NCBI GenBank assembly: GCA_000151295.1
Contig: GG745338.1
Span: 429,334 to 493,333 of the forward strand
Reading direction: 5' to 3'
DNA from: Allomyces macrogynus ATCC 38327
Taxonomy: Eukaryota; Blastocladiomycota; Blastocladiomycetes; Blastocladiales; Blastocladiaceae
DNA length: 64,000 bases
The position numbers and the translations under genes are program-made. The notes beneath the pieces are model-generated. The model searched no databases. It was given only the letters and a program-made list of their open reading frames with translations, and was not told where the DNA came from. Shown here in pieces: positions 1 through 64,000 of the stretch (positions within the stretch are counted from its first letter, which is position 1; each line of letters begins with the position of its first letter).

Positions 1-840
1 TTCATCCAAGTCCAGATCTTGTCGCGCAACCAGGCGATTGAAGTGCGCAACCTCGAGACGCAGACCGAGCAGCTGCGGAAGAACCTGCTGCTCATGCGAC
101 AGACGGCCATGAGCAACGCCGTCGATTACGAGAAGCGCATCAAGACCATGACCGTGTCCAAGTACCTGCAAGAACAGCAACAAACAGGCGGCGGCGGTGG
201 CGGCGCGACGAGCGTAGGGCCCGGGCCCGACGGCTTGGATCGGCTCATGGACATTGCGCTATTCGCCAACCAGCAACGAACCGGCCGCTCACGCGTCACG
301 TCGCCCAATTCGGCCACGTCGTCCAGGACCGCGCGGCAGGGCGACGACGACGCCATGTCGATCACGTCCGCGTCGAGCAGCACCTCGCCGCAAAAGCACG
401 ACCTGTACCATCCGCGCCCGCAACGTACCAGTTCTGGATCGGGTCAGGGCTCGTCGGGATCCAACCCGTCGGGCGGATCTGCGCAGGCCGCCGCGGCGCG
501 TCGCGCGCCGCGTGCACCACCATCGAACAGCGGCCAAGATGTGTTTGAGCGACTGGCCAAGACGTTCACCGTGGCGTCGCAGGCCAAGGTGCGCGACCGT
601 GACTCGGTCCAGCACGACTCGGGCGACCTGACGAGCGTGTTTACGAGCGCGAACGCACCACCGGGCGCCGACCTAACGCGGCGCATGTCGCACGACCGCG
701 GGCTCGGCGGGTTCAATGGGTCCGGGTCGGTGGTCAACTTGGCTCCACCTGTGGAAACGTCGGCGTCCGGGTCGGCGCCGCGCCCCGCGGGCGAGCTGGA
801 GATCCGAGACGTGGTCATGGGCGAGGAGGATTCGTACTGA
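1..840 (+). CDS. 3' part of an unrecognised coiled-coil protein with a Ser/Gly-rich tail
   Basis: The frame is open from the first base of the window, so the 5' end lies outside it; the TGA stop is at 838-840. The visible 279 residues begin with about 55 charged, heptad-like residues (LETQTEQLRKNLLLMRQ, then YEKRIKTM) that look like the end of a coiled coil. A glycine run follows, then a long low-complexity Ser/Pro/Arg tail with short motifs such as DVFERLAKTFTVASQ. I see no catalytic motif and do not recognise the family. Codon use is GC-rich like that of its neighbours, and the frame has no internal stop or obvious intron. It is convergent with SDO1 on the other strand. Confidence 0.7.
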   Translation, partial: FIQVQILSRNQAIEVRNLETQTEQLRKNLLLMRQTAMSNAVDYEKRIKTMTVSKYLQEQQQTGGGGGGATSVGPGPDGLDRLMDIALFANQQRTGRSRVTSPNSATSSRTARQGDDDAMSITSASSSTSPQKHDLYHPRPQRTSSGSGQGSSGSNPSGGSAQAAAARRAPRAPPSNSGQDVFERLAKTFTVASQAKVRDRDSVQHDSGDLTSVFTSANAPPGADLTRRMSHDRGLGGFNGSGSVVNLAPPVETSASGSAPRPAGELEIRDVVMGEEDSY

Positions 841-1080
841 ACCGGAGGTATCGCTGGGCGACCCCCTGGGTTCCTTTGGGCGTGTGTAATCTGCTTTCGC
901 CGTTGCTTGCTTTTTTCATTTCCTTGGTTGTGACCGGTTCTTCCCTCTCCTTCCACCGACCACTCGTCTTGCTTGTGTATCTCCGTTCGTTGTCGCAGCC
1001 ATTTCGTTGCTATCTCTCTCTACCTGCCCGCACGCGTCGCACGATCCAACTCAGTGGCATTGCACGGTCGATCTTCCCGG

Positions 1081-1133
<53 letters not shown>

Positions 1134-1263
1134 ATATCAGCAATGGATCTCCACGATGGACGTTTGCATTGCTCTTTTTGCAGAGCTCGTGTACTTGCGT
1201 TCGCTCTTCTAAGAAAGCCCAACAGCGACTTGATAAATTAAACACACCCGCTCCATTCCAATC
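841..1263. other. Convergent 3' spacer
   Basis: This 423-bp stretch lies between the stop of the coiled-coil gene (+) and the stop of SDO1 (-), so it should hold both 3' UTRs. It is pyrimidine-rich on the + strand and contains the T50 run listed separately. No gene is visible; the apparent poly-Phe and poly-Lys frames are translations of the homopolymer. Confidence 0.7.
1083..1132. repeat. Uninterrupted T50 homopolymer
   Basis: Fifty consecutive T on the + strand (A50 on the minus strand), flanked by GG and GATATC. It lies about 130 bp past the SDO1 stop, in SDO1's sense direction a genomic poly(A). SDO1 keeps its introns, so it is not simply a retrocopy tail. The exact length may be inaccurate because homopolymers are prone to sequencing and assembly error. 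Confidence 0.9.
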
Positions 1264-2168
1264 TTACAGCTGCTCCTCGCCGTCGGCCACCTGGCTCAAA
1301 TTCAACAAATCGAGCCGTCCGCGGCCCTTGGTCTCGGCCTGGACCAAATCCGTCAGAGTGCGGTAATGCCCCGGGTCAATCCAACCCGCGACTTCCCACT
1401 CGGAACTCGTCCAGACGTCGTCGTCGACGGTGGCAAACAGCGGTACGACGCGATCCTTGACGCGCTTCCCGTCCTTGGCTGGGAGCACGAGCCGCACGCG
1501 CATGCGCGCGCGCTCGATTGGCAGCGTGCCCGACGCCTGAATGTCGCGAATAATGTCGAGCGCCTGCACCTTGGCGGGTTTCGTCGGGTGCACGTTCACG
1601 TGCAGTTCCTGCATGGCCTTTTCAATGAGCGTGACCGGGTACGGCCGTTTGGTGTCCGGGTTCACGCATTTTTCGGAAATGATGGTCGCTATGTCCTTGT
1701 AGAGGTTGGACAGGGTCTGCGATCGCTCGCGCTCGGAGACTTGTAACTCACCCTTTTTCAGGATCTGCGATGGTGGGGAAGAGTGAACATCGTGGCCTCG
1801 AAGAGGAGGAGCTCAACGCGCAACGGGATCGGATCGCGTACCTCAATGCAAATTGCGTCCTGGTCGGTCGTCTTGAACGCCTTTTCGAGGTCATCGGTCT
1901 TGGCGAGCTGGCCCTTGGACACGTTTACGAACACAGAGTGCGTTTGCAGGACGTTGTCGAGGTCGGTTTCCCTGTCGACCGATTTTGGCTCGCGTCAGTC
2001 CAATGGCGGTGGCTATCGCAATCCGTGGTTCGGCACGTACACGCCGTTGCGCCACTCAATGACCTTGTTCTTGTAGCAGGCAATCTCGAATCGCTTGCCG
2101 CTGCGCTTGAACCGCACGACCGAGACGTTGGTAAGCTTGACTTGGTTGGTGGGCGTGAAGATGGACAT
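1264..2168 (-). CDS. SDO1: Ribosome maturation protein Sdo1/SBDS
   Basis: SBDS family protein; with the GTPase Efl1 it releases Tif6/eIF6 from pre-60S subunits in the cytoplasm. Three exons, 2168-2041, 1971-1842 and 1764-1264, give 252 residues, the usual family length (about 250). The N-terminus [20 protein letters not shown], then [16 protein letters not shown], is the FYSH domain signature. Exon 2 supplies [14 protein letters not shown], and exon 3 carries [19 protein letters not shown] and the C-terminal domain ending [13 protein letters not shown]. The introns (1972-2040, 1765-1841) start GTACGTGCC and GTACGCGAT and end in CAG; the first splits the Val codon of NGVE. The ATG at 2168 is chosen because the family begins there. 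Identification is firm; intron ends rest on frame and family alignment. Confidence 0.95.
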
Positions 2169-2984
2169 GGCGGCAGTCGGGCTCAGCGACGGGGGGATCG
2201 GTCGTTGCAAGAGATTGGTTGGAGCGACTGCAGCAAGCTTTGGTATATAAATCCTGGCTCGTCGTCGTCGTCAGCAGATCCGCGTCGTGGGGGTCGACGT
2301 CGATGACTTGACCAGGACCGAATGATTCAAACCAAGCCTGTGCTGCGCCACAGTCACAGGATGGTCGTGGCAGGACGGTGACGCAGACTGCGTTCAGTCT
2401 GCAACGGAGTTCGTCGGAATCTCACAGACGGAGGCGGAATCCAAGGTTTCGCACCCCGCAAAGGCCATTCGAGGCTTGCCCTTGTGGTTTGAGGCTGGCA
2501 TCTGAAAGTCACCTACGTCACTGACCCAGAGGGATTTAGGATCGTGCACATCCCAACTTATTGTGGACAGGACATGGGGACGACGGCGACCGTCCGAGCG
2601 GGAGCGCCCGCAGGCCGCCCAACAGCAATTGATGCCGCAAACATGCTTTCTCTTGCGTCAAGGTATGAATCCCATAGCTTGGGAGGGCTCCTGACCCGTG
2701 TCCAAGAAACAAAGAGGATAAGGAACGATAGAAACAGCTCGTGCGGGAGTGCCCGCGGGCCCAGGCGCTGCGGGTAAACATAGATGTGCCTGGGCAACGT
2801 ATAAATCCCATAACTTGGGAGGGCTCCGGAGCGATCCTTTTTTGCTCGTGGTGGATGGTTGGGTCAAGCAAGTCTCGGGTGAATGAAGGGCCATGACGCT
2901 CGCTTGCAGAGCAACGACGCTCAAAATCACGATCACAATCACGATTTGATTGCCAAACCAAAACCCACCACGACCGGCACCCGA
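2169..2984. other. Spacer upstream of SDO1 and downstream of PRP2, partly repetitive
   Basis: About 0.8 kb between the SDO1 start and the PRP2 stop. A TATA-like TTTATATACC on the minus strand near 2240-2250 could serve SDO1. The second half (about 2580-2840) holds two diverged copies of a roughly 140-bp repeat, listed separately. No coding frame is convincing. Confidence 0.6.
2590..2835. repeat. Two diverged tandem copies of a ~140-bp unit
   Basis: The motif around 2664-2691 (ATCCCATAGCTTGGGAGGGC) recurs at 2800-2827 with only a few changes. A second shared block, GCGGGAGCGCCCG near 2597 and GCGGGAGTGCCCG near 2742, precedes it in each copy. Spacing is 136-145 bp. The rest of the unit is strongly diverged. 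It could be an old tandem duplication or two fragments of a dispersed repeat; no other copy is seen in the window. Confidence 0.6.
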
Positions 2985-6170
<3,186 letters not shown>

Positions 6171-6684
6171 GGCGGTGGGTCGGCTGGTGGTAGTCGTTTG
6201 CAGGGACGCCGAGTTCGGATGGGCGGGTGGGGGTCGCGGCGGGCCACGTTCGCGGCTGCTGGCAAGCGTTTGCGGTAACTGTCGACCAACGAGATGCGCT
6301 GGGCGTTGAGGATTTGCCGGGTCGAAGCGGTGCGTGGTCGTTTGCGTTGGCCTGGTGCAGCGTTCAAGCAGGTCTGACTGGGAAGTGTGCCGCATCCAAG
6401 TCATCCGCTGCCGTGGTCGTCTTGTCGTTGGCTGCCTGCCAGCTTTGCTGCCATTTCTCGCGGCTCGTTGCTCCAGCACAAGCGCGCTGTCCCAAGCGAA
6501 TAAAACAGATTCAAGACAGAACGAAACCGGGTATGGACTGGACTCATACAAGAAACCACAAACAACCGCGTCCCGCGCCTTTCGCGCGGGCGCCCAGCTC
6601 CTCGCGTCGCGGCGGCCTCGCTCTTCATCGCGCCCCTTGACGCGTCGTGCGGCGCCTTGTCACCGTCGCGCTGCGTTTCCTCCT
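6171..6684. other. Spacer upstream of PRP2
   Basis: About 510 bp between the PRP2 start and the stop of the next minus-strand gene. It should hold the PRP2 promoter and the 3' UTR of the four-helix membrane protein gene. No gene, repeat or clear regulatory element is visible. Confidence 0.5.
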
Positions 6685-7336
6685 TCAGCTGATGCGCGAC
6701 CGGAACGCGAGCCCCCAGACGACGGCAATCAGCGGGAAATGCAGGACCGACATAACGAGCCGCAACCAGTGCGAGTCGGTCACAAACTCGGCGACGAGCC
6801 AGAGCGCGCCGAGCGCAAACGCGACCCAGGTCAGCGTCACGGTCGCAGCCGTCGGGCCAAACCTGCCATTCGACGAATGTGTCACACGAAGATCCCGATC
6901 AAGCTCTACCTGCGCGAAGTAACGTACCCGAGCGCCGTGACCACGACGGCCGAGAGGACCAGAATGAAGTTCGTGCGCGCGGCGCGCACGGCGCGGCGGC
7001 ACTTGTCAGCCCAGACCGATTCCTTGGGGTTCACTTGGCCGCCGGCCGCGGTGATGGCGGCAATCTCGTCGCTGCGCGATCGGGTGCCGGCAAACAGGTA
7101 GAGCGCGAGCAGCAGCACTTGCCAGACGAGCAGCGACGTGTAGGCCGCGATCCACATGGCTGGCGCACGCACGGGAGGGCGCCAGGTCAGTCGCTGATTG
7201 TGAGCGGCGAGTCCTCGCACATGCTACACGTACACCGCTGCTTTGTCGACTCGTAGTCGGTGCCGCCGTGAAACGTGGCGCCGTGCAGGTCGCCGGTGGC
7301 GGCGCGCGCGGCCGCGTCGTAGATGGCCGAGGACAT
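6685..7336 (-). CDS. Small four-helix membrane protein of unknown function
   Basis: Three exons, 7336-7234, 7159-6928 and 6862-6685, give 170 residues. The N-terminal 35 residues (MSSAIYDAAARAATGDLHGA) are soluble. Four hydrophobic segments follow: WIAAYTSLLVWQVLLLALYL, FILVLSAVVVTALG, TLTWVAFALGALWLVAEFV and VMSVLHFPLIAVVWGLAF. A polar Lys/Arg-rich loop (SVWADKCRRAVRAARTN) lies between helices 1 and 2. Introns 7160-7233 (GTACGT...CAG) and 6863-6927 (GTACGT...CAG) restore one frame and remove in-frame stops. No family recognised; location in an internal or plasma membrane is an inference from the helices only. The N-terminal exon is the least certain part. Confidence 0.65.
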
Positions 7337-7838
7337 GGTGGAGGTGATGGTGGTGGTGGGCCGGGTGCGCGTGCGTGTGCGCGTGGTTGGGGCGTGGGTC
7401 GACGGGCGGGGTCGTTTGAAGGCGATGCAGTGCTGGTAACGGGCAGCGTTCACGGTGTGGATGATGAGCCGCGGTGCGCGAGGAGGAGAGGATGCGCCGG
7501 GACGGGGGCGGGCTCGCAAGCTGGGGCGCGAGGAGCAGCTGGTGAGCGGAGAGAAAACACGAGAGGAGCCAGCCGTGCCGCGGTCGGTTCGTGGCCTGAT
7601 CCCGGCCGTGATGCGCGCGACGCGTTGTGTCTCGGCCGGTGCCGCCTTGATCGCTCCATGTCTCACTTGCCACGTCCGGCTCGCAACGCTGAGCATAGCT
7701 TTGATCGCTCCTGTCGCTCCTGCCGCTCCTGCCGACGCTGACCGCGCTGTTCGCGCTGCCAACCACCACCACCACCACCGCCTCCAAACCAGATCAGTGC
7801 ACCAAAACCGGATTCATAATCCCATGCATCCCATCCAA

Positions 7839-7875
7839 CCCCCCCCCCCCCCCCCCTCCTCCTCCTCCTCCTCAC
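7839..7875. repeat. C18 run followed by a (TCC)n microsatellite
   Basis: Eighteen C (7839-7856) followed directly by TCC repeats up to the stop codon of the cyclin gene at 7872-7874. It lies in the cyclin 3' UTR. The copy number may be unreliable in the assembly. Confidence 0.85.
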
Positions 7876-10233
7876 CTCGGTGCACTCGCGCCATCATCTG
7901 CCCCATTTCGCCTCAGATGCCCCGGCATTGGCATCCCCGGGGCCGCAGTCGCATCTGGGACCCACCCATGCGCCGGCGACGGCGCACCACCGAGCGGCAT
8001 CGTGGGCGTGGGCGTATCCGCGGCATGCGTGAGAAACGCAATCGACAAACTCGGCGCGCGTGCGGGCGGCGTCGACCGTGCGCGTTTCGCTGGCGGTGGC
8101 ATCTGCTGCAATGCAGCGATTGCCGCGGGGGACCGCGCAGTCACGTCGGTCGGGGTCGCGGCGGGCCGCCCGCGTTTCGAGGCACTGCGCGGACTCGCTG
8201 CCGCGGCTGGCGGGACCGGGTCGACGTCCATGGGCATTTGCACGGCGCGTGGCGGCAGGGGCGGGACGGCCACGGGCAGCGGAACAGTGACGGGCGCTGA
8301 GACGGGCACGGCGTGCAGCGGCAGCCCACCGGCGATCGCCGCGACGAGCGACCCGCCGGCGCGCGGCATATCGGCGATATCGCTGTAGGCGCGCGGGAGG
8401 GGCGGCGGCGCGGTAACCGGCGGCGGCGGGAGCGGCATGGGCATCGCTGGCGGCGTGGCCCCGTTACTCGCGGGCGAGGCCGATGCCCTGGCCGCGGCGG
8501 CAGCTCGAATCAGTGCGGCCGCGCGCGACGGTGACGGCTCGAGCTGGTTTTCCGGCGAGAGCGTCTCGTGCGCTGGTTTCGCGCGCACGTGGCTCGGCAG
8601 CGTGTCGCGCACGTTCGACTGCGCGACGAGCGAGTGCGACAGGTACCCGGCGCCACCAAGCCCGCCGGACGGCGGGAGCGCGAGTGCAGCCGCGGCCGCG
8701 GCCATTGCGTGGATCGGGTGCCGCGAGGTCGACGAGGGCGGCGCCATGCTGCCGGCGCGCTTGCTTGCTGTGACGTGCGCAGGCCACGGGCCGAGCACGG
8801 TCGCCGGGAACGGCGCGGCGGCGGCGGCCGTGGAGGCGGTCGTTGCCACATGTGCGGCGGCAGCGGCGGACCCCATGGCAGCCGCGGCGGCGGCCCCGGC
8901 CCACGCGGCGGTTTCCGCGGGCGAGACGGGCGGCAGGAACTCAAATGCAAGAATCACGTCGTGCGCAACGGCGAGCCCGGACTCGCGCGCGTGGTGCCCC
9001 TGGTTGATGTGCGCGACGAGCAGCGCCGACCACNNNNNNNNNNNNNNNNNNNNNNNNNNNNNNNNNNNNNNNNNNNNNNNNNNNNNNNNNNNNNNNNNNN
9101 NNNNNNNNNNNNNNNNNNNNNNNNNNNNNNNNNTTGATTTCGCGCGCGGGCAACCCGGAAATCGTCGACCACGCCCGGTTCGAGTAGTTCTTGTCCTGCA
9201 AAAACTTGGACGCCATCATGAGCGAAATGAGGAAGAGGCGCCGCCCGCACGAGTCGAGGCCGCGCGGTGGGGAAGAAGACGCGGCAGGGCTGGGAGCCGA
9301 TGGTGATTGTGCTGCGGTGGGCGCAGCGGCCGACGCCGACGCCGACGCCGCGGGCAGTGGTGGCGGGACGGCCGCGCCCGGACCAAGCGCGGCACTCGCG
9401 AGGACTGACGCGGAGCTGCTGGCACCTCCACTTCCACCAGCGGCCGCGGCCATGGCGAGTTCGGGTGGCGACGGCAGTCCAGCCGACCCGCCATTCGCCG
9501 CGAGCGCGGCCACCGCCGCCGCCCTGGCCGCGGCCAACGCGGCGGCACGCTGTGCGATACGTCGTCTCGCGGCGCGGTACTTGAACAGGTAAAACAGCGC
9601 GAGCTGCAGCGTGGAAAACGACGACTTAGACCGGCGCAGAATCTCGGCAATAAAGTCGTGCAACGGCACGGTTGGCTCGACGGCGGGTTTGGGCGTGAGC
9701 GCGCCAATGATTTCGGCGGCCGTTCGGACGAGCGCGTGCACAAACTCTTGCTTGCGCAGTGTTTGTGGGGTGCGCGCCACTGGGGTTGGTGCCGCGGTGC
9801 CGGGCGCGCCGGCGCCCGTCGCGGGCTGCCAGTTGGCCGCGAGGAATTGCTGCGTCTGCGGCGGGGCCTCGGTTGACGGCGCGCTTGCGTCGGCGTCGTC
9901 GGATGCGGCCGCGGGAGCTGGAGCAGGTGCAGGGGCGGGAGGTGCCGGAGCCGGGCCCGGGCGCGGTGGTGGCAGTGGCATGGCCATGGCCATAGCGGCC
10001 GTCGTCGTCGAGGATGACGGCGTGCTTGAGCGCAGGGGCGGTACTGCAGCCATGATGCTGGGCGAAGCGTTGGAGGAGGTGGAGGCAGTCGTTGGCGGCG
10101 GTGGTGGCGGACAAGCGCTGGCCGTTGCCGTGTGCCGTGGAGACCCAATAGGGTTCAACAAGTGTCGCGCGGCTGCGTCGCCCTTGGTGGAGCACGGAGC
10201 GACGGCGTCGGCGCGCGCAGCGGGCGAGAGCAT
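7872..10233 (-). CDS. Pho80/Pcl-type cyclin, interrupted by an assembly gap
   Basis: Cyclin partner for a Pho85/CDK5-like kinase. A Pro/Ala/Thr-rich N-terminal region (about 190 residues from the ATG at 10233, MLSPAARADAV) is followed by a Pho80-family cyclin box: RKQEFVHALVRTAAEIIGAL, then LHDFIAEILRRSKSSFSTLQ, LALFYLFKYRAARRR, an Ala/Ser-rich insert, then CGRRLFLISLMMASKFLQDK and NYSNRAWSTISGLPAREI. The frame then enters 100 N (9034-9133). It resumes as WSALLVAHINQGHHARESG and runs on as a ~370-residue Ala/Pro-rich tail to the stop at 7872. The end of the cyclin box (normally NELE and the next helix) should lie in the gap, so the true length is unknown. The long inserts and tail resemble Pcl5/Clg1-like fungal cyclins more than Pho80 itself. 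Confidence 0.8.
9034..9133. other. Assembly gap of 100 N
   Basis: Exactly 100 N, the conventional size for a gap of unknown length. It interrupts the cyclin box of the flanking gene, whose coding frame is open on both sides. Confidence 0.99.
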
Positions 10234-11523
10234 GGCCCGACGAGGCGGCGTCGGCCTCGGCGGCAGCAGGTGCTTGCAGGATGACAGCGGGGCGCGCGGC
10301 AGTGGCAGCGGGCGCGGTGGCAGCGTCAATCCGTGGTGGTGCCGGGTCGAGAGGCAAGGAGGGTCGCGCGGGCGAAGCGCACGGCCGGCGTGCGCACGTC
10401 GAGCGCTGGTTGGTTGCGAGCAGGGCGGGTCGCGAGCGTGGTGCGCCTTGAGCGCGCGGTGTGGACGAGCTGGTGGTGCAGGTGGAGGAGGTGGTTCGGG
10501 AGCGGGAGGTGCTTTCGCGAGTGACGGTGGTGGCGGCGCGGCAAAGCACGACAAGCGAGAGGCGGGGCGAGCCCTCGAGTGCGCACAGCACACGGGCCAC
10601 TGCACCGATCGATGGCCGCCTTGAACTCGGCTCTTCGCGCTCGTCGTCGTGGCAGCACGACCACAAGACGGTCGGTCGGAGCTGGCCGCGTCGCGCTGGT
10701 GAGAATGCGGTGAGTCGCGCGCGCGTCGTGGTCGACAGAGCGGTCGTCCCGCGGCCGCGACGGGTGCGGTTTGGCTTCCTCGCGCAGCACACGCACCGTC
10801 TACTCTTCGATGCTCGCGCAGCACACGCACCGTCTTCTCTTTGATGTGTGCAAACATCCACCACCACCGTGTCTCGCCCACGTCGTCGTCGTCAGCTTCG
10901 TCGTCGCCGCCGCTGCCCGTCGCCGTTGCTTCCATCAACCGTCGAGCCGCACGCCCCGCCGCCAACCAACCGCACGCACGCGCCGACGCTCTCGCGCAAC
11001 TCGCCTCCCCCGCGCGCCGGCACGAATCCCCGCGCCACGACACCGCGCGGCCACGTCACCGCGCTTGCGGGGGTGACGAGAGGGGAGCGTCGCGATGGTG
11101 GTGGTTTGAAGCGACGGATCGGTGGAGAGCTGCCGCGCCCTGCCAACGATCCAGCAGAATCGGCGGACCGTGGTCCACATGGCTGCGGGCCCTGCCGATA
11201 CCTGCTCATGTGGCCGCGCCACGCGTACAGGCGGCCGAGTCTTCGTCGGGAGAGTTGTGGCGCGTGCGGACGCGTGCACGAAGCGACAGGCGTGGCAGGT
11301 GCGACACGTGTTCTGATCCTGGCTTGACCGAGCCCGGCCAGCTCCGCGCCTGCCTGGCAGTCTCCCGGCTTCTCCCGGCATCACGGGCCAACCCCAGGTC
11401 CCCGGGTCCTCGTTGCTGCCCTGCGGCACGCGCCGTCCCCCAACACCGGCACGCCGGGCCCGGCTCCTCTCTCTCCTCGTCTCGCGCGTTGCTCGTTCTC
11501 TCTTCACCAAACCGACCTGCACG
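10234..11523. other. Divergent spacer between the cyclin and MMSDH genes
   Basis: About 1.3 kb that must carry the promoters of the cyclin (-) and of methylmalonate-semialdehyde dehydrogenase (+). It is GC-rich and pyrimidine/purine-skewed, with several spurious frames but no family-like protein. A 34-bp direct duplication (10779-10846) is the only structure I can point to. Confidence 0.55.
10779..10846. repeat. 34-bp direct tandem duplication
   Basis: The 34-bp unit starting CTCGCGCAGCACACGCACCG at 10779 is repeated at 10813 with two differences (TCTACTCTTCGATG against TCTTCTCTTTGATG). It lies about 550 bp upstream of the cyclin start, so it could duplicate a regulatory element. That role is a guess. 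Confidence 0.85.
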
Positions 11524-13363
11524 ATGCTCGCTGCAACGTCCGCCCGCCCCGCGACCGCCGCGCTCGCTGCCGCGCTGGCCCGCCGCTCGCTGGCCTCGGC
11601 CGCCGCGCCGCCCAAGGTCAAGTCGATCATCAACGGCGAGGTCTTCGAGTCGAGCTCGAATGTTTGGCACAAGGTCGTTGACCCGGCCACGCAAGAGGTC
11701 GTCTGCCTCGTCCCAGAATCGACCAAGGACGAAATGGAGGCGGCCGCCAAGTCGGCTGCTGAGACGTTCAAGACGTGGTCCAAGTCGACGGTTCTGACGC
11801 GGCAAAAGGTACTGTCGCGCTTGCTTTTGCCGCGCAAAATTGGGTGGAGAGGTCCTAAAATCGGGTGGAATTGCGAAAACTGACGACAATTCCGCGGCTC
11901 GAAAAGGTCATGCTCGACCTCCAGGCGCTCATTCGCCGCGACACCGACCTGCTCGCCGCTTCCATCACGCGCGAGCAGGGCAAAACGCTCGCCGACGCGC
12001 GCGGCGACGTTTTCCGTGGTCTGCAAGTCGTCGAGCACGCGGCCGCTATGCCGACGCTGCAAATGGGCGAGCACCTGCCCGTCGCGACCGACATGGACAC
12101 CTACACGATTCGCCAGCCTCTCGGCGTCACGGCTGGCGTGTGCCCCTTCAACTTCCCCGCCATGGTACGTTCTTTTTGCTCGATTATGATGTTACCGGTC
12201 ATGCATTTCTAACCTCAACGTGTATGTGCGCAGATCCCGCTCTGGATGTTCCCGATGGCCACGGCCACGGGCAACACGATGGTCCTGAAGCCGTCGGAGC
12301 GCGACCCGTCGGCGGCCGTGCACCTCGTGCAGCTCGCGCACGAGGCGGGGCTGCCTAACGGCGCCGTCAACGTGATTCACGGCACGCACGACGCCGTCAA
12401 CTTTGTCTGCGACCACCCGGCGATCAAGGCCATTTCGTTTGTCGGCGGTGACCGCGCCGGCAAGCACATTTTCGCGCGTGGCACCGCCAACGGCAAGCGC
12501 GTGCAGGCCAACTTGGGCGCCAAGAACCACGCCGTGATCCTCCCCGACTGCAACGTGAACGCGACGCTCAATGCCCTCGTCGGTGCCGCGTTCGGCGCCG
12601 CAGGACAGCGGTGCATGGCCCTACCCGTGGCCATTTTCGTCGGTAAGGCGCGTGAAATGATCCCAGAACTCGTTGAGCGCGCCAAGAAGCTTAAGGTGTC
12701 GGCCGGGTGCGAGCCCGACACGGACGTCGGCCCATTGATCTCGGCGGCCGCGCTGCAGCGCGCCGAGTCGATTGTCGCCGACTCGGAGAAGCTCGGCGCT
12801 CGCGTCGTCCTCGACGGCCGCGGGATCAAGGTGGAGAAGTACCCGAACGGCCACTTCCTGGGCCCCACGATCGTCGTGCAGCCCGCGGCCAAGTCGTTGG
12901 CCGAGACGACGCAGTTGCCGTGCTACACCGAGGAAATCTTCGCGCCCGTCTTGACGATTCTTGAGGCCGATACGCTCGACCAGGCGCTTGAGCTGATCAA
13001 CGCCAACAAGTACGGGAACGGCACGGCCGTGTTCACCAACTCGGGTGCGGCCGCGCGCAAGTTTGCGATGGAGGTGGACGTCGGCCAGGTCGGAATCAAT
13101 GTCCCGATCCCGGTGCCGCTGCCCATGTTTGCGTTCACGGGCTCGCGCGGGTCGATTCAGGGGGATATCAACTTTTACGGCAAGTCGGGCGTGAACGTAC
13201 GTGGACGACTTTGGTGGGCGGATATTGGGTGGACAAGGACGGGACTGACTTGCTCGACTTCATCGTGTAGTTCTACACGCAGATCAAGACTGTCACGGCG
13301 CTGTGGAAGGCTGAGGACGCGGTCTCAAGCCAGGCCAATGTCGTCATGCCGACCATGAAGTAA
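11524..13363 (+). CDS. ALDH6A1: Methylmalonate-semialdehyde dehydrogenase (acylating), mitochondrial
   Basis: CoA-dependent aldehyde dehydrogenase converting methylmalonate and malonate semialdehydes to propionyl- and acetyl-CoA in valine, uracil and beta-alanine breakdown. Four exons, 11524-11808, 11907-12164, 12234-13196 and 13271-13363, give 532 residues. The first ~28 residues ([20 protein letters not shown]) look like a mitochondrial presequence. Family motifs are [67 protein letters not shown], and the nucleophile Cys near residue 308 in [11 protein letters not shown]. The C-terminal [11 protein letters not shown] and [16 protein letters not shown] are typical of this subfamily. The three introns begin GTACTG, GTACGT and GTACGT. 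The ATG at 11524 is chosen because it gives the presequence. Gene symbol is that of the animal orthologue. Confidence 0.95.
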
Positions 13364-14441
13364 AAGGAGCGCGTCTGTTGGGCGCGGGGTGGGTTCATGT
13401 TAAGTCTATATAGTACATCCATATGTTTTGCATTTGAATTGAAATGGCGTGGTGGTGGCAGGCTGGGTGGGTCGGTCTGGGACGCTGACGCCCTCATTCT
13501 TGGTTTTTGATTGATATATGGAAGACATGGTCCCTCATCTTGCATTGTCAAGGGTGATCAAATGATCCGATTGGACCAAACGTCATAATACAAACAGTCT
13601 GCTCATGACAGCTGTTCTTGACTAAACAGACGTATTAGGCGGACTGTGGTCTTGACATCTACCAACTTGATGCTGTCTCAAGTTCAAATCTTTTTGGCCA
13701 TGCTTTGGCACATATCAGGTTTATTTATCGCCCAATGCCCCACTTGTGACATGTACAAATCCTACACACAGTGGCCCTGTTCAGTCAATGAAACTTTGCA
13801 GCCAGCTAACAACCACAATGCACGCCAACTGGCACCCACGCATGGCCAGGACTTTGACGTGGACAGGTGTGACATGCTTGGTCGGTGATGCCAGATGCTG
13901 ACAACACTGGGCAACACTGAAAAACCCATACACACATGATTGCAACATGACGCCTTGACCTGTGTGAGCTCCACAGCAGCTGTTGCAGATTATCCGCACC
14001 ATTTTGGACCTCTCCAACTGCATCAGTTCACGGCCACAGTTGATGTAATTACCCCCTTCTCTCTCATTCGACCATTTCTCAGCATCTTGTTTGTTTCATG
14101 TATCAGCAGCACCTTCAACCAGCCATGAGCCATCAATTCAGCAGCACTTGTGTCTGGCTGCTTCCCCTCCTCCACCATCCTGCTTTGATCAACAACAAGG
14201 TGTGCCTGCATTCTGTTCATTTTGAAATGGTCATGGCCCAAACACCAATGCCATGCCCTGGTCATGACTGTCACTGATCATGACACTTTGCTGCTGCTTC
14301 CTTCTCTGCAGGTGTTATGGCAGCAGTTGAACCTGATCGCATAACTTGCTGCACTCGACTCGCCCGCATCTCGCCACCCGTTATTCGATCGCACGCGCCG
14401 ACGCCGATTGCCCAGCTCGTACCTGATGCTCAGCGCCTGAC
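13364..14441. other. Lower-GC spacer without a recognised gene
   Basis: About 1.1 kb that is visibly richer in A and T than its surroundings from about 13385 to 14310. Only short random frames are present. Near 14290-14312 a pyrimidine-rich stretch ending CTCTGCAG looks like a splice acceptor, so a 5'-UTR intron of the next gene is possible. I found no tRNA, LTR or inverted repeat. Confidence 0.5.
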
Positions 14442-17400
14442 ATGCCCGTTGCCGTGCCGCCGCCCCCGGCGCCCGCGCGGCTGCCCAATTCTGCACGACC
14501 GGCATCGCACTCTTCCTCCGTGGCCAAACCTTCTCCACCGCCACGGCCACGCGCGACGACCTCACATGCTGCCGCCGACTCGACCGCAGACTGGACCCCG
14601 TACCTGCGCGCCAACACGTCGCATTCCAGCAGCGTCGCATCTTCGCGGTCGCGCGGCGGCGGAAGCGTCTCGGCAATGTCGCTGCACGGTGATGGTGGAG
14701 CATCGGCGTTGTCGCTGCCCGACACGGTCATTTCGTCGACGAGTTTGTTGCCGGACAACGCGGCACTACATCATTTGCTCAACTTGACGGCCACCGACGA
14801 TGGGTATTCGGTGACAGAGTCGGGCACGACGTCGGACAGCGCGTCGGCCGTCCAGTTTACCACGCGGTCCGTGTACGGCGGCGATAGCCGGTCCGCGACG
14901 CCCATCGCTCCACCCTCCACCATCCCCGCTCCCGCCGCTCCCGCCGCTCCCGCTCTCGCAGCCGCACCTGCCGACGAGGATAGCGACCACGGAGCCTGGC
15001 GGCAAGTTCCGGCCGTATTGCGCGAGACGGTCAAGCAGATTCTCGTCGCCGCATTGCAGCAGAATGCCGCCGCATTGACTTGCACGCCACCGCGGCTCGC
15101 CGACCGCGACCCGTCCGCGATCGACGCGCGGCTCGCCAGTGTCGAAGACGCGCACTCGCAACTCGCGCACGACCACGGCCGACTGCGCGCGGCGCACGAC
15201 GCGTTGCAGGCGACGCATACGCGTGTTCTCACCGAGTACGAGCACCTGCGCGCGCGGCACGACGAGACGCTGCGCCGGGTGGACGTTGTGCAGGCGCAGC
15301 ACGCGCAGGAGATGGCTGAACACGAGCAGCGGTATGACAAGGCCATGCACAGGTTTGACGCGCTCCAGGCGATGCACGACTTGGTGCTCGAGCGATTGCA
15401 TGTTGTGGAAACGTGCCACGACACCGAGACGCAGGATGGACGGCAAGTGGAAGCGATGCGCGGCCAGCTTGACGATCTACGGTCACAGCACGACGCGCTC
15501 GATTCGAAATACCAGCAACTTTGCACCAAGCACGAGGATTTGAGCACCAAGCACGAGCAGCTCGGCGCCGACTTTGCCGTAGCGCGCGCAGGCCAAACGA
15601 CTTTGCACAAGAGCCACGAGGCACTTTGCGGCGACGTGGATGCAGTTCAAGAGGATATGGCCGTGTTGCGCAAGGAGAACGACTCCCTCCGCGACGACGT
15701 GGGGACAATTCAGTCAGACGTTCCCGCACTTCGCAAGGAATTTAACACACTGCGCGCCGACATGGACGCAGTCCAGGCCGAGACCACCGCGTTCCGCCAG
15801 GAGCAGGATGTTCTGCGCGCCGACGTTGACGCGGTCCACGCGGGTACCGCTGCGTTGCGCAAGAGGCACGACGCCCTTCGCGTGGACGTTGTGGCCCAAT
15901 TTCAAGAATCCAGATCGCGACGACCCGAGCGTCCCGACTTGCATGCCACCGACTTCGAACGGCTCGACCGGCACGCCGCGTCCACGACAGCCGAAGTCGC
16001 TGACCTTGCGGCCCGCGTCGCGAGTCTCGATGTGGTCGTCGAGTCCCTCGCGGCCAAGGCGCTCTTCCTCGAAGCGCGGCTCGCCGAGTCCACGTCCCGC
16101 CCACCGTCCCCAACCCCGTCCCCTGCACCCGCAGTAACCTCCACTTCCACACCAAGACCCATTCCACCCGAAACGGTCACCCTGCCCGTCGACGAATGGC
16201 ACGCGCACCTCGTCGACGTGCGCAACGCCATTTTCCGCGACCTGCACCGCACGCTGCTTGCTGAGATCCGCGCGCCCGCCGCGCCGCCCGCGCCGCCGCC
16301 CATGCTCGCACTCGACCCGGACTCGTCGCAGGAACCGCTCGTGCGGCGGCTCGACGTGGAGCTGCTCGTCGAGGCGCGAGTTGATGAGCTGGTCCCGCAG
16401 CTCGACCAGGTCGCGGCGCGCACAGCCGACGCGGAACTCGCGATCCAGGACTTAACCGAGGCCGTCACGCAAATGCACGAGCGCATGGCGCTTGCGAGCG
16501 ACGTCGCGCAACTGCGCGCGGTCGTGCAGGTCGTGCATGCGGCGACGGCCGAGGTGAAGGCGAACATCGAAACCAAGGTTCGTGGAGTGTTCGATATGCG
16601 GCGTTTCGATGCGCCGCTAACGTGCTTCTACTTCCCGTAGCTTGCGCAAAGCGCCACCGAGCAAGACTGCCGCGCGCGGCACGACCAAGCGGCTGACTAC
16701 GGCCGGGACCTTGCTGACCACGTCCGTGCCGTCGCCGACTCGCTCGCGTCACTCCAGGCGCAGGTGGGCGAGGCCGACGCGCGCGTTACCGCATCGCTGA
16801 CCGCGAAACTCGATTCGGCCGCGCTCGACGAGCTCTTGCGGCACGTGGCCACGCGCGACGACATGAAAAAGTACCTCGAAAAGAAGTGGGCCGTGCTAAG
16901 CCGGCACTTGGTCCAGAATGAGGTGGTCCCGCTCGTCGTTGCGCACGCGCGGAATAATGCACCGGACGTGGCCGCGCAGCAGCAGCAGCAGATGCAGCAA
17001 CAACAGCAGATTCTCCAGCAGCAACAAGAGCAATGGTGGGCGCGCACGACCGCGCGCGTGGATGCGGCCGAGGCCACTGTCGCGGCCGTCCAAGACGTGG
17101 TACGGCGGGTCGGAGACGACGTGCGCGCCGTTGTCGAGCAGCTCGAACTGCACCAAGAGCAGCATAGACCCGCCGGGTCCAGCACGCTCACCCCGTCCCC
17201 GTCGCGACGTGTTGACGACGTCGACACCGACGCGCTTTCTCAACCGGGGTTCCAGCTCGACGCCGAGTCGTACGACATTCTGCACCACAAGCTCGCGTCG
17301 ACCATGGACGAGAAGCTCTTCCTACTGGCCTCGGAAATGTCGGCCATCCGCGCCGCGCAGGCGCACCTCGCGACCACGTTGGCGTGGCGCACGGCCATGT

Positions 17401-17816
17401 GGCTGTGGAAGACCGGCACGCTCAAGCACGGGTCGGCGATCCCGTGGACCGTCGAGGCGCAGAACACGGACACGACCAATTTCGTCTGGGAGCCCGGGCA
17501 CGCTGTCGTGCGCGTCGCCGAGGCTGGCGTCTATGAGCTGGCGTTTGCCTTCTTCACCAAGTGCAAGCCGTCGATCCAGGTCGTTGTGAATGGCGAGTCG
17601 GTCATGTCGGCGATCCATTCGCCGACCTACACTGTGCACCATGGTTCCGGGTACGTGACCGACGGCGACACGGGACGCACGCACGCGGGCGCCGTCACGG
17701 GCATGTCGTTGCACGATTATTTGGCGTTGCCAGCCAAGTCCACCGTGTGCCTCCACTGGCACGGAAAAGTGGACCACGCGGTCGAGGGGTTTATGACGCT
17801 GCGCAGGCTCAACTGA
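14442..17816 (+). CDS. Large coiled-coil protein with a C-terminal C1q/TNF-like domain
   Basis: Two exons, 14442-16577 and 16641-17816 (intron GTTCGT...TAG), give 1103 residues. Residues 1-200 are Pro/Ser/Ala-rich. From about 230 to 560 there are long coiled coils with a repeated register (HDALQATH, HDALDSKYQQL, KHEDLSTKHEQL, then units such as LRADMDAVQAETTAFRQEQD and LRADVDAVHAGTAALRK). A Pro-rich linker near 570-600, a second coiled coil, a Gln-rich block (QQQQQMQQQQQ) and another coiled region follow. The last ~130 residues form a compact beta-rich region: GHAVVRVAEAGVYELAFAFF, IQVVVNGESVMSAIHS, GMSLHDYLALPAKSTVCL, and the ending EGFMTLRRLN. This looks like a C1q/TNF jelly roll (GxYxxxF core, NGxxV, C-terminal GFxxLxxL). 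The domain call is by pattern only. No signal peptide or membrane segment, so it is probably cytoplasmic or cytoskeletal. Confidence 0.75.
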
Positions 17817-18247
17817 ACTGACTTCGGGGGGGAGGGACTCGAAAGTGTCAAGTAATCGCGCAGAGACGGTGTGGAGATGAATAGACTGGGTTGCATCTCA
17901 CGGGTGTGGATGGTGTTTTCGTTCGGTCTCGTCTTGCCGGCCAGCAATGGACCACATATGAGGCGAAGCTGCGAGTCTGCCATTCGCAATGAAGTGAAGA
18001 TAATGCTGTGGGCCTGCAAAAGAGCAAAACAACACGACGAAGAGCGACTCAAGATTGAAGGACTGACGGATTGCTTTTGAGAAAGTTCATGCGACGAGCA
18101 AGTGGTTGAAGAAGCACATGAGAAATGCGCCCAGATAACCATTGCATTGGATGCGACAGCATTGGATGCGACACAACACAACGACAGCATCTTGCGCCAA
18201 CCCCACACCGCAACAGCCCTCCAAATCGCACGGCATCCCAACGACGT
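17817..18247. other. Convergent spacer
   Basis: About 430 bp between the coiled-coil/C1q-like gene (+) and the end of RPS13 (-). It holds both 3' UTRs. A 17-bp near-repeat (GCATTGGATGCGACAGCATT) occurs near 18142-18172; nothing else is recognisable. Confidence 0.5.
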
Positions 18248-19662
18248 TTACAGACCAACAAGGGCGGCGGCGTTCGACGACTCGCTGTGAGGAAAAAGAG
18301 CGCAAACAAGGTCAGTCTTTGCGTCTGCGGCCGACAGGAGCACCCCACGCGAATGCACTTCCATCCACAAGAAGCAGTTCGGACGGAGGCGACCAGCGCC
18401 AGAGTCAACCAACGAGCACCGAGTCGGACATCGTCCACGCTGGTTGCGTCGCGGCCGGCAAGGAGCACGGCTCACAAGCGCACCAAAACCCGAATGCTGT
18501 CGGAGCGCGACCATCGCGAACCCCATGAGATGCCGATCCGACAATGGGACCTGGCGGGGAACGGAGACGCATCCAAGTCCGAGGACACGCGCGCGCAAGC
18601 GCAACGTGCCCGTCATTCCTGCGCAGTAGAGAGGAGAAAGATCGGGCATCAAAACCCACACGCCGAACGGCGTCTTGCGGCACGGAAACGGAAAATCGCG
18701 ATCGAGATCTTGGGCAAAACGAAAGTTGCACGTACTACTTCCACGTCGGCGGCAGCTGACCGGCCGTCTTGTAGTAGCGAGCGAGACGGTGGATACGCGA
18801 CTCGATCAGAATCAGGCGGAACTTGGAGTCACGGTCCTTGCGGTGGCGCTCCATGTGCTTGCGGACCGAGACGGCCTTCTTGATCAGGTGGTAGAGGTCC
18901 TCCGGGATCTCGGGGGCGAGACCTGCGCGATGCCGAAACAGGAGCGAGTCAGCAAAAACTGCTCGCAAGCACCGAGACCATGCGTGCGCGCGTGCGTGCG
19001 AGCGAGAGAGAAAGATCGCGAGCGGGTTTCGGGCAGCGGAGAGCAAAAATCAGAGGGAAACCGAAAAATGACGATCACGTTCGAGAACACGAGCGCGCGG
19101 GAATTGCCAGCCGTTTGCGAGAAACAGCGAATCAGATGAAGTTACTATCGTCCTGGAGGTCGCCTTGGATACACCGAGACTAAGGATCAGAAACACGGAC
19201 CAAATTGTGTATGATTTTCATCATCACGCAATCCGGCGACGCCACACTCCGTCTGTGCTTCGTCATGTCCCCTCCGATATTTGCTTCCCCGCTCAAAAAA
19301 TCCCAAAATCCCGCTTGTTTCGTGCACAATGGCAGCAGAGTCTTCTGGACCTCGAAAGTCGCGGCGTTGCACGCACGCGCGCACGAGCATCGCATGGTGC
19401 AAAAAGCACCGGGAATGCGAGCCGTACCGTTCGACTTGAGGATACGCAGGACCTTGTTACCGGTGATGGTCTTGACCTGCGGGACACCCTGCGAGTCGCG
19501 GAGCGTGACACCAATCTGCGACGGGGTCATGCCCTTCTTGGCGAGCTTGCAGATCGACTCGACGACCTTGGCGGGCGTGGCCTTGCACCAGGCCGGGGGC
19601 GTGCGGCGGTAGGGCAGGGCCGAGGCCGAGATACCCTTGCCAGGAGCGTGCATGCGACCCAT
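18248..19662 (-). CDS. RPS13: 40S ribosomal protein uS15 (RPS13)
   Basis: Small-subunit ribosomal protein binding helix 22 of 18S rRNA. Three exons, 19662-19428, 18922-18736 and 18284-18248, give 152 residues (family about 151). Exon 1 encodes [20 protein letters not shown] through LRILKSNG. Exon 2 runs from [20 protein letters not shown] to GQLPPTWK. The tiny last exon (37 nt) supplies [12 protein letters not shown], matching the conserved C-terminus YESSTASALV; without it an in-frame TAG would end the protein after TWK. The introns are unusually long for this window, 505 nt (18923-19427, GTACGG...CAG) and 451 nt (18285-18735, GTACGT...CAG). The first contains a snoRNA. It is divergent from the Mid1-like gene, 440 bp away. 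Confidence 0.95.
19127..19229 (-). ncRNA. snR18: C/D-box snoRNA, U18-like (LSU rRNA 2'-O-methylation guide)
   Basis: Lies inside intron 1 of RPS13 on the same strand, the usual place for an intron-encoded box C/D RNA. Read on the minus strand there is a C box ATGATGA (19224-19218, overlapping GTGATGA), a D' box CTGA (19190-19187) and a D box CTGA (19135-19132). A short GCG/CGC terminal pairing (19229-19227 with 19129-19127) brackets them. The bases just before D' (TTGGTCCGTGTTTC, complement of 19190-19203) are a perfect 14-nt antisense to the universally conserved LSU rRNA sequence GAAACACGGACCAA. The residue pairing with the fifth base upstream of D' is the A of AAACACGG, which by position corresponds to the A649 site of yeast 25S rRNA guided by U18. 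The guide before the D box is unassigned. Gene ends are approximate. Confidence 0.82.
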
Positions 19663-20101
19663 GTTTGAAAGTTGTTGGGGGTTACGACGGCGGGGGCAAA
19701 GTCGATGAACCGGGAAGAGGGAGAGCAGATAGGTGGGCACGGCCGTACATCCGTTGTGGCCAGTCGGCCAACACTGGACTGTGCAGTTGCAGGGAGTGTG
19801 CGGTGGAGACTAGTCACATGGAATCGATGCCAAATCTGTCAACGCGCTTGTACCGCACGCCGCCGTTGGCCTCCCGCACCACGCCACCACCAACTTCATC
19901 GTACATCGGCGCCGCGCTTCACACCATCACCAGCTGCACCCACGAGCACGGCGGCTAGACGACGCACAACTTGCGGCAGCAGCGTACCACGCTCAAATGC
20001 GCCGCAGCTCGACCGCGAAACCGATTTCCAACGAGATCACCATGCCGTGTCCACCACCTGCAAGGAGCCGCAGACCAAGCACTACAAGCAGGCGCCTCGC
20101 A
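19663..20101. other. Divergent spacer RPS13 / Mid1-like gene
   Basis: 440 bp that should contain both promoters. Nothing beyond pyrimidine-rich stretches is recognisable. Confidence 0.45.
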
Positions 20102-20962
20102 ATGCATACCGCCACGACCCTGGTCCTCGCCGCCCTCGTCGTGGTCCTCTCCACCACCGCGTTTCTGCCGCCAGTCTCCGCCGCCCGGCCCGCACACTGT
20201 GCCCAAGTGCCCGGCCCGCTCAGCTTCTGCTCATCGCAATCCGGGAAATACGTGGCCTTCCCCGCCGTCTCGGGTCCCGGCACCAACGCGACGCTGCGCG
20301 CCTACGCGCTCTCCACCGACGCCTACGCGCGCGCGGTCCACGGCAATTGGACGCTGGCCCTGCGCGCCGTCGACTGCCGCGACGACCCCGTGCAGCGGTT
20401 CAGTCTGTTCCGCACGTGCGCCGACTGCGCAACCGCCTACCACGAATGGCTCTGCGCGACGCTCTTCCCGGAATGCGTCGACCCGGAAACCGACCCGCCG
20501 CTCGTCTGGGACCCAAACAACCCAACCGCCGACGCGCACAACGCGTCGAAGCCGCTCGTGCACGTGCGTGCTGTCGAAGACGCCTCGAGTATGCGTGCCG
20601 CGGCCCTCGGTTACCTGGCGACAGCTAACCTGACGGCCATGGCCGCGAAAGACGAAATCTCCGGCGCGGCGCCCGTTGGGGGGATTGCAGAGCTGGAAGC
20701 CGCGCACGCAGTTCTCGCCAAGGCTGATACGAAAGTGCCTGAGTTCCCGTTCCGGCCGCCGTGCATCGACGTGTGCTACAAGGTCGTCACGGATTGTCCG
20801 GCGACGCTCGGGTTTGCATGCCCGCGCGTCAAGGGGCTCGTCACGCCGCATCTCGAGCAGGTGCAAGGGGTTAGCGATCCGACGGCGTGGGCCGGGTACT
20901 GGGCGCTCGTCGCCAACGTGTTCCCGGACTACGACGTCATGTGCAACCCGACGGTGCCGTAA
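20102..20962 (+). CDS. Secreted Cys-rich protein resembling Mid1/FAM155 calcium-channel subunits
   Basis: Single exon, 286 residues. Residues 1-27 (MHTATTLVLAALVVVLSTTA, then FLPPVSA) form a good signal peptide with cleavage expected near VSA|A. The mature part is Cys-rich. It has two blocks typical of the Mid1/FAM155 (NALF) family: CADCATAYHEWLCATLFPEC in the middle and PPCIDVCYKVVTDCPATLGF|ACP near the end. Several N-glycosylation sequons are present (NAT, NWT, NAS, NLT). In fungi Mid1 partners the Cch1 channel in calcium uptake. This protein is short for Mid1 (usually over 500 residues) and has no clear transmembrane helix or GPI signal, so it may be a minimal paralogue or a secreted Frizzled-like Cys-rich protein. 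The ATG at 20102 starts the signal peptide; an upstream in-frame ATG at 19997 would bury it. Confidence 0.65.
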   Translation: MHTATTLVLAALVVVLSTTAFLPPVSAARPAHCAQVPGPLSFCSSQSGKYVAFPAVSGPGTNATLRAYALSTDAYARAVHGNWTLALRAVDCRDDPVQRFSLFRTCADCATAYHEWLCATLFPECVDPETDPPLVWDPNNPTADAHNASKPLVHVRAVEDASSMRAAALGYLATANLTAMAAKDEISGAAPVGGIAELEAAHAVLAKADTKVPEFPFRPPCIDVCYKVVTDCPATLGFACPRVKGLVTPHLEQVQGVSDPTAWAGYWALVANVFPDYDVMCNPTVP

Positions 20963-21286
20963 CGCTGCGTGGTTGGTGAGTGGGTGGAGAAGCGGCATGG
21001 CAGTTCTGGCAATCAATCCATGTGCGAGTTGTGCATTTCGCTCGTGTGTTTTGAGGTTCGGTCTTGAGGTTTTGACTTTTAGTCTTGAGGTTTTGGCCAG
21101 AGCCACAGCCAGGGTTCCGAGGTTTTGGCTCCCCTCAGTCATCTGACTGACCGGGTTTGCAGTCCCAGAAATTGACCGTCCTGTCGCGCCCGTCGCCGCC
21201 CAACTTCACACCCATCGACCCCCGCCGTGACCGCGCCGGCTCGCCTGTTTCTCGACCGCCAACTTGCCGCATCTCTGCCGTCCGCC
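20963..21286. other. Short spacer with GAGGTTTTG repeats
   Basis: 324 bp between two same-strand genes. Between about 21048 and 21130 the motif TTGAGGTTTTG or a variant occurs four times. This is probably simple-sequence drift in the 3' UTR or promoter of the homeobox gene. Confidence 0.5.
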
Positions 21287-22384
21287 ATGGAGGTCCGCGC
21301 GCGCATCGCGCGGCACGCGCTGTTCCCGCTCGTCACGGAAATGACCGTCTACCGGCACCGCGCGTCGGTCGCGACCTCGACGACCGAAATGCAAAAGATT
21401 CTCGCCGGTGTCTCCGACTCGGTCGAGCGCCATTTCGCCGACCACGGCGGCGACAAGCCCGGCGCCGTCCCGCCCGCGCCGAACCCGGTCCCGCCGCCGC
21501 CCATGGTCATGTTCCTCGACACGCTGTCGGACACGCAAATCGACCACTTGGTGCGGTCGGCTGTCGTCATTCTCATCTCGCACATTCTCGAGTTCCACGA
21601 ACATGTCGAGGCGCTCGAGGCCGTGTTTGAAGGCGTGCTCGTGCGGGCCGCGAATGAGTTTAATGCCCTGATTGGTGGGGCGTCAATGCTCGGCGGTGGA
21701 GTCGTCGCCGGTAACCATCCGTCGGCCGCGATGACCGCCGGCGGGCTCGGCGGGAAGCGGTCGATGATCGACGAGCCGCCGGGGCCCGACGGGCAGAAGA
21801 AGCGCGCCAAGCGCACGAATCACCGGCCCGAGGTCACGGAGCTGCTGCGCAATTGGGTCACCAAACACGTACGCTTTGTTGCTGTCTCTGATCCATCCTG
21901 TCCACATGTCTCACTCGCTGATCACCTCCACCCGAGCCAGGAAAACCACCCGTACCCGGACGAAGAGCAAAAGAAGCTGCTCTGCGAGCTGACCAAGCTC
22001 TCGCGCGAGCAGCTCGACCACTGGTTCATCAACGCGCGCCGTCGGTTCCTCAAGGACACCAAGGCCGCGCGCGAGGGCAACCCGAAAGTGCTAAAGTATA
22101 GAGCCGGCAAGGGCGCACGCGCGCGCAAGTCGACCACCGCCGCCGCTGCTGCGACACCGGCTGACCCGGCGGCGGCGGCAGCAGCGGTGGGAACCCCGGA
22201 GGCCGACGTGTCTGGCATGCCGCTGCCGCCGCCCATGGCACCCGCGGCGGTCGCTGACGGGACGGCCGTTGGTGCTCAGCTGCAGCTTGAAATGGCGTCG
22301 CCGCTGATGGCGAGCGCGGGACCAGACCCGCAGGGCGGTGCGGGTGAGCCGATGGACCAGGACCCGCCTGGGCGTGTGCAGTGA
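21287..22384 (+). CDS. TALE-class homeodomain transcription factor
   Basis: Two exons, 21287-21868 and 21941-22384, give 341 residues. The 72-nt intron (GTACGC...CAG) is a multiple of three without a stop, so it also reads through; removing it restores the homeodomain. After a basic stretch (KKRAKRTNHRP, from residue 171) helix 1 is PEVTELLRNWVTKH. The TALE loop is ENHPYPDEEQKK, helix 2 is LLCELTKLSREQ, and the recognition helix is LDHWFINARRRFLK. The WFxNxRRR core and the three-residue loop extension define the KN/TALE class (Meis/Pbx/Cup9/Tos8-like; fungal mating-type HD1 proteins also belong here). The N-terminal 150 residues are helical, the C-terminus Ala/Pro-rich. No target or mating role can be assigned from the sequence; no HD2 partner lies nearby. 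Confidence 0.88.
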   Translation: MEVRARIARHALFPLVTEMTVYRHRASVATSTTEMQKILAGVSDSVERHFADHGGDKPGAVPPAPNPVPPPPMVMFLDTLSDTQIDHLVRSAVVILISHILEFHEHVEALEAVFEGVLVRAANEFNALIGGASMLGGGVVAGNHPSAAMTAGGLGGKRSMIDEPPGPDGQKKRAKRTNHRPEVTELLRNWVTKHVRFVAVSDPSCPHVSLADHLHPSQENHPYPDEEQKKLLCELTKLSREQLDHWFINARRRFLKDTKAAREGNPKVLKYRAGKGARARKSTTAAAAATPADPAAAAAAVGTPEADVSGMPLPPPMAPAAVADGTAVGAQLQLEMASPLMASAGPDPQGGAGEPMDQDPPGRVQ

Positions 22385-22577
22385 TGGGGCTTGTTTGTGA
22401 TGCCGGCGTGTTGTCGTGTATTTATTTTCGCGAGCCTGGTGGGCCGTGGCCATGCAACAAATCATCTTTCTCGTTGTGATCGGTCTGTTTCTATCTTGAC
22501 CTGCCGAAGAATGGATCCATCAAGCACCCATGCGGCCATGCCCGCAACCAAAATCCCCCCTCCTCCCGCGTTTCCAT

Positions 22578-23988
22578 TCATTGACAACTGAAAACCCGCA
22601 GCGACTTATCATCCGCGACCGTCGCCAGCCGCGTGCCGGCCTCATTATAAGCCACCCCCCACACCTGGTCCTGGTGATGGTCGAGCGTGTGCAGGCACTG
22701 CTTGGCGCGAATGTCCCAGACCTTGACGCGCTTATCCGAGGACCCGGATGCGATATGGTCGACGGCGCCCGCGCCCACGTTCGACGTGGACCCGCCCGCC
22801 GGAGACCACGCGACCGATAGGACCCACGACGCGTGGCCCGCGAGTGCGGCGACCTGGGACCCGTGGTGCACGTCGTACATGTGCACGCGCTTGTCGTCCG
22901 ACGCGGAGACAAGGAATCGACCGTCCGGCGAGAAGGACAGGGAGCGGACGGACATGGCGTGGCCTGGCGTGGGGAAGGATAGGTCAGAGTGGTGATCCGA
23001 AACCGCAAAAGAGGGCGGCGGTCTTGAACGCACCGCTCAATGTCGACACGAGCCGGCCCGTGGTCGTGTCGAAGACGTGGATCGCGCCGTTTTCGGCTCC
23101 GCTCGCCAAGTAGTTGCCCTGCTGCGACTGCACACCGTGCCGAGGCCGTTAGACCCCGGTCGACCACGATCGGTTTTCAAAAAATCAAACCGTACGTAAG
23201 CGAGTGACATGATGAACTTGCCCTTGGTCTCGAGCACCTGCACACGCTCGCCCGACTCGGTGTTGTAGATGTGCACGTTGCCCGCGTGCGTGCCCGTGGC
23301 TACGTGCGGCCCATGTGGGTCGCAGGCGACAGTCCACACCTCAACTAGAGTCCAACGCCAAAAGTGAATCAGTTTGGACGGTGTCAGACAATGCCCACGG
23401 TTCGCCGTCCGCGTACCGGGTTCACCCTCAATCGTCTTGACGTGCGTCTTGTCGTCCATGTTCCAGATCTTGATTCGACTGTCGAGCGAGCTCGAGACAG
23501 CGTCTACCACCCGCAGATCGTGAGCAACCGCGGCAACACGCACAAGCAGCTGGAATGGCGCGTACACCGGCCGGTCAAGTCCGTGGCGACCGAGATCACG
23601 CCGAGTTCGTGGCCGTGGAACGTGTGCAGGGGCTCGAGTCCGCCTTCCGCGTTCCTAGCATCGCAGAGAGCTCAGCGACCGAGCTGGTGCGGCGTCCAAA
23701 TTTGAAGGGCACGGACCAGATTTTGACGGCGTTGTCGACGGATCCCGTCACGAGGCGGCCACCGCGGCCCCATGCGACGCCCCAGATGCCGTCCTCGTGG
23801 GCTATACATGGGTCCTGATCAGTCTTGGGCCGAGTGGGACGGGCTGTAGCGGCTCAACATGGTGCACCATTGTCAATGGCGCCGACCGACGTGTACTGGT
23901 CGTGATGAGGTAGGTGTTGATTACATCGTCAGTGGATCTGCGCGAAAATGTTGATTCCATTCCGAGCTGTGGTATCGTGCGCTACCAT
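22578..23988 (-). CDS. SKI8: WD40-repeat protein Ski8/WDR61
   Basis: Seven-bladed WD40 scaffold of the cytoplasmic Ski complex (mRNA decay with the exosome); in animals also a PAF1-complex subunit. Pieces read on the minus strand are AHEDGIWGVAWG and LVTGSVDNAVKIWS (exon ending 23801 upward), FHGHELGVIS, SSSLDSRIKIWNMDDKTHVK, VATGTHAGNVHIYNTESGER, GKFIMSLAY, YLASGAENGAIHVFDTTTG, and the last exon HAMSVRSLSFSPDGRFLVSA through DHHQDQVWGVAYNEAGTRLA to the stop at 22578. These match WDR61 blade by blade. At least six introns are needed. Those at 23802-23867, near 23345-23430, near 23125-23195 and near 22965-23035 are clear; the junctions at 23530-23690 are not resolved. The start at 23988 (ATG immediately followed by an intron) is tentative. 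Confidence 0.82.
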
Positions 23989-24584
23989 GATGCTGGAATG
24001 TGGTGATCAACTCGATAGGGTCGCAGCGGGTCGGTTTCGCGTCCAAGTTGCCCAAGCCGCCGGGTACAGCTGGGCAGGGTTGGTTTGCAATAAGTCGCGC
24101 TGAGGTCGGCGTGCTGTTCCTCGCTGCAAACTGGTGTTCGACGGCGACAGCGTCTGTGCGGTGGATGGTAGCCGAGCACGGCGTGCGAGGTGCGGTGCTC
24201 ATGAGCTATCGACGTGGTGCGCGTGACACGCGCCAGGTCGTCTCTCTCGCTGTCGCGTCTCGCACAAGCGTTAAACATTTTCCATTCCCCGCCGCGTTCT
24301 CTCCGCGTACGTTTGGTGCTGCAGCAAACGTCGACCCGGCCACACTCGCTGCAGCCGGCCACCCGTCACTTGCAGCAAACGATCCCAGTGACCAAGTTTG
24401 CCTCGTGTGCCCGCATCTGCTGCGACTGATCGCGCGCCGACGACCGTGCTCGCGCGTCGCCCTTGAGCCTTCCTCTCCATCCAAGCCCAGCTCCGCCTTC
24501 GCGTCCTTCCACGGCCAACGCCTAACCCCTTCCCCGATCAAGTCCTCCCCACCCGCGCACCAACTTCTTCAACCCTCCCTCGCC
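23989..24584. other. Divergent spacer SKI8 / unknown helical gene
   Basis: About 600 bp between divergent genes. An open frame continues upstream from the downstream gene to 24000, but its translation has no conserved or compositional sign of coding. I treat it as promoter and 5' UTR. Confidence 0.5.
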
Positions 24585-25853
24585 ATGTCTGTCGCCTCCC
24601 CGCCGCTTGGCGCGCGCGAAAAGGAAGTGCTCAAGGACGTCAAGCGCGTCATCAAGGACGCCAATGTCGCGATCGCGACCGGCGCGACCACCGTCGACGA
24701 CCAGCGCGTCGTGATCCATGACAAGGCCGCGTCCCTTCTCGCCGAATACGAGTCGTCCCTGCCCACCACGACCGGCGACCTGCTTGCCGTCACGGGCCTG
24801 CACCTGGTGGCCAAGGAGCGCGCGCTCAGCGAAGCCATTCTCGCCACCGTCATTGCGCGCGGCGTGCGCGCGACCCCACCCACGCTCGGCCCGCCCGCCG
24901 CCGAGGCCAACGAGTACGCCTACGGCGTCGCGGGCCTGCAACTCGTTGCGCTCTACGGCGACGATAAGTTGCCCGGTGCGGCAAACAAGGCGCTGCACCG
25001 CGCGTGGGCGCAGGTGCGCACCGCATGCACGCACTTGAACCGGCGCGCCGAGGACCGACACGCGCGGCTCTACGACGTCTACCTGCTGCTGAATGCGCGC
25101 ACAGCGTTTCTCAACGGGGACACGGACGAGACACTGCGGTCGCTCTCGCAAATGACCGCACACAAGCTCGTGCTCGACGAACACACCTACTCGGTCGTGG
25201 CGTTGCTCAAAGCACTCGCGCAAATCAAGACGGGCCAGTTGCCGGAAGCGCGGACCACGATGCACCGCCGCTTGCAGCAGGAGCACGCGCTGCACGAGAT
25301 TGATACGGTCACGTCGTCGCTCGCCGGGACCGCGATCGGCGCGGCGAGTCCCGCAGGACCCGTCGCCGGGAACGGCGGTGCCGGCGGCAAGTCGCCCGCC
25401 CCCGGCGCGCGGAAACCCACGACCGCATCCATGGCTCACGGCGGTCTCCTCGCGGCGGCCTCGCACGTTGGCGCCGGCGGTGCCGGCGGCGCGCTCTCGC
25501 CGAGTCTTGGCAAGGCGTCCCCCGCGACGCGGTTGCGCACGGCGCCCGGTATCTCGCCCGCCGTGAACCGGAAAAAGGGGGACGGCGCGTTTGGCATGCC
25601 GACGTCCGTCTTCCACCTGTGCCACGACCTGCACATGTACCTGTGCGCCAAGCTCGATAACATGGATGAGGCCAAGGACGTGTTTGTCGAGACCAAGGGC
25701 GACTACCCGCGCGGCGCCAAGCTGGATGCGTTTCTCAAGCACTTGACGGACGAAATTGATTTGGTCGGTGAGTGCCACCAGTTTTTGCGCGAGTGGACGC
25801 TCGACGCGGAGCATATTCGCGCCTTCACGGTGGACGTACGCGTGCCGGTGTGA
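24585..25853 (+). CDS. Unrecognised helical protein
   Basis: Single exon, 422 residues from the ATG at 24585 (MSVASPPLGAREKEVLKDVK). The first ~240 residues are predicted helical from the pattern of hydrophobic residues. They include segments that could be TPR-like helices (YDVYLLLNARTAFLNGD, TYSVVALLKALAQIKTGQL, EARTTMHRRLQQEHALHEI). A Gly/Ala/Pro/Ser-rich linker occupies about 245-330. A conserved-looking C-terminal block follows (SVFHLCHDLHMYLCAKLDNM, DEAKDVFVETKGDYPRG, ECHQFLREWTLDAEH). No signal peptide, membrane segment or catalytic motif. I do not recognise the family. The frame extends upstream without stop to 24000 but lacks coding character there, so the later ATG is preferred. Confidence 0.75.
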   Translation: MSVASPPLGAREKEVLKDVKRVIKDANVAIATGATTVDDQRVVIHDKAASLLAEYESSLPTTTGDLLAVTGLHLVAKERALSEAILATVIARGVRATPPTLGPPAAEANEYAYGVAGLQLVALYGDDKLPGAANKALHRAWAQVRTACTHLNRRAEDRHARLYDVYLLLNARTAFLNGDTDETLRSLSQMTAHKLVLDEHTYSVVALLKALAQIKTGQLPEARTTMHRRLQQEHALHEIDTVTSSLAGTAIGAASPAGPVAGNGGAGGKSPAPGARKPTTASMAHGGLLAAASHVGAGGAGGALSPSLGKASPATRLRTAPGISPAVNRKKGDGAFGMPTSVFHLCHDLHMYLCAKLDNMDEAKDVFVETKGDYPRGAKLDAFLKHLTDEIDLVGECHQFLREWTLDAEHIRAFTVDVRVPV

Positions 25854-26294
25854 TAACGGTTGGGTTCGTCCCGAGGGACAGACATGGGACGACTGTGAAG
25901 GGTGGAGACGACTGAACTGATATCGATTTGAAATGCAAGCGCGATCAGGTATGCGAGCTTGGAAGAGGACCAGCAGCGTGTTGCAAGCTGGTTTCGTTGT
26001 CGTCGCCCAGCGCACCGTCTCGGTAAACTTCCACAGAATCTGCCATTCATCCCTTCATTTCCACCTTGAGCACGAAAAGAATGAGAACGGAGCGAGCGAG
26101 TCACGAGGTTGGCTCTGGGTTCACAAGACACAAGTTCGTTATTTTCCAGCATGAGGATAGGTTAGGTTGAGGGTGTGCCCATGGTCAGGTTGTCTTTGCA
26201 TCCGGCAGCTTGGCCACTTTGTTCTCTTGGATCCAACTGCTGCAGTATAACCATCGATTCCCGAATTTGTTGCCCGTCGCAAAGAGACACGACC
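25854..26294. other. Intergenic spacer
   Basis: 440 bp between two same-strand genes, lower in GC than the coding regions. Nothing recognisable. Confidence 0.5.
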
Positions 26295-26817
26295 ATGCGC
26301 ATTCGAGACAACGACACGTTCAACGAAAAAGTCAACCTACTGCTCGAGTCGGCGGTTGAGAAGCCCAGTGTACCATGACCCACGCTCGCCCGCGCCGCCA
26401 TGATCAACCCAAGCCCCAAAAGCGATGGAGAACACCGAACCTGACTCTTGGACACGATGTTGCCGCTGTCCACCCACGGTAGACGCGCTACGTTGCGAGC
26501 ATCCGGCCGTCCAGCAGCGAGATTCGACTGAAGGTCACTGACGACCGCGTGGTAAATACGCCATTCGCCCCGTCGGCCGCTGTCGGCCGTGCGTTTGATT
26601 GACCAGGCGGCACGGTCATGTTTTCTAGTGCCTTCAATCGACCATCGACAAGCAAGATGAAATCAAGCGCTTCCTCATGCTCAACCGGGTTATGATGGAG
26701 AAGCTGCAGAACCGGCAACCACGCGTGGCCAAGCCCGCACCGGCCGCTGCAACCACGCCGCCAACAGGGCACGGTAAGGGGAACGCGGGCAAGAAGAAAA
26801 AGAAGGGCAAGAAGTAG
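26295..26817 (+). CDS. Small protein with a Lys-rich C-terminal tail (predicted)
   Basis: Three exons, 26295-26369, 26483-26533 and 26629-26817, join in phase to 104 residues. They read MRIRDNDTFNEKVNLLLESA, then VEKPS, TRYVASIRPSSSEIRLK, CLQSTIDKQDEIKRFLMLNR, VMMEKLQNRQPRV, an Ala/Pro linker, and a tail GKGNAGKKKKKGKK. The introns (GTACCA...TAG, GTCACT...TAG) are 113 and 95 nt. The hydrophobic pattern suggests two or three helices, and the basic tail suggests nucleic-acid or membrane binding. No family recognised. Support is the coherent phase and the charged helical composition; the GTCACT donor is weak, so the structure could be wrong. Confidence 0.45.
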
Positions 26818-27084
26818 AGCAACCGTTGTTTTGGTTCGGCTCGTTCGTGTAAATACATTTCTTTGGGGCCGCTCTTGCTTCTCCACCCTATTTGGCGTCA
26901 GTCGCGCTTCGATAAGGTCAGTTTTGATGCTTGCGCAAGATCTGTGTCGGACAGTGTGGGCAGTTGGTTCTGTCACATTTGCCCTTGTCCAATGAAGTGA
27001 TCTGATCAGCAATATCCAACCACCGCCCAACTGGTCGCAATCAACGTATATCATAGCGAAAAACGGCGATTCGAGCGACACAAC

Positions 27085-28800
27085 ATGGAAGAACAACTTG
27101 CCGCCGTCTTGCGAGATGCGGATCAGTTCCAACCCGCATCGCACGCGCCAGGATCACCGCCATTTGCTGCGACGGGCCCCGGGACCATGTCCGAGCAAGA
27201 AATCCGCCGCCGCGAAAAGGAACAATTCGTCTCGGGCCTGACGGGCACGTCCATGGAGGAAGTGCACCGCGTCATGCTTGTCGCCGTGGTTCGTCGACTC
27301 TGCGTCTGCCCGTTTTGATGCTGTCGCCATGTTCTGACCGGTTGTATTTCCCCGTTGTCCCAGTTTTCGTATCTGGCGCTCAAGCTGATCATCCACCAAT
27401 TCGGCCACGGCTCGTCGTACCTCGCACGCGTCCCGCGGCCGATCCGATGGCTGCTCGAATTCGCGTTCCTTGTCGCTGTCCCGAACGCCGCGGTTCTCTG
27501 GCCCGACCTTCTCGCACATCGCGCGACGATTTGTGCCATGTTTGGCCTTCTCGTTGCGGTCGCGTACCCGCGTCCCGGATCGCTCGCGCGCATGCCGCCG
27601 TCGCACGCGCACATGAAAGAATGGACGAGGCAGCTCAATGACCGGGTCAAGCCGGCCGTCACGGTCTACCGTGCGCTCATGATGAGCTTGACGTGCTTTG
27701 CGATCTTGGCGGTGGATTTCCACGTGTTCCCGCGCCGGTTCGCCAAGACGGAGGTGTTTGGGACGTCGTTGGTACGCACACGTCATGATGGGGTGTGCGC
27801 TTCCGGTGAGCTCATCAAACTCATGCTCGCTTTCTTTCTTGGTCACAGATGGATATCGGCGTCGGCTGCTTTGTCTTTAGCCAGGGCCTGACCGTCGGGC
27901 TAAAGCAGGGGTCCACCTCGGCCTCAACCCCGTCTGTCTGGGCCAGTATTCGCCGCGGATGGCCACTCTGGTTGCTTGGGCTCGGCCGGGTCATTTCGGT
28001 CAAGGGGCTCGACTACCAGGAACACGTGTCCGAGTACGGTGTGCACTGGAACTTTTTCTTCACGCTCGCTGCGCTCGGGCCGATTGTCGTGTTCCTTGAC
28101 AGATGGGTGAGGTGGAGCGACGCGCCCATGGCTGCGATGCTGCTTATTGGTCCGTGTGTTGCTGTTGCCGATCCGGCTCTGGTCCCGTTTCTGACCTTGC
28201 CGTGTCGCTATAGACTACGAGGTCCTGCTCGCAAAGGGCTTGCAGCACTACGTCCTGACCGCACCACGGACAAACCTTATCAGCGCGAACCGCGAAGGCC
28301 TGACCAGTCTGTTCGGGTACGTGGCCATTTTCCTCGCCGCGCGACACGTCGGCCGCACGCTCGCGTCCCCCCTCCCCACCGTGACCGCGTGGCGCCGGCT
28401 ACTTTTCCGAACACTCGCGCCGCAAATCGCCTTAACCGCCGCGGCACTGTGGGTCGCGCGCACCGCGTTTCTCACAGACGTGAGCCGGCGGCTGTGCAAT
28501 GCGCCGTTTGTTCTGTGGACGGTCGCCGTCAATGCGGGCATGGTCGCGCTGCTCGTGTTGGTGGACGCGGTCGTGTTCACGGACTCGGCGACCGCTGCGA
28601 TCGAGGTCGCCGACGCGGTGAATGCGAATGGGCTGGTCGTGTTTCTCGGTGCGAATCTCGCGACCGGCGCGGTCAACATGGTGGTGGATACGTTGCGTGT
28701 GCCCGACGCGGCCGCGGTGGCGGTGCTCTCGGCGTACATGAGCTCGGTCGTGCTGGTCGCGCTCGGGATGTACCGGATGCGGTGGATTGTCAAGTTTTGA
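27085..28800 (+). CDS. GWT1: GPI-anchor biosynthesis inositol acyltransferase Gwt1/PIG-W
   Basis: ER membrane enzyme that acylates the inositol of GlcN-PI in GPI-anchor synthesis. Four exons, 27085-27288, 27364-27771, 27849-28149 and 28214-28800, give 499 residues, as expected for the family. Diagnostic sequences are the N-terminal [20 protein letters not shown], the core [74 protein letters not shown] and [20 protein letters not shown]. About a dozen hydrophobic segments span the protein. Introns begin GTTCGT, GTACGC and GTCCGT and end in AG; intron 1 joins VAV to FSYLALK and intron 3 completes the Asp of DYEVLL. The start ATG at 27085 is close to the family start. Gwt1 is the target of the antifungal manogepix class. 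Confidence 0.95.
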
Positions 28801-28886
28801 ATCTGGATAATCAATTCTGGACTCTGTATTTATTGAGCAATTTTTCCCTCTCCCAGTCGTCCTCCGAGTCGTCCTCCATCCATCCA

Positions 28887-30017
28887 TCACATCCCGTCGT
28901 CAGGGACCCCCACGGCACTCGCGCCGATCCCCGCGCTGCTCACGCCGTACTCCCCCGGCGTCCCCGCCAAATTCGTGTCGTGCGACGCCATCTGTACCGA
29001 CTCGCTGCCGCGGCGCGTCGTCGGGCTCGTGGCACCGACCGTCGCGGTCGCCAGGACTTCCGGCGCCGGCGACGTCGTCGGCAAGACGGCATACTTGGCG
29101 ACGGGGCTTGGCGGGTGTGCGAGAACCATGGCGCGCAGTAGGACCACGAAACAGGTCACGCACAGGTGCAGGTGAATACACGTCAGGAACCAGAAAATGC
29201 CGAGCAGTGCTTCTTGCAGGTTGAGCGTGGAGAGGGTTGCGGTCAGAGTGGTGGATGGTTGCCGCGTCAGCGCCATTCGGTGGTTGTCGGTCGTGACGAG
29301 GTAGACGGAGGTGCTGAAGAGGCAAATGATAGTCGTGAGCGTCATCTATAATGGGGGATCGCGAGTCGTGAGATGGGGGGGGGGGGGGGGGGGGCACGAT
29401 ACGTGGCGAAAGCGTGTGTCGCGCGTTGGTACCGTGCAGCAGGCGATCAAGCGCACACGTGCCGTGCACTCGGGGATACTGGCCCATCGCGGATGGAAAT
29501 GGACAAAGGCGAGCGTGAGTCCCGTCAACAACGACAAAACGGCGTGCGTGGCCGTGACCCATGCCGAGCAGTAGTAGGGCGTCGCCGTGCTCGCGTATTG
29601 GGCCATGTTGACGGCGACGGCCGGATCGAGCTGCGTGAGCCCGACGCTGGCGCCAATCGAGTACATCTACGTCGAGGACGTGGGGACGGGTCAGCACAGG
29701 TTCGGCGCGAGTAGTGCGAGGAACAGGGCACAGCCGTACAGCAGCAAGAATCGACCAAGCGATCAAAGTCGGGAACGGCGGGAACCGCGAGCTCATCCAG
29801 TACTCAACGCGGCGGTTGGCACCGAGCACGTCGTCGACGACGTGGTCGAGCGGCGACCGCTTGGGTTCCTTGTCGAGTGGCGACTTGGAGGCATTCTAGC
29901 CAGCCGGCACAGCACGGTCAGGAACTGTGGCATCCGGTCGAGCACGCGACGGGGAATTACATGAGAGAGGCGTCTTTCGGGCATGATGGCCGTTTGGCGG
30001 CGGGATTCCATGGTCAT
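28887..30017 (-). CDS. Four-helix membrane protein of unknown function
   Basis: Four exons, 30017-29961, 29895-29740, 29666-29433 and 29345-28887, join in phase to 301 residues. The soluble N-terminus MTMESRRQTAIMPERRLSH, then ASKSPLDKEPKRSPLDHVVD, precedes four hydrophobic segments. They are FPTLIAWSILAAMYSIGASV, YYCSAWVTATHAVLSLLTGL, TLTTIICLFSTSVYLVTT and LLGIFWFLTCIHLHLCVTCF. A polar, Ser/Thr/Pro-rich C-terminal tail of about 80 residues follows. Introns start GTAATT, GTACGG and GTACCA; the third contains a 20-bp G/C homopolymer. No family recognised. The topology resembles small fungal integral proteins with a cytosolic tail. Divergent from the MUN-domain gene. Confidence 0.65.
29375..29394. 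repeat. G20 homopolymer inside an intron
   Basis: Twenty consecutive G on the + strand (C20 on the sense strand), in intron 3 of the four-helix membrane protein gene, about 30 nt before the acceptor, where it provides a pyrimidine tract. The length may be inaccurate. Confidence 0.9.
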
Positions 30018-30764
30018 CGTGTAGGCGGGCCGTCGAGAAGCATGGAAGCTTGCGGCTGCGGGCGCGGTTTGGACCCAGGTCGGTGTTGCGCGCAGCGGCG
30101 CGTCGGCCGGGCGGGGTTCGGCGCGTGATCGGGTGTCGTTGCACCAGGCGGGCCGGAATGCGGCCTCGCTTGGGAGGTCGTGGAGGTCAGTGCAGCCGGG
30201 ATTGCAGGGAGCCGGAGGGATCAGTTGCCGACTTGGTCGAGCACAGCGAGCGATCGAACACTGGTACAACGCGGTCACATGCTTCATACTCGAGCAAAAT
30301 TACCGCACCAGCTTTCCAGCAAATCGGTTCTGGGTCTGCTTCGCTTTCGATTTCTTGCTCTTCACAACACCAACCAGCGGCCCTCCCCTGAACCAGCCCA
30401 CCAGGCGCCGTCGCGCCAGGGGAACTTGCTGCATTTGCAGCCTGGAATGTGTCGCAACCCACTGCCGCACTCACCCGACCCTGATCGGCGCGCTGCAACC
30501 AAGGGCGACGCTGCTGCACGATACCGACCAGTCTCCGGCCCTCTCCACAGGCTACTTTGCTCCGGCGCGATTTAACCGGACCCACATCGACAAGCTGATC
30601 TCACAGGTGCCGCGACAGCACCTCACGCGCTGGATGCGCAGCGCAGCACCAAGTTGGACCGGCTGGCCGAATCCAACCGACTTGCAATCGACACGGCGCC
30701 GTAGCCGTTTGTTTCCTCGCCGCTCGTCGACCTCGCGCCGCGTGCGCGCCACGACGCTTCCACC
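30018..30764. other. Divergent spacer
   Basis: About 750 bp between the membrane-protein gene (-) and the MUN-domain gene (+). Short frames cross it but none looks coding. No repeat or RNA gene seen. Confidence 0.5.
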
Positions 30765-33700
30765 ATGCCATCGCAGTACCGCAGTACCGAGACGCTGCTC
30801 TTTGGTGGCGGGCTCAAGGTGAAGCGCAAGGTGTTTGGCACCAAGAAGACGCCGCAGGAGCTCTGGGACATGTTCGTTTGTCCGTTCTCCCGCCCCATGC
30901 TCCGCCACGGCCTTTACGGCGTCGCTGACCGCGCATTGCCCGGCCCTTCACCCCGCGAATAGCGTCCGCAAGTACGTGCGGCGACACGGCACGCACAAGC
31001 TGATGCGAATCGCCGACGCCGTGCGCAACATTGAGCAGAACCAGTTTCAGCTCAACCGCAAGGAAAACCTCAAGCTGCCGCGATACATTTTGGAGGTACT
31101 GCTTGCGGTCGCCATTCTGCAGGCTCATGGCCACGAACTGATGTAAATCTGTCCGTGGTAGTCGAACGTCAACCTCTACGATGCGACTCGCGACACGTTC
31201 GACTTCAAGGACGAGTTTACGCGCGAGGTGCACGTCGACAAGGTGCGCTCTCCTCTCCACCTTGCGGTTGATCGTGCCGGCCACATCACTCACTTGCTGA
31301 CGATGGGTTTGGTAGCGCGCCGTCTACGAGTGCGCCGTCCACACGGCACTGCTCCCGTTCCCGTTCGAGGGCGCCGAGGAAGAAGAGGAGGACGGCGACT
31401 CGCCCGACCACTCCGAGGATAATCTCGCAACCAAAGGCAAGGAGAAAAAGAGTCGGTTCGGGCTCAAGAAAAAGAAGAAGGAGAAGAATAAGGACGACGA
31501 CCTGCTCGCCGCGACCGACTCGGCCATGACCGACATTCCGTTCGACCTGCCCGAGGACGTACGTGCACCACCATGGATTCGCGCTCCGTGGTGCCGGGGA
31601 GGGCGATACTGACGATCACGCCATACTCACCAGATTCTCCGAATGCGCGTCAGCGCCATCATCGTCTCCGAGTTCAAGCGGCGCGCCAAGACGGTCCTGC
31701 ACCAGCTGCAAAAGCGCACCAAAATGTACCCCGAGGAGGAGCTGCTCGGCCAATGTCTCGGCAATTTCTACGACAACGTGCTCGAAAAGGCCGGCAAGCG
31801 GCTCGAAGGCCGGCGCATCTACGACCTGATTCGCGTGTTCATGAAGACGGTCAAGGAAAACATGCCGCCCAAGGAAAAACCCAAGAACGCCGAGAGCAAG
31901 GAGAAATTTTGCTACCAGTACTTTGAAAAGCTCGTGCGCGAAGTGACCGACGGCGAGAACAAGCTCGAGCGCACGGCGTCCGAGACGATTGCGTGGGCGC
32001 AGAGCTCCAAGCTCGACTCGCAGGGCCTGCTCGAGTGGATCAAGTCGATTTTCGCATGGAACGTGCAGGAGCACCGCAAGCTCGTCGACGCGCACCAGGC
32101 GCACGCGCTGCGTATGGGCGTGCGCGCGCTGAAAAAACGGCTCGAGGTGCTCGCGTCGGACGCGACCAATGCCGAGCGATACGCTAACGAGTTTGATTTC
32201 CGCATGTGGCTCGACAGCGAGACAGAAAAAGTGCGCGAGCTCGAGACGCTGTTTACCGGGTTGCTCGCCAAGCAGCCCAAGTTTCACGTGCATATTACGC
32301 CCAAGAGCCTGGACATCAACACACTATTCTTGCACATCAACGGGCAGCTCGCGTTTCGGTCCGACGACGGCTGGCACGTCGCGTACGTTGCTCTTTCTTG
32401 GATTTCTTCGCGGATCATGATCGAATTCGAGTGGCTGACTGTGGGGAGTGGGCGATCGTGATTAGGGCTGGTGATACGCTCGAGTTTGCTCTGTGGAATG
32501 ACAAGGACGCCGTGGGCAAGACCAAAGGGTCCGCATATCTCGGGACCAAGGCGGTCACCTACAAGGGCGGCACGGAGACGGTCAATCTCGGCAAGGCCGA
32601 ACTGGTACGATGAGCGCCGTCAGAGACTATGACGAGACGAGGTCGTTCCTAATCACCGTACCTCTTCCAGGTCATCCGATCCGCCGCCGAGCCCTTGTTT
32701 GACGACAAGATCGACCACGAGGACGCCTACCGCATGCTGCTCGAAAAGTGCCTCGACCTCGACAACGCCTACGGCATGGGTCAAAACGGCGAGAACACGC
32801 TGTCGAGGCTCTCGGACGCGCTGCTCTACGTCTACGCGCTGCGATGGGGTGTGAGCGACGCATCGCGGTTCCTGATGCTCGTTGAACTACTGCTGCCCAA
32901 GTATGCCAAGTCGAGCATCACGCTGCAGCCGCTGTTTCTCGCGTTCCAGACGGTCGCCGACGCGGACGCGGCCAAGGCTTTTGTTATGTCGCGCAGCGAG
33001 CAGGCGCGGTGGGTCAAGCTGCTCACGGCCATGGAGCGCATTTTCCGGTTCAACGTGATCAACTACCGGCAAGTTTTCCCGTGCAACATGCCCGAGAACG
33101 AGCTCGACCAGTCGCTCAACGTTTTGAGGTTTATTTACGGGAACACGCAATTCTTGGCCGAGCGACCCGACATCAAGGCGTGGGACGAGGAATTGCGGAC
33201 CATGGTGCAGATTGGCGCGATTCAGCGGTTCCAGATCCTGCACGCGCTCTCGACGCCCGTCACGGCCAACCATTTTGGCCGCGTGCTCGAAATGGTCAAG
33301 CTGCTCATGGACGAGATCACCAACGAGCGGTCCTACTTTGCCAAGTCGTTTCAACGGTGGGTGGGCATCATTTCCTTTTGCATTGCCGTTTTCCGTTGCG
33401 CCGACCGAGGGCACTAACCGCCACTCGAACGCTCCCGCTTGCCCCTAGACACCACTTGGACCACGTCGAGACGACGCTCGAGATCTACCTCAAGTATGTC
33501 GGGCTCGAAATGGACTACATTTCGCAGATTGGGCGACGGTGCTGGAAGGAGCAAAAGCAGCTGCCGAGCCCGCTCGTGTTCACGCTCTACGAAATGGTCA
33601 AGGTCGTGCAGGAGAAAGTCAACCCGTACCCGTCGTGCGTGTCTCGACGTGCTGCACCTTCTCCACCTGCACTGTTCACGAACTGACTCGTTTTTGACCC

Positions 33701-35631
33701 GACAGATTGAACGACTACATCCAGGTCTCGTCGTGGTTCGCGCCCTACGTGTTCCTGTTCCTGGAAATGACCGGAATCAAGGGCAAGGATATCATCATCA
33801 ACGCCATCAAGCTCGATGACGTGCGTTTCTCTTTGCTTTTCCCGATAATCCCCAATGGCCCCTCTCTGATGCACTTCCTCCCACGTCAACTAGTTCACGG
33901 CCGTTTCCGACGTTGTCCTACACTCGTCGTCGGTGCTCGACATGTTCTCGTTCTTCCATCAAACCTCCGACTGGCTCAAGAAGCTGCAGTGGCCCGACGA
34001 ATACTTTCGCGCCAAGTTCATGATGCGGCTCGTGCGGCTCTACTGCTCGTCGGTCGACTTGTACGGCGAGCGCGTCCGCCTCCTGATTGAATCGACCATG
34101 GCCATGCTGACGGCCAAGCCTCCAGAGCCGGCCGGGCCCGTGGAAGCAACCATGGCCATGCTGACGGCCAGGCCTCCGGAGCTGGCCGGGACCGTGGAGG
34201 AGGAGGAGCCGGACGAGGCCGAGGTCAAGGCCAAGCGCGAGGCGCTCAAGTGCAAAGTTCGTGGGAGTTTGCATGTTGCCGTGCTCTGGCGGAACAAAAT
34301 CTAACGTCGCGCTCCCTTCGCTGATTTGCAGGTCTGCGTGCAAATCAACAACGTCGAGACGGCGCGCGCGCAGCTCGACGATCTCATGCAGGCCATGGAC
34401 GTCGACAGCCTACAACAAGTCCTGCAGTCGCGCTCGTCGGCATCTCCAACAACTCCCACCAGCCCAACCTCGCCGACGGGCATCACGGGCTTCTACGAGG
34501 CCAAGGCGCTAGTGCAGTTCCCGCTCAACCCGCGCGTCTTTGGTCTCACGTCGGCGGCCTACGTCGCGCTCACCAATGCCAAGACCGACGTCGTCGTTGC
34601 ACGATTGAGTATCGGCCAGTTGACCGACGTCGCAATTGCGGCACCGGGCGTCGAGGCCATGGGTGTCGAGCTGCACTACGCGAACGCGCTCGCCGACGTG
34701 ATTGTGAGTAAAGCGCTCGTGCACGTCGGCCCAGACGTGGAAGATTGCGATTGGCACGAGCTCACGGCCGACTTGACGGGCCTCGGCAAGATTGCCGTGC
34801 GCATCAAAAAGTGCGGCGAAAAGGACAACGACATCGAGTTTTACTTTTTGCGCACGTTCCGCCAGCTCAAGCGCACAATTCAGGACGCGTTGTTCACGCA
34901 GGTGCGTGCGGGCACCGCCATCGTGTTCCGCCGATTGTCGATGGCCGGATGCTCACTCTCCCGCCGTCTTTGATCGCGATACTTAGCTCGTGATCCCGCT
35001 CCTCATGCGCGAGACCGAGCGGCTCCTCGAGCAGTACGACCGCAAGCTGCTGCGCGAGCCTGGCGCGGCGGTCGTCTTCCGCAGCGACCCGAACCTACTG
35101 ATCACAGACGACGGGATCGCGCAGGAACTCAACGCCGTGTTCGACCAGATCGGCGACGAGCTCGGGTTCCTGTCGAACCATCTCTACGAGGATCTGATGA
35201 AGCAGTACATCAAGAAGTTGTGGCGCGACGTGAACGTCGCGTTTGAGACGCAGCTGATCCTATCGGCCTCACGGCCCGGACTCACCATCAAGCAATTGAC
35301 GGTGCTCGTGAACGTGGTCGAGACGGTCAAGGTGTTCCTGTACGGCGACGGCGACATGCTTGCGCTCAAGCACTTTGATAATGTTGACGAGTACAAGCGC
35401 TTGCTCAAGCTGATTGAGATTTACCCGCTGCCAAGCCGCGAATTGATGGACCGGTTCGAGGGCGACATGGGCTGCATCGAGATTCTCGCCATCTTGAAGC
35501 TGCGCAGCAGCGTCGACGAACTCGACTTTGTCAAGCGGCACGAGGAAAAGGTCTGGAACCAGGTGCGCGGCACGCCCGCGACGGCAGTAGCCGATGGGGG
35601 TGGTGCGTCAAACGCAGGGCCGGTGGTATGA
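30765..35631 (+). CDS. Munc13-like MUN-domain protein (fungal Git1/Ync13-type)
   Basis: Twelve exons: 30765-30871, 30963-31095, 31162-31242, 31316-31558, 31634-32382, 32466-32604, 32671-33356, 33449-33634, 33706-33820, 33894-34256, 34332-34901 and 34987-35631. All are in phase, 1338 residues. The N-terminus LKVKRKVFGTKKTPQELWDI and VRKYVRRHGTHKLMRIADAV is followed by an acidic/Lys-rich insert. The long helical MUN region includes FCYQYFEKLVREVTDGENKL, FAWNVQEHRKLVDAHQAHAL, FVMSRSEQARWVKLLTAMER and MVKVVQEKVNPYPS|LNDYIQ. A C2-like beta segment around residues 1000-1110 (YEAKALVQFPLNPRVFGLTS, GLGKIAVRIKKCGEKDNDIE) precedes the MHD2-like C-terminus (IPLLMRETERLLEQYDRKLL, FLSNHLYEDLMKQYIKKLWR). 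The family tethers or primes exocytic and endocytic vesicles. An 18-residue unit (TMAMLTAKPPEPAGPVEA and a near copy) is repeated just before exon 11. All introns are 66-92 nt with GTACGT-, GTGCGT- or GTTCGT-type donors. Confidence 0.88.
34097..34204. repeat. In-frame 54-bp tandem duplication within the MUN gene
   Basis: Two adjacent 54-bp copies (34097-34150 and 34151-34204) encode TMAMLTAKPPEPAGPVEA and TMAMLTARPPELAGTVEE. The high identity and preserved frame indicate a recent duplication in a Pro-rich linker. Confidence 0.9.
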
Positions 35632-35727
35632 CGACGGACGGGGAACGGGGTGGGCGAGGTGGAGCACTGTGAAGCGGTCTTCTCGTCCAAAAATTCAAAT
35701 CGGTAATGCAATAGGACTTCTTTTTCA

Positions 35728-37747
35728 TCATGCATTGGCCGACTTGGTCCGGTCGGACCGCGCCGATGCCGGCCGTTCCACATCGGGTTTGCTACGCTTG
35801 ACCTAGAGAATCGACATGGGCATCAGCGACGAATGACGAGGACGCGCGGCGAATGCGTGGAAAAGATGCCACGTACTGCGGCAGCGACCGTTTCCAGGTT
35901 GCGAATCAGGAAGAGCCGCGATTCCTTGACGTTGGCCAGCGTCTTTTTGGACTTCAGCAAGCTGCGGAGATCGGCCCCGGCGTGCTGGCGCCGGTCCACG
36001 ACTGAGCGGAGAACGACCTGTGACGTCGTAAAATCACGACTGTCAGACCGCGAACACAAGCAAATCAAAACCGACCACGCGTACCCTCGGCTCGACCGGC
36101 TCGCGGCGCTCGCCCAGCATCCCGCGGCACTCCTCAGCGCCGCAAAAGCAATACTGGCGGTGCCGCGCATTGAAGTCTTCGAAATTGTAGTCGTAGAACA
36201 GTTCAGACCCGATCGGAATGTCCTCGTCGGCAAAGATGCCCATCGACACGTCGCCATTCACGGTCCAGGCCTCGACGCGGCAGTTGGGCGCGCACGAGTG
36301 GTTGATGAACCGCGCAATCGACCCGTACCGCGTGCCGTCAATGATATCGCCGTTGCCGACGCACAGAAAGTAAAAATGGCGCGCCTGCGCGTAGGTCACG
36401 TCCATGCGCGCGTGGCACGTCTTTTCGTCAATGATCTCGCCCGTGTACTCGAGGATCAGCGTGTCCTTGGCGATTGGCTTTGTAGTGAAGATGCCCTTGC
36501 CGCGGGTTTCCGTCTGGGCGGAAGAGGAAGGGAGCGAGTCGTCAGTGATGTGGAGTGGGCCAGATATCGTGAGCGGCAAAGATCGACGTACCTCGCGCAC
36601 TTCCAGCCCTTCCACCTGCTCGCCCTTTTGGAACCGCTGATTGGTGCACGACTTGCCGGCCGGGCACGTGTCGGACTCGCACTCCATGTACATGCACCGG
36701 TTCAGGCACAGTGGGCCACACTTGCTGCCCTTGGGGCACGAGCACGGGTGATGCTCGTAGCGCCTGATGCGCGGGCGCGACACAAATCGATCTGGGCAAG
36801 AAGTAATATTGCAGTGCGAGCGAGCCAGTCATAAAATCAGCAACAAATCGCTTGGTTCTCCGCGGGAACAAAAGCGTACTCTTGGTAATCGTCGTCCACT
36901 TTTCCTTGTTCTTGCGCATGCGCTTCAAGTGGTTCCCAACGGCGAGCAATGCCGGCGGTAACACAAAATCGCGCTGCTCAAACACCCCCCATTCCGGTAC
37001 CGGCAGCGGCAGCAAATGGTCCTTGGCCACGGCGACGACGCGCCATCCGGGCCTTTCCGGCAAGTTGGGTGGGACGGGTAAGCACGGCAAAGACTCGGCA
37101 TAGAGGCCGCAGTCGAGAATGTGAGCGGGCCGCGGCTCGTCCTGGTCGGTGAGCGACTCGTTGGCACGCGTGCCTCGCATGTGCAGCCAGACAACGCCGT
37201 CGGCGGTCGTTTGCAGCTTGATGCATTTGCGCCATGTGTCTGGGGCAGGTAGGAGTGACACCGACCCGGTGCGCGACGCGGAGCGGTGTAAAGAGCGGTC
37301 GTCCTCTGAGTCGGACTCGTCGGCCGACGACAGGGTCGAGTCCGTGTCGGTGCCCGGCACCACGCGCCGCGGCAGTACCCGCCGCACGGGCGAGCGTTTG
37401 CGCTTGGCGACGCGCTTCCGGACGGCGCTCCGAGCCTGCTGCGCGGCCTGGCGCTGCTCGAGCCACCTGCCCATGGCCACTTCTGCGGGCGACAAGATAG
37501 TCGGGTTCCAGTATTTCAGGTCCATCCAGGCCGGGATCGAGGAAGCGCTCGAGTGGCTGGCATTGCTGGTGTCGTCCTCGTCGTTGTCGTCGCCGTCGGA
37601 GGGCATGCCTGGAATCGGCGAGTAGCGGAAGAAGTGGCGAATTTTTTCGGTGCGCGTTGATGGCGGCGGCGGTGCGTCGAGCGGGACGTATTCCCACTTC
37701 GGGCCGTACTTGCGATTGCCGTTGACTAGTACTTGAGACTTGGACAT
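35728..37747 (-). CDS. SET-domain histone methyltransferase (Set2/Ash1-like)
   Basis: Five exons, 37747-36880, 36791-36592, 36513-36085, 36017-35877 and 35802-35728, join in phase to 570 residues. Residues 1-290 are acidic and Ser/Arg-rich with EWGVFEQRDFVLPPALLAVG near their end. An AWS Cys cluster follows (HHPCSCPKGSKCGPLCLNRC, then MYMECESDTCPAGKSCTNQR). The SET domain runs from ETRGKGIFTTKPIAKDTLIL through EYTGEIID, GTRYGSIARFINHSCAPNC and GIFADEDIPIGSELFYDYNF. The post-SET is YCFCGAEECRGMLG. AWS-SET-post-SET order marks the H3K36 methyltransferase group (Set2, Ash1, NSD). The NHSCxPN and YDYNF motifs for AdoMet binding and catalysis are intact. Exons 4-5 add about 70 residues (VVLRSVVDRRQHAGADLRSL, ending SARSDRTKSANA) and are supported only by phase and splice sites. 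No SRI or WW domain is visible, unlike canonical Set2. Confidence 0.87.
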
Positions 37748-38801
37748 GGCGGCACGGGCTCGCGACGGACAGCGCGCGGGTATCTTGCAGGCGTGCTAGG
37801 AGCCGAATGCACCAAGTTGGAGCGCGCCGGGTATCGCTGTTGGAGCAGGAAGTCGTTGTCCAACATGCAAATCGATGTTGATCGTCGTTGGATTGTTCTG
37901 GAGCGACTCAGTGAGGGACTTGGTCGCCGGCGTCGCCACCCAGGGGCAGTCTTGCACGTGACTGCTTGGGTGCCCGGGGCAGCGGCAAGGGACTGAGGGT
38001 GTGCGAGGGCAAGGCGGGCGGCCCCGGAACGAAGTGAAATTGGAAGAGGGGCAAAAGCAAGAAAGTGGCAACGCCTGCATTTGGAAGATTTGATCACGTT
38101 ATCGTGGCCACCCGATGAATGAGCCGATATCGCTGATCGCAATCTGTAATTCGGGTTTTTTGGCCAGAAGGTGACAACAACTCTTTCTCTCTTTTGGCCC
38201 CGTCGCTGTTCTCGACTCGTCTGCCTCGCGCGCGTCCCGCAGGGCCCGCATGGCCACCCCGGAGACGCGCCTGCTCGCCCCCCACTCATCTGCAATAATC
38301 GCAAGATCCAAGCGACCGGCCGCCAGCTCGCCAACGTGGTCATCGATGCATGCCGGATGACCCATCTTTCGCCCGCCAAACCAAAGCTGCACCAGCATTC
38401 ACGCTCAAGCGATTGTCATCAGCGCGTAAACTGCCAGTCGATTGCCGCTGCAGTTGCTCGGCGCTCCCCAAGTCACGGCCTCCGGAAACGAACCACGACC
38501 ACACCATTTTGCGAGCCCAAGGGACCCGGGAATAGACTGTTCGGGTGGACGGAAACGTTGCTTGGCTCCAGGCTCTCTCTCCACGCCCGACAAGTCCAAC
38601 GTCGTGCTCATTCGCGCGCGCTCCACGTCGACCAGCGTTCTTGCGCGCATCGCGAGCCACTGCCCTCGTTATCGGACCTGTTTCCGGGTGGACAGTGGGT
38701 CCCTGATCGCGTCGAGCCCGGCCGCCTACCCGGTGCCTCTGCCAAGCATCCGCGCGGCTCGACTTCGGGCCTCTTTGCCACGTTGCTTGTCACCCGCCAT
38801 C
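37748..38801. other. Divergent spacer SET gene / GATA factor
   Basis: About 1.05 kb between divergent genes. TTATC (GATAA on the other strand) occurs at about 38098 and 38667, which could bind GATA factors including the adjacent one, but two short motifs in 1 kb are not significant. A low-GC patch lies around 38080-38170. No gene seen. Confidence 0.45.
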
Positions 38802-41368
38802 ATGTCCGCATCGCCGCTCTCGCCACTTCGAGCCCAGCCCGATGGGCCTGCTGCCGACGCAGGCATGTCCGAAACAGCAACGACGACGACAGCCGTCGCG
38901 GTGACGGCGGCGGTGCCGAGTTCTGCGGGGAAACCAAGCGGCAGCAGCTCCGCGCGACCATTACGCGTGCTGGCTCCGGCCCCTGGCTCAACGACGTCGC
39001 TCGCAGCTGACGACGCTGCCCCCGCACCGTCCCCCGTGCCGCCTACGGGCCCCGTCACGCCGCCCATGACCCAGCAGCACGGCACGCGGTGCTCCAACTG
39101 CCTGACGACGACGACGCCGCTCTGGCGCCGCGGCCCTGACCAGGAACCGCTGTGCAATGCCTGTGGTACGTCCTCTCCCCGCTCAGCGCAACGCCCCCAC
39201 CCACCCACCTGGCTGGTCGGTCGGCTGTTTGACGCGATTGATACGCACGCGCGCGCGATGCTGTGCCTCATCTTTTGGATGTTCGCCTCGGTGGGGCGGA
39301 TCAAAATTGCCCGACCATGCATCGGTGCATGGTGATGCCCTTGCATCGCACGCACGCGCGTCTCGTCCATTCGTCACACGACTCGGGTGAAATGATTTGA
39401 TTTCTTCATCTTCGGGTGTTCGACTGACTCGAAGGCGCGCAACGAAACGTTTATCTCATCTCGGATGATGTGCTCTCCCTTCCCTAATTTCCTTCCTTCC
39501 TTGACCTGTCGTCAGGCCTGTTTGTCAAGAATCACGGAGTGCAGCGCCCGATTAGCGCCAGCGAGCGCGCCGCGCATCTGCACGAGCACCAGTACGCGCT
39601 CGCGACACCGACAGCCGCGACCACGCCTGCTGCTGCGATACCCGTGCGCGCGCCCGACGCGTCCGCGATGACGACCAACGCGTCGACCGACCCGACCACG
39701 GGCGACGTGGACCCATGTGCGGGCCCCGACCATCTTTGCAACGGCAAGGGCGGGACTGCGGCCTGTGCTGGGTGCCCGACGCTCAACCAGACGCGACTGC
39801 ACGCGACCGAACCCGCCGTCGTGTGCTTCAATTGCGGGACCACGACGACGCCGCTGTGGCGCCGCGACCGCGCGGGGAACCCGATCTGCAATGCGTGTGG
39901 GCTCTACCAGAAACTGCACGGCGTGCAGAGGCCGCCCGAAATGAAGAAGTCAGTCATCAAGCGCCGCAAGCGGCTGCCAGCGGGGAACCGTGGACCGGAT
40001 CCGCGACCGGCCAAGCGCGCGCACGTCGAAACGACCCCTGCGCTCGATGTCGCAGTGGACGGACAAGGGGCGACTGTGCGCGTCGCTTTGCTCGATAGCC
40101 GGCCCGGTAGTGCCGTGGGCGGTAGTGGGACCGACGACGGGACGCCGTCCGTCTCGCCCGCGCTTGCGCCGTCGACGCCCAACGAGTCGGAAGGGATCGA
40201 TGCGCTGCTGGCACTGTCGCATGCGCGGCCGTCGCGCGTGATCGTGCACCATCCGCCACCGCCAGTCGTTACTGTCGCACCAGCCGAGCCCGGGAAGCAC
40301 CTGTTCTCGCCAACCTACTCGACGTCCTCGCCCGCAGTCGCGCACTACCTATCTGTCGCCGCCGCGCTCCCGTCGCCGCCGCACGTCACGACTCCACCGA
40401 TGGGCCATTTCCCACCGGCCCTTGCGGACCCGCGGCCGCGCCAACACTCGCATCTGAGTGTCGCGCCGTCCCCACCCGCAACGGCGATCCCATCGCCGTA
40501 CACCATCGAGCCCGCTTCCGCATCTGCAGGAGCGCGGCATGGCTCCGCCTTTGTAGCGCAGCAGGCGTCGGTGCGGTCGGCTCTCGCGTCGCCGCACGTT
40601 CCGACACTCGCGCCCCCAGCGTCCACGTCCACGTACCCGTCCGTTCCGCGGCACGCGCACGCGCCGATTCCGAGCCCGGCCATGCCGACTTTGGCCCCAA
40701 CGTCGTCTTTGTTACCGCTCGCGTCCCCTAACCCGTTATTTTCGCCCGCGGCGGCCGCCCCACCGCCACTACCTCCTCCTCCTCCCGCCGCCCCCGCCCC
40801 GGCACCCGTTTACCGGCCGGATCCCGCGCCACCGGCACCTCCCGCGGACCAAATGGTCCACGCGCACCGCGCAATGCTCGCCGCGCACGCCGACCAGCTG
40901 CACCGCATGTACCTCGACGCCGTCGAGTCACTGCGGCAATGGGACGCGGCGCACGCCCCGCCGCCACCACCGGTCTTGCAGCCTGCCCAGTCGTACGCAG
41001 CGCCGCCACTCGGGTCATACGCGGCGCCGCCGCCGTCGTACCCAGGATCTGGTCACGCGCCGCTTCCGCTGCCTCATCCTCACGGCGCGCCGCAGCACGT
41101 CGCGCCATCGCCGCGAATCCTCGACAGTCCCAGCGCGCCGCGGCGCGCGAGCGGGATCACGTGGTCCGGATCGGCGGCTCCGTCGCCGCGACAACAGCAG
41201 CAGCTGCCACCGCCACCTGCGCCCGTGTCGCGCGCGTTGCCGTCGATCGCGTCGATGCTTGCGTCGTCGTCGCCGCTGCCGCCGCCGTTGCCGATGCCCC
41301 ATGGGCAGCAGGGACCAGGGCAGCAGCAGCAGCAGGGGAGGGCGGGGCGTACGTTCCCGCTGGCGTAA
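38802..41368 (+). CDS. Two-finger GATA transcription factor of the iron-repressor type (Fep1/SREA/Urbs1)
   Basis: Two exons, 38802-39165 and 39516-41368, give 738 residues. Zinc finger 1 is CSNC-x17-CNAC (residues 97-121, [16 protein letters not shown] between the pairs). The 350-nt intron falls right after its last Cys, and [14 protein letters not shown] continues it. Zinc finger 2 (225-249) is CFNC-x17-CNAC followed by [20 protein letters not shown] and the basic tail KRRKR. Between the fingers lies [20 protein letters not shown] (C189-x6-C196-x8-C205-x2-C208). This resembles the Cys-rich iron-sensing motif (C-x5-C-x8-C-x2-C, followed by P and N residues) of Fep1, SREA, Sre1 and Urbs1, which repress siderophore and iron-uptake genes when iron is sufficient. 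The first spacing is one residue longer than usual. The remaining ~470 residues are Pro/Ala/Ser-rich and disordered, with a short [20 protein letters not shown] helix. Confidence 0.88.
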
Positions 41369-41829
41369 GTCGGTTGGTTGGTTGGGGTGCCATGTATAGT
41401 TAGTCGTCTTTATTTCGCGCGTTGGCGGGGGTGGATGGTTGTGATTATGGTTTATGTTTTTAGTCAAGTCGTCGTGCTCATTTTTATTCCTTACTATTCG
41501 TGTCGTTTCGCCGTGGGCCGTCGTCCATTGGAGCCAGCTCCCCGTGTCTTTATTTATCGCCGCGAACCTCGCCGAGGGTCCCGTGAAATGAATGAAGCGA
41601 GTAAAATGAGAAATCTTGCGACCCAACGATGCCCTCACACAGCCAACCAACCGTCCACCCACGCGCGAGCTATCCGCCAAAGGCCCTGAATTCAAAAACC
41701 AAATCAAATCAAGACTTCACACGGCCCAGCACTCCGCTCTCCACCCTCCTCCTGCGCTCCTCCTCCAGCAAAACCCATCCAATCTTGTCGGCGTCACCGC
41801 CAACCCAACGACTCGGCGCGTCCAGCGAC
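41369..41829. other. Convergent spacer
   Basis: 460 bp between the GATA factor (+) and the HMG-box gene (-); AT-richer 3' UTR-like sequence near 41395-41500. No gene or repeat seen. Confidence 0.5.
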
Positions 41830-42769
41830 TTACTGACGCGCGCCATGCTCGGCCTCAAACGCGGCCTTGAGTTCCGCGGCCTTATCCGTGAAGGGCCGGC
41901 GCGCGTGTTCGTCCATGGCCTTCCACTCGGCTGCGGCGAGCTTGGCGACCTGCGCCATGCCCTTCTTTTTCTGCACGTCCGAGAGCGTCGACCGGTACTC
42001 CATCATGAACAGCTGCCAGGCGTTGAGCGGGTGCTTGACCTTGTCGGCCTTGGCCTGGCGCTTGAGCTAGACGCAAGGGCGTGAGTCTCTCGCGCAAGAC
42101 GGGGGAGGTGGAGCACCGCGCGTGCATACCTTCTTCTCGAGCTTCTCCTCCTTGGCCTTCTCGGCCGCAAGCTTCTGTGCCGTGATTTCGGCCTCGGTGT
42201 AGGTCGACTCGTACGCGGCCAGGTCGCGCGCGTACTGCTCCTTGAGCTGCGCGGCCTCGGCCTCGAACGGCGCCTTCTCTGGAACGGTACGCGCGCTGTC
42301 AGTCGCATCACGGAAGGAGCAACCGTCAAGCGCCCGGCGCACACCGTGCGTGCCCACGAACAAAACGCACCGGTACTGTCGAGCGTCTTCCATCGGGACC
42401 CGGCGACCGACATCCACTCGCGCGCATTGTACTCGGCGGGGCGGTGGTTGGCGAGCTGGTCGGCCATGTAGATCTGGTAGGCCGTCTAATTGGGCGGGGC
42501 ACGAACGGGCATGAGCATCGTGCGCGTCGGATCCAGTCCAAAGCAATCCGCACCTTGGGCTTCTTGGGCGCCTCGGGCGCGGGCGTCACGCCTTTCATCA
42601 ACCGGGGGATCAGGTTAGTCGCGATCAAAGGGGTGCATTCGCGGCAATGCCGGATTGGCCACTGACCTGTGCTCTTGGACCGCGCCGTCACGGCGAACCG
42701 CGGGAAGACAGGAGCAGCGATGCGCGGCAGGCTGCTTAGGCGGCGACGAGCTTGGAGCGGCGGCGGCAC
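41830..42769 (-). CDS. Mitochondrial-type two-HMG-box protein (TFAM/Abf2-like), 5' end missing
   Basis: Exons 42066-41830, 42278-42130, 42485-42371 and 42591-42554 join in phase to a first exon that ends at 42667. The protein has two HMG boxes separated by a Lys/Glu-rich linker. Box 1 is TAYQIYMADQLANHRPAEYN with AREWMSVAGSRWKTLD. The linker includes AAEKAKEEKLEKKLKRQAKA. Box 2 is HPLNAWQLFMMEYRSTLSDV with QVAKLAAAEWKAMDEHARRP. Upstream of box 1 the frame reads LQARRRLSSLPRIAAPVFPR and FAVTARSKSTG, a typical Arg/Ser/Ala presequence. This pattern fits the mitochondrial DNA-packaging proteins Abf2/TFAM. No ATG occurs in any frame on this strand between 42667 and the LTR at 43055-42885, so no start can be placed. 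The 42769 end used here is only a GTG in frame; the frame is open further up to the LTR. Confidence 0.8.
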
Positions 42770-42884
42770 GCGACTTGCTGCTGCGAGTTGTCGTAGACGC
42801 GGCGCCGGGAGGAGGCACTGTGCGCGGCGGTGCGGCCCAATTCGTGCTCGAAGGCTGGATCACGGCTTGGCGAGTGACGACGTC

Positions 42885-43055
42885 GTTGATACGACCGGGA
42901 CGGGGCCCTGACTGATACTTCGGGGAGGATTGCGTAAGGATGTATTTCGCCCAGCAGCGTCCTTCTTATGTAGGAAGACGCCTCACACTATGCGTCTAAT
43001 TGGGGACCACGTGTTGGCAGGGCGCAAGCGGGGGACGCTTGCATACGCGCCAACA
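42885..43055 (-). repeat. 3' LTR of the chromovirus
   Basis: 171 bp, reading TGTTGGCG...GTATCAAC on the minus strand. It abuts the purine tract on its inner side and the 5' end of the HMG-box gene on its outer side. It could supply a promoter to that gene because both point the same way. Confidence 0.93.
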
Positions 43056-43070
43056 ACTCCCTCCCTGCCC
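43056..43070 (-). other. Polypurine tract
   Basis: GGGCAGGGAGGGAGT on the minus strand directly in front of the 3' LTR, the expected primer site for plus-strand cDNA synthesis. Confidence 0.75.
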
Positions 43071-43135
43071 GTCCGAGGCGCGCGACGCGTCGGATCCACG
43101 ATCGATCCTCCACTCAACCACAACACCACCAACCA

Positions 43136-46100
43136 CTACTGCAGCGACCGCAACACCGTCGCCGTCGGCTTGCCGGCCTTGACGCCCGACAGCACCTGCA
43201 CGCCCGGCGTCTGCGCCCGATACTCGCGCCACTTGACGACCGCGTCCGCGTCCTCGCGCAAGTCCTCGGCGCGTTCCCACGTCGACTCCTTGATCGCGCG
43301 CTGCTGCCACTTGATCAAGTACAGCGTGTCGCCCTCGCCGCGCCGGCCCGTCATGCCTTCGCGCAGCACGCACTCGGGCTCGTCGGCCGTCGCCGGTGCC
43401 CATCCGTGCTCGTCGTCGGTGCCGTCGTTGCCCGCGTACGGCCGACCCGGAAATCGTGCCAAGTCCGGCTCGCGATACGGTTTCAGCAGCTCGACGTGGA
43501 ACGTCGGGTGCACCTTGTACCCGGCTGGCAATCCGAGCCTGCACGCGCGACCGCCACCGACCACGGCCTCGACGTTAAACGGGCCAATGAACTTGGGCAG
43601 TAACTTACGCGACGTCAGCTCCGTGCCTGATGCTGTGCGCGCCGCAATGTTCTTGGTCGAGAGCCACACGCGGTCGCCGACGAGGTACTCGACGTGCTTG
43701 CGGTGCCGGTTGACTTGCATCACCATGGCCGCGCGCGATCGATCCAGGCTCACCCGAGCATCTCGCGTCGCTGCGTCGAGCTGCTCCGCCATGCGCTCGA
43801 GCTGCGGTACCGGGATATTGTTGCCGAGCATGATCTCGACCGGCCCGCGCGGCACAACGCCCCACAGCTCGAATGGCGACTTGCCCGTCGGCTCGGCGCG
43901 CGAGTTGTTGTAGGCGAACTCGACAAACGGCAGGTATGTTGGCCAGTTGGTGCGCTGCGCGTTGACGAAATGCCGCAGCATCGACTGCACCGTGCGATTC
44001 GCGACTTCGGCCTGGCCGTCAGACTGTGGATGATACGCTGTCGACATCGCTAACCGCGTGCCCAACCGCCGCCAAAGCGCTTCCCAAAACGCAGATGCGA
44101 ACCGCGGGTCACGGTCGCTCACGATGCAGTCGGGCAAGCCAAAATCGGGCAAGACGTACCGAATGTACAAGCGCGCAAGCCCTTCGGCGTCCGTCGTCAT
44201 GACCGTCGGGATCACGCGCAACCGCTTCGTCAACGCGCACACGAGCGTGACGATGGCGTCTTTTCCGCCCTCCCCGTCTGGAAGCTTGCCGATCAGGTCG
44301 ATGTTGATTCGGCCCCACGGCCGATCCGGTACAGGAAGCGGTCGCAGCAGGCCGTCAGTCTTGCCGATCTTGGGTTTGTTGGCCTGGCAGCTCACGCACG
44401 TCCGCACATAGGCCTCGACGTCGGCCGCCATGCCACGCCAGTAGCACCACCGACGCAGCAGGTCGAGCGTGCGACGCGCGCCCATGTGCCCGGCGAGCGG
44501 CGTGTCGTGGGCCTCGGACAGCCACAAGGTGCGCAGCTCGCGGTCGTTTGGGATGAGCGGCACCCGCCGCGCCTCGCCACTGACCTCCACGAACTTGAAC
44601 AGGATCCCGTCGTCGGCGACGTACCCCGCGGGCGGCTGCTCGAGCATCGCGTGCAACCGTCGATCCGCCGCCGTCGCGGCCACGACGCGCCGCATCATGT
44701 CTGGCTCGACTTCTGGTCGAACCCCTTGCACGAGATCCTCGGCGGGCTCTTGCGCGTGCTCGCCCTCGACCGCAATCGCCACGGTCTCGTCGTGCTTGTG
44801 CGACCGCCGTACCTGCAGTACCGCGAATTTCCCGTCCTCGCCTTTGTATAATGGCACCGCCGCGACGCGCAACGCACCGTTGGCACCGCGCGCGAGTGGT
44901 GTGTACAGCGCGTCGGCAAGCAGCGACCCGTCCGGTCGCAAGTCCGGCCGTCGCGACAGCGCGTCAGCGTGCGGCATGCGCTCGCCCTTCTCGTACTTGA
45001 TTTCCAGATCGTACTCGGCGAGCGACGACAGCCACCGCACTTGCCGTCCATTGAGCTCGCGCTGCGTCGCAAAGTACTCAAGCGTGCGGTGGTCCGAGTT
45101 GCACCGCACCGACTTGCCGTGCACGTACGTGCGCCACCGATTCAACGCGGCGACGATTGCCAGTAACTCGCGGTCGTGGACCGGGTACGCGCGTTCCGGT
45201 GGCTTCAACTTGCGACTGAAATATTCGATCGGTCGCCCATTCTGCTGTAGCACCGCGCCGACGGCGAACCCGCTCGCGTCGGTCGTGATCTCGAAATCGC
45301 CGTCCTCGTCAGGCAGCACCAGCACCGGCGCCGACGACAGCGCGTCCTTGAGCGCGCGGAACGCTGCGTCGGCCGCGGCTGACCATTCGTACGTGACGTC
45401 GTCGGCGAGCAAGTCCGTCAGCGGGTGCGCGAGCTCGGCGAATCCATTGACAAATCGCGCGTAGTAGTTGGCGAGCCCGATGAACCCGCGCAACTCCTTC
45501 TGGTCCTTGGGCACGGGCCAATCGCGCACTGCCGCGACCTTGGCTGGGTCGACATGCACGCCGTCGCGGTCCACGAAATGACCAAGGTACTCGACCCGCT
45601 CCTTGAAAAACTCGCACTTGCTCGGCTTGACATGGAACTCGTTCTTGCGTAGCACCTCGAGCACCTGCCGAACGTGGCGCTCATGCTCAGCCTTGGTCTT
45701 CGAGTAGATCAAGATGTCGTCGAGGAACACGACGACGAACCGGTCGAGGTACGGCTCAAACACCTGGTTCATGGCGCGCATGAACGTCGATGGTGCGTTG
45801 CACAAGCCGAAGCTGAGCACGCGCCACTCGAACGTCCCGTACCGCGTCACGAACGCCGTCTTGTGCACGTCCGACTCGTCCATGCGCACTTGGTGATACC
45901 CGCTGACAAGGTCGAGCTTCGTGTAGTAGCGCGCGCCACGCAGCATCCGGAAGAGGGTCTCGGCGCGCGGCAGCGGGTATGTATCACGTACCGTGATCTT
46001 GTTCAGTGCGCGATAATCCACGCACACCCGGACGCCTCCGTCTTTCTTTGGCACGAACAGGACCGGCGACGCAAACGGCGAGCCCTTGCTCGGCCGGATC

Positions 46101-48322
46101 AGCCCGCGTCGCAACAGCTCGTCTAGCTGCTTGCGCAGTTCCTCGAGCTCCTTGGGCGAGGCCTGGTATGCGCGCTGTGCGACTGGCCGCGCGCCCTCCT
46201 TGAGCTCGATCCGGTGGTCGACATCGCGCTTCGGCGGCATGCCCGTTGGCTCGGCGAACACGGTTGGGAACTCGTCGACTAACTGCTTCACGACCGTGCC
46301 CGTGTAGCCAACGCCCTCGACCTCGATGTGGTTGAGCGAGACCATGAACACGTTTGCCGGGTCGTCGCGCATCGCCGCCGCGCACTCTTTGGCAGAAAGC
46401 AAGTCGACCTCGATGTGGGATGGCCCGCCCGCCACCGGCTGCACGCGTGTCGCGCCGCCGTCAAGCGACAGCGCGCCTGACGACCAGTCGAGCTGCGGGT
46501 CACACTCGCGCAACCACGGCCGGCCCAAAATCACTTCCCATGCGACGTTGTCGAGCACCAGGCACCGCGCGGTCGTGGCGGCGCCCGCGACCATGACACG
46601 CAGCTCCGCCCATTCGCGTCGCACGCGTCGCGAGACGCCGTCGAAACCCGAGACGCGCAACCACCCGTCGCGCACGATTCGCGCGCCCACGCGCTCCACG
46701 ACGGCATGTCGCGCGACGTTGTGCGAGGCGCCCGAGTCGACCATGACCACCGCGTCGTGCTCCTGCAGCAACTTTTTCCTGTGCCGCTCGCCCATGCACT
46801 TCTTCGACCAAGTGCGGCCCTTGCGCGGCTCCTCGCTCACTGCGAGCACCGCATCATACGCGTACGGCTGGTCAGTGCCAAACGCCAAGATTTCAAGATC
46901 CTCCTCGACCACCGCATCGTCACGCTCCTCCCCCTGGTCCAAGTCGACGCGCCTGTCGGCGGTGTCCTTCGGCGAAACGATGAGCGGCTCCCGTGCGTCG
47001 TCCACGTCGACGTCAACTGCAACGTGCAAAAGCTGCGTCGTGCCGCCATCGTTCACGTCCGTATGAACAAAATTTGGACTTGTGCCACCAACAGGGACGA
47101 CCTGACCAGAGCGAGAAGAGCAATCAAAACGGCAGGTGCATTGATGATTGAAAACCGCGACATTCGCGTTCGGCCGGCGCGGGCAATTGTGACGCAAATG
47201 GCCCACCTCATCGCACCGATAACAGCGGCGCGTTTCGACCTCGTACTCGTCGTCCTGGCGGTCGTCACGGCCACGGCCGCCACGACCACCCCGACCGCCA
47301 TTCTGGCCACGGCGACTACGACCCTGGCCGCGATTACCATGGCCACGGCGCCCTTGCACAGCGTCGACCTGCATACGGTCGTCCTGTACGCGATCATGCA
47401 CCGCCAGCATGTTGAACCCGTTCGAAAGCTGGAGAACGCCCCAAATGTCGATGGCCCGGGTGTAGACCTGCTCCATGAACGACCAACGCAGGTTCTGGTC
47501 CTCCGACGGTGGGTTCAAGCGACCGTCGCCGAGCAGCGTCATGACGTTCGTCGGCACCGACGCCAAGAAACACGAGTAAAGCTCGGCGGCAGACGCCTGC
47601 TCGACAGTCACTGCCAGGGCCGCAAACGCGGCCACATGCTGCTCCATGGTCCCGCCCGACTGGAAACGGAACTGCTGCAGTTCACGACGCTTGGTCAGGG
47701 CCGCCGTCTTGGGCCGGAAACGCTCCGAAACGGTGTTCGCAATACCTTCGGGCGTTGTGGGCCACTGGCCCGTCGCGTTCTGCAGCACGCGGTAGGTCTC
47801 CGCCTCACCCGTGAACGCGCGGTCGAGCAAGAGAACAATGGCCATCTCGCTGTGCTTGCGCGCGCGCATGAAGGCGACCCACTTACCCACGTCGCTGAAC
47901 CACGCGCGGACCGCCTCATACGTGCCCGTGCCGTCAAACTTGGGTGGCGGAATTTTTTCGTTGCCCCCATACGCCGTCTCGTCTCCCACCGGGCTCGCGG
48001 CGGCACCAGCGACAGCCATGGCAGGAGCCGTCGACGCAGCAGAGGCAACTGCCGCAACAGGAACCGCATCTGGGGACGGCGCCGCAGGCAGCGGCGCGGA
48101 ATTGTTCGACAACTTCTGCAAAATGACCATGAGGGCATCGAGTTTTGCGCCTTGTTCGGCCACGGCCGTCTTGACCTCCGAAACCGACCCCTCGAGGGCC
48201 ACCGTCCGCGTCGCGAGGGCATTATCATTCGCCATCATTGCGGGCAGGTGCTGGTCGACCACCGCCCGAACCTCGGCCAGCTGTTCAAGAGGCGTCGCAG
48301 GTGTCGCCGGTTCGCCCGTCAT
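43136..48322 (-). CDS. Gag-Pol polyprotein of a Ty3/gypsy chromovirus
   Basis: One frame of 1728 residues from the ATG at 48322. Approximate order is Gag capsid region (PPPKFDGTGTYEAVRAWFSD) about 115-300, a Gly/Arg-rich stretch, and a zinc knuckle CYRCDEVGHLRHNC near 365. Next are the aspartic protease (MVDSGASHNVA) near 526, reverse transcriptase with VFLDDILIYS near 865, RNase H (ITTDASGFAVGAVLQQ) near 1012, and the integrase zinc site HMGARRT...CVSCQANKPK near 1280. Integrase core motifs are INIDLIGKLP, SDRDPRFASAFW and HPQSDGQAEVANR. The C-terminal chromodomain spans about 1640-1690 (DTLYLIKWQQRAIKESTWER). Gag and Pol are fused with no frameshift or stop between them. An in-frame ATG at 48679 would add 119 residues, but that part translates the tandem repeats of the leader, so the later ATG is preferred. 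Confidence 0.93.
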   Translation of the reverse strand: MTGEPATPATPLEQLAEVRAVVDQHLPAMMANDNALATRTVALEGSVSEVKTAVAEQGAKLDALMVILQKLSNNSAPLPAAPSPDAVPVAAVASAASTAPAMAVAGAAASPVGDETAYGGNEKIPPPKFDGTGTYEAVRAWFSDVGKWVAFMRARKHSEMAIVLLLDRAFTGEAETYRVLQNATGQWPTTPEGIANTVSERFRPKTAALTKRRELQQFRFQSGGTMEQHVAAFAALAVTVEQASAAELYSCFLASVPTNVMTLLGDGRLNPPSEDQNLRWSFMEQVYTRAIDIWGVLQLSNGFNMLAVHDRVQDDRMQVDAVQGRRGHGNRGQGRSRRGQNGGRGGRGGRGRDDRQDDEYEVETRRCYRCDEVGHLRHNCPRRPNANVAVFNHQCTCRFDCSSRSGQVVPVGGTSPNFVHTDVNDGGTTQLLHVAVDVDVDDAREPLIVSPKDTADRRVDLDQGEERDDAVVEEDLEILAFGTDQPYAYDAVLAVSEEPRKGRTWSKKCMGERHRKKLLQEHDAVVMVDSGASHNVARHAVVERVGARIVRDGWLRVSGFDGVSRRVRREWAELRVMVAGAATTARCLVLDNVAWEVILGRPWLRECDPQLDWSSGALSLDGGATRVQPVAGGPSHIEVDLLSAKECAAAMRDDPANVFMVSLNHIEVEGVGYTGTVVKQLVDEFPTVFAEPTGMPPKRDVDHRIELKEGARPVAQRAYQASPKELEELRKQLDELLRRGLIRPSKGSPFASPVLFVPKKDGGVRVCVDYRALNKITVRDTYPLPRAETLFRMLRGARYYTKLDLVSGYHQVRMDESDVHKTAFVTRYGTFEWRVLSFGLCNAPSTFMRAMNQVFEPYLDRFVVVFLDDILIYSKTKAEHERHVRQVLEVLRKNEFHVKPSKCEFFKERVEYLGHFVDRDGVHVDPAKVAAVRDWPVPKDQKELRGFIGLANYYARFVNGFAELAHPLTDLLADDVTYEWSAAADAAFRALKDALSSAPVLVLPDEDGDFEITTDASGFAVGAVLQQNGRPIEYFSRKLKPPERAYPVHDRELLAIVAALNRWRTYVHGKSVRCNSDHRTLEYFATQRELNGRQVRWLSSLAEYDLEIKYEKGERMPHADALSRRPDLRPDGSLLADALYTPLARGANGALRVAAVPLYKGEDGKFAVLQVRRSHKHDETVAIAVEGEHAQEPAEDLVQGVRPEVEPDMMRRVVAATAADRRLHAMLEQPPAGYVADDGILFKFVEVSGEARRVPLIPNDRELRTLWLSEAHDTPLAGHMGARRTLDLLRRWCYWRGMAADVEAYVRTCVSCQANKPKIGKTDGLLRPLPVPDRPWGRINIDLIGKLPDGEGGKDAIVTLVCALTKRLRVIPTVMTTDAEGLARLYIRYVLPDFGLPDCIVSDRDPRFASAFWEALWRRLGTRLAMSTAYHPQSDGQAEVANRTVQSMLRHFVNAQRTNWPTYLPFVEFAYNNSRAEPTGKSPFELWGVVPRGPVEIMLGNNIPVPQLERMAEQLDAATRDARVSLDRSRAAMVMQVNRHRKHVEYLVGDRVWLSTKNIAARTASGTELTSRKLLPKFIGPFNVEAVVGGGRACRLGLPAGYKVHPTFHVELLKPYREPDLARFPGRPYAGNDGTDDEHGWAPATADEPECVLREGMTGRRGEGDTLYLIKWQQRAIKESTWERAEDLREDADAVVKWREYRAQTPGVQVLSGVKAGKPTATVLRSLQ

Positions 48323-48429
48323 GACGCCAACCGTGATGAAAAACGCGAGACGAGAGAAAACAACTCGATGGGCAGGAACCCGCAACGAATTTGCACAACA
48401 AGTAAACCGCGCCAACGAGAACCGGCGCA

Positions 48430-48640
48430 ACCGCGAAAATGCGCTATCGAGAACAGGCGCAAACGAGACACCGCGCCAAATGAGAACCAGCGCAACTGAG
48501 ACACCGCGCCAACGAGAACCGGCGCAACGAGACACTGCGCCAACGAGAACCGGCGCAAACGAGAAACCGCGCCAAATGGGAACCAGCGCCAACGAGAAAC
48601 CGCGCCAAACAGGAACCAGCGCAAACGAAACCGCGGAAGC
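48430..48640. repeat. Degenerate ~18-22 bp tandem repeats in the retrotransposon leader
   Basis: Ten or so imperfect copies of a unit like GCGCCAACGAGAACCGGCGC lie between the PBS and the gag start. They vary between CGCCAAATG, CGCCAACG and GCAAACG forms. They occupy the untranslated leader, where packaging or translation signals might lie. Confidence 0.8.
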
Positions 48641-48692
48641 CCAGCGCCCGAACACACACTTCCAACGCCAGTCCGTCACTTGAAGGAACGAA

Positions 48693-48708
48693 CCTGCAGA
48701 CGCTACCA
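48693..48708 (-). other. Primer-binding site
   Basis: TGGTAGCG followed by TCTGCAGG directly after the 5' LTR. The first 8 nt are complementary to the CGCUACCA end of fungal initiator tRNA-Met, the same short 8-nt match used by yeast Ty3. Confidence 0.75.
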
Positions 48709-48879
48709 GTTGATACGACCGGGACGGGGCCCTGACTGATACTTCGGGGAGGATTGCGTAAGGATGTATTTCGCCCAGCAGCGTCCTTCTTATGTAGGAA
48801 GACGCCTCACACTATGCGTCTAATTGGGGACCACGTGTTGGCAGGGCGCAAGCGGGGGACGCTTGCATACGCGCCAACA
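48709..48879 (-). repeat. 5' LTR of the chromovirus
   Basis: 171 bp, no difference from the 3' LTR by eye. Should contain the element promoter. Confidence 0.93.
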
Positions 48880-49255
48880 GACGACGGTCGACGGAGTTTC
48901 GGACGAGGACTGCTTTTGCTGGCTTGCTGGAACTGGAACAGCAGCAACGCGACGACGGTGAATGCTCGGCCGGGGTTTGAGGTTTTGGCTGGAGAACCGC
49001 AACACAACGCTGGCACTGCCGAACCAGCACGCAGCAGCAGGTGGAGAAAAGAGGGTCCTGTTGTTGACACCATTCCAATGAAATCGCGGAAATCCGAGCG
49101 GCTACTGTACAAGAACACAACGAAGAAAGGCCAAAATAGACGAAAAGGAGTCGACACTGCAACAGGAAACGCAAAGGACACGCCGTGAAGGGGGTCGCGC
49201 GCGTGTGAGCACGGCCCGTCCAACAAAAACTCCAAATACTAAACGCCGGCTCGCC
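48880..49255. other. Spacer between the retrotransposon and the ABC transporter gene
   Basis: 376 bp. It must hold the 3' UTR of the ABC transporter gene and, before the insertion, the upstream region of the HMG-box gene. Minus-strand frames cross it, one of them (LRFSSQNLKPRPSIHRRR) basic and Ser-rich, but no ATG-led frame can be tied to the HMG gene. No repeat seen. Confidence 0.5.
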
Positions 49256-52200
49256 TTACGACGTCAACTTTTGGTTGTTGACGAGCGTGTAGTAGAGCCC
49301 GCGCTGCGCATACAACTCGTCGTGCGTGCCCTGCTCGACGACCCTGCCGTCGCGCATGCACAGGATCAGGTCGGCGTCCTGAATCGTCGAGAGTCGGTGC
49401 GCGACAATAATCGACGTGCGGCCCTCCGACACCTTGTCGAGCGCAGCCTGCACGACCTTTTCCGACTCGGAGTCAAGCGCCGACGTGGCCTCGTCGAGCA
49501 AGAGCACCTTCGGGTCGCGAATGATCGCGCGCGCAATCGCAATCCGTTGCCGCTGCCCGCCACTGACTTGCGCGCCCGTGATGGGCGTGTTGTACTTGTC
49601 CGGCAGCGAGTCGACAAAGTTGTGGATGTTGGCGAGCTTGGCCGCACGAATGATTTCGTCCATGGTCGCGTCGGGCTTCGAGTAGGCAATGTTCTCGCCA
49701 ATCGTCATGGAGAAGAGCACCGGCTCCTGCGCGACCAGCGACAGGTGCGACCGCAGGTTTGGCAGGTTCCAGTCCTTGACGTTGAGCCCGTCGAGACTCA
49801 CGGTGCCCGAGTTCACGTCGTACCACCGCTCGAGCGCGGCAATGATCGTCGACTAGAAAAGCGAAACACGAAGGCGTCAGTCGAGTTCGAGCAAAATTTC
49901 GTGAACAACGAAGAGAATCAGGCCGTACCTTGCCGCCACCCGAGGCACCGCACAGCGCAATCTTCTTGCCTGCAGGCAAGTCCGCGTTCATGCCGCGCAA
50001 GATGGGCGCGTCCGGACGCGACGGGTACGAGAACTTGACATTGTCGAGCTTCACAGCGCCCTGCACCTCGCTGTTGACGCGACGCTCGCCGGCCTCTGAC
50101 GTCACGTCGATCGGCGGCACGCGGTCGAGCAGCTGGAAGAAGGACGCGGTCGCGATCTTGGCCTTGGCCGCATTCGGGCCGAATGCCGACATCTGGCCCG
50201 CACCCATGGCGGCAAAGACGACCGAGAACATGCACTATGATTAGGAGATCAGCGAAGGGGTGAGTCAGACGTCGATCAAAGTCGCATCACGGGAAGAAAA
50301 AGATGGCCGTACAATGAACATGTCGCCGACATCGAGTCCGTCGTCAAAAACGAGACGGAAACCAGCGTAGTAGGCGGCCGAGTAGACGAGGAAGATCGAC
50401 CCCTGCGAGAATCCAAAGCCCATACTGCCGAGCCAGGCCTTGCGCATCGAAATCTTGTGCGGGATCTCAATCTGCTCGCCATACTTGACCAAGAACCACT
50501 TCTCGCGGGCGAGCGACTGCACCGTGCGGATGTTGGCCATGGCGTCGCACGTCAAGTGCGCCGCGGCGCCGTAGGCCTTCTTGATCTTGCCGCCAGAGCC
50601 CGCCATGACCTACACATGTACGATAAGAGTGTCAGCGAAGGTTCAAAGTCAAAATTAACACATAGACGGCGGGGGCCAGGCGTACCTTCATCTGGAGCGC
50701 GCCTGCAATCACCATGACGGGTGCACACGCCTACACGTCCAGGAGCAGCGTCAGCGAGTGCTCAACATTGACAGCGGCTCGGAAAACGCAAAAATATACG
50801 GACGAGGATGATCAATGTCAGTTTCCACGAGTAGATAAAAGCAATGACGAGACCGGCAATCGCGTTGGTCGCGAGCTGGACAATCGAGCCCATGTAAGCG
50901 CCCGTGAGCCCTTGGATACGGTCGGCCTCGTCCGAGAGCTGGTGCGTCAATGCGCCCGTCGAGTTCTCCTTTTGGTCAAAGAAGGCAATGTTCTGCCGCA
51001 GCAGTGCGCGCAGCGACATGGCGCGCACGCGCATCGTGAGCCGCTCGCCGGCAATGCCGAAGAGGGCGGCCTGCATGAAGTTGGCAATGAACGAGACGAC
51101 GGCGAGGACGACGAACATGCCCGCCCAGAAGTTGGCGCGGTCGCGCATCACGTTGATGTCGGTCTCGGCGAATACACTCAAGATCTTCGAGAACACTATC
51201 GAGTCGAGCGAGAGCAAGTCAGTTCTCCGATCACACCGAGAAAGGGCACAGGAACTCTGTACGATACGCACCGACGGAGAACAGCGGCATGATCACGCCG
51301 TTGATGGCGCCGCCAAGCGTGCCGCCAAACAGCAGCAGCGCCTCGGGCTTTTGCAGCGCAAACAAACGCATCATGTTGACTGGCGGCGCTTCGACGTTTT
51401 CGTCGTCGTCATCCTTGACCTCGGTAATGCTCGCAATCGTGTCTCCGGCGTTCGACTTGGTGCGCTCAAGCGAAATGTACGTGTTCTTGTTGCCGTGCGC
51501 GTCGTGCACGCCTTCGGCCAGGACAACGTCCGGGTCGGCCGTCGTCTCGTCGGACGTGTTGCCGTCGGTGCGGACTTCCTGAGCGTGCACGAGCGACGCG
51601 TAGTACCCGTTGGCCGCAATCAGCGACTCGTGGGTGCCCATTTCAACAATGACACCCTTCTTCATGACGACAATCTTGTCGGCGTTCTGGATCGTCGAGA
51701 GCCGGTGCGCAACGACAATCGTCGTGCGGCCATTCGACGCCTTGTCGAGCGCCTCCTGCACGACCTTTTCCGACTCGGTGTCGAGCGCCGACGTGGCCTC
51801 GTCGAGCAGGAGCAGCGACGGCGACGAGATAATGGCGCGCGCAATCGCGACGCGCTGCTTCTGGCCACCACTGAGCAGCGACCCGCGCTCACCGACGCGC
51901 GTGTCGAGCCCCTGCGGCAGCTTGGAAATGAACCCGGACGCGTTCGAGAGTTTGCACGCGGCCTCGATCATGTCGCGCGTGACATTGACGCCCTCCTTGG
52001 CGCCCATCGACACGTTCTCGGCAATCGTCACGTCAAAGAGCACCGGTTCCTGCTGGACAAACCCAATGCACGTGCGGTACGACTTGAGATGGTAGTCGCG
52101 CACGTTCACGCCGTCGACGAGCACCTCGCCCTCGACCGGGTCGTAGAAACGCAACAACTGCTGCACGATCGTCGACTTGCCGGACCCGGACTCGCCAACG

Positions 52201-53787
52201 AGCGCGACCGTCTCGCCCGGGTTGACCGTCAGGTTAAAGTTCTTGAGAATCGGCACGTCGGGGCGCGACGGGTAGTGGAAGGACACGTTGCGGAACTCGA
52301 TCGAGCCCTTGAGCGTGTCGACCTTTTGGCCGTTCTCGGACGCCGAGTTGATCGAGGGCACGCGCTCGATGATGTCGTAGATCTTGGCCGCGGCACCACG
52401 ACCCGTCGCGATTGTCTGCATGTTCGGACCGGCTTGGCCGAGCGAGAAGGCACCAATAATGACGGCAAAGAAGACGTTGAGCACGTCACCGCCGTTCATC
52501 TTGCCGTCCTTGACCATGATCGAGCCAAAGTAGAACCCGAGCGAGTAGGTGCAGAACAGGATCAGCATGAACACGCCGATTCCGATGCCGGCGTAGACGG
52601 CCTTCTTGATATTGAGCACGTAGCCGGCGCGCAGCTTGACCTCGTAGGCCTTGAGCGACCGCTCCTCGCCGCCAAATGCAACGACGGTGCGAATCGACGA
52701 GAGCACCTCCTGCGCGATCGAGCCGGCCTCGCCGTACGTGGCCTGCGACCGCTCAGTCGCCGCGCCCATGATCTTGCCCATCTACAGTCGCAGCAAGCGC
52801 GTGTGAGCGGCAGGCCAGGGTGGAGAGTCTGTCGCAAAGTTCGAGACGTACGACAGCGCCGGCAGCACCGAGCAGCGGGGTCACGGCGAGTAGAACCAGC
52901 GTCAGCTGCCAACCCTTGGTGAAGGCTGTGAACAAAAGCGCGCGAGTCAGTTTTTGCGTGCACTCGCTCGAGCGCCTCCAAAACGCGGAATGTCGCTCCG
53001 TACCAATGACAAACGCGGCAATAAACGTCGCCGCGTACTGGAAAGTCATCGAGACCTTCTCCGAGATACCGTCTTGAATCAGCGAGATATCGCCCGTCAG
53101 GCGCGTCGTCAAGTCGCCGGCCGGGTGCTTGTCGAAAAAGGCGATTTCCTGGTGCAGGACCTTGTCGACAAAGAGCTTGCGGATGCGCTTGGCCTGGTTC
53201 TCGCCCGCGACCATCCAGAAGGCCTGCTGGCCCCATGCGGCAAAGAAAGCCGCGACACCGATAACAATGAACCAGATAATCGACCGAATGACGTCGTCCT
53301 CGAGCGCGTCCTTGGCCGCAGCCATTTCGGCGGGCGTCGTGCCAGGAATCATGAGTTTGGACGCATAGACGTTGAACCTGGAGAAGTCGGTAGCAGGCGG
53401 CGTCAACGCTGCACACAAAACAACACGGTGCCGGCACCCAGTCTCGAACCCGAGCCAACCCATGCCCCGCTAAAGTACGTACGCTTGGATAATGTCGCCA
53501 AAGACGACCGTCATGAGCGGCATTCCGGACCCGAACGCCGCGGCACAGACGAGACCGAGCGCCATGTGCAGTTTGTCCTTGCCGTCAGCGTAGCGGAACA
53601 GGCCCATGAACGGAACAAGCTGGGCGTCGGGCGCCTTCTTGGCGGCCTCCTTGTCGGTCGTAACAACGGCCGCAGCCGCATCCTTTTCGTTGGCCGTTGC
53701 GGGCAATTCGTCGTAGTCCTTGTTTTTCTGCGCCTCGTGCAGCTCCACGTCTCGCGCGGCCGCACCGGCAGTGTCGCTGACCGTCAT
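49256..53787 (-). CDS. Full-length ABCB/MDR-type ABC exporter (P-glycoprotein-like)
   Basis: About ten exons from ATG 53787 (MTVSDTAGAAARDVELHEAQ) to the stop at 49256, roughly 1290 residues in the order TMD1-NBD1-TMD2-NBD2. TMD1 includes MPLMTVVFGDIIQA, FWMVAGENQAKRIRKLFVDK and QEIAFFDKHPAGDLTTRLTG. NBD1 has Walker A GESGSGKST, Q-loop FVQQEPVLF, signature LSGGQKQR, Walker B LLLLDEATSALD and switch His (VVAHRLST). The linker is acidic (EVKDDDDENVE). TMD2 has LLRQNIAFFDQKENSTGALT. NBD2 has Walker A GASGGGK|ST split by an intron, LVAQEPVLF, VSGGQRQR, VLLLDEATSALD and IVAHRLST. Both ATP sites look complete, as in ABCB1. Substrate is unknown; such pumps export lipids, hydrophobic drugs or peptides at the plasma membrane. 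Intron 1 (53378-53482) and the one in NBD2 Walker A (about 49855-49928) are clear; some in 50250-51290 are approximate. Confidence 0.93.
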
Positions 53788-55135
53788 GGTCGAAAAGACG
53801 GCGGCGCTTCGAGGTTGTGGTCGTGCAAATGCAAGTGCTGGCGCCGAGGGGGCCTTGGTTGGAGGGACAGGGGGACAAGCGCGGGAGGAGAGAGGACTTG
53901 GGGCTAGCGGCGTGCTTTTGTTGAGACGAGAGTCGACCTTGGGAGACAGAAAATCAACAAAGAGCGTCAACGAGTCAGCTCTCATTGTTGTGTAGTTGTT
54001 GTTGTTGCGCGTCTGGCTGACTCAATCTCTCTCCCCGCACTTGCCCAGACAATCGGTGCGCGAGACGCAGCCGCTCGCGCAACAATCTGCATTTCGGCGA
54101 GGCGCTGCGGATGCAGCTGCAGGGGCAGCAGCACCTGGAAAAAAGGGGGGGGGGGGGGGGACCAAGGGCGCACCGAATAGTGACCTTGTCGTGGTCAACG
54201 TGGTCGTCGTCGTTGGTTGTTGTGGTCGTTTGGCAGTTATTGCGCTGGTCCGACCAAATGTCGGGCCGGTTGATGGTGGAGCTGCCGTCGTTTGCGGGAA
54301 GAGCGCCAACTTATACGACTCGGTGTTGACGGCGAGGTTGAGGACACTGTCCCTGCTGGCTGCGGGCAACCGCTGAGATCAGCGCAGACGACATTGGCGT
54401 GCTGATCAACAACTTACAGCAACAACAATGAACGCTCAGCGTGCGTGGTGGAGCCGGCGGAACTGTCCGAAGGTGCATTCGTTTTGCGTTTGGTTTGACG
54501 TTGGTGTTGTTGCGGTGGTGTGGTGGTGTGGTGGTGTTCAGTGTCCCTTCTCGTGAAATCCATGGTCGCATGGCATCCGACGGATAGGCCGTTCATCGCC
54601 GGCCACGTCGAACTCCATCCACGCTCCACGAGCATTGCCACTGAACAACACCTGCTGTCTGATAAAAACGTGATTGAAATGGCGTGCCTGCAGGTCGAGC
54701 TCCCCGACGCTGCGCACACGCGCTGTGGTGAGAATGCGGGGGCCAGGGGGCGCAAGGGATCTGCTCTGGGTGCCGCAGACGCCGCACGGCGAGAACCGGC
54801 GAAGCGCAGACGAATGTAATGTTGTGGTTCAATGGGGCACGCTTCCATCGCCATCTTGTCGGCAATTATTATTGAGCGAGAGAGCCTGGACTGCCCAAGA
54901 CGGTCATGAGTACTGTTGGCCGCGGTGTCGCCACGTCGATGACCGGCCGCTACACACACCATACGGTAAATCGTTTGCGGGTGCCAAGTGCTGGCACCCA
55001 CTCCCATTCCTGTCTGGTCCGGTTGGCTCCGTGTCGCCAGGCGCTCTCACGGCGACGCGCGACATGGCAAATGAGCTGGAAGAAGGGAGACCACCAAATG
55101 TCATTATTCACCGCACGCCAGTCCCGTCACCTGTA
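53788..55135. other. Spacer upstream of the ABC transporter gene
   Basis: About 1.35 kb. The part next to 53788 should be the ABC transporter promoter. It holds a G16 run (54145-54160) and GTTGTTGTTG and GGTGTGGTGG simple repeats (near 53990 and 54510). Only weak frames; no RNA gene found by eye. Confidence 0.5.
54145..54160. repeat. G16 homopolymer
   Basis: Sixteen G in the upstream region of the ABC transporter gene. The length is uncertain for technical reasons. Confidence 0.85.
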
Positions 55136-56275
55136 TCAGGAGCACAGTGCATAGTGCGGGTCGGCCTTGGCGCGCGCCGCGAACCCGGACCGCAGCGGGT
55201 GTTGGCCGGGCGCGTCGACTAGTGGAGGTGGTGGCGCGTCGGCCGCAATCGCCGTCGAGCGTCGTGGCGGCACGCTACGAATTCGTGCTGGTGCAGGATG
55301 CCGTGATGCCGGTGCCGTCGAGGGACGGGACGACGTGCGGAGCTTGGACGCAATGCCGTCGAGCGTGGCCGCGAGCTGCGCGTCAGTCCAGTCGTGGTCG
55401 CACACGTAGGCATGCACAATCTCATGGAGCGAGTCGCGTCTGGTGGTGAGACTGAAACGGCTGGCAAGTGAATGAAACGTGCAGCCGAGTGAAACCTCGC
55501 CACCAAACGAGAAGCCGTACCTGAGTGAACTGTGTCGCTCCGTTGCTGGTGAGGACGGCCGGTCAGCGCTCGCCGCGCTGGCATCTTTGAGGTTCTGGCG
55601 CGCCATGGCTTCGACGGCCATGGCCTTGAGCGACGCTTCAATCTCCTTTTCGCGCTTGAGCGTTTCGATTTGCACCGTGAGCTACACGGGATGACGAGGT
55701 ACATCAAATGCCAAGACTCACCGGGCAAAAACACGACCCGAGTGAAACCTTGGCATTGGTGGCGACGAGCTGGTTCATTTCCTGGACGAGCGCCGCCAAG
55801 TCGGCAAGTCGCCGTGCCTCCTCGGCTCGGCACTTGTCGTGGAACTGTGCCTCGTGCAGCGCGGCGGCCACAGCGTCGGCGCACCGCTGGTCGGCGTCGC
55901 GTGCGTCGCGTCGCCGGCTGTAGAGGACCTGACGGAGCCGGTCTATGCAGAATCGGGAAAAGGGTGAGATGGACGGGGAAACCGAGCACCTCAACAAGAC
56001 AAGCGGTGCACCTCACCTGACGAGTCCGAGTCGAGCGTGTCGACGGCATCGAGCGTGCGCCGGTGGACTTCGCGCAATGCGGCTATGTCGGGGCCCTGCA
56101 CCTTACGGCCGGCCGATTTGAAGCCCGATGCGCTGGCGTCGCCATGGAGCAGCGTCGCAAGGTCAAGCTTGGACCCGACCGACCCGAAAGTCAGGACCAA
56201 GTTGGACGGGAGCGGCGCGGTGCGCATCCCCAGCGCGGGGCTGGAAGGGGCGACGAGCATGGAGATACTTCCCAT
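55136..56275 (-). CDS. Small coiled-coil protein of unknown function
   Basis: Four exons, 56275-56017, 55942-55749, 55681-55521 and 55460-55136, join in phase to 312 residues. The N-terminus (MGSISMLVAPSSPALGMRTA) is polar. Residues 60-205 are strongly helical and charged (ALREVHRRTLDAVDTLDSDS, EEARRLADLAALVQEMNQLV, LTVQIETLKREKEIEASLKA), typical of a coiled coil. A short segment HEIVHAYVCDHDWTDAQLAA, then TLDGIASKLR, might be a small C-terminal domain. The tail is Pro/Ser/Arg-rich. Introns start GTGAGG, GTTTCA and GTACGG; the GTTTCA donor is weak. No family recognised. Start chosen at the first in-frame ATG. Confidence 0.65.
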
Positions 56276-57058
56276 TACTGGTGCAGGGCCCAATGGGCTA
56301 CGCGACTGTGACCACTGCTGGACGGCAGTCCTGCGGCCGTATGGACGCTCGACGCGCTGCCAGGCGGAATTTCGGGGTTGGCTGACGGATCAGAATTCGT
56401 TTTGGCGATTTGGACGCGCCAGACCGAGCCAGACCAGTGACGGACCGTCCTTGGCGTGTTTGGCTGCAGAGAGCGACTCCTTGAACCCGAGGTGGTGAGT
56501 GGGGCCGGCGGGCGCGGCAACGGGGGCATGGCGGTCGGTCGTGGCCGGCTTGAGAGCGCTCTGGTTGCGGTGCGGCATGTTGCAGCGGGGTCCAGCGGGG
56601 TCCAGCGGGGTCCAGCGGGGTCAAGCGGGGTGTTGAGCTGGGTTGGGAGAGCGGCCGTAGTCCACGTCGATGCAAGTCGTCGACCATGAAGAGTGTGACG
56701 CGCACAGGCAGTTCCTCCCGGCGACGTGGCGACGGGTCTTGTCTGTGGTGTTCGCGTCGCAGGCAGAACCCATGTCGCGCAGTGCTTCTACGGGCGCAGA
56801 CGTGCTGGCCCAGGCCACCCGCCAGAAGTGTCACCGCCCGGATCACACGCAGCTGCCACGCGCACAAAACGTCGATTTGGCCAAGATGAGAGGCGGGTTC
56901 CTTGGCATGGTCGATGGCGATCTCCCGGCCGTGACCAGCGCGGCCTCTCGCTCGCGGTCGTCCAGCAAATTGATCTCTTCTGATTCTCTTCGACACTTGA
57001 TCTCTTCGACACTGCCCGCGTTCTGCTCGACTTGGACGCGTCGCCATCACTAGCCGCC
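56276..57058. other. Divergent spacer with a 10-bp tandem repeat
   Basis: About 780 bp between the coiled-coil gene (-) and ALG3 (+). At 56583-56632 the decamer CAGCGGGGTC is repeated five times with one change. Open frames here lack coding character. Confidence 0.5.
56583..56632. repeat. Decamer tandem repeat (CAGCGGGGTC)5
   Basis: Five head-to-tail copies of a 10-bp G-rich unit, the last with C-to-A change, about 430 bp upstream of the ALG3 start. Confidence 0.9.
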
Positions 57059-58969
57059 ATGAAGAGCCGCCGAAGCTCGTCCTGCTCCAGCGCGAGCTCC
57101 AGCGCAAGCAGCAGCGCCTTATTGCTGCCTGACGACGCGATAAGCAGCAAGAGCCGTCGCCCGTCATTTCAAACTGCCGACCCAAGTCGCAGCATCATGG
57201 ACGCGGCAAGAACTGCGCTCACACGCGTCGCCAAGGAAGCCGATCGCCACCCGTTCACGATCATGGCCACGCTGGTCGCGCTCGAGGTCATTTTCGACTA
57301 CGTCTTGATCGCACGCGTGCCCTGTAAGTGCAGCCACCCGACCCGACGCCCCGCAGCAAGTACGACCACTTGGTGCTCATGCGCGACCACCGCATGCTAG
57401 ACACGGAAATCGACTGGTCGACTTACATGCAGCAGGTCGACCTCGTGCTCGCAGGCGAGCGCGACTACTCGGCCATTTCCGGCGATACCGGCCCTCTCGT
57501 GTACGGCGGTCCTACTGCATGGCGACTTTCATGCTCGATTCTGTGCCGAGTCCTGACTGGAATGTCGACGGTAGATACCCAGCCGGTCACGTTTGGATCT
57601 ACCGTTCACTACACGCCGCGACCAACGGCGGCACCAACCGCATCGTCGCGCAGTTCTTGTTTACTGCACTGCACTGCTTGACCCTTGGTGTGGTCATGAT
57701 CCTGTACCGCGCCTGCCAGGTCCGTCGCACTAAAGCGGTGTTCTATCGCTCAACCATCGCCATCGCGCATAACCGCTCATCATCAGTTCGCGTCACTTTC
57801 GCCGCTAGATTCCCGTCGTCACATTCCCCTTGTTATGTCTCTCAAAACGTCTTCACTCGATCTACGTGCTGCGCCTGTTCAACGACCCGTTTGTCACACT
57901 CTTCACTATGGCCTCGCTGCTGGCGCTGACCAGGAATCGCGCCTGGATCGCGTCAACTTTATTCAGGTACATGAACTTGCTGCGCTTTTTCTCCACCGGT
58001 TTTTCCAGTGAGCTCGACCCAACTTACAGATCTGCTTGCGTAGCCTCGGCCTATCGGTCAAAATGAGCGCACTGCTCGTCGCGCCCGCGCTCCTCTACCA
58101 ACTCGCCATGCGCCACGGCCCGCTCGGTTTTTTCGCGCACGTGCTACTCATTGTCACGATCCAATTTGGCGCCGCGCTCCCGTTCCTCATGCACGCACCG
58201 CACGCGTACCTGTCGCGCGCGTTCGACATGTCGCGCGTGTTCATGCACAAGTGGACCGTCAACTGGCGGTTCGTGCCCGAGTCCGCGTTTGTCTCGCCCT
58301 CATTTGCGCTGGTGCTCGTCTCGATTTGGTTGGCGCTGATCGTGGGCATGCTCGTCTGGTGGAACGCGCGGCACCAGCGTGGGTTGCCATCGGCACTGGC
58401 ACGGTGGTTTGTGCGCGGAAAGCCCGGTGCGCCGCGGAACGTGTGGGACGGACCGCGAGCGACCGTGACGCTCGCGTTTGTCGTGCAGCTGGTCGGGATC
58501 ACGACGGCGCGCAGCTTGCATTACCAGTTTTACGCGTGGTACGCGATGTCATTACCCATGCTCGTGCAGGTTACGGATTGGACGTGGCCGACCAGGTGCG
58601 CTGGGTAATCGCGTTGCTGCGATGGGAGCTAGTGGACTGTCCGCTCATGCCCAAGTTTGGCTTCGATCTAGGCTTGCGATGCTCGTGGCCATCGAGTACT
58701 GCTGGAACGTGTTCCCGTCGACCAGCTTCTCGTCGGGCCTGCTGCTTGTAAGCCACTTGGCGTTGCTCGTTGGCGTAATGCGTGGGCACGTCTTTACTGC
58801 TGCGGCCGCACCGGTGCATGAGAGGAGACACTCGGTGCGGCGCAGGAGCATCCAGGCCGCCGTGTACAAGGCCACCACCACAGCGCGCGACCCCGCTGCG
58901 GCTGGACCGCAGAGGAGAATGAGTATTCAGAAGACGGTGAATGTTAGGCAAGGGAGCCTGGCTCAGTAA
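57059..58969 (+). CDS. ALG3: Dol-P-Man:Man5GlcNAc2-PP-dolichol alpha-1,3-mannosyltransferase (Alg3)
   Basis: ER-membrane enzyme that adds the first lumenal mannose of the N-glycan precursor. Six exons, 57059-57323, 57401-57500, 57575-57719, 57809-57966, 58044-58595 and 58672-58969, join in phase to 505 residues. Family signatures are [97 protein letters not shown] and [14 protein letters not shown]. The acidic Asp/Glu pair of the EIDW loop, the putative catalytic region, is intact. About ten hydrophobic helices are present. All five introns are 74-89 nt with GTAAGT, GTACGG, GTCCGT, GTACAT and GTGCGC donors. The Ser-rich N-terminal 45 residues are not conserved. A decayed copy of exon 6 lies 0.8 kb downstream. 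Confidence 0.94.
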
Positions 58970-60438
58970 AGATTGTATTTTATGCATGCCTGCTCGCTGC
59001 TGAAAGATGATCGCGATTTGTGAAGCGGGCTCTGGGGAGTGCAAAGTGCGACAACAGAGCTACGTCTCACAAAAACGGATGAGACCGCAAACCGACAGGC
59101 AACACAGACAACAGACGACCGGATCCGACCGCGACTCCTGCCACCCGGCACCCCCTGGACTCACTTCGCCGTGCCAGCCGCGGGTCGCATCGTGCTCGCG
59201 CGTACCCGTGTGCGATTCCAGTTCCAGCCGCGGCACACTGGATATCTCCTCAATGGACCTGTTCCATTCGACGCTGCAGTCGATCGTGCTGAAGGATGTC
59301 GCGTCGTTCTTGGACCTTGCACCGCTGTTTGCACTGCACGGTATTGTTGCAAATGTGACGGACAACGTGGAGGTGGCGAGAGCGCGGAGTATTTAATCTA
59401 AGGATGAGGATTGTGACAGGAGGTCAATTCACGTCGCTTTACTGTGGGTTTGAATTGCGTGCAGTTGGGACATCAACGATTCTGTCCTGACAGGTATTTC
59501 TTGGCGCAGCAGCCATTTTCCCCCGTTTACTGTCAACTCTAGTCAGTAATGCCTGGTGGACAGATCGATCAATGGTAACAAGTTGGAGACATCTGGGTGC
59601 TGGCAAGGAGAACCGAAATCGTGATGCGTGGCTACATCTTTTACCTGCAGCATTGTGCTGGCTCATGGGAGGAGACGGTCATCGTGGCATCGAAGCATCC
59701 AGGCTGCTGTGCGCAAGGCCACCAAACTCAGCTGCAGCTGGACCGCAGAGGTGATTAAGTATACCGACCGCCCAATGTTTGTTCATCATTCGTGTGAGCT
59801 AAGTCAAGCACTGTGCCACCATGGTAAAACCACATCCGCGCTCATTTCAAGCCACGCCAAGTTCGAAGGAAAGGCGTTGCGCCTAAAAGGGACATATCGC
59901 GTTCCTTGTTTTGGCAGAGACCCAACTCGCGTATCACTGTGGAGCACGCTTCAATTCTAAACCAAGGCCCATGGGACTCACGCGTCGATCGAGCAGGCTC
60001 AAGCCAGTAAACCTGCAAGATCAGCGAATCGTTGTCAATCATCTCTGTCCCGGGCAGGCGCAAGTGTCGCTAACTTGGCTGCCAGGCTAGGCGCACAGTT
60101 TGGCAATCAAAATGCTGCATAGATAAGTGTTTTGCGGATCGGCCGTGAGAGCATATCGAACAAAGTTGCTGCGACAATCTGTGCGTCTTCCACAAGCGAC
60201 CTCACATCCATGTTGACCAGAACCTGTTTGCAGATCCGTCTCGCAATTTGTTGGCGCCAGCTTTCTCGTGGTTTTGCATTTGAGGTCACAAACAGCTGCT
60301 TAGTGTAACATGGAAGACAGAGGGCGGGTGAAGGCTTATTTTTGTGGGCAAGGAAGCAATATCCAAACTGAACCAAATCGCCACCTCGACCCAAACCCAA
60401 TCATGTTAAGCAAAAGCACGCCGCAAAACAAATCACGA
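58970..60438. other. AT-richer convergent spacer
   Basis: About 1.5 kb between ALG3 (+) and the LRR gene (-), noticeably lower in GC than the coding DNA. It contains the ALG3 exon copy listed separately. No gene, LTR or tRNA seen elsewhere in it. Confidence 0.55.
59535..59780 (+). pseudogene. Decayed partial copy of the last ALG3 exon
   Basis: Blocks of ALG3 exon 6 recur in order. GTAAGCCACTTGG (58749) compares with GTAACAAGTTGG (59575). ATGCGTGGGCACGTCTTTAC (58780) compares with ATGCGTGGCTACATCTTTTA (59619). CATGAGAGGAGAC compares with CATGGGAGGAGAC. GCATCCAGGCCGCCGTGTAC (58849) compares with GCATCCAGGCTGCTGTGCGC (59694). GCTGGACCGCAGAGG occurs at 58901 and again at 59738. Indels break the frame, so it is not coding. 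It is on the same strand and about 0.84 kb downstream of the source, consistent with a local duplication followed by decay. Confidence 0.7.
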
Positions 60439-62520
60439 CTAACGCAGCCAGACATGACTCCGCACCAGCACCGAGTTGGTCGAATGGTCAATGATGCCCG
60501 GGAACACGCAGAACCCGACGGGGCTCTTGCCGTTCAAAACGGCCGCATGGTCCGTGAGCGTCAGCTCATCGTCGTCCAGCGGCTGCGACGAGCCCACGCC
60601 GTGCTTGTGCCGCGCCCAGTCGGCACTCATAATCTCGTGGTCGAACCGGGCCCCCGGTTGCGGGAGCACGAGCGCGGCCTGCGGCTTGCGCATCTTGATG
60701 CGAATCAGCGTCTCAATCGCGGACCGGAAGTGCCGGCGCACGTCGGCGTCGAGGTCCGGGTACCGCACGCGGAACGCGACCTGCGCGCCCTCCACCTTGG
60801 CGTCGAGGTACCGTTGGAATGGCGACTCGCCCGTCGACTCGAGCGGCATGCGCATCAGCGCCGCAAACAGTTCCGGGAACACGGGCGGCAGTCGCCCGCC
60901 CGTCTCGACCGATGGCGTGAGATGCAGCGCATTGATTAATTCCGAGGACATGAACCGGTCGAGGAAGTCGACAATTGCCACAGCGAGCAAGTGCGTGAAC
61001 GCGACCGTGTGCAACGACGAGGACGTGAACAACTTGCCGTCCATGGCGCTGCTCGACGTCGAGAACCGGCCGGATGTGACCACGTCCCACACGTGCTGCC
61101 CGATCTCGGGCCCATGCAGCTCGAGCCACCGGTCGGCAAACGTGTGCACTCCCAAAAACAGCTCGCGCCATTCCTCGACAATCGTCTGTGTCGCCGCCAG
61201 CTCCGACTCGCCACCCGCCACCTGGTCAACGACGTGCGCCGTTTCCGCAGCGTCGAGGGTCAGCGGATAGACGAGACAGCCCGACAGGTTCAGGTCCAGC
61301 TTGAACCGCTTAGCCGCCTTTTTCAGGCCGTGGTGCCCGCGTGCCGCCACGGGAGCCGACCCGTCGGCCATGGGCTGCAGCGGGACCTGCGCGCCCGGTG
61401 GCAGACCGAGCGACGAGTACCGCACGCGCCGCCGCCGAATCAGGAAAAATGCACCAAAACCGACTCCGAGCGCTGCCAGGAGGATGAGCGGGATGGTGAA
61501 CCACGTGCCGCTCGCCGACTTGCCGCCGCTCGAGGCAGAACCAGTCGAGTCCGTTGCGGCGCGTGAGGTGGGCGTGTCGTCGACCGACCCGGGGCACACT
61601 GCCAGCTTGTTGCCCATCGACCCGCGGAACACGCAGCTGCTGAAGCCCTTGGAGTTGAAATGGCACGTGAATTGCGATTCGGGCGGGAGAAGGCACTGGC
61701 TCAAACTAGGTTCGAGAGTATGGGCCAAGTTGTTAGAAAAATCACGGCGAGACGTCGAAGGGGATAGGGGTCGGCCACGAACCTGTCGGGCAGCTCGGGA
61801 ATGGCGCCGTGAATTGACGTTTTGCGGAGATCCCTAGAGTCGAAGTCGGTGAGGAGGGCGCGTCGAGTACGAAGCAAGCAAGGTGGTGTAAATATACAGG
61901 AAGCGCAAGCGCTTCATGTTCTTGATATCCTTGGGCATCTCGGCGTTCAGGTTGGAGTTGCCGGCGAGGACCCTGGATAACAAGCAAGTAACAGTGAGCA
62001 TGGTCGCAACTTCGAAGCGTTATGAATACTGGTTCTCGGCGAATTGAGCGAAATGTCGCGCTGGAAACATACAGGCTCTCCAACTTCGACAAAGAAGTGA
62101 GGCCGCCGTCAAGACTCCCTGTCAACGTCGTCGATTCGAGTTCCCTGCGGTGGAAAAGAATCTGTAAGCTGCCTGTTCTCGGCATGGAAGATGGGCACTT
62201 TTGCGCGGCCGCAAAAAAAGCAGCGACGTACAAAGTCCGCAGCTCCGTCAACTGCGACAGCGCCTGCATGTTGAGCGTCGGCAACAGCGTTCCGTTCGTG
62301 TTCGTGAGCCACCTGATGCAATTCCAAGAATATCGTCAGGAAACTGGCGGTCGCAGTATCTGCTTGCCCAGAGAAGCCCGTACAGCTCCGTAATGCGACC
62401 GTCGGTGCAGGTAACATAGTCCTTGGCCGCGCAGCAGTCGTTTTTCCACTCGCCGTTGAGCATCGACGGCGCAATCTGGAACAGGGCCGAGCAGTCGGCC
62501 GACGGAGCTGAATTGGACAT
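60439..62520 (-). CDS. LRR single-pass membrane protein with an unknown cytoplasmic domain
   Basis: Six exons from ATG 62520 (MSNSAPSADCSALFQIAPSM) to the stop at 60439. The N-terminal part resembles the Cys-capped start of plant-type LRR proteins (LNGEWKNDCCAAKDYVTCTD, then GRITEL). Leucine-rich repeats follow, each broken by a short intron at the same Leu codon: MQALSQLTELRTL, GLTSLSKLESL, KDIKNMKRLRFL and HGAIPELPDR. A second Cys-rich block (CLLPPESQFTC, NLAVCPGS-like GNKLAVCPGS) precedes a Ser-rich stalk and one membrane helix (TWFTIPLILLAALGVGFGAF, then FLI) with the stop-transfer RRRRVRY. The ~290-residue cytoplasmic part (LDLNLSGCLVYPLTLDAAET, FLGVHTFADRWLELHGPEIG, FPELFAALMRMPLESTGESP) is not a kinase and I do not recognise it. 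A signal peptide is not evident, so an upstream start is possible. Introns lie at about 62313-62383, 62145-62215, 62010-62072, 61910-61977 and 61725-61790. Confidence 0.72.
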
Positions 62521-63164
62521 GGTGTCGTCGTCGATGGGTGCAGGGACGGGCCGTTGATCAACGGTGTGGTCGGGGTTCGCCGTCAGGGCCGTTCAGCGCC
62601 AACTTCGGGTCGACTGTAGCGGGGTGCAGCGGGTCGGCAAGCAAAATAGCGTCGTGACGCTGCCGTTCAGCGCAAGGTCGATGGCCAAGGTGCAAGCAAA
62701 AGGGGAGAAAAGTCTGGGCCCACAGTGTGCTCCTCCTGGTTGGCTGCGCCGAGGCGGAAGGCGCGAGCCACGCTGCCTCATGGCAGCGGCAGAGCTTACC
62801 GCAGGTTGCAACGCTTTGCCAAGTCTCAACAGCTTGAGAACATGCTTGTGCATCGATGCACGTGGCCACCAAGTCATTCTCATTTCCACCCTCGACACAG
62901 TGGCATCAAATGGACAGAGGTTGTAAATCTCCATCGAGCGCGAAGCGGATCGGGGGATTGGATCCCTGCCAGACGGTAGGCAGCTCAGAATATACTGATG
63001 GAGCACTGCATTATTCTTCCCTTTCCAACAAATCTCCAACATCAAATAGGTTCGCATACGATCCACCCAGCCGTATACCGAGCGAAATTATCGTGTCTAC
63101 CGCTGAGCACTTTCTCCACCACAAAGCTCCGAGCCAATGCAACAATGGGCGCCCATACGTCCCA
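62521..63164. other. Spacer between the LRR gene and the DGAT2 gene
   Basis: About 640 bp holding the LRR gene's upstream region and the DGAT2 3' UTR. AT-richer between 62870 and 63120. Nothing recognisable. Confidence 0.5.
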
Positions 63165-64000
63165 TTACTCGACAAGTTCGAGCTCTTTGATGCGGTGCGG
63201 CGCGAGCTCGTCCTTGTACTTGTTCCACACCTCGTAGATGCGGTCAATATACGCCCGGTGCACCTTGTCTGTAATCTCAACCAACTCATTGCGCGTCAGG
63301 TTCTGCGGGTCGATCGGGTGCCCAACCACTTCCTCCGGGTCGACAGCCTTGCCCATGACCGTCATGATCCGGTGCTGGTACGGGAGCGTGCCGAGCGGGA
63401 AAACGCGGCGGCCACGATATGTCGACATTGCCCACCCCAAAGTGCGCTTGCTCCACTGCTGCATTCGCCACCCAAGCGAGCCATCAGGCATGACGCTCAA
63501 ATCAAACACGTCGTTCTCGCCAAACGTCAGGGCCTGTAAGCGGTGGCATGAGGTCAATACAAGAATATTCATAATGAGCGCGGGTTAACCATGCTGTACT
63601 TGCCGGCACCAACAGCGCCCCGTTCAGGATCGCGACCTTGATGAACCCGAGCCGCTTCTTGAGTACCAAGTCCAGCGTGCGCGGTGCCGCGTGCAAGCTC
63701 TCTTGCGCACCGCCAATCACAATCGCGACACTATGCCCGGGCCCTTGCCGAATAATGGACTCGATCGACTTGCGCGACACGGACGCCATGCCCAGGGCCA
63801 TGAGAAGGTCTCGAAGGATCGGGAGTTTGAAGTTGGCCCTGGACGGACTGGCGGCGTTAGTGCCCACTCGCGCGATGGTGTTCAATGATGAGCGAGTGGG
63901 GAGAGAAACGCACGATAGCGTCAGCATGCTCAATTTGATGCCGGGAAACAGGTCGCTGAACCCAGTCGCCTCGGTGCCAAAATTGATCCATGCGCCAAAC
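63165..64000 (-). CDS. DGA1: Diacylglycerol O-acyltransferase, DGAT2/Dga1 family (3' part)
   Basis: ER/lipid-droplet enzyme making triacylglycerol from diacylglycerol and acyl-CoA. The gene enters the window at 64000 and ends at 63165; the 5' exons are outside. Exons are 64000-63914, 63838-63604 and 63533-63165. Visible motifs are WINFGTEATGFSDLFPGIKL, ANFKLPILRDLLMALGMASV, the glycine block HSVAIVIGGAQESLHA, RLGFIKVAILNGALLVP|ALTFGEND, and near the end PYQHRIMTVMGKAVDPEEV with GHPIDPQNLT. These are standard DGAT2 sequences; the HPHG active-site motif must lie upstream of the window. The intron 63839-63913 has GTGCGT...CAG ends. The intron 63534-63603 has GCAAGT...CAG, a GC-AG intron, needed to keep frame between LVP and ALTFGEND. 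Confidence 0.93.

Follow-up and report, generated by a model that had tools for sequence, protein, structure and literature searches.

The closest described relatives of the RNA reported here are the U18 snoRNAs, among which we take snR18 to belong. Counterparts directed to the same large-subunit (LSU) rRNA site are given for Dictyostelium (CD24/Am844), yeast, human, and Arabidopsis (U18) (PMC8817022), for Neurospora (CD46A and B/Am635) (PMC2780460), and, by the listing of the chicken RNAs, for chicken U18 (PMC2653536). For Me-Eh-LSU-A785, the U18 homologue of Entamoeba histolytica, the published target is the counterpart of yeast A649 and human A1313 (PMC3542256). According to these and related sources, snR18 lies in EFB1 in Candida (PMC2926782), chicken U18 occupies introns 2, 5, and 6 of RPL4 (PMC2653536), the Entamoeba gene lies between genes (PMC3542256), and every C/D gene of Dictyostelium except CD38 is intergenic (PMC8817022). 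The human RPS13 gene is described as the host of a different box C/D snoRNA, U14 (PMC5831926), and chicken U14, with 18S C423 as its target, is placed in introns of HSPA8 (PMC2653536). An initial annotation of the DNA analysed here had stated that the RPS13 introns of animals host U14, which is borne out for human and not for all animals. More generally, Hoeppner and Poole reported snoRNAs in 22 positionally equivalent introns, with no homology across supergroups (PMC3511168).

The locus compared here with these systems belongs to Allomyces macrogynus and lies within a window, the whole stretch of DNA that was analysed, of 64,000 nucleotides. The coding part of its RPS13 (uS15) gene occupies 18735..19662 on the minus strand, with exon 1 at 19662-19428, an intron at 19427-18923, and exon 2 at 18922-18735, and joining the two exons yields a 423-nt coding sequence for a 140-aa RPS13 protein. 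The protein contains the domains PF08069 (Ribosomal_S13_N, 103 bits) and PF00312 (Ribosomal_S15, 52.2 bits), and is matched by 57 distinct sequences of solved structures. Its best three relatives among the 120 listed (5707 found) come from Blastocladiella (92% identity), Catenaria (91%), and Sorochytrium (89%), all of which we take to be Blastocladiomycota. The 505-nt intron (18923..19427, minus strand) is of the GT..AG type, with boundaries AACG/GTACGG and GCGCAG/GTCTCG, and contains a branch-like CTGAC whose A lies 26 nt from the intron 3′ end. It is the sole intron within the coding region, and in that sense the first intron of the gene, where the snoRNA had initially been placed. The intron had also been called longer than most here, which is only roughly supported: in a crude scan of the window that gave 34 candidate introns and is to be read as rough only, 505 nt exceeds a tight cluster at 66-92 nt (n = 11), but falls within a scattered tail at 221-693 nt (n = 23) that is probably mostly spurious.

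Within this intron lies a U18-type box C/D snoRNA of 103 nt (19127..19229), encoded on the minus strand as is RPS13. Its distance to the 5′ splice site is 198 nt and that to the 3′ splice site 204 nt; the latter gap was counted against the U18-type reading. The layout is GCG-UG-AUGAUGA ... CUGA (D′) ... CUGA (D)-UU-CGC, in which the 5′ arm of the terminal stem (GCG, 19227..19229) is followed by the C box AUGAUGA (19218..19224), the D′ guide (19190..19203), the D′ box CUGA (19187..19190), the D box CUGA (19132..19135), and the 3′ arm of the stem (CGC, 19127..19129), all on the minus strand. A C box of the form RUGAUGA near the 5′ end and a D box CUGA near the 3′ end, which mark the box C/D class, are both present, and the coordinates, the order of boxes C, D′, and D, and the short end stem are all as initially annotated. 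The terminal stem comprises only three base pairs (GCG/CGC), the same in both genomic copies of the RNA, and its shortness was also counted against the U18-type reading; some intronic C/D RNAs reportedly lack a terminal stem, as the title of a paper by Darzacq and Kiss of 2000 is said to indicate. The folding of the region 19125-19232 is no better than that of shuffled sequences (z +1.47; 185 of 200 shuffles equal or better), a result that causes no surprise for a C/D RNA.

Just 3′ of the D box, the minus strand at 19121-19131 reads UUCGCUGUUUC, one mismatch from UUCGCAGUUUC, an element of U14. The second copy has one further change within this stretch, and the likeness to the U14 element is probably due to chance.

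The best candidate for a C′ box, AGGACGA (19148..19154, minus strand), agrees at 5/7 positions with the consensus RUGAUGA, as quoted from PMC5389607, and has both GA pairs. It is degenerate, which was counted against the U18-type reading as well, and as a C′ box it is weak and may be a chance resemblance; the C′ box of yeast U18 is described as likewise off consensus (PMC5389607). A candidate chosen by eye, ACGAUAG, agrees at only 4/7 positions and was displaced by AGGACGA after a full check.

The D′ guide is a perfect 14-nt antisense to the LSU rRNA segment GAAACACGGACCAA. Its last base (the 14-mer runs from 19203 to 19190) is the C of the D′ box, so that 13 nt lie strictly upstream of D′ and the complement said to abut D′ in fact overlaps it by this one base. 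Counting five base pairs from D′ leads to the A of GAAAC[A]CGG. U18 is recognized by a D′ guide complementary to LSU GAAACACGGACC that places D′+5 at the equivalent of yeast A649; such a guide is present here, and the initially proposed methylation site, derived by the D′+5 rule, stands as a prediction read on the rRNA of other eukaryotes.

The LSU rRNA of Allomyces itself was not found in the assembly, in which a 1001-base LSU piece matched only one 43-nt fragment (C40:151814-151856, 95% identical), the only LSU-like DNA found with it, and the target was therefore checked only on the rRNA genes of other eukaryotes. To obtain these, contigs of bacterial and archaeal genomes were scanned for the site plus its downstream neighbours, which gave seven contigs filed as bacterial MAGs (L008-L014). 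The 14-nt match is present in 7/7 of these rDNA-bearing contigs, a count that holds by construction, since the contigs were picked by a pattern including the site. The two of the seven given to Rfam (L011 and L012) contain eukaryotic SSU, 5.8S, and LSU, and 6/7 contigs also contain an SSU marker word. The L011 rDNA contains three group I introns. In viral contigs scanned for the LSU and U18 patterns, neither was found. The 14-mer occurs nowhere in the Allomyces assembly other than at the two snoRNA loci.

The rarity of such an antisense element was estimated from 20000 dinucleotide shuffles of the intron, scored by rRNA antisense of 14 nt adjoining CTGA. The target was the 5748 nt of SSU, 5.8S, and LSU of L011, bounded by Rfam and with the inner group I introns included. 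Only 2/20000 shuffled introns equalled the 14-nt antisense with CTGA, and none of the 20000 had a longer one. UCGGUG (19177-19172) was also weighed as an accessory guide that would pair upstream of the target, but is not claimed as one: it forms the best helix in 2/7 contigs, and across the seven contigs 93 to 338 of 500 shuffles equal it.

When the intron is compared with Rfam, SNORD18 (RF00093, clan CL00047) is the top family, with 24.6 bits and an E value of 0.028 in 551 nt against a gathering cut-off of 41 bits; the second copy likewise has SNORD18 as its top family (24.2 bits, below 41), and SNORD18 was not listed at the snoRNA locus in two whole-window Rfam scans. The family model proposed as a check of the U18 identity comes first in rank and falls short in score, and used alone it would miss this snoRNA, which is consequently not filed as a member of RF00093 and is called U18-type by its guide, boxes, and target. 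Several features are shared: SNORD18 is of the same box C/D class and has a single D′ guide directed to this LSU site, its members in Candida, Neurospora, and chicken are intronic as here, and the 16-nt segment UGGUCCGUGUUUCUGA, comprising the guide minus its outermost base together with D′, is shared by the Allomyces snoRNA and the SNORD18 consensus. The same segment is identical in Me-Eh-LSU-A785 of Entamoeba (PMC3542256), whose C box AUGAUGA and D box CUGA also agree with those of Allomyces, whereas the Entamoeba RNA is 62 rather than 103 nt long, is intergenic, and differs in the outermost guide base, with the remainder hardly alignable.

No match to the U14 family was obtained: RF00016 (U14) is not listed among the Rfam matches of the intron at E values up to 5, and the guide is that of U18. 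The U14 (SNORD14) of human RPS13 introns shares with it the host gene and the C/D class and is a different guide RNA, related to the Allomyces snoRNA only through that class.

The strongest evidence for the snoRNA is the selective conservation of its block between two copies of the locus. A second RPS13 copy is located on contig C72, in a collinear inverted segment (window 14338-24044 versus C72:340000-349900; 84-85% DNA identity) that aligns in pieces of 6.0 and 3.6 kb with 85.2% and 83.9% identity; this inverted second copy suggests a duplicated or hybrid genome, and such a copy pair is useful for spotting constrained non-coding blocks. The RPS13 coding sequences differ at 6/423 bases (417/423 identical) and 1/140 residues, and exon 1, the first base of its ATG left out, is identical at 230/234 positions. 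The second intron is 517 nt long. In a global alignment the snoRNA block is identical at 102/103 positions, its sole difference being at base 67, outside boxes and guides, whereas the intron flanks are identical at 167/200 columns before the snoRNA (83.5%) and at 156/211 columns after it (73.9%). Outside the snoRNA, none of the 207 intron windows of 103 columns exceeds 93 identical columns, and inside the intron the snoRNA block alone is nearly unchanged. A block at 102/103 between flanks at 74-84% therefore indicates constraint on the block.

Over an alignment of 6317 columns, only four stretches have at least 102/103 identical columns: 19719-19517 (part of RPS13 exon 1 and the leader), 18936-18754 (most of RPS13 exon 2), 19231-19123 (the snoRNA plus a few bases), and 20059-19949. 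The last of these spans 111 bp on the upstream side of RPS13, close to where a neighbouring plus-strand reading frame begins, and has no listed Rfam match in the whole-window scans.

With the gene structure, the boxes, the antisense element, and the selective conservation of the two copies directly observed, the prediction of an intron-hosted U18-type guide for 2′-O-methylation is supported, and the locus is very probably, to judge from its sequence, a U18-type box C/D snoRNA gene in the single coding intron of a blastoclad RPS13. The U18-like identity initially proposed thus remains the best reading, carried by the boxes, the antisense element, the presence of UGGUCCGUGUUUCUGA in Entamoeba U18, and the conservation of the copies, with the Rfam cut-off not reached.

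Three other explanations deserve consideration. The main role of the RNA might be exerted through the D guide or on a non-rRNA target, with the U18 guide secondary, as the D-box guide region is the same in both copies, while the seven eukaryotic rDNA contigs offer it no convincing rRNA partner. No perfect rRNA match of at least 9 nt was found for the D-side guide in these contigs, and the best second target, a 14-nt pairing that includes one inner mismatch and four G-U pairs, occurs in one contig only and is unconvincing. However, the constraint on this region may be structural, and Neurospora U18 appears in its listing with a D′ target only (PMC2780460), a precedent for a targetless D guide; we regard this explanation as very unlikely. 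Slightly less credit is given to a decayed U18 copy, an intronic pseudogene with the working U18 elsewhere. The low Rfam score, the degenerate C′ box, and the short stem would all suit such a relic, but the near identity of the block amid diverged flanks speaks for constraint. Moreover, the 15-nt guide and D′ box GGTCCGTGTTTMTGA has exact matches in the 54-Mb assembly at the two RPS13 loci only, and therefore no second exact U18 resides in another host, although a divergent one may. Least likely of all, with hardly any weight, is a conserved splicing or autoregulation element of RPS13 resembling a C/D snoRNA by chance: ribosomal-protein genes are a class with known intronic regulation and the block lies in mid-intron of one, but antisense adjoining a D box was matched by only two of the shuffled introns and falls at the known U18 site, and the conserved intronic stretch coincides with the snoRNA plus a few bases.

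For the U18-type guide, the following pathway may be envisaged. The RPS13 pre-mRNA would be transcribed and spliced, the lariat debranched, and the intron trimmed by exonucleases to the C/D-bound core. In an RNP with Snu13/15.5K, Nop56, Nop58, and fibrillarin, the D′ guide would pair with the LSU rRNA, and fibrillarin would methylate the 2′-O of the A in GAAAC[A]CGG, corresponding to yeast A649 and human A1313. Deletion of DBR1 in Fusarium is reported to lower a putative intronic U18 significantly while its lariat accumulates (PMC9606315), and by analogy the Allomyces RNA may be expected to be freed from the spliced intron and to guide fibrillarin. The D′ box of yeast U18 is AUGA, in contrast to the CUGA of the Allomyces RNA, and yeast U18 is described as modifying two neighbouring bases (PMC5389607). 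When the D′ box of an artificial guide RNA carrying the yeast U18 C′/D′ motif was altered from AUGA to CUGA, methylation fell at +6 and stayed the same at +5 (PMC5389607). Because the Allomyces D′ box is the canonical CUGA, Am at +5 is expected to dominate as the main site, with the neighbouring base (+6) methylated less than in yeast, and with this natural CUGA the yeast finding that box D′ bears on single versus double methylation could be tested in a simple way.

The kind of snoRNA is ordinary, and the host gene alone is somewhat unusual. Locations in EFB1, in RPL4, between genes, and now in RPS13 indicate that hosts of U18 vary, RPS13 being a further host of a guide known from the other sites, which fits the published view of old snoRNA families in shifting genomic places (PMC3511168). 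No report of U18 in RPS13 was found in the literature searched; a survey of fungal snoRNAomes (Canzler et al. 2018), outside that search, may list a blastoclad U18. The chances are about even that RPS13 was taken as host independently, by U14 in human and by U18 in blastoclad fungi, two opisthokont lines. If so, RPS13 would be a favoured landing site for snoRNAs, perhaps through expression matching ribosome assembly, and within the fungi U18 would have moved from one host to another, the two being RPS13 and EFB1. Elsewhere in the genome, U14 was not found: the best match to RF00016 reached only 21.5 bits (E value 2.05, below cut-off), and two U14 patterns also had no match. With the same genome-wide family search, fungal U3 was missed at E ≤ 1 and U18 itself went unlisted at E ≤ 0.001; the search is insensitive here, and nothing is therefore concluded on U14.

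With this locus, the known occurrences of U18, an rRNA methylation guide that is widely retained, extend to a deep-branching fungus, and the locus provides an example of a U18 overlooked by the Rfam cut-off. Elsewhere in the window, on the plus strand at 44891-44947, there is a match resembling the Twister-P5 ribozyme (28.0 bits, below the cut-off of 37.6; E value 0.086).
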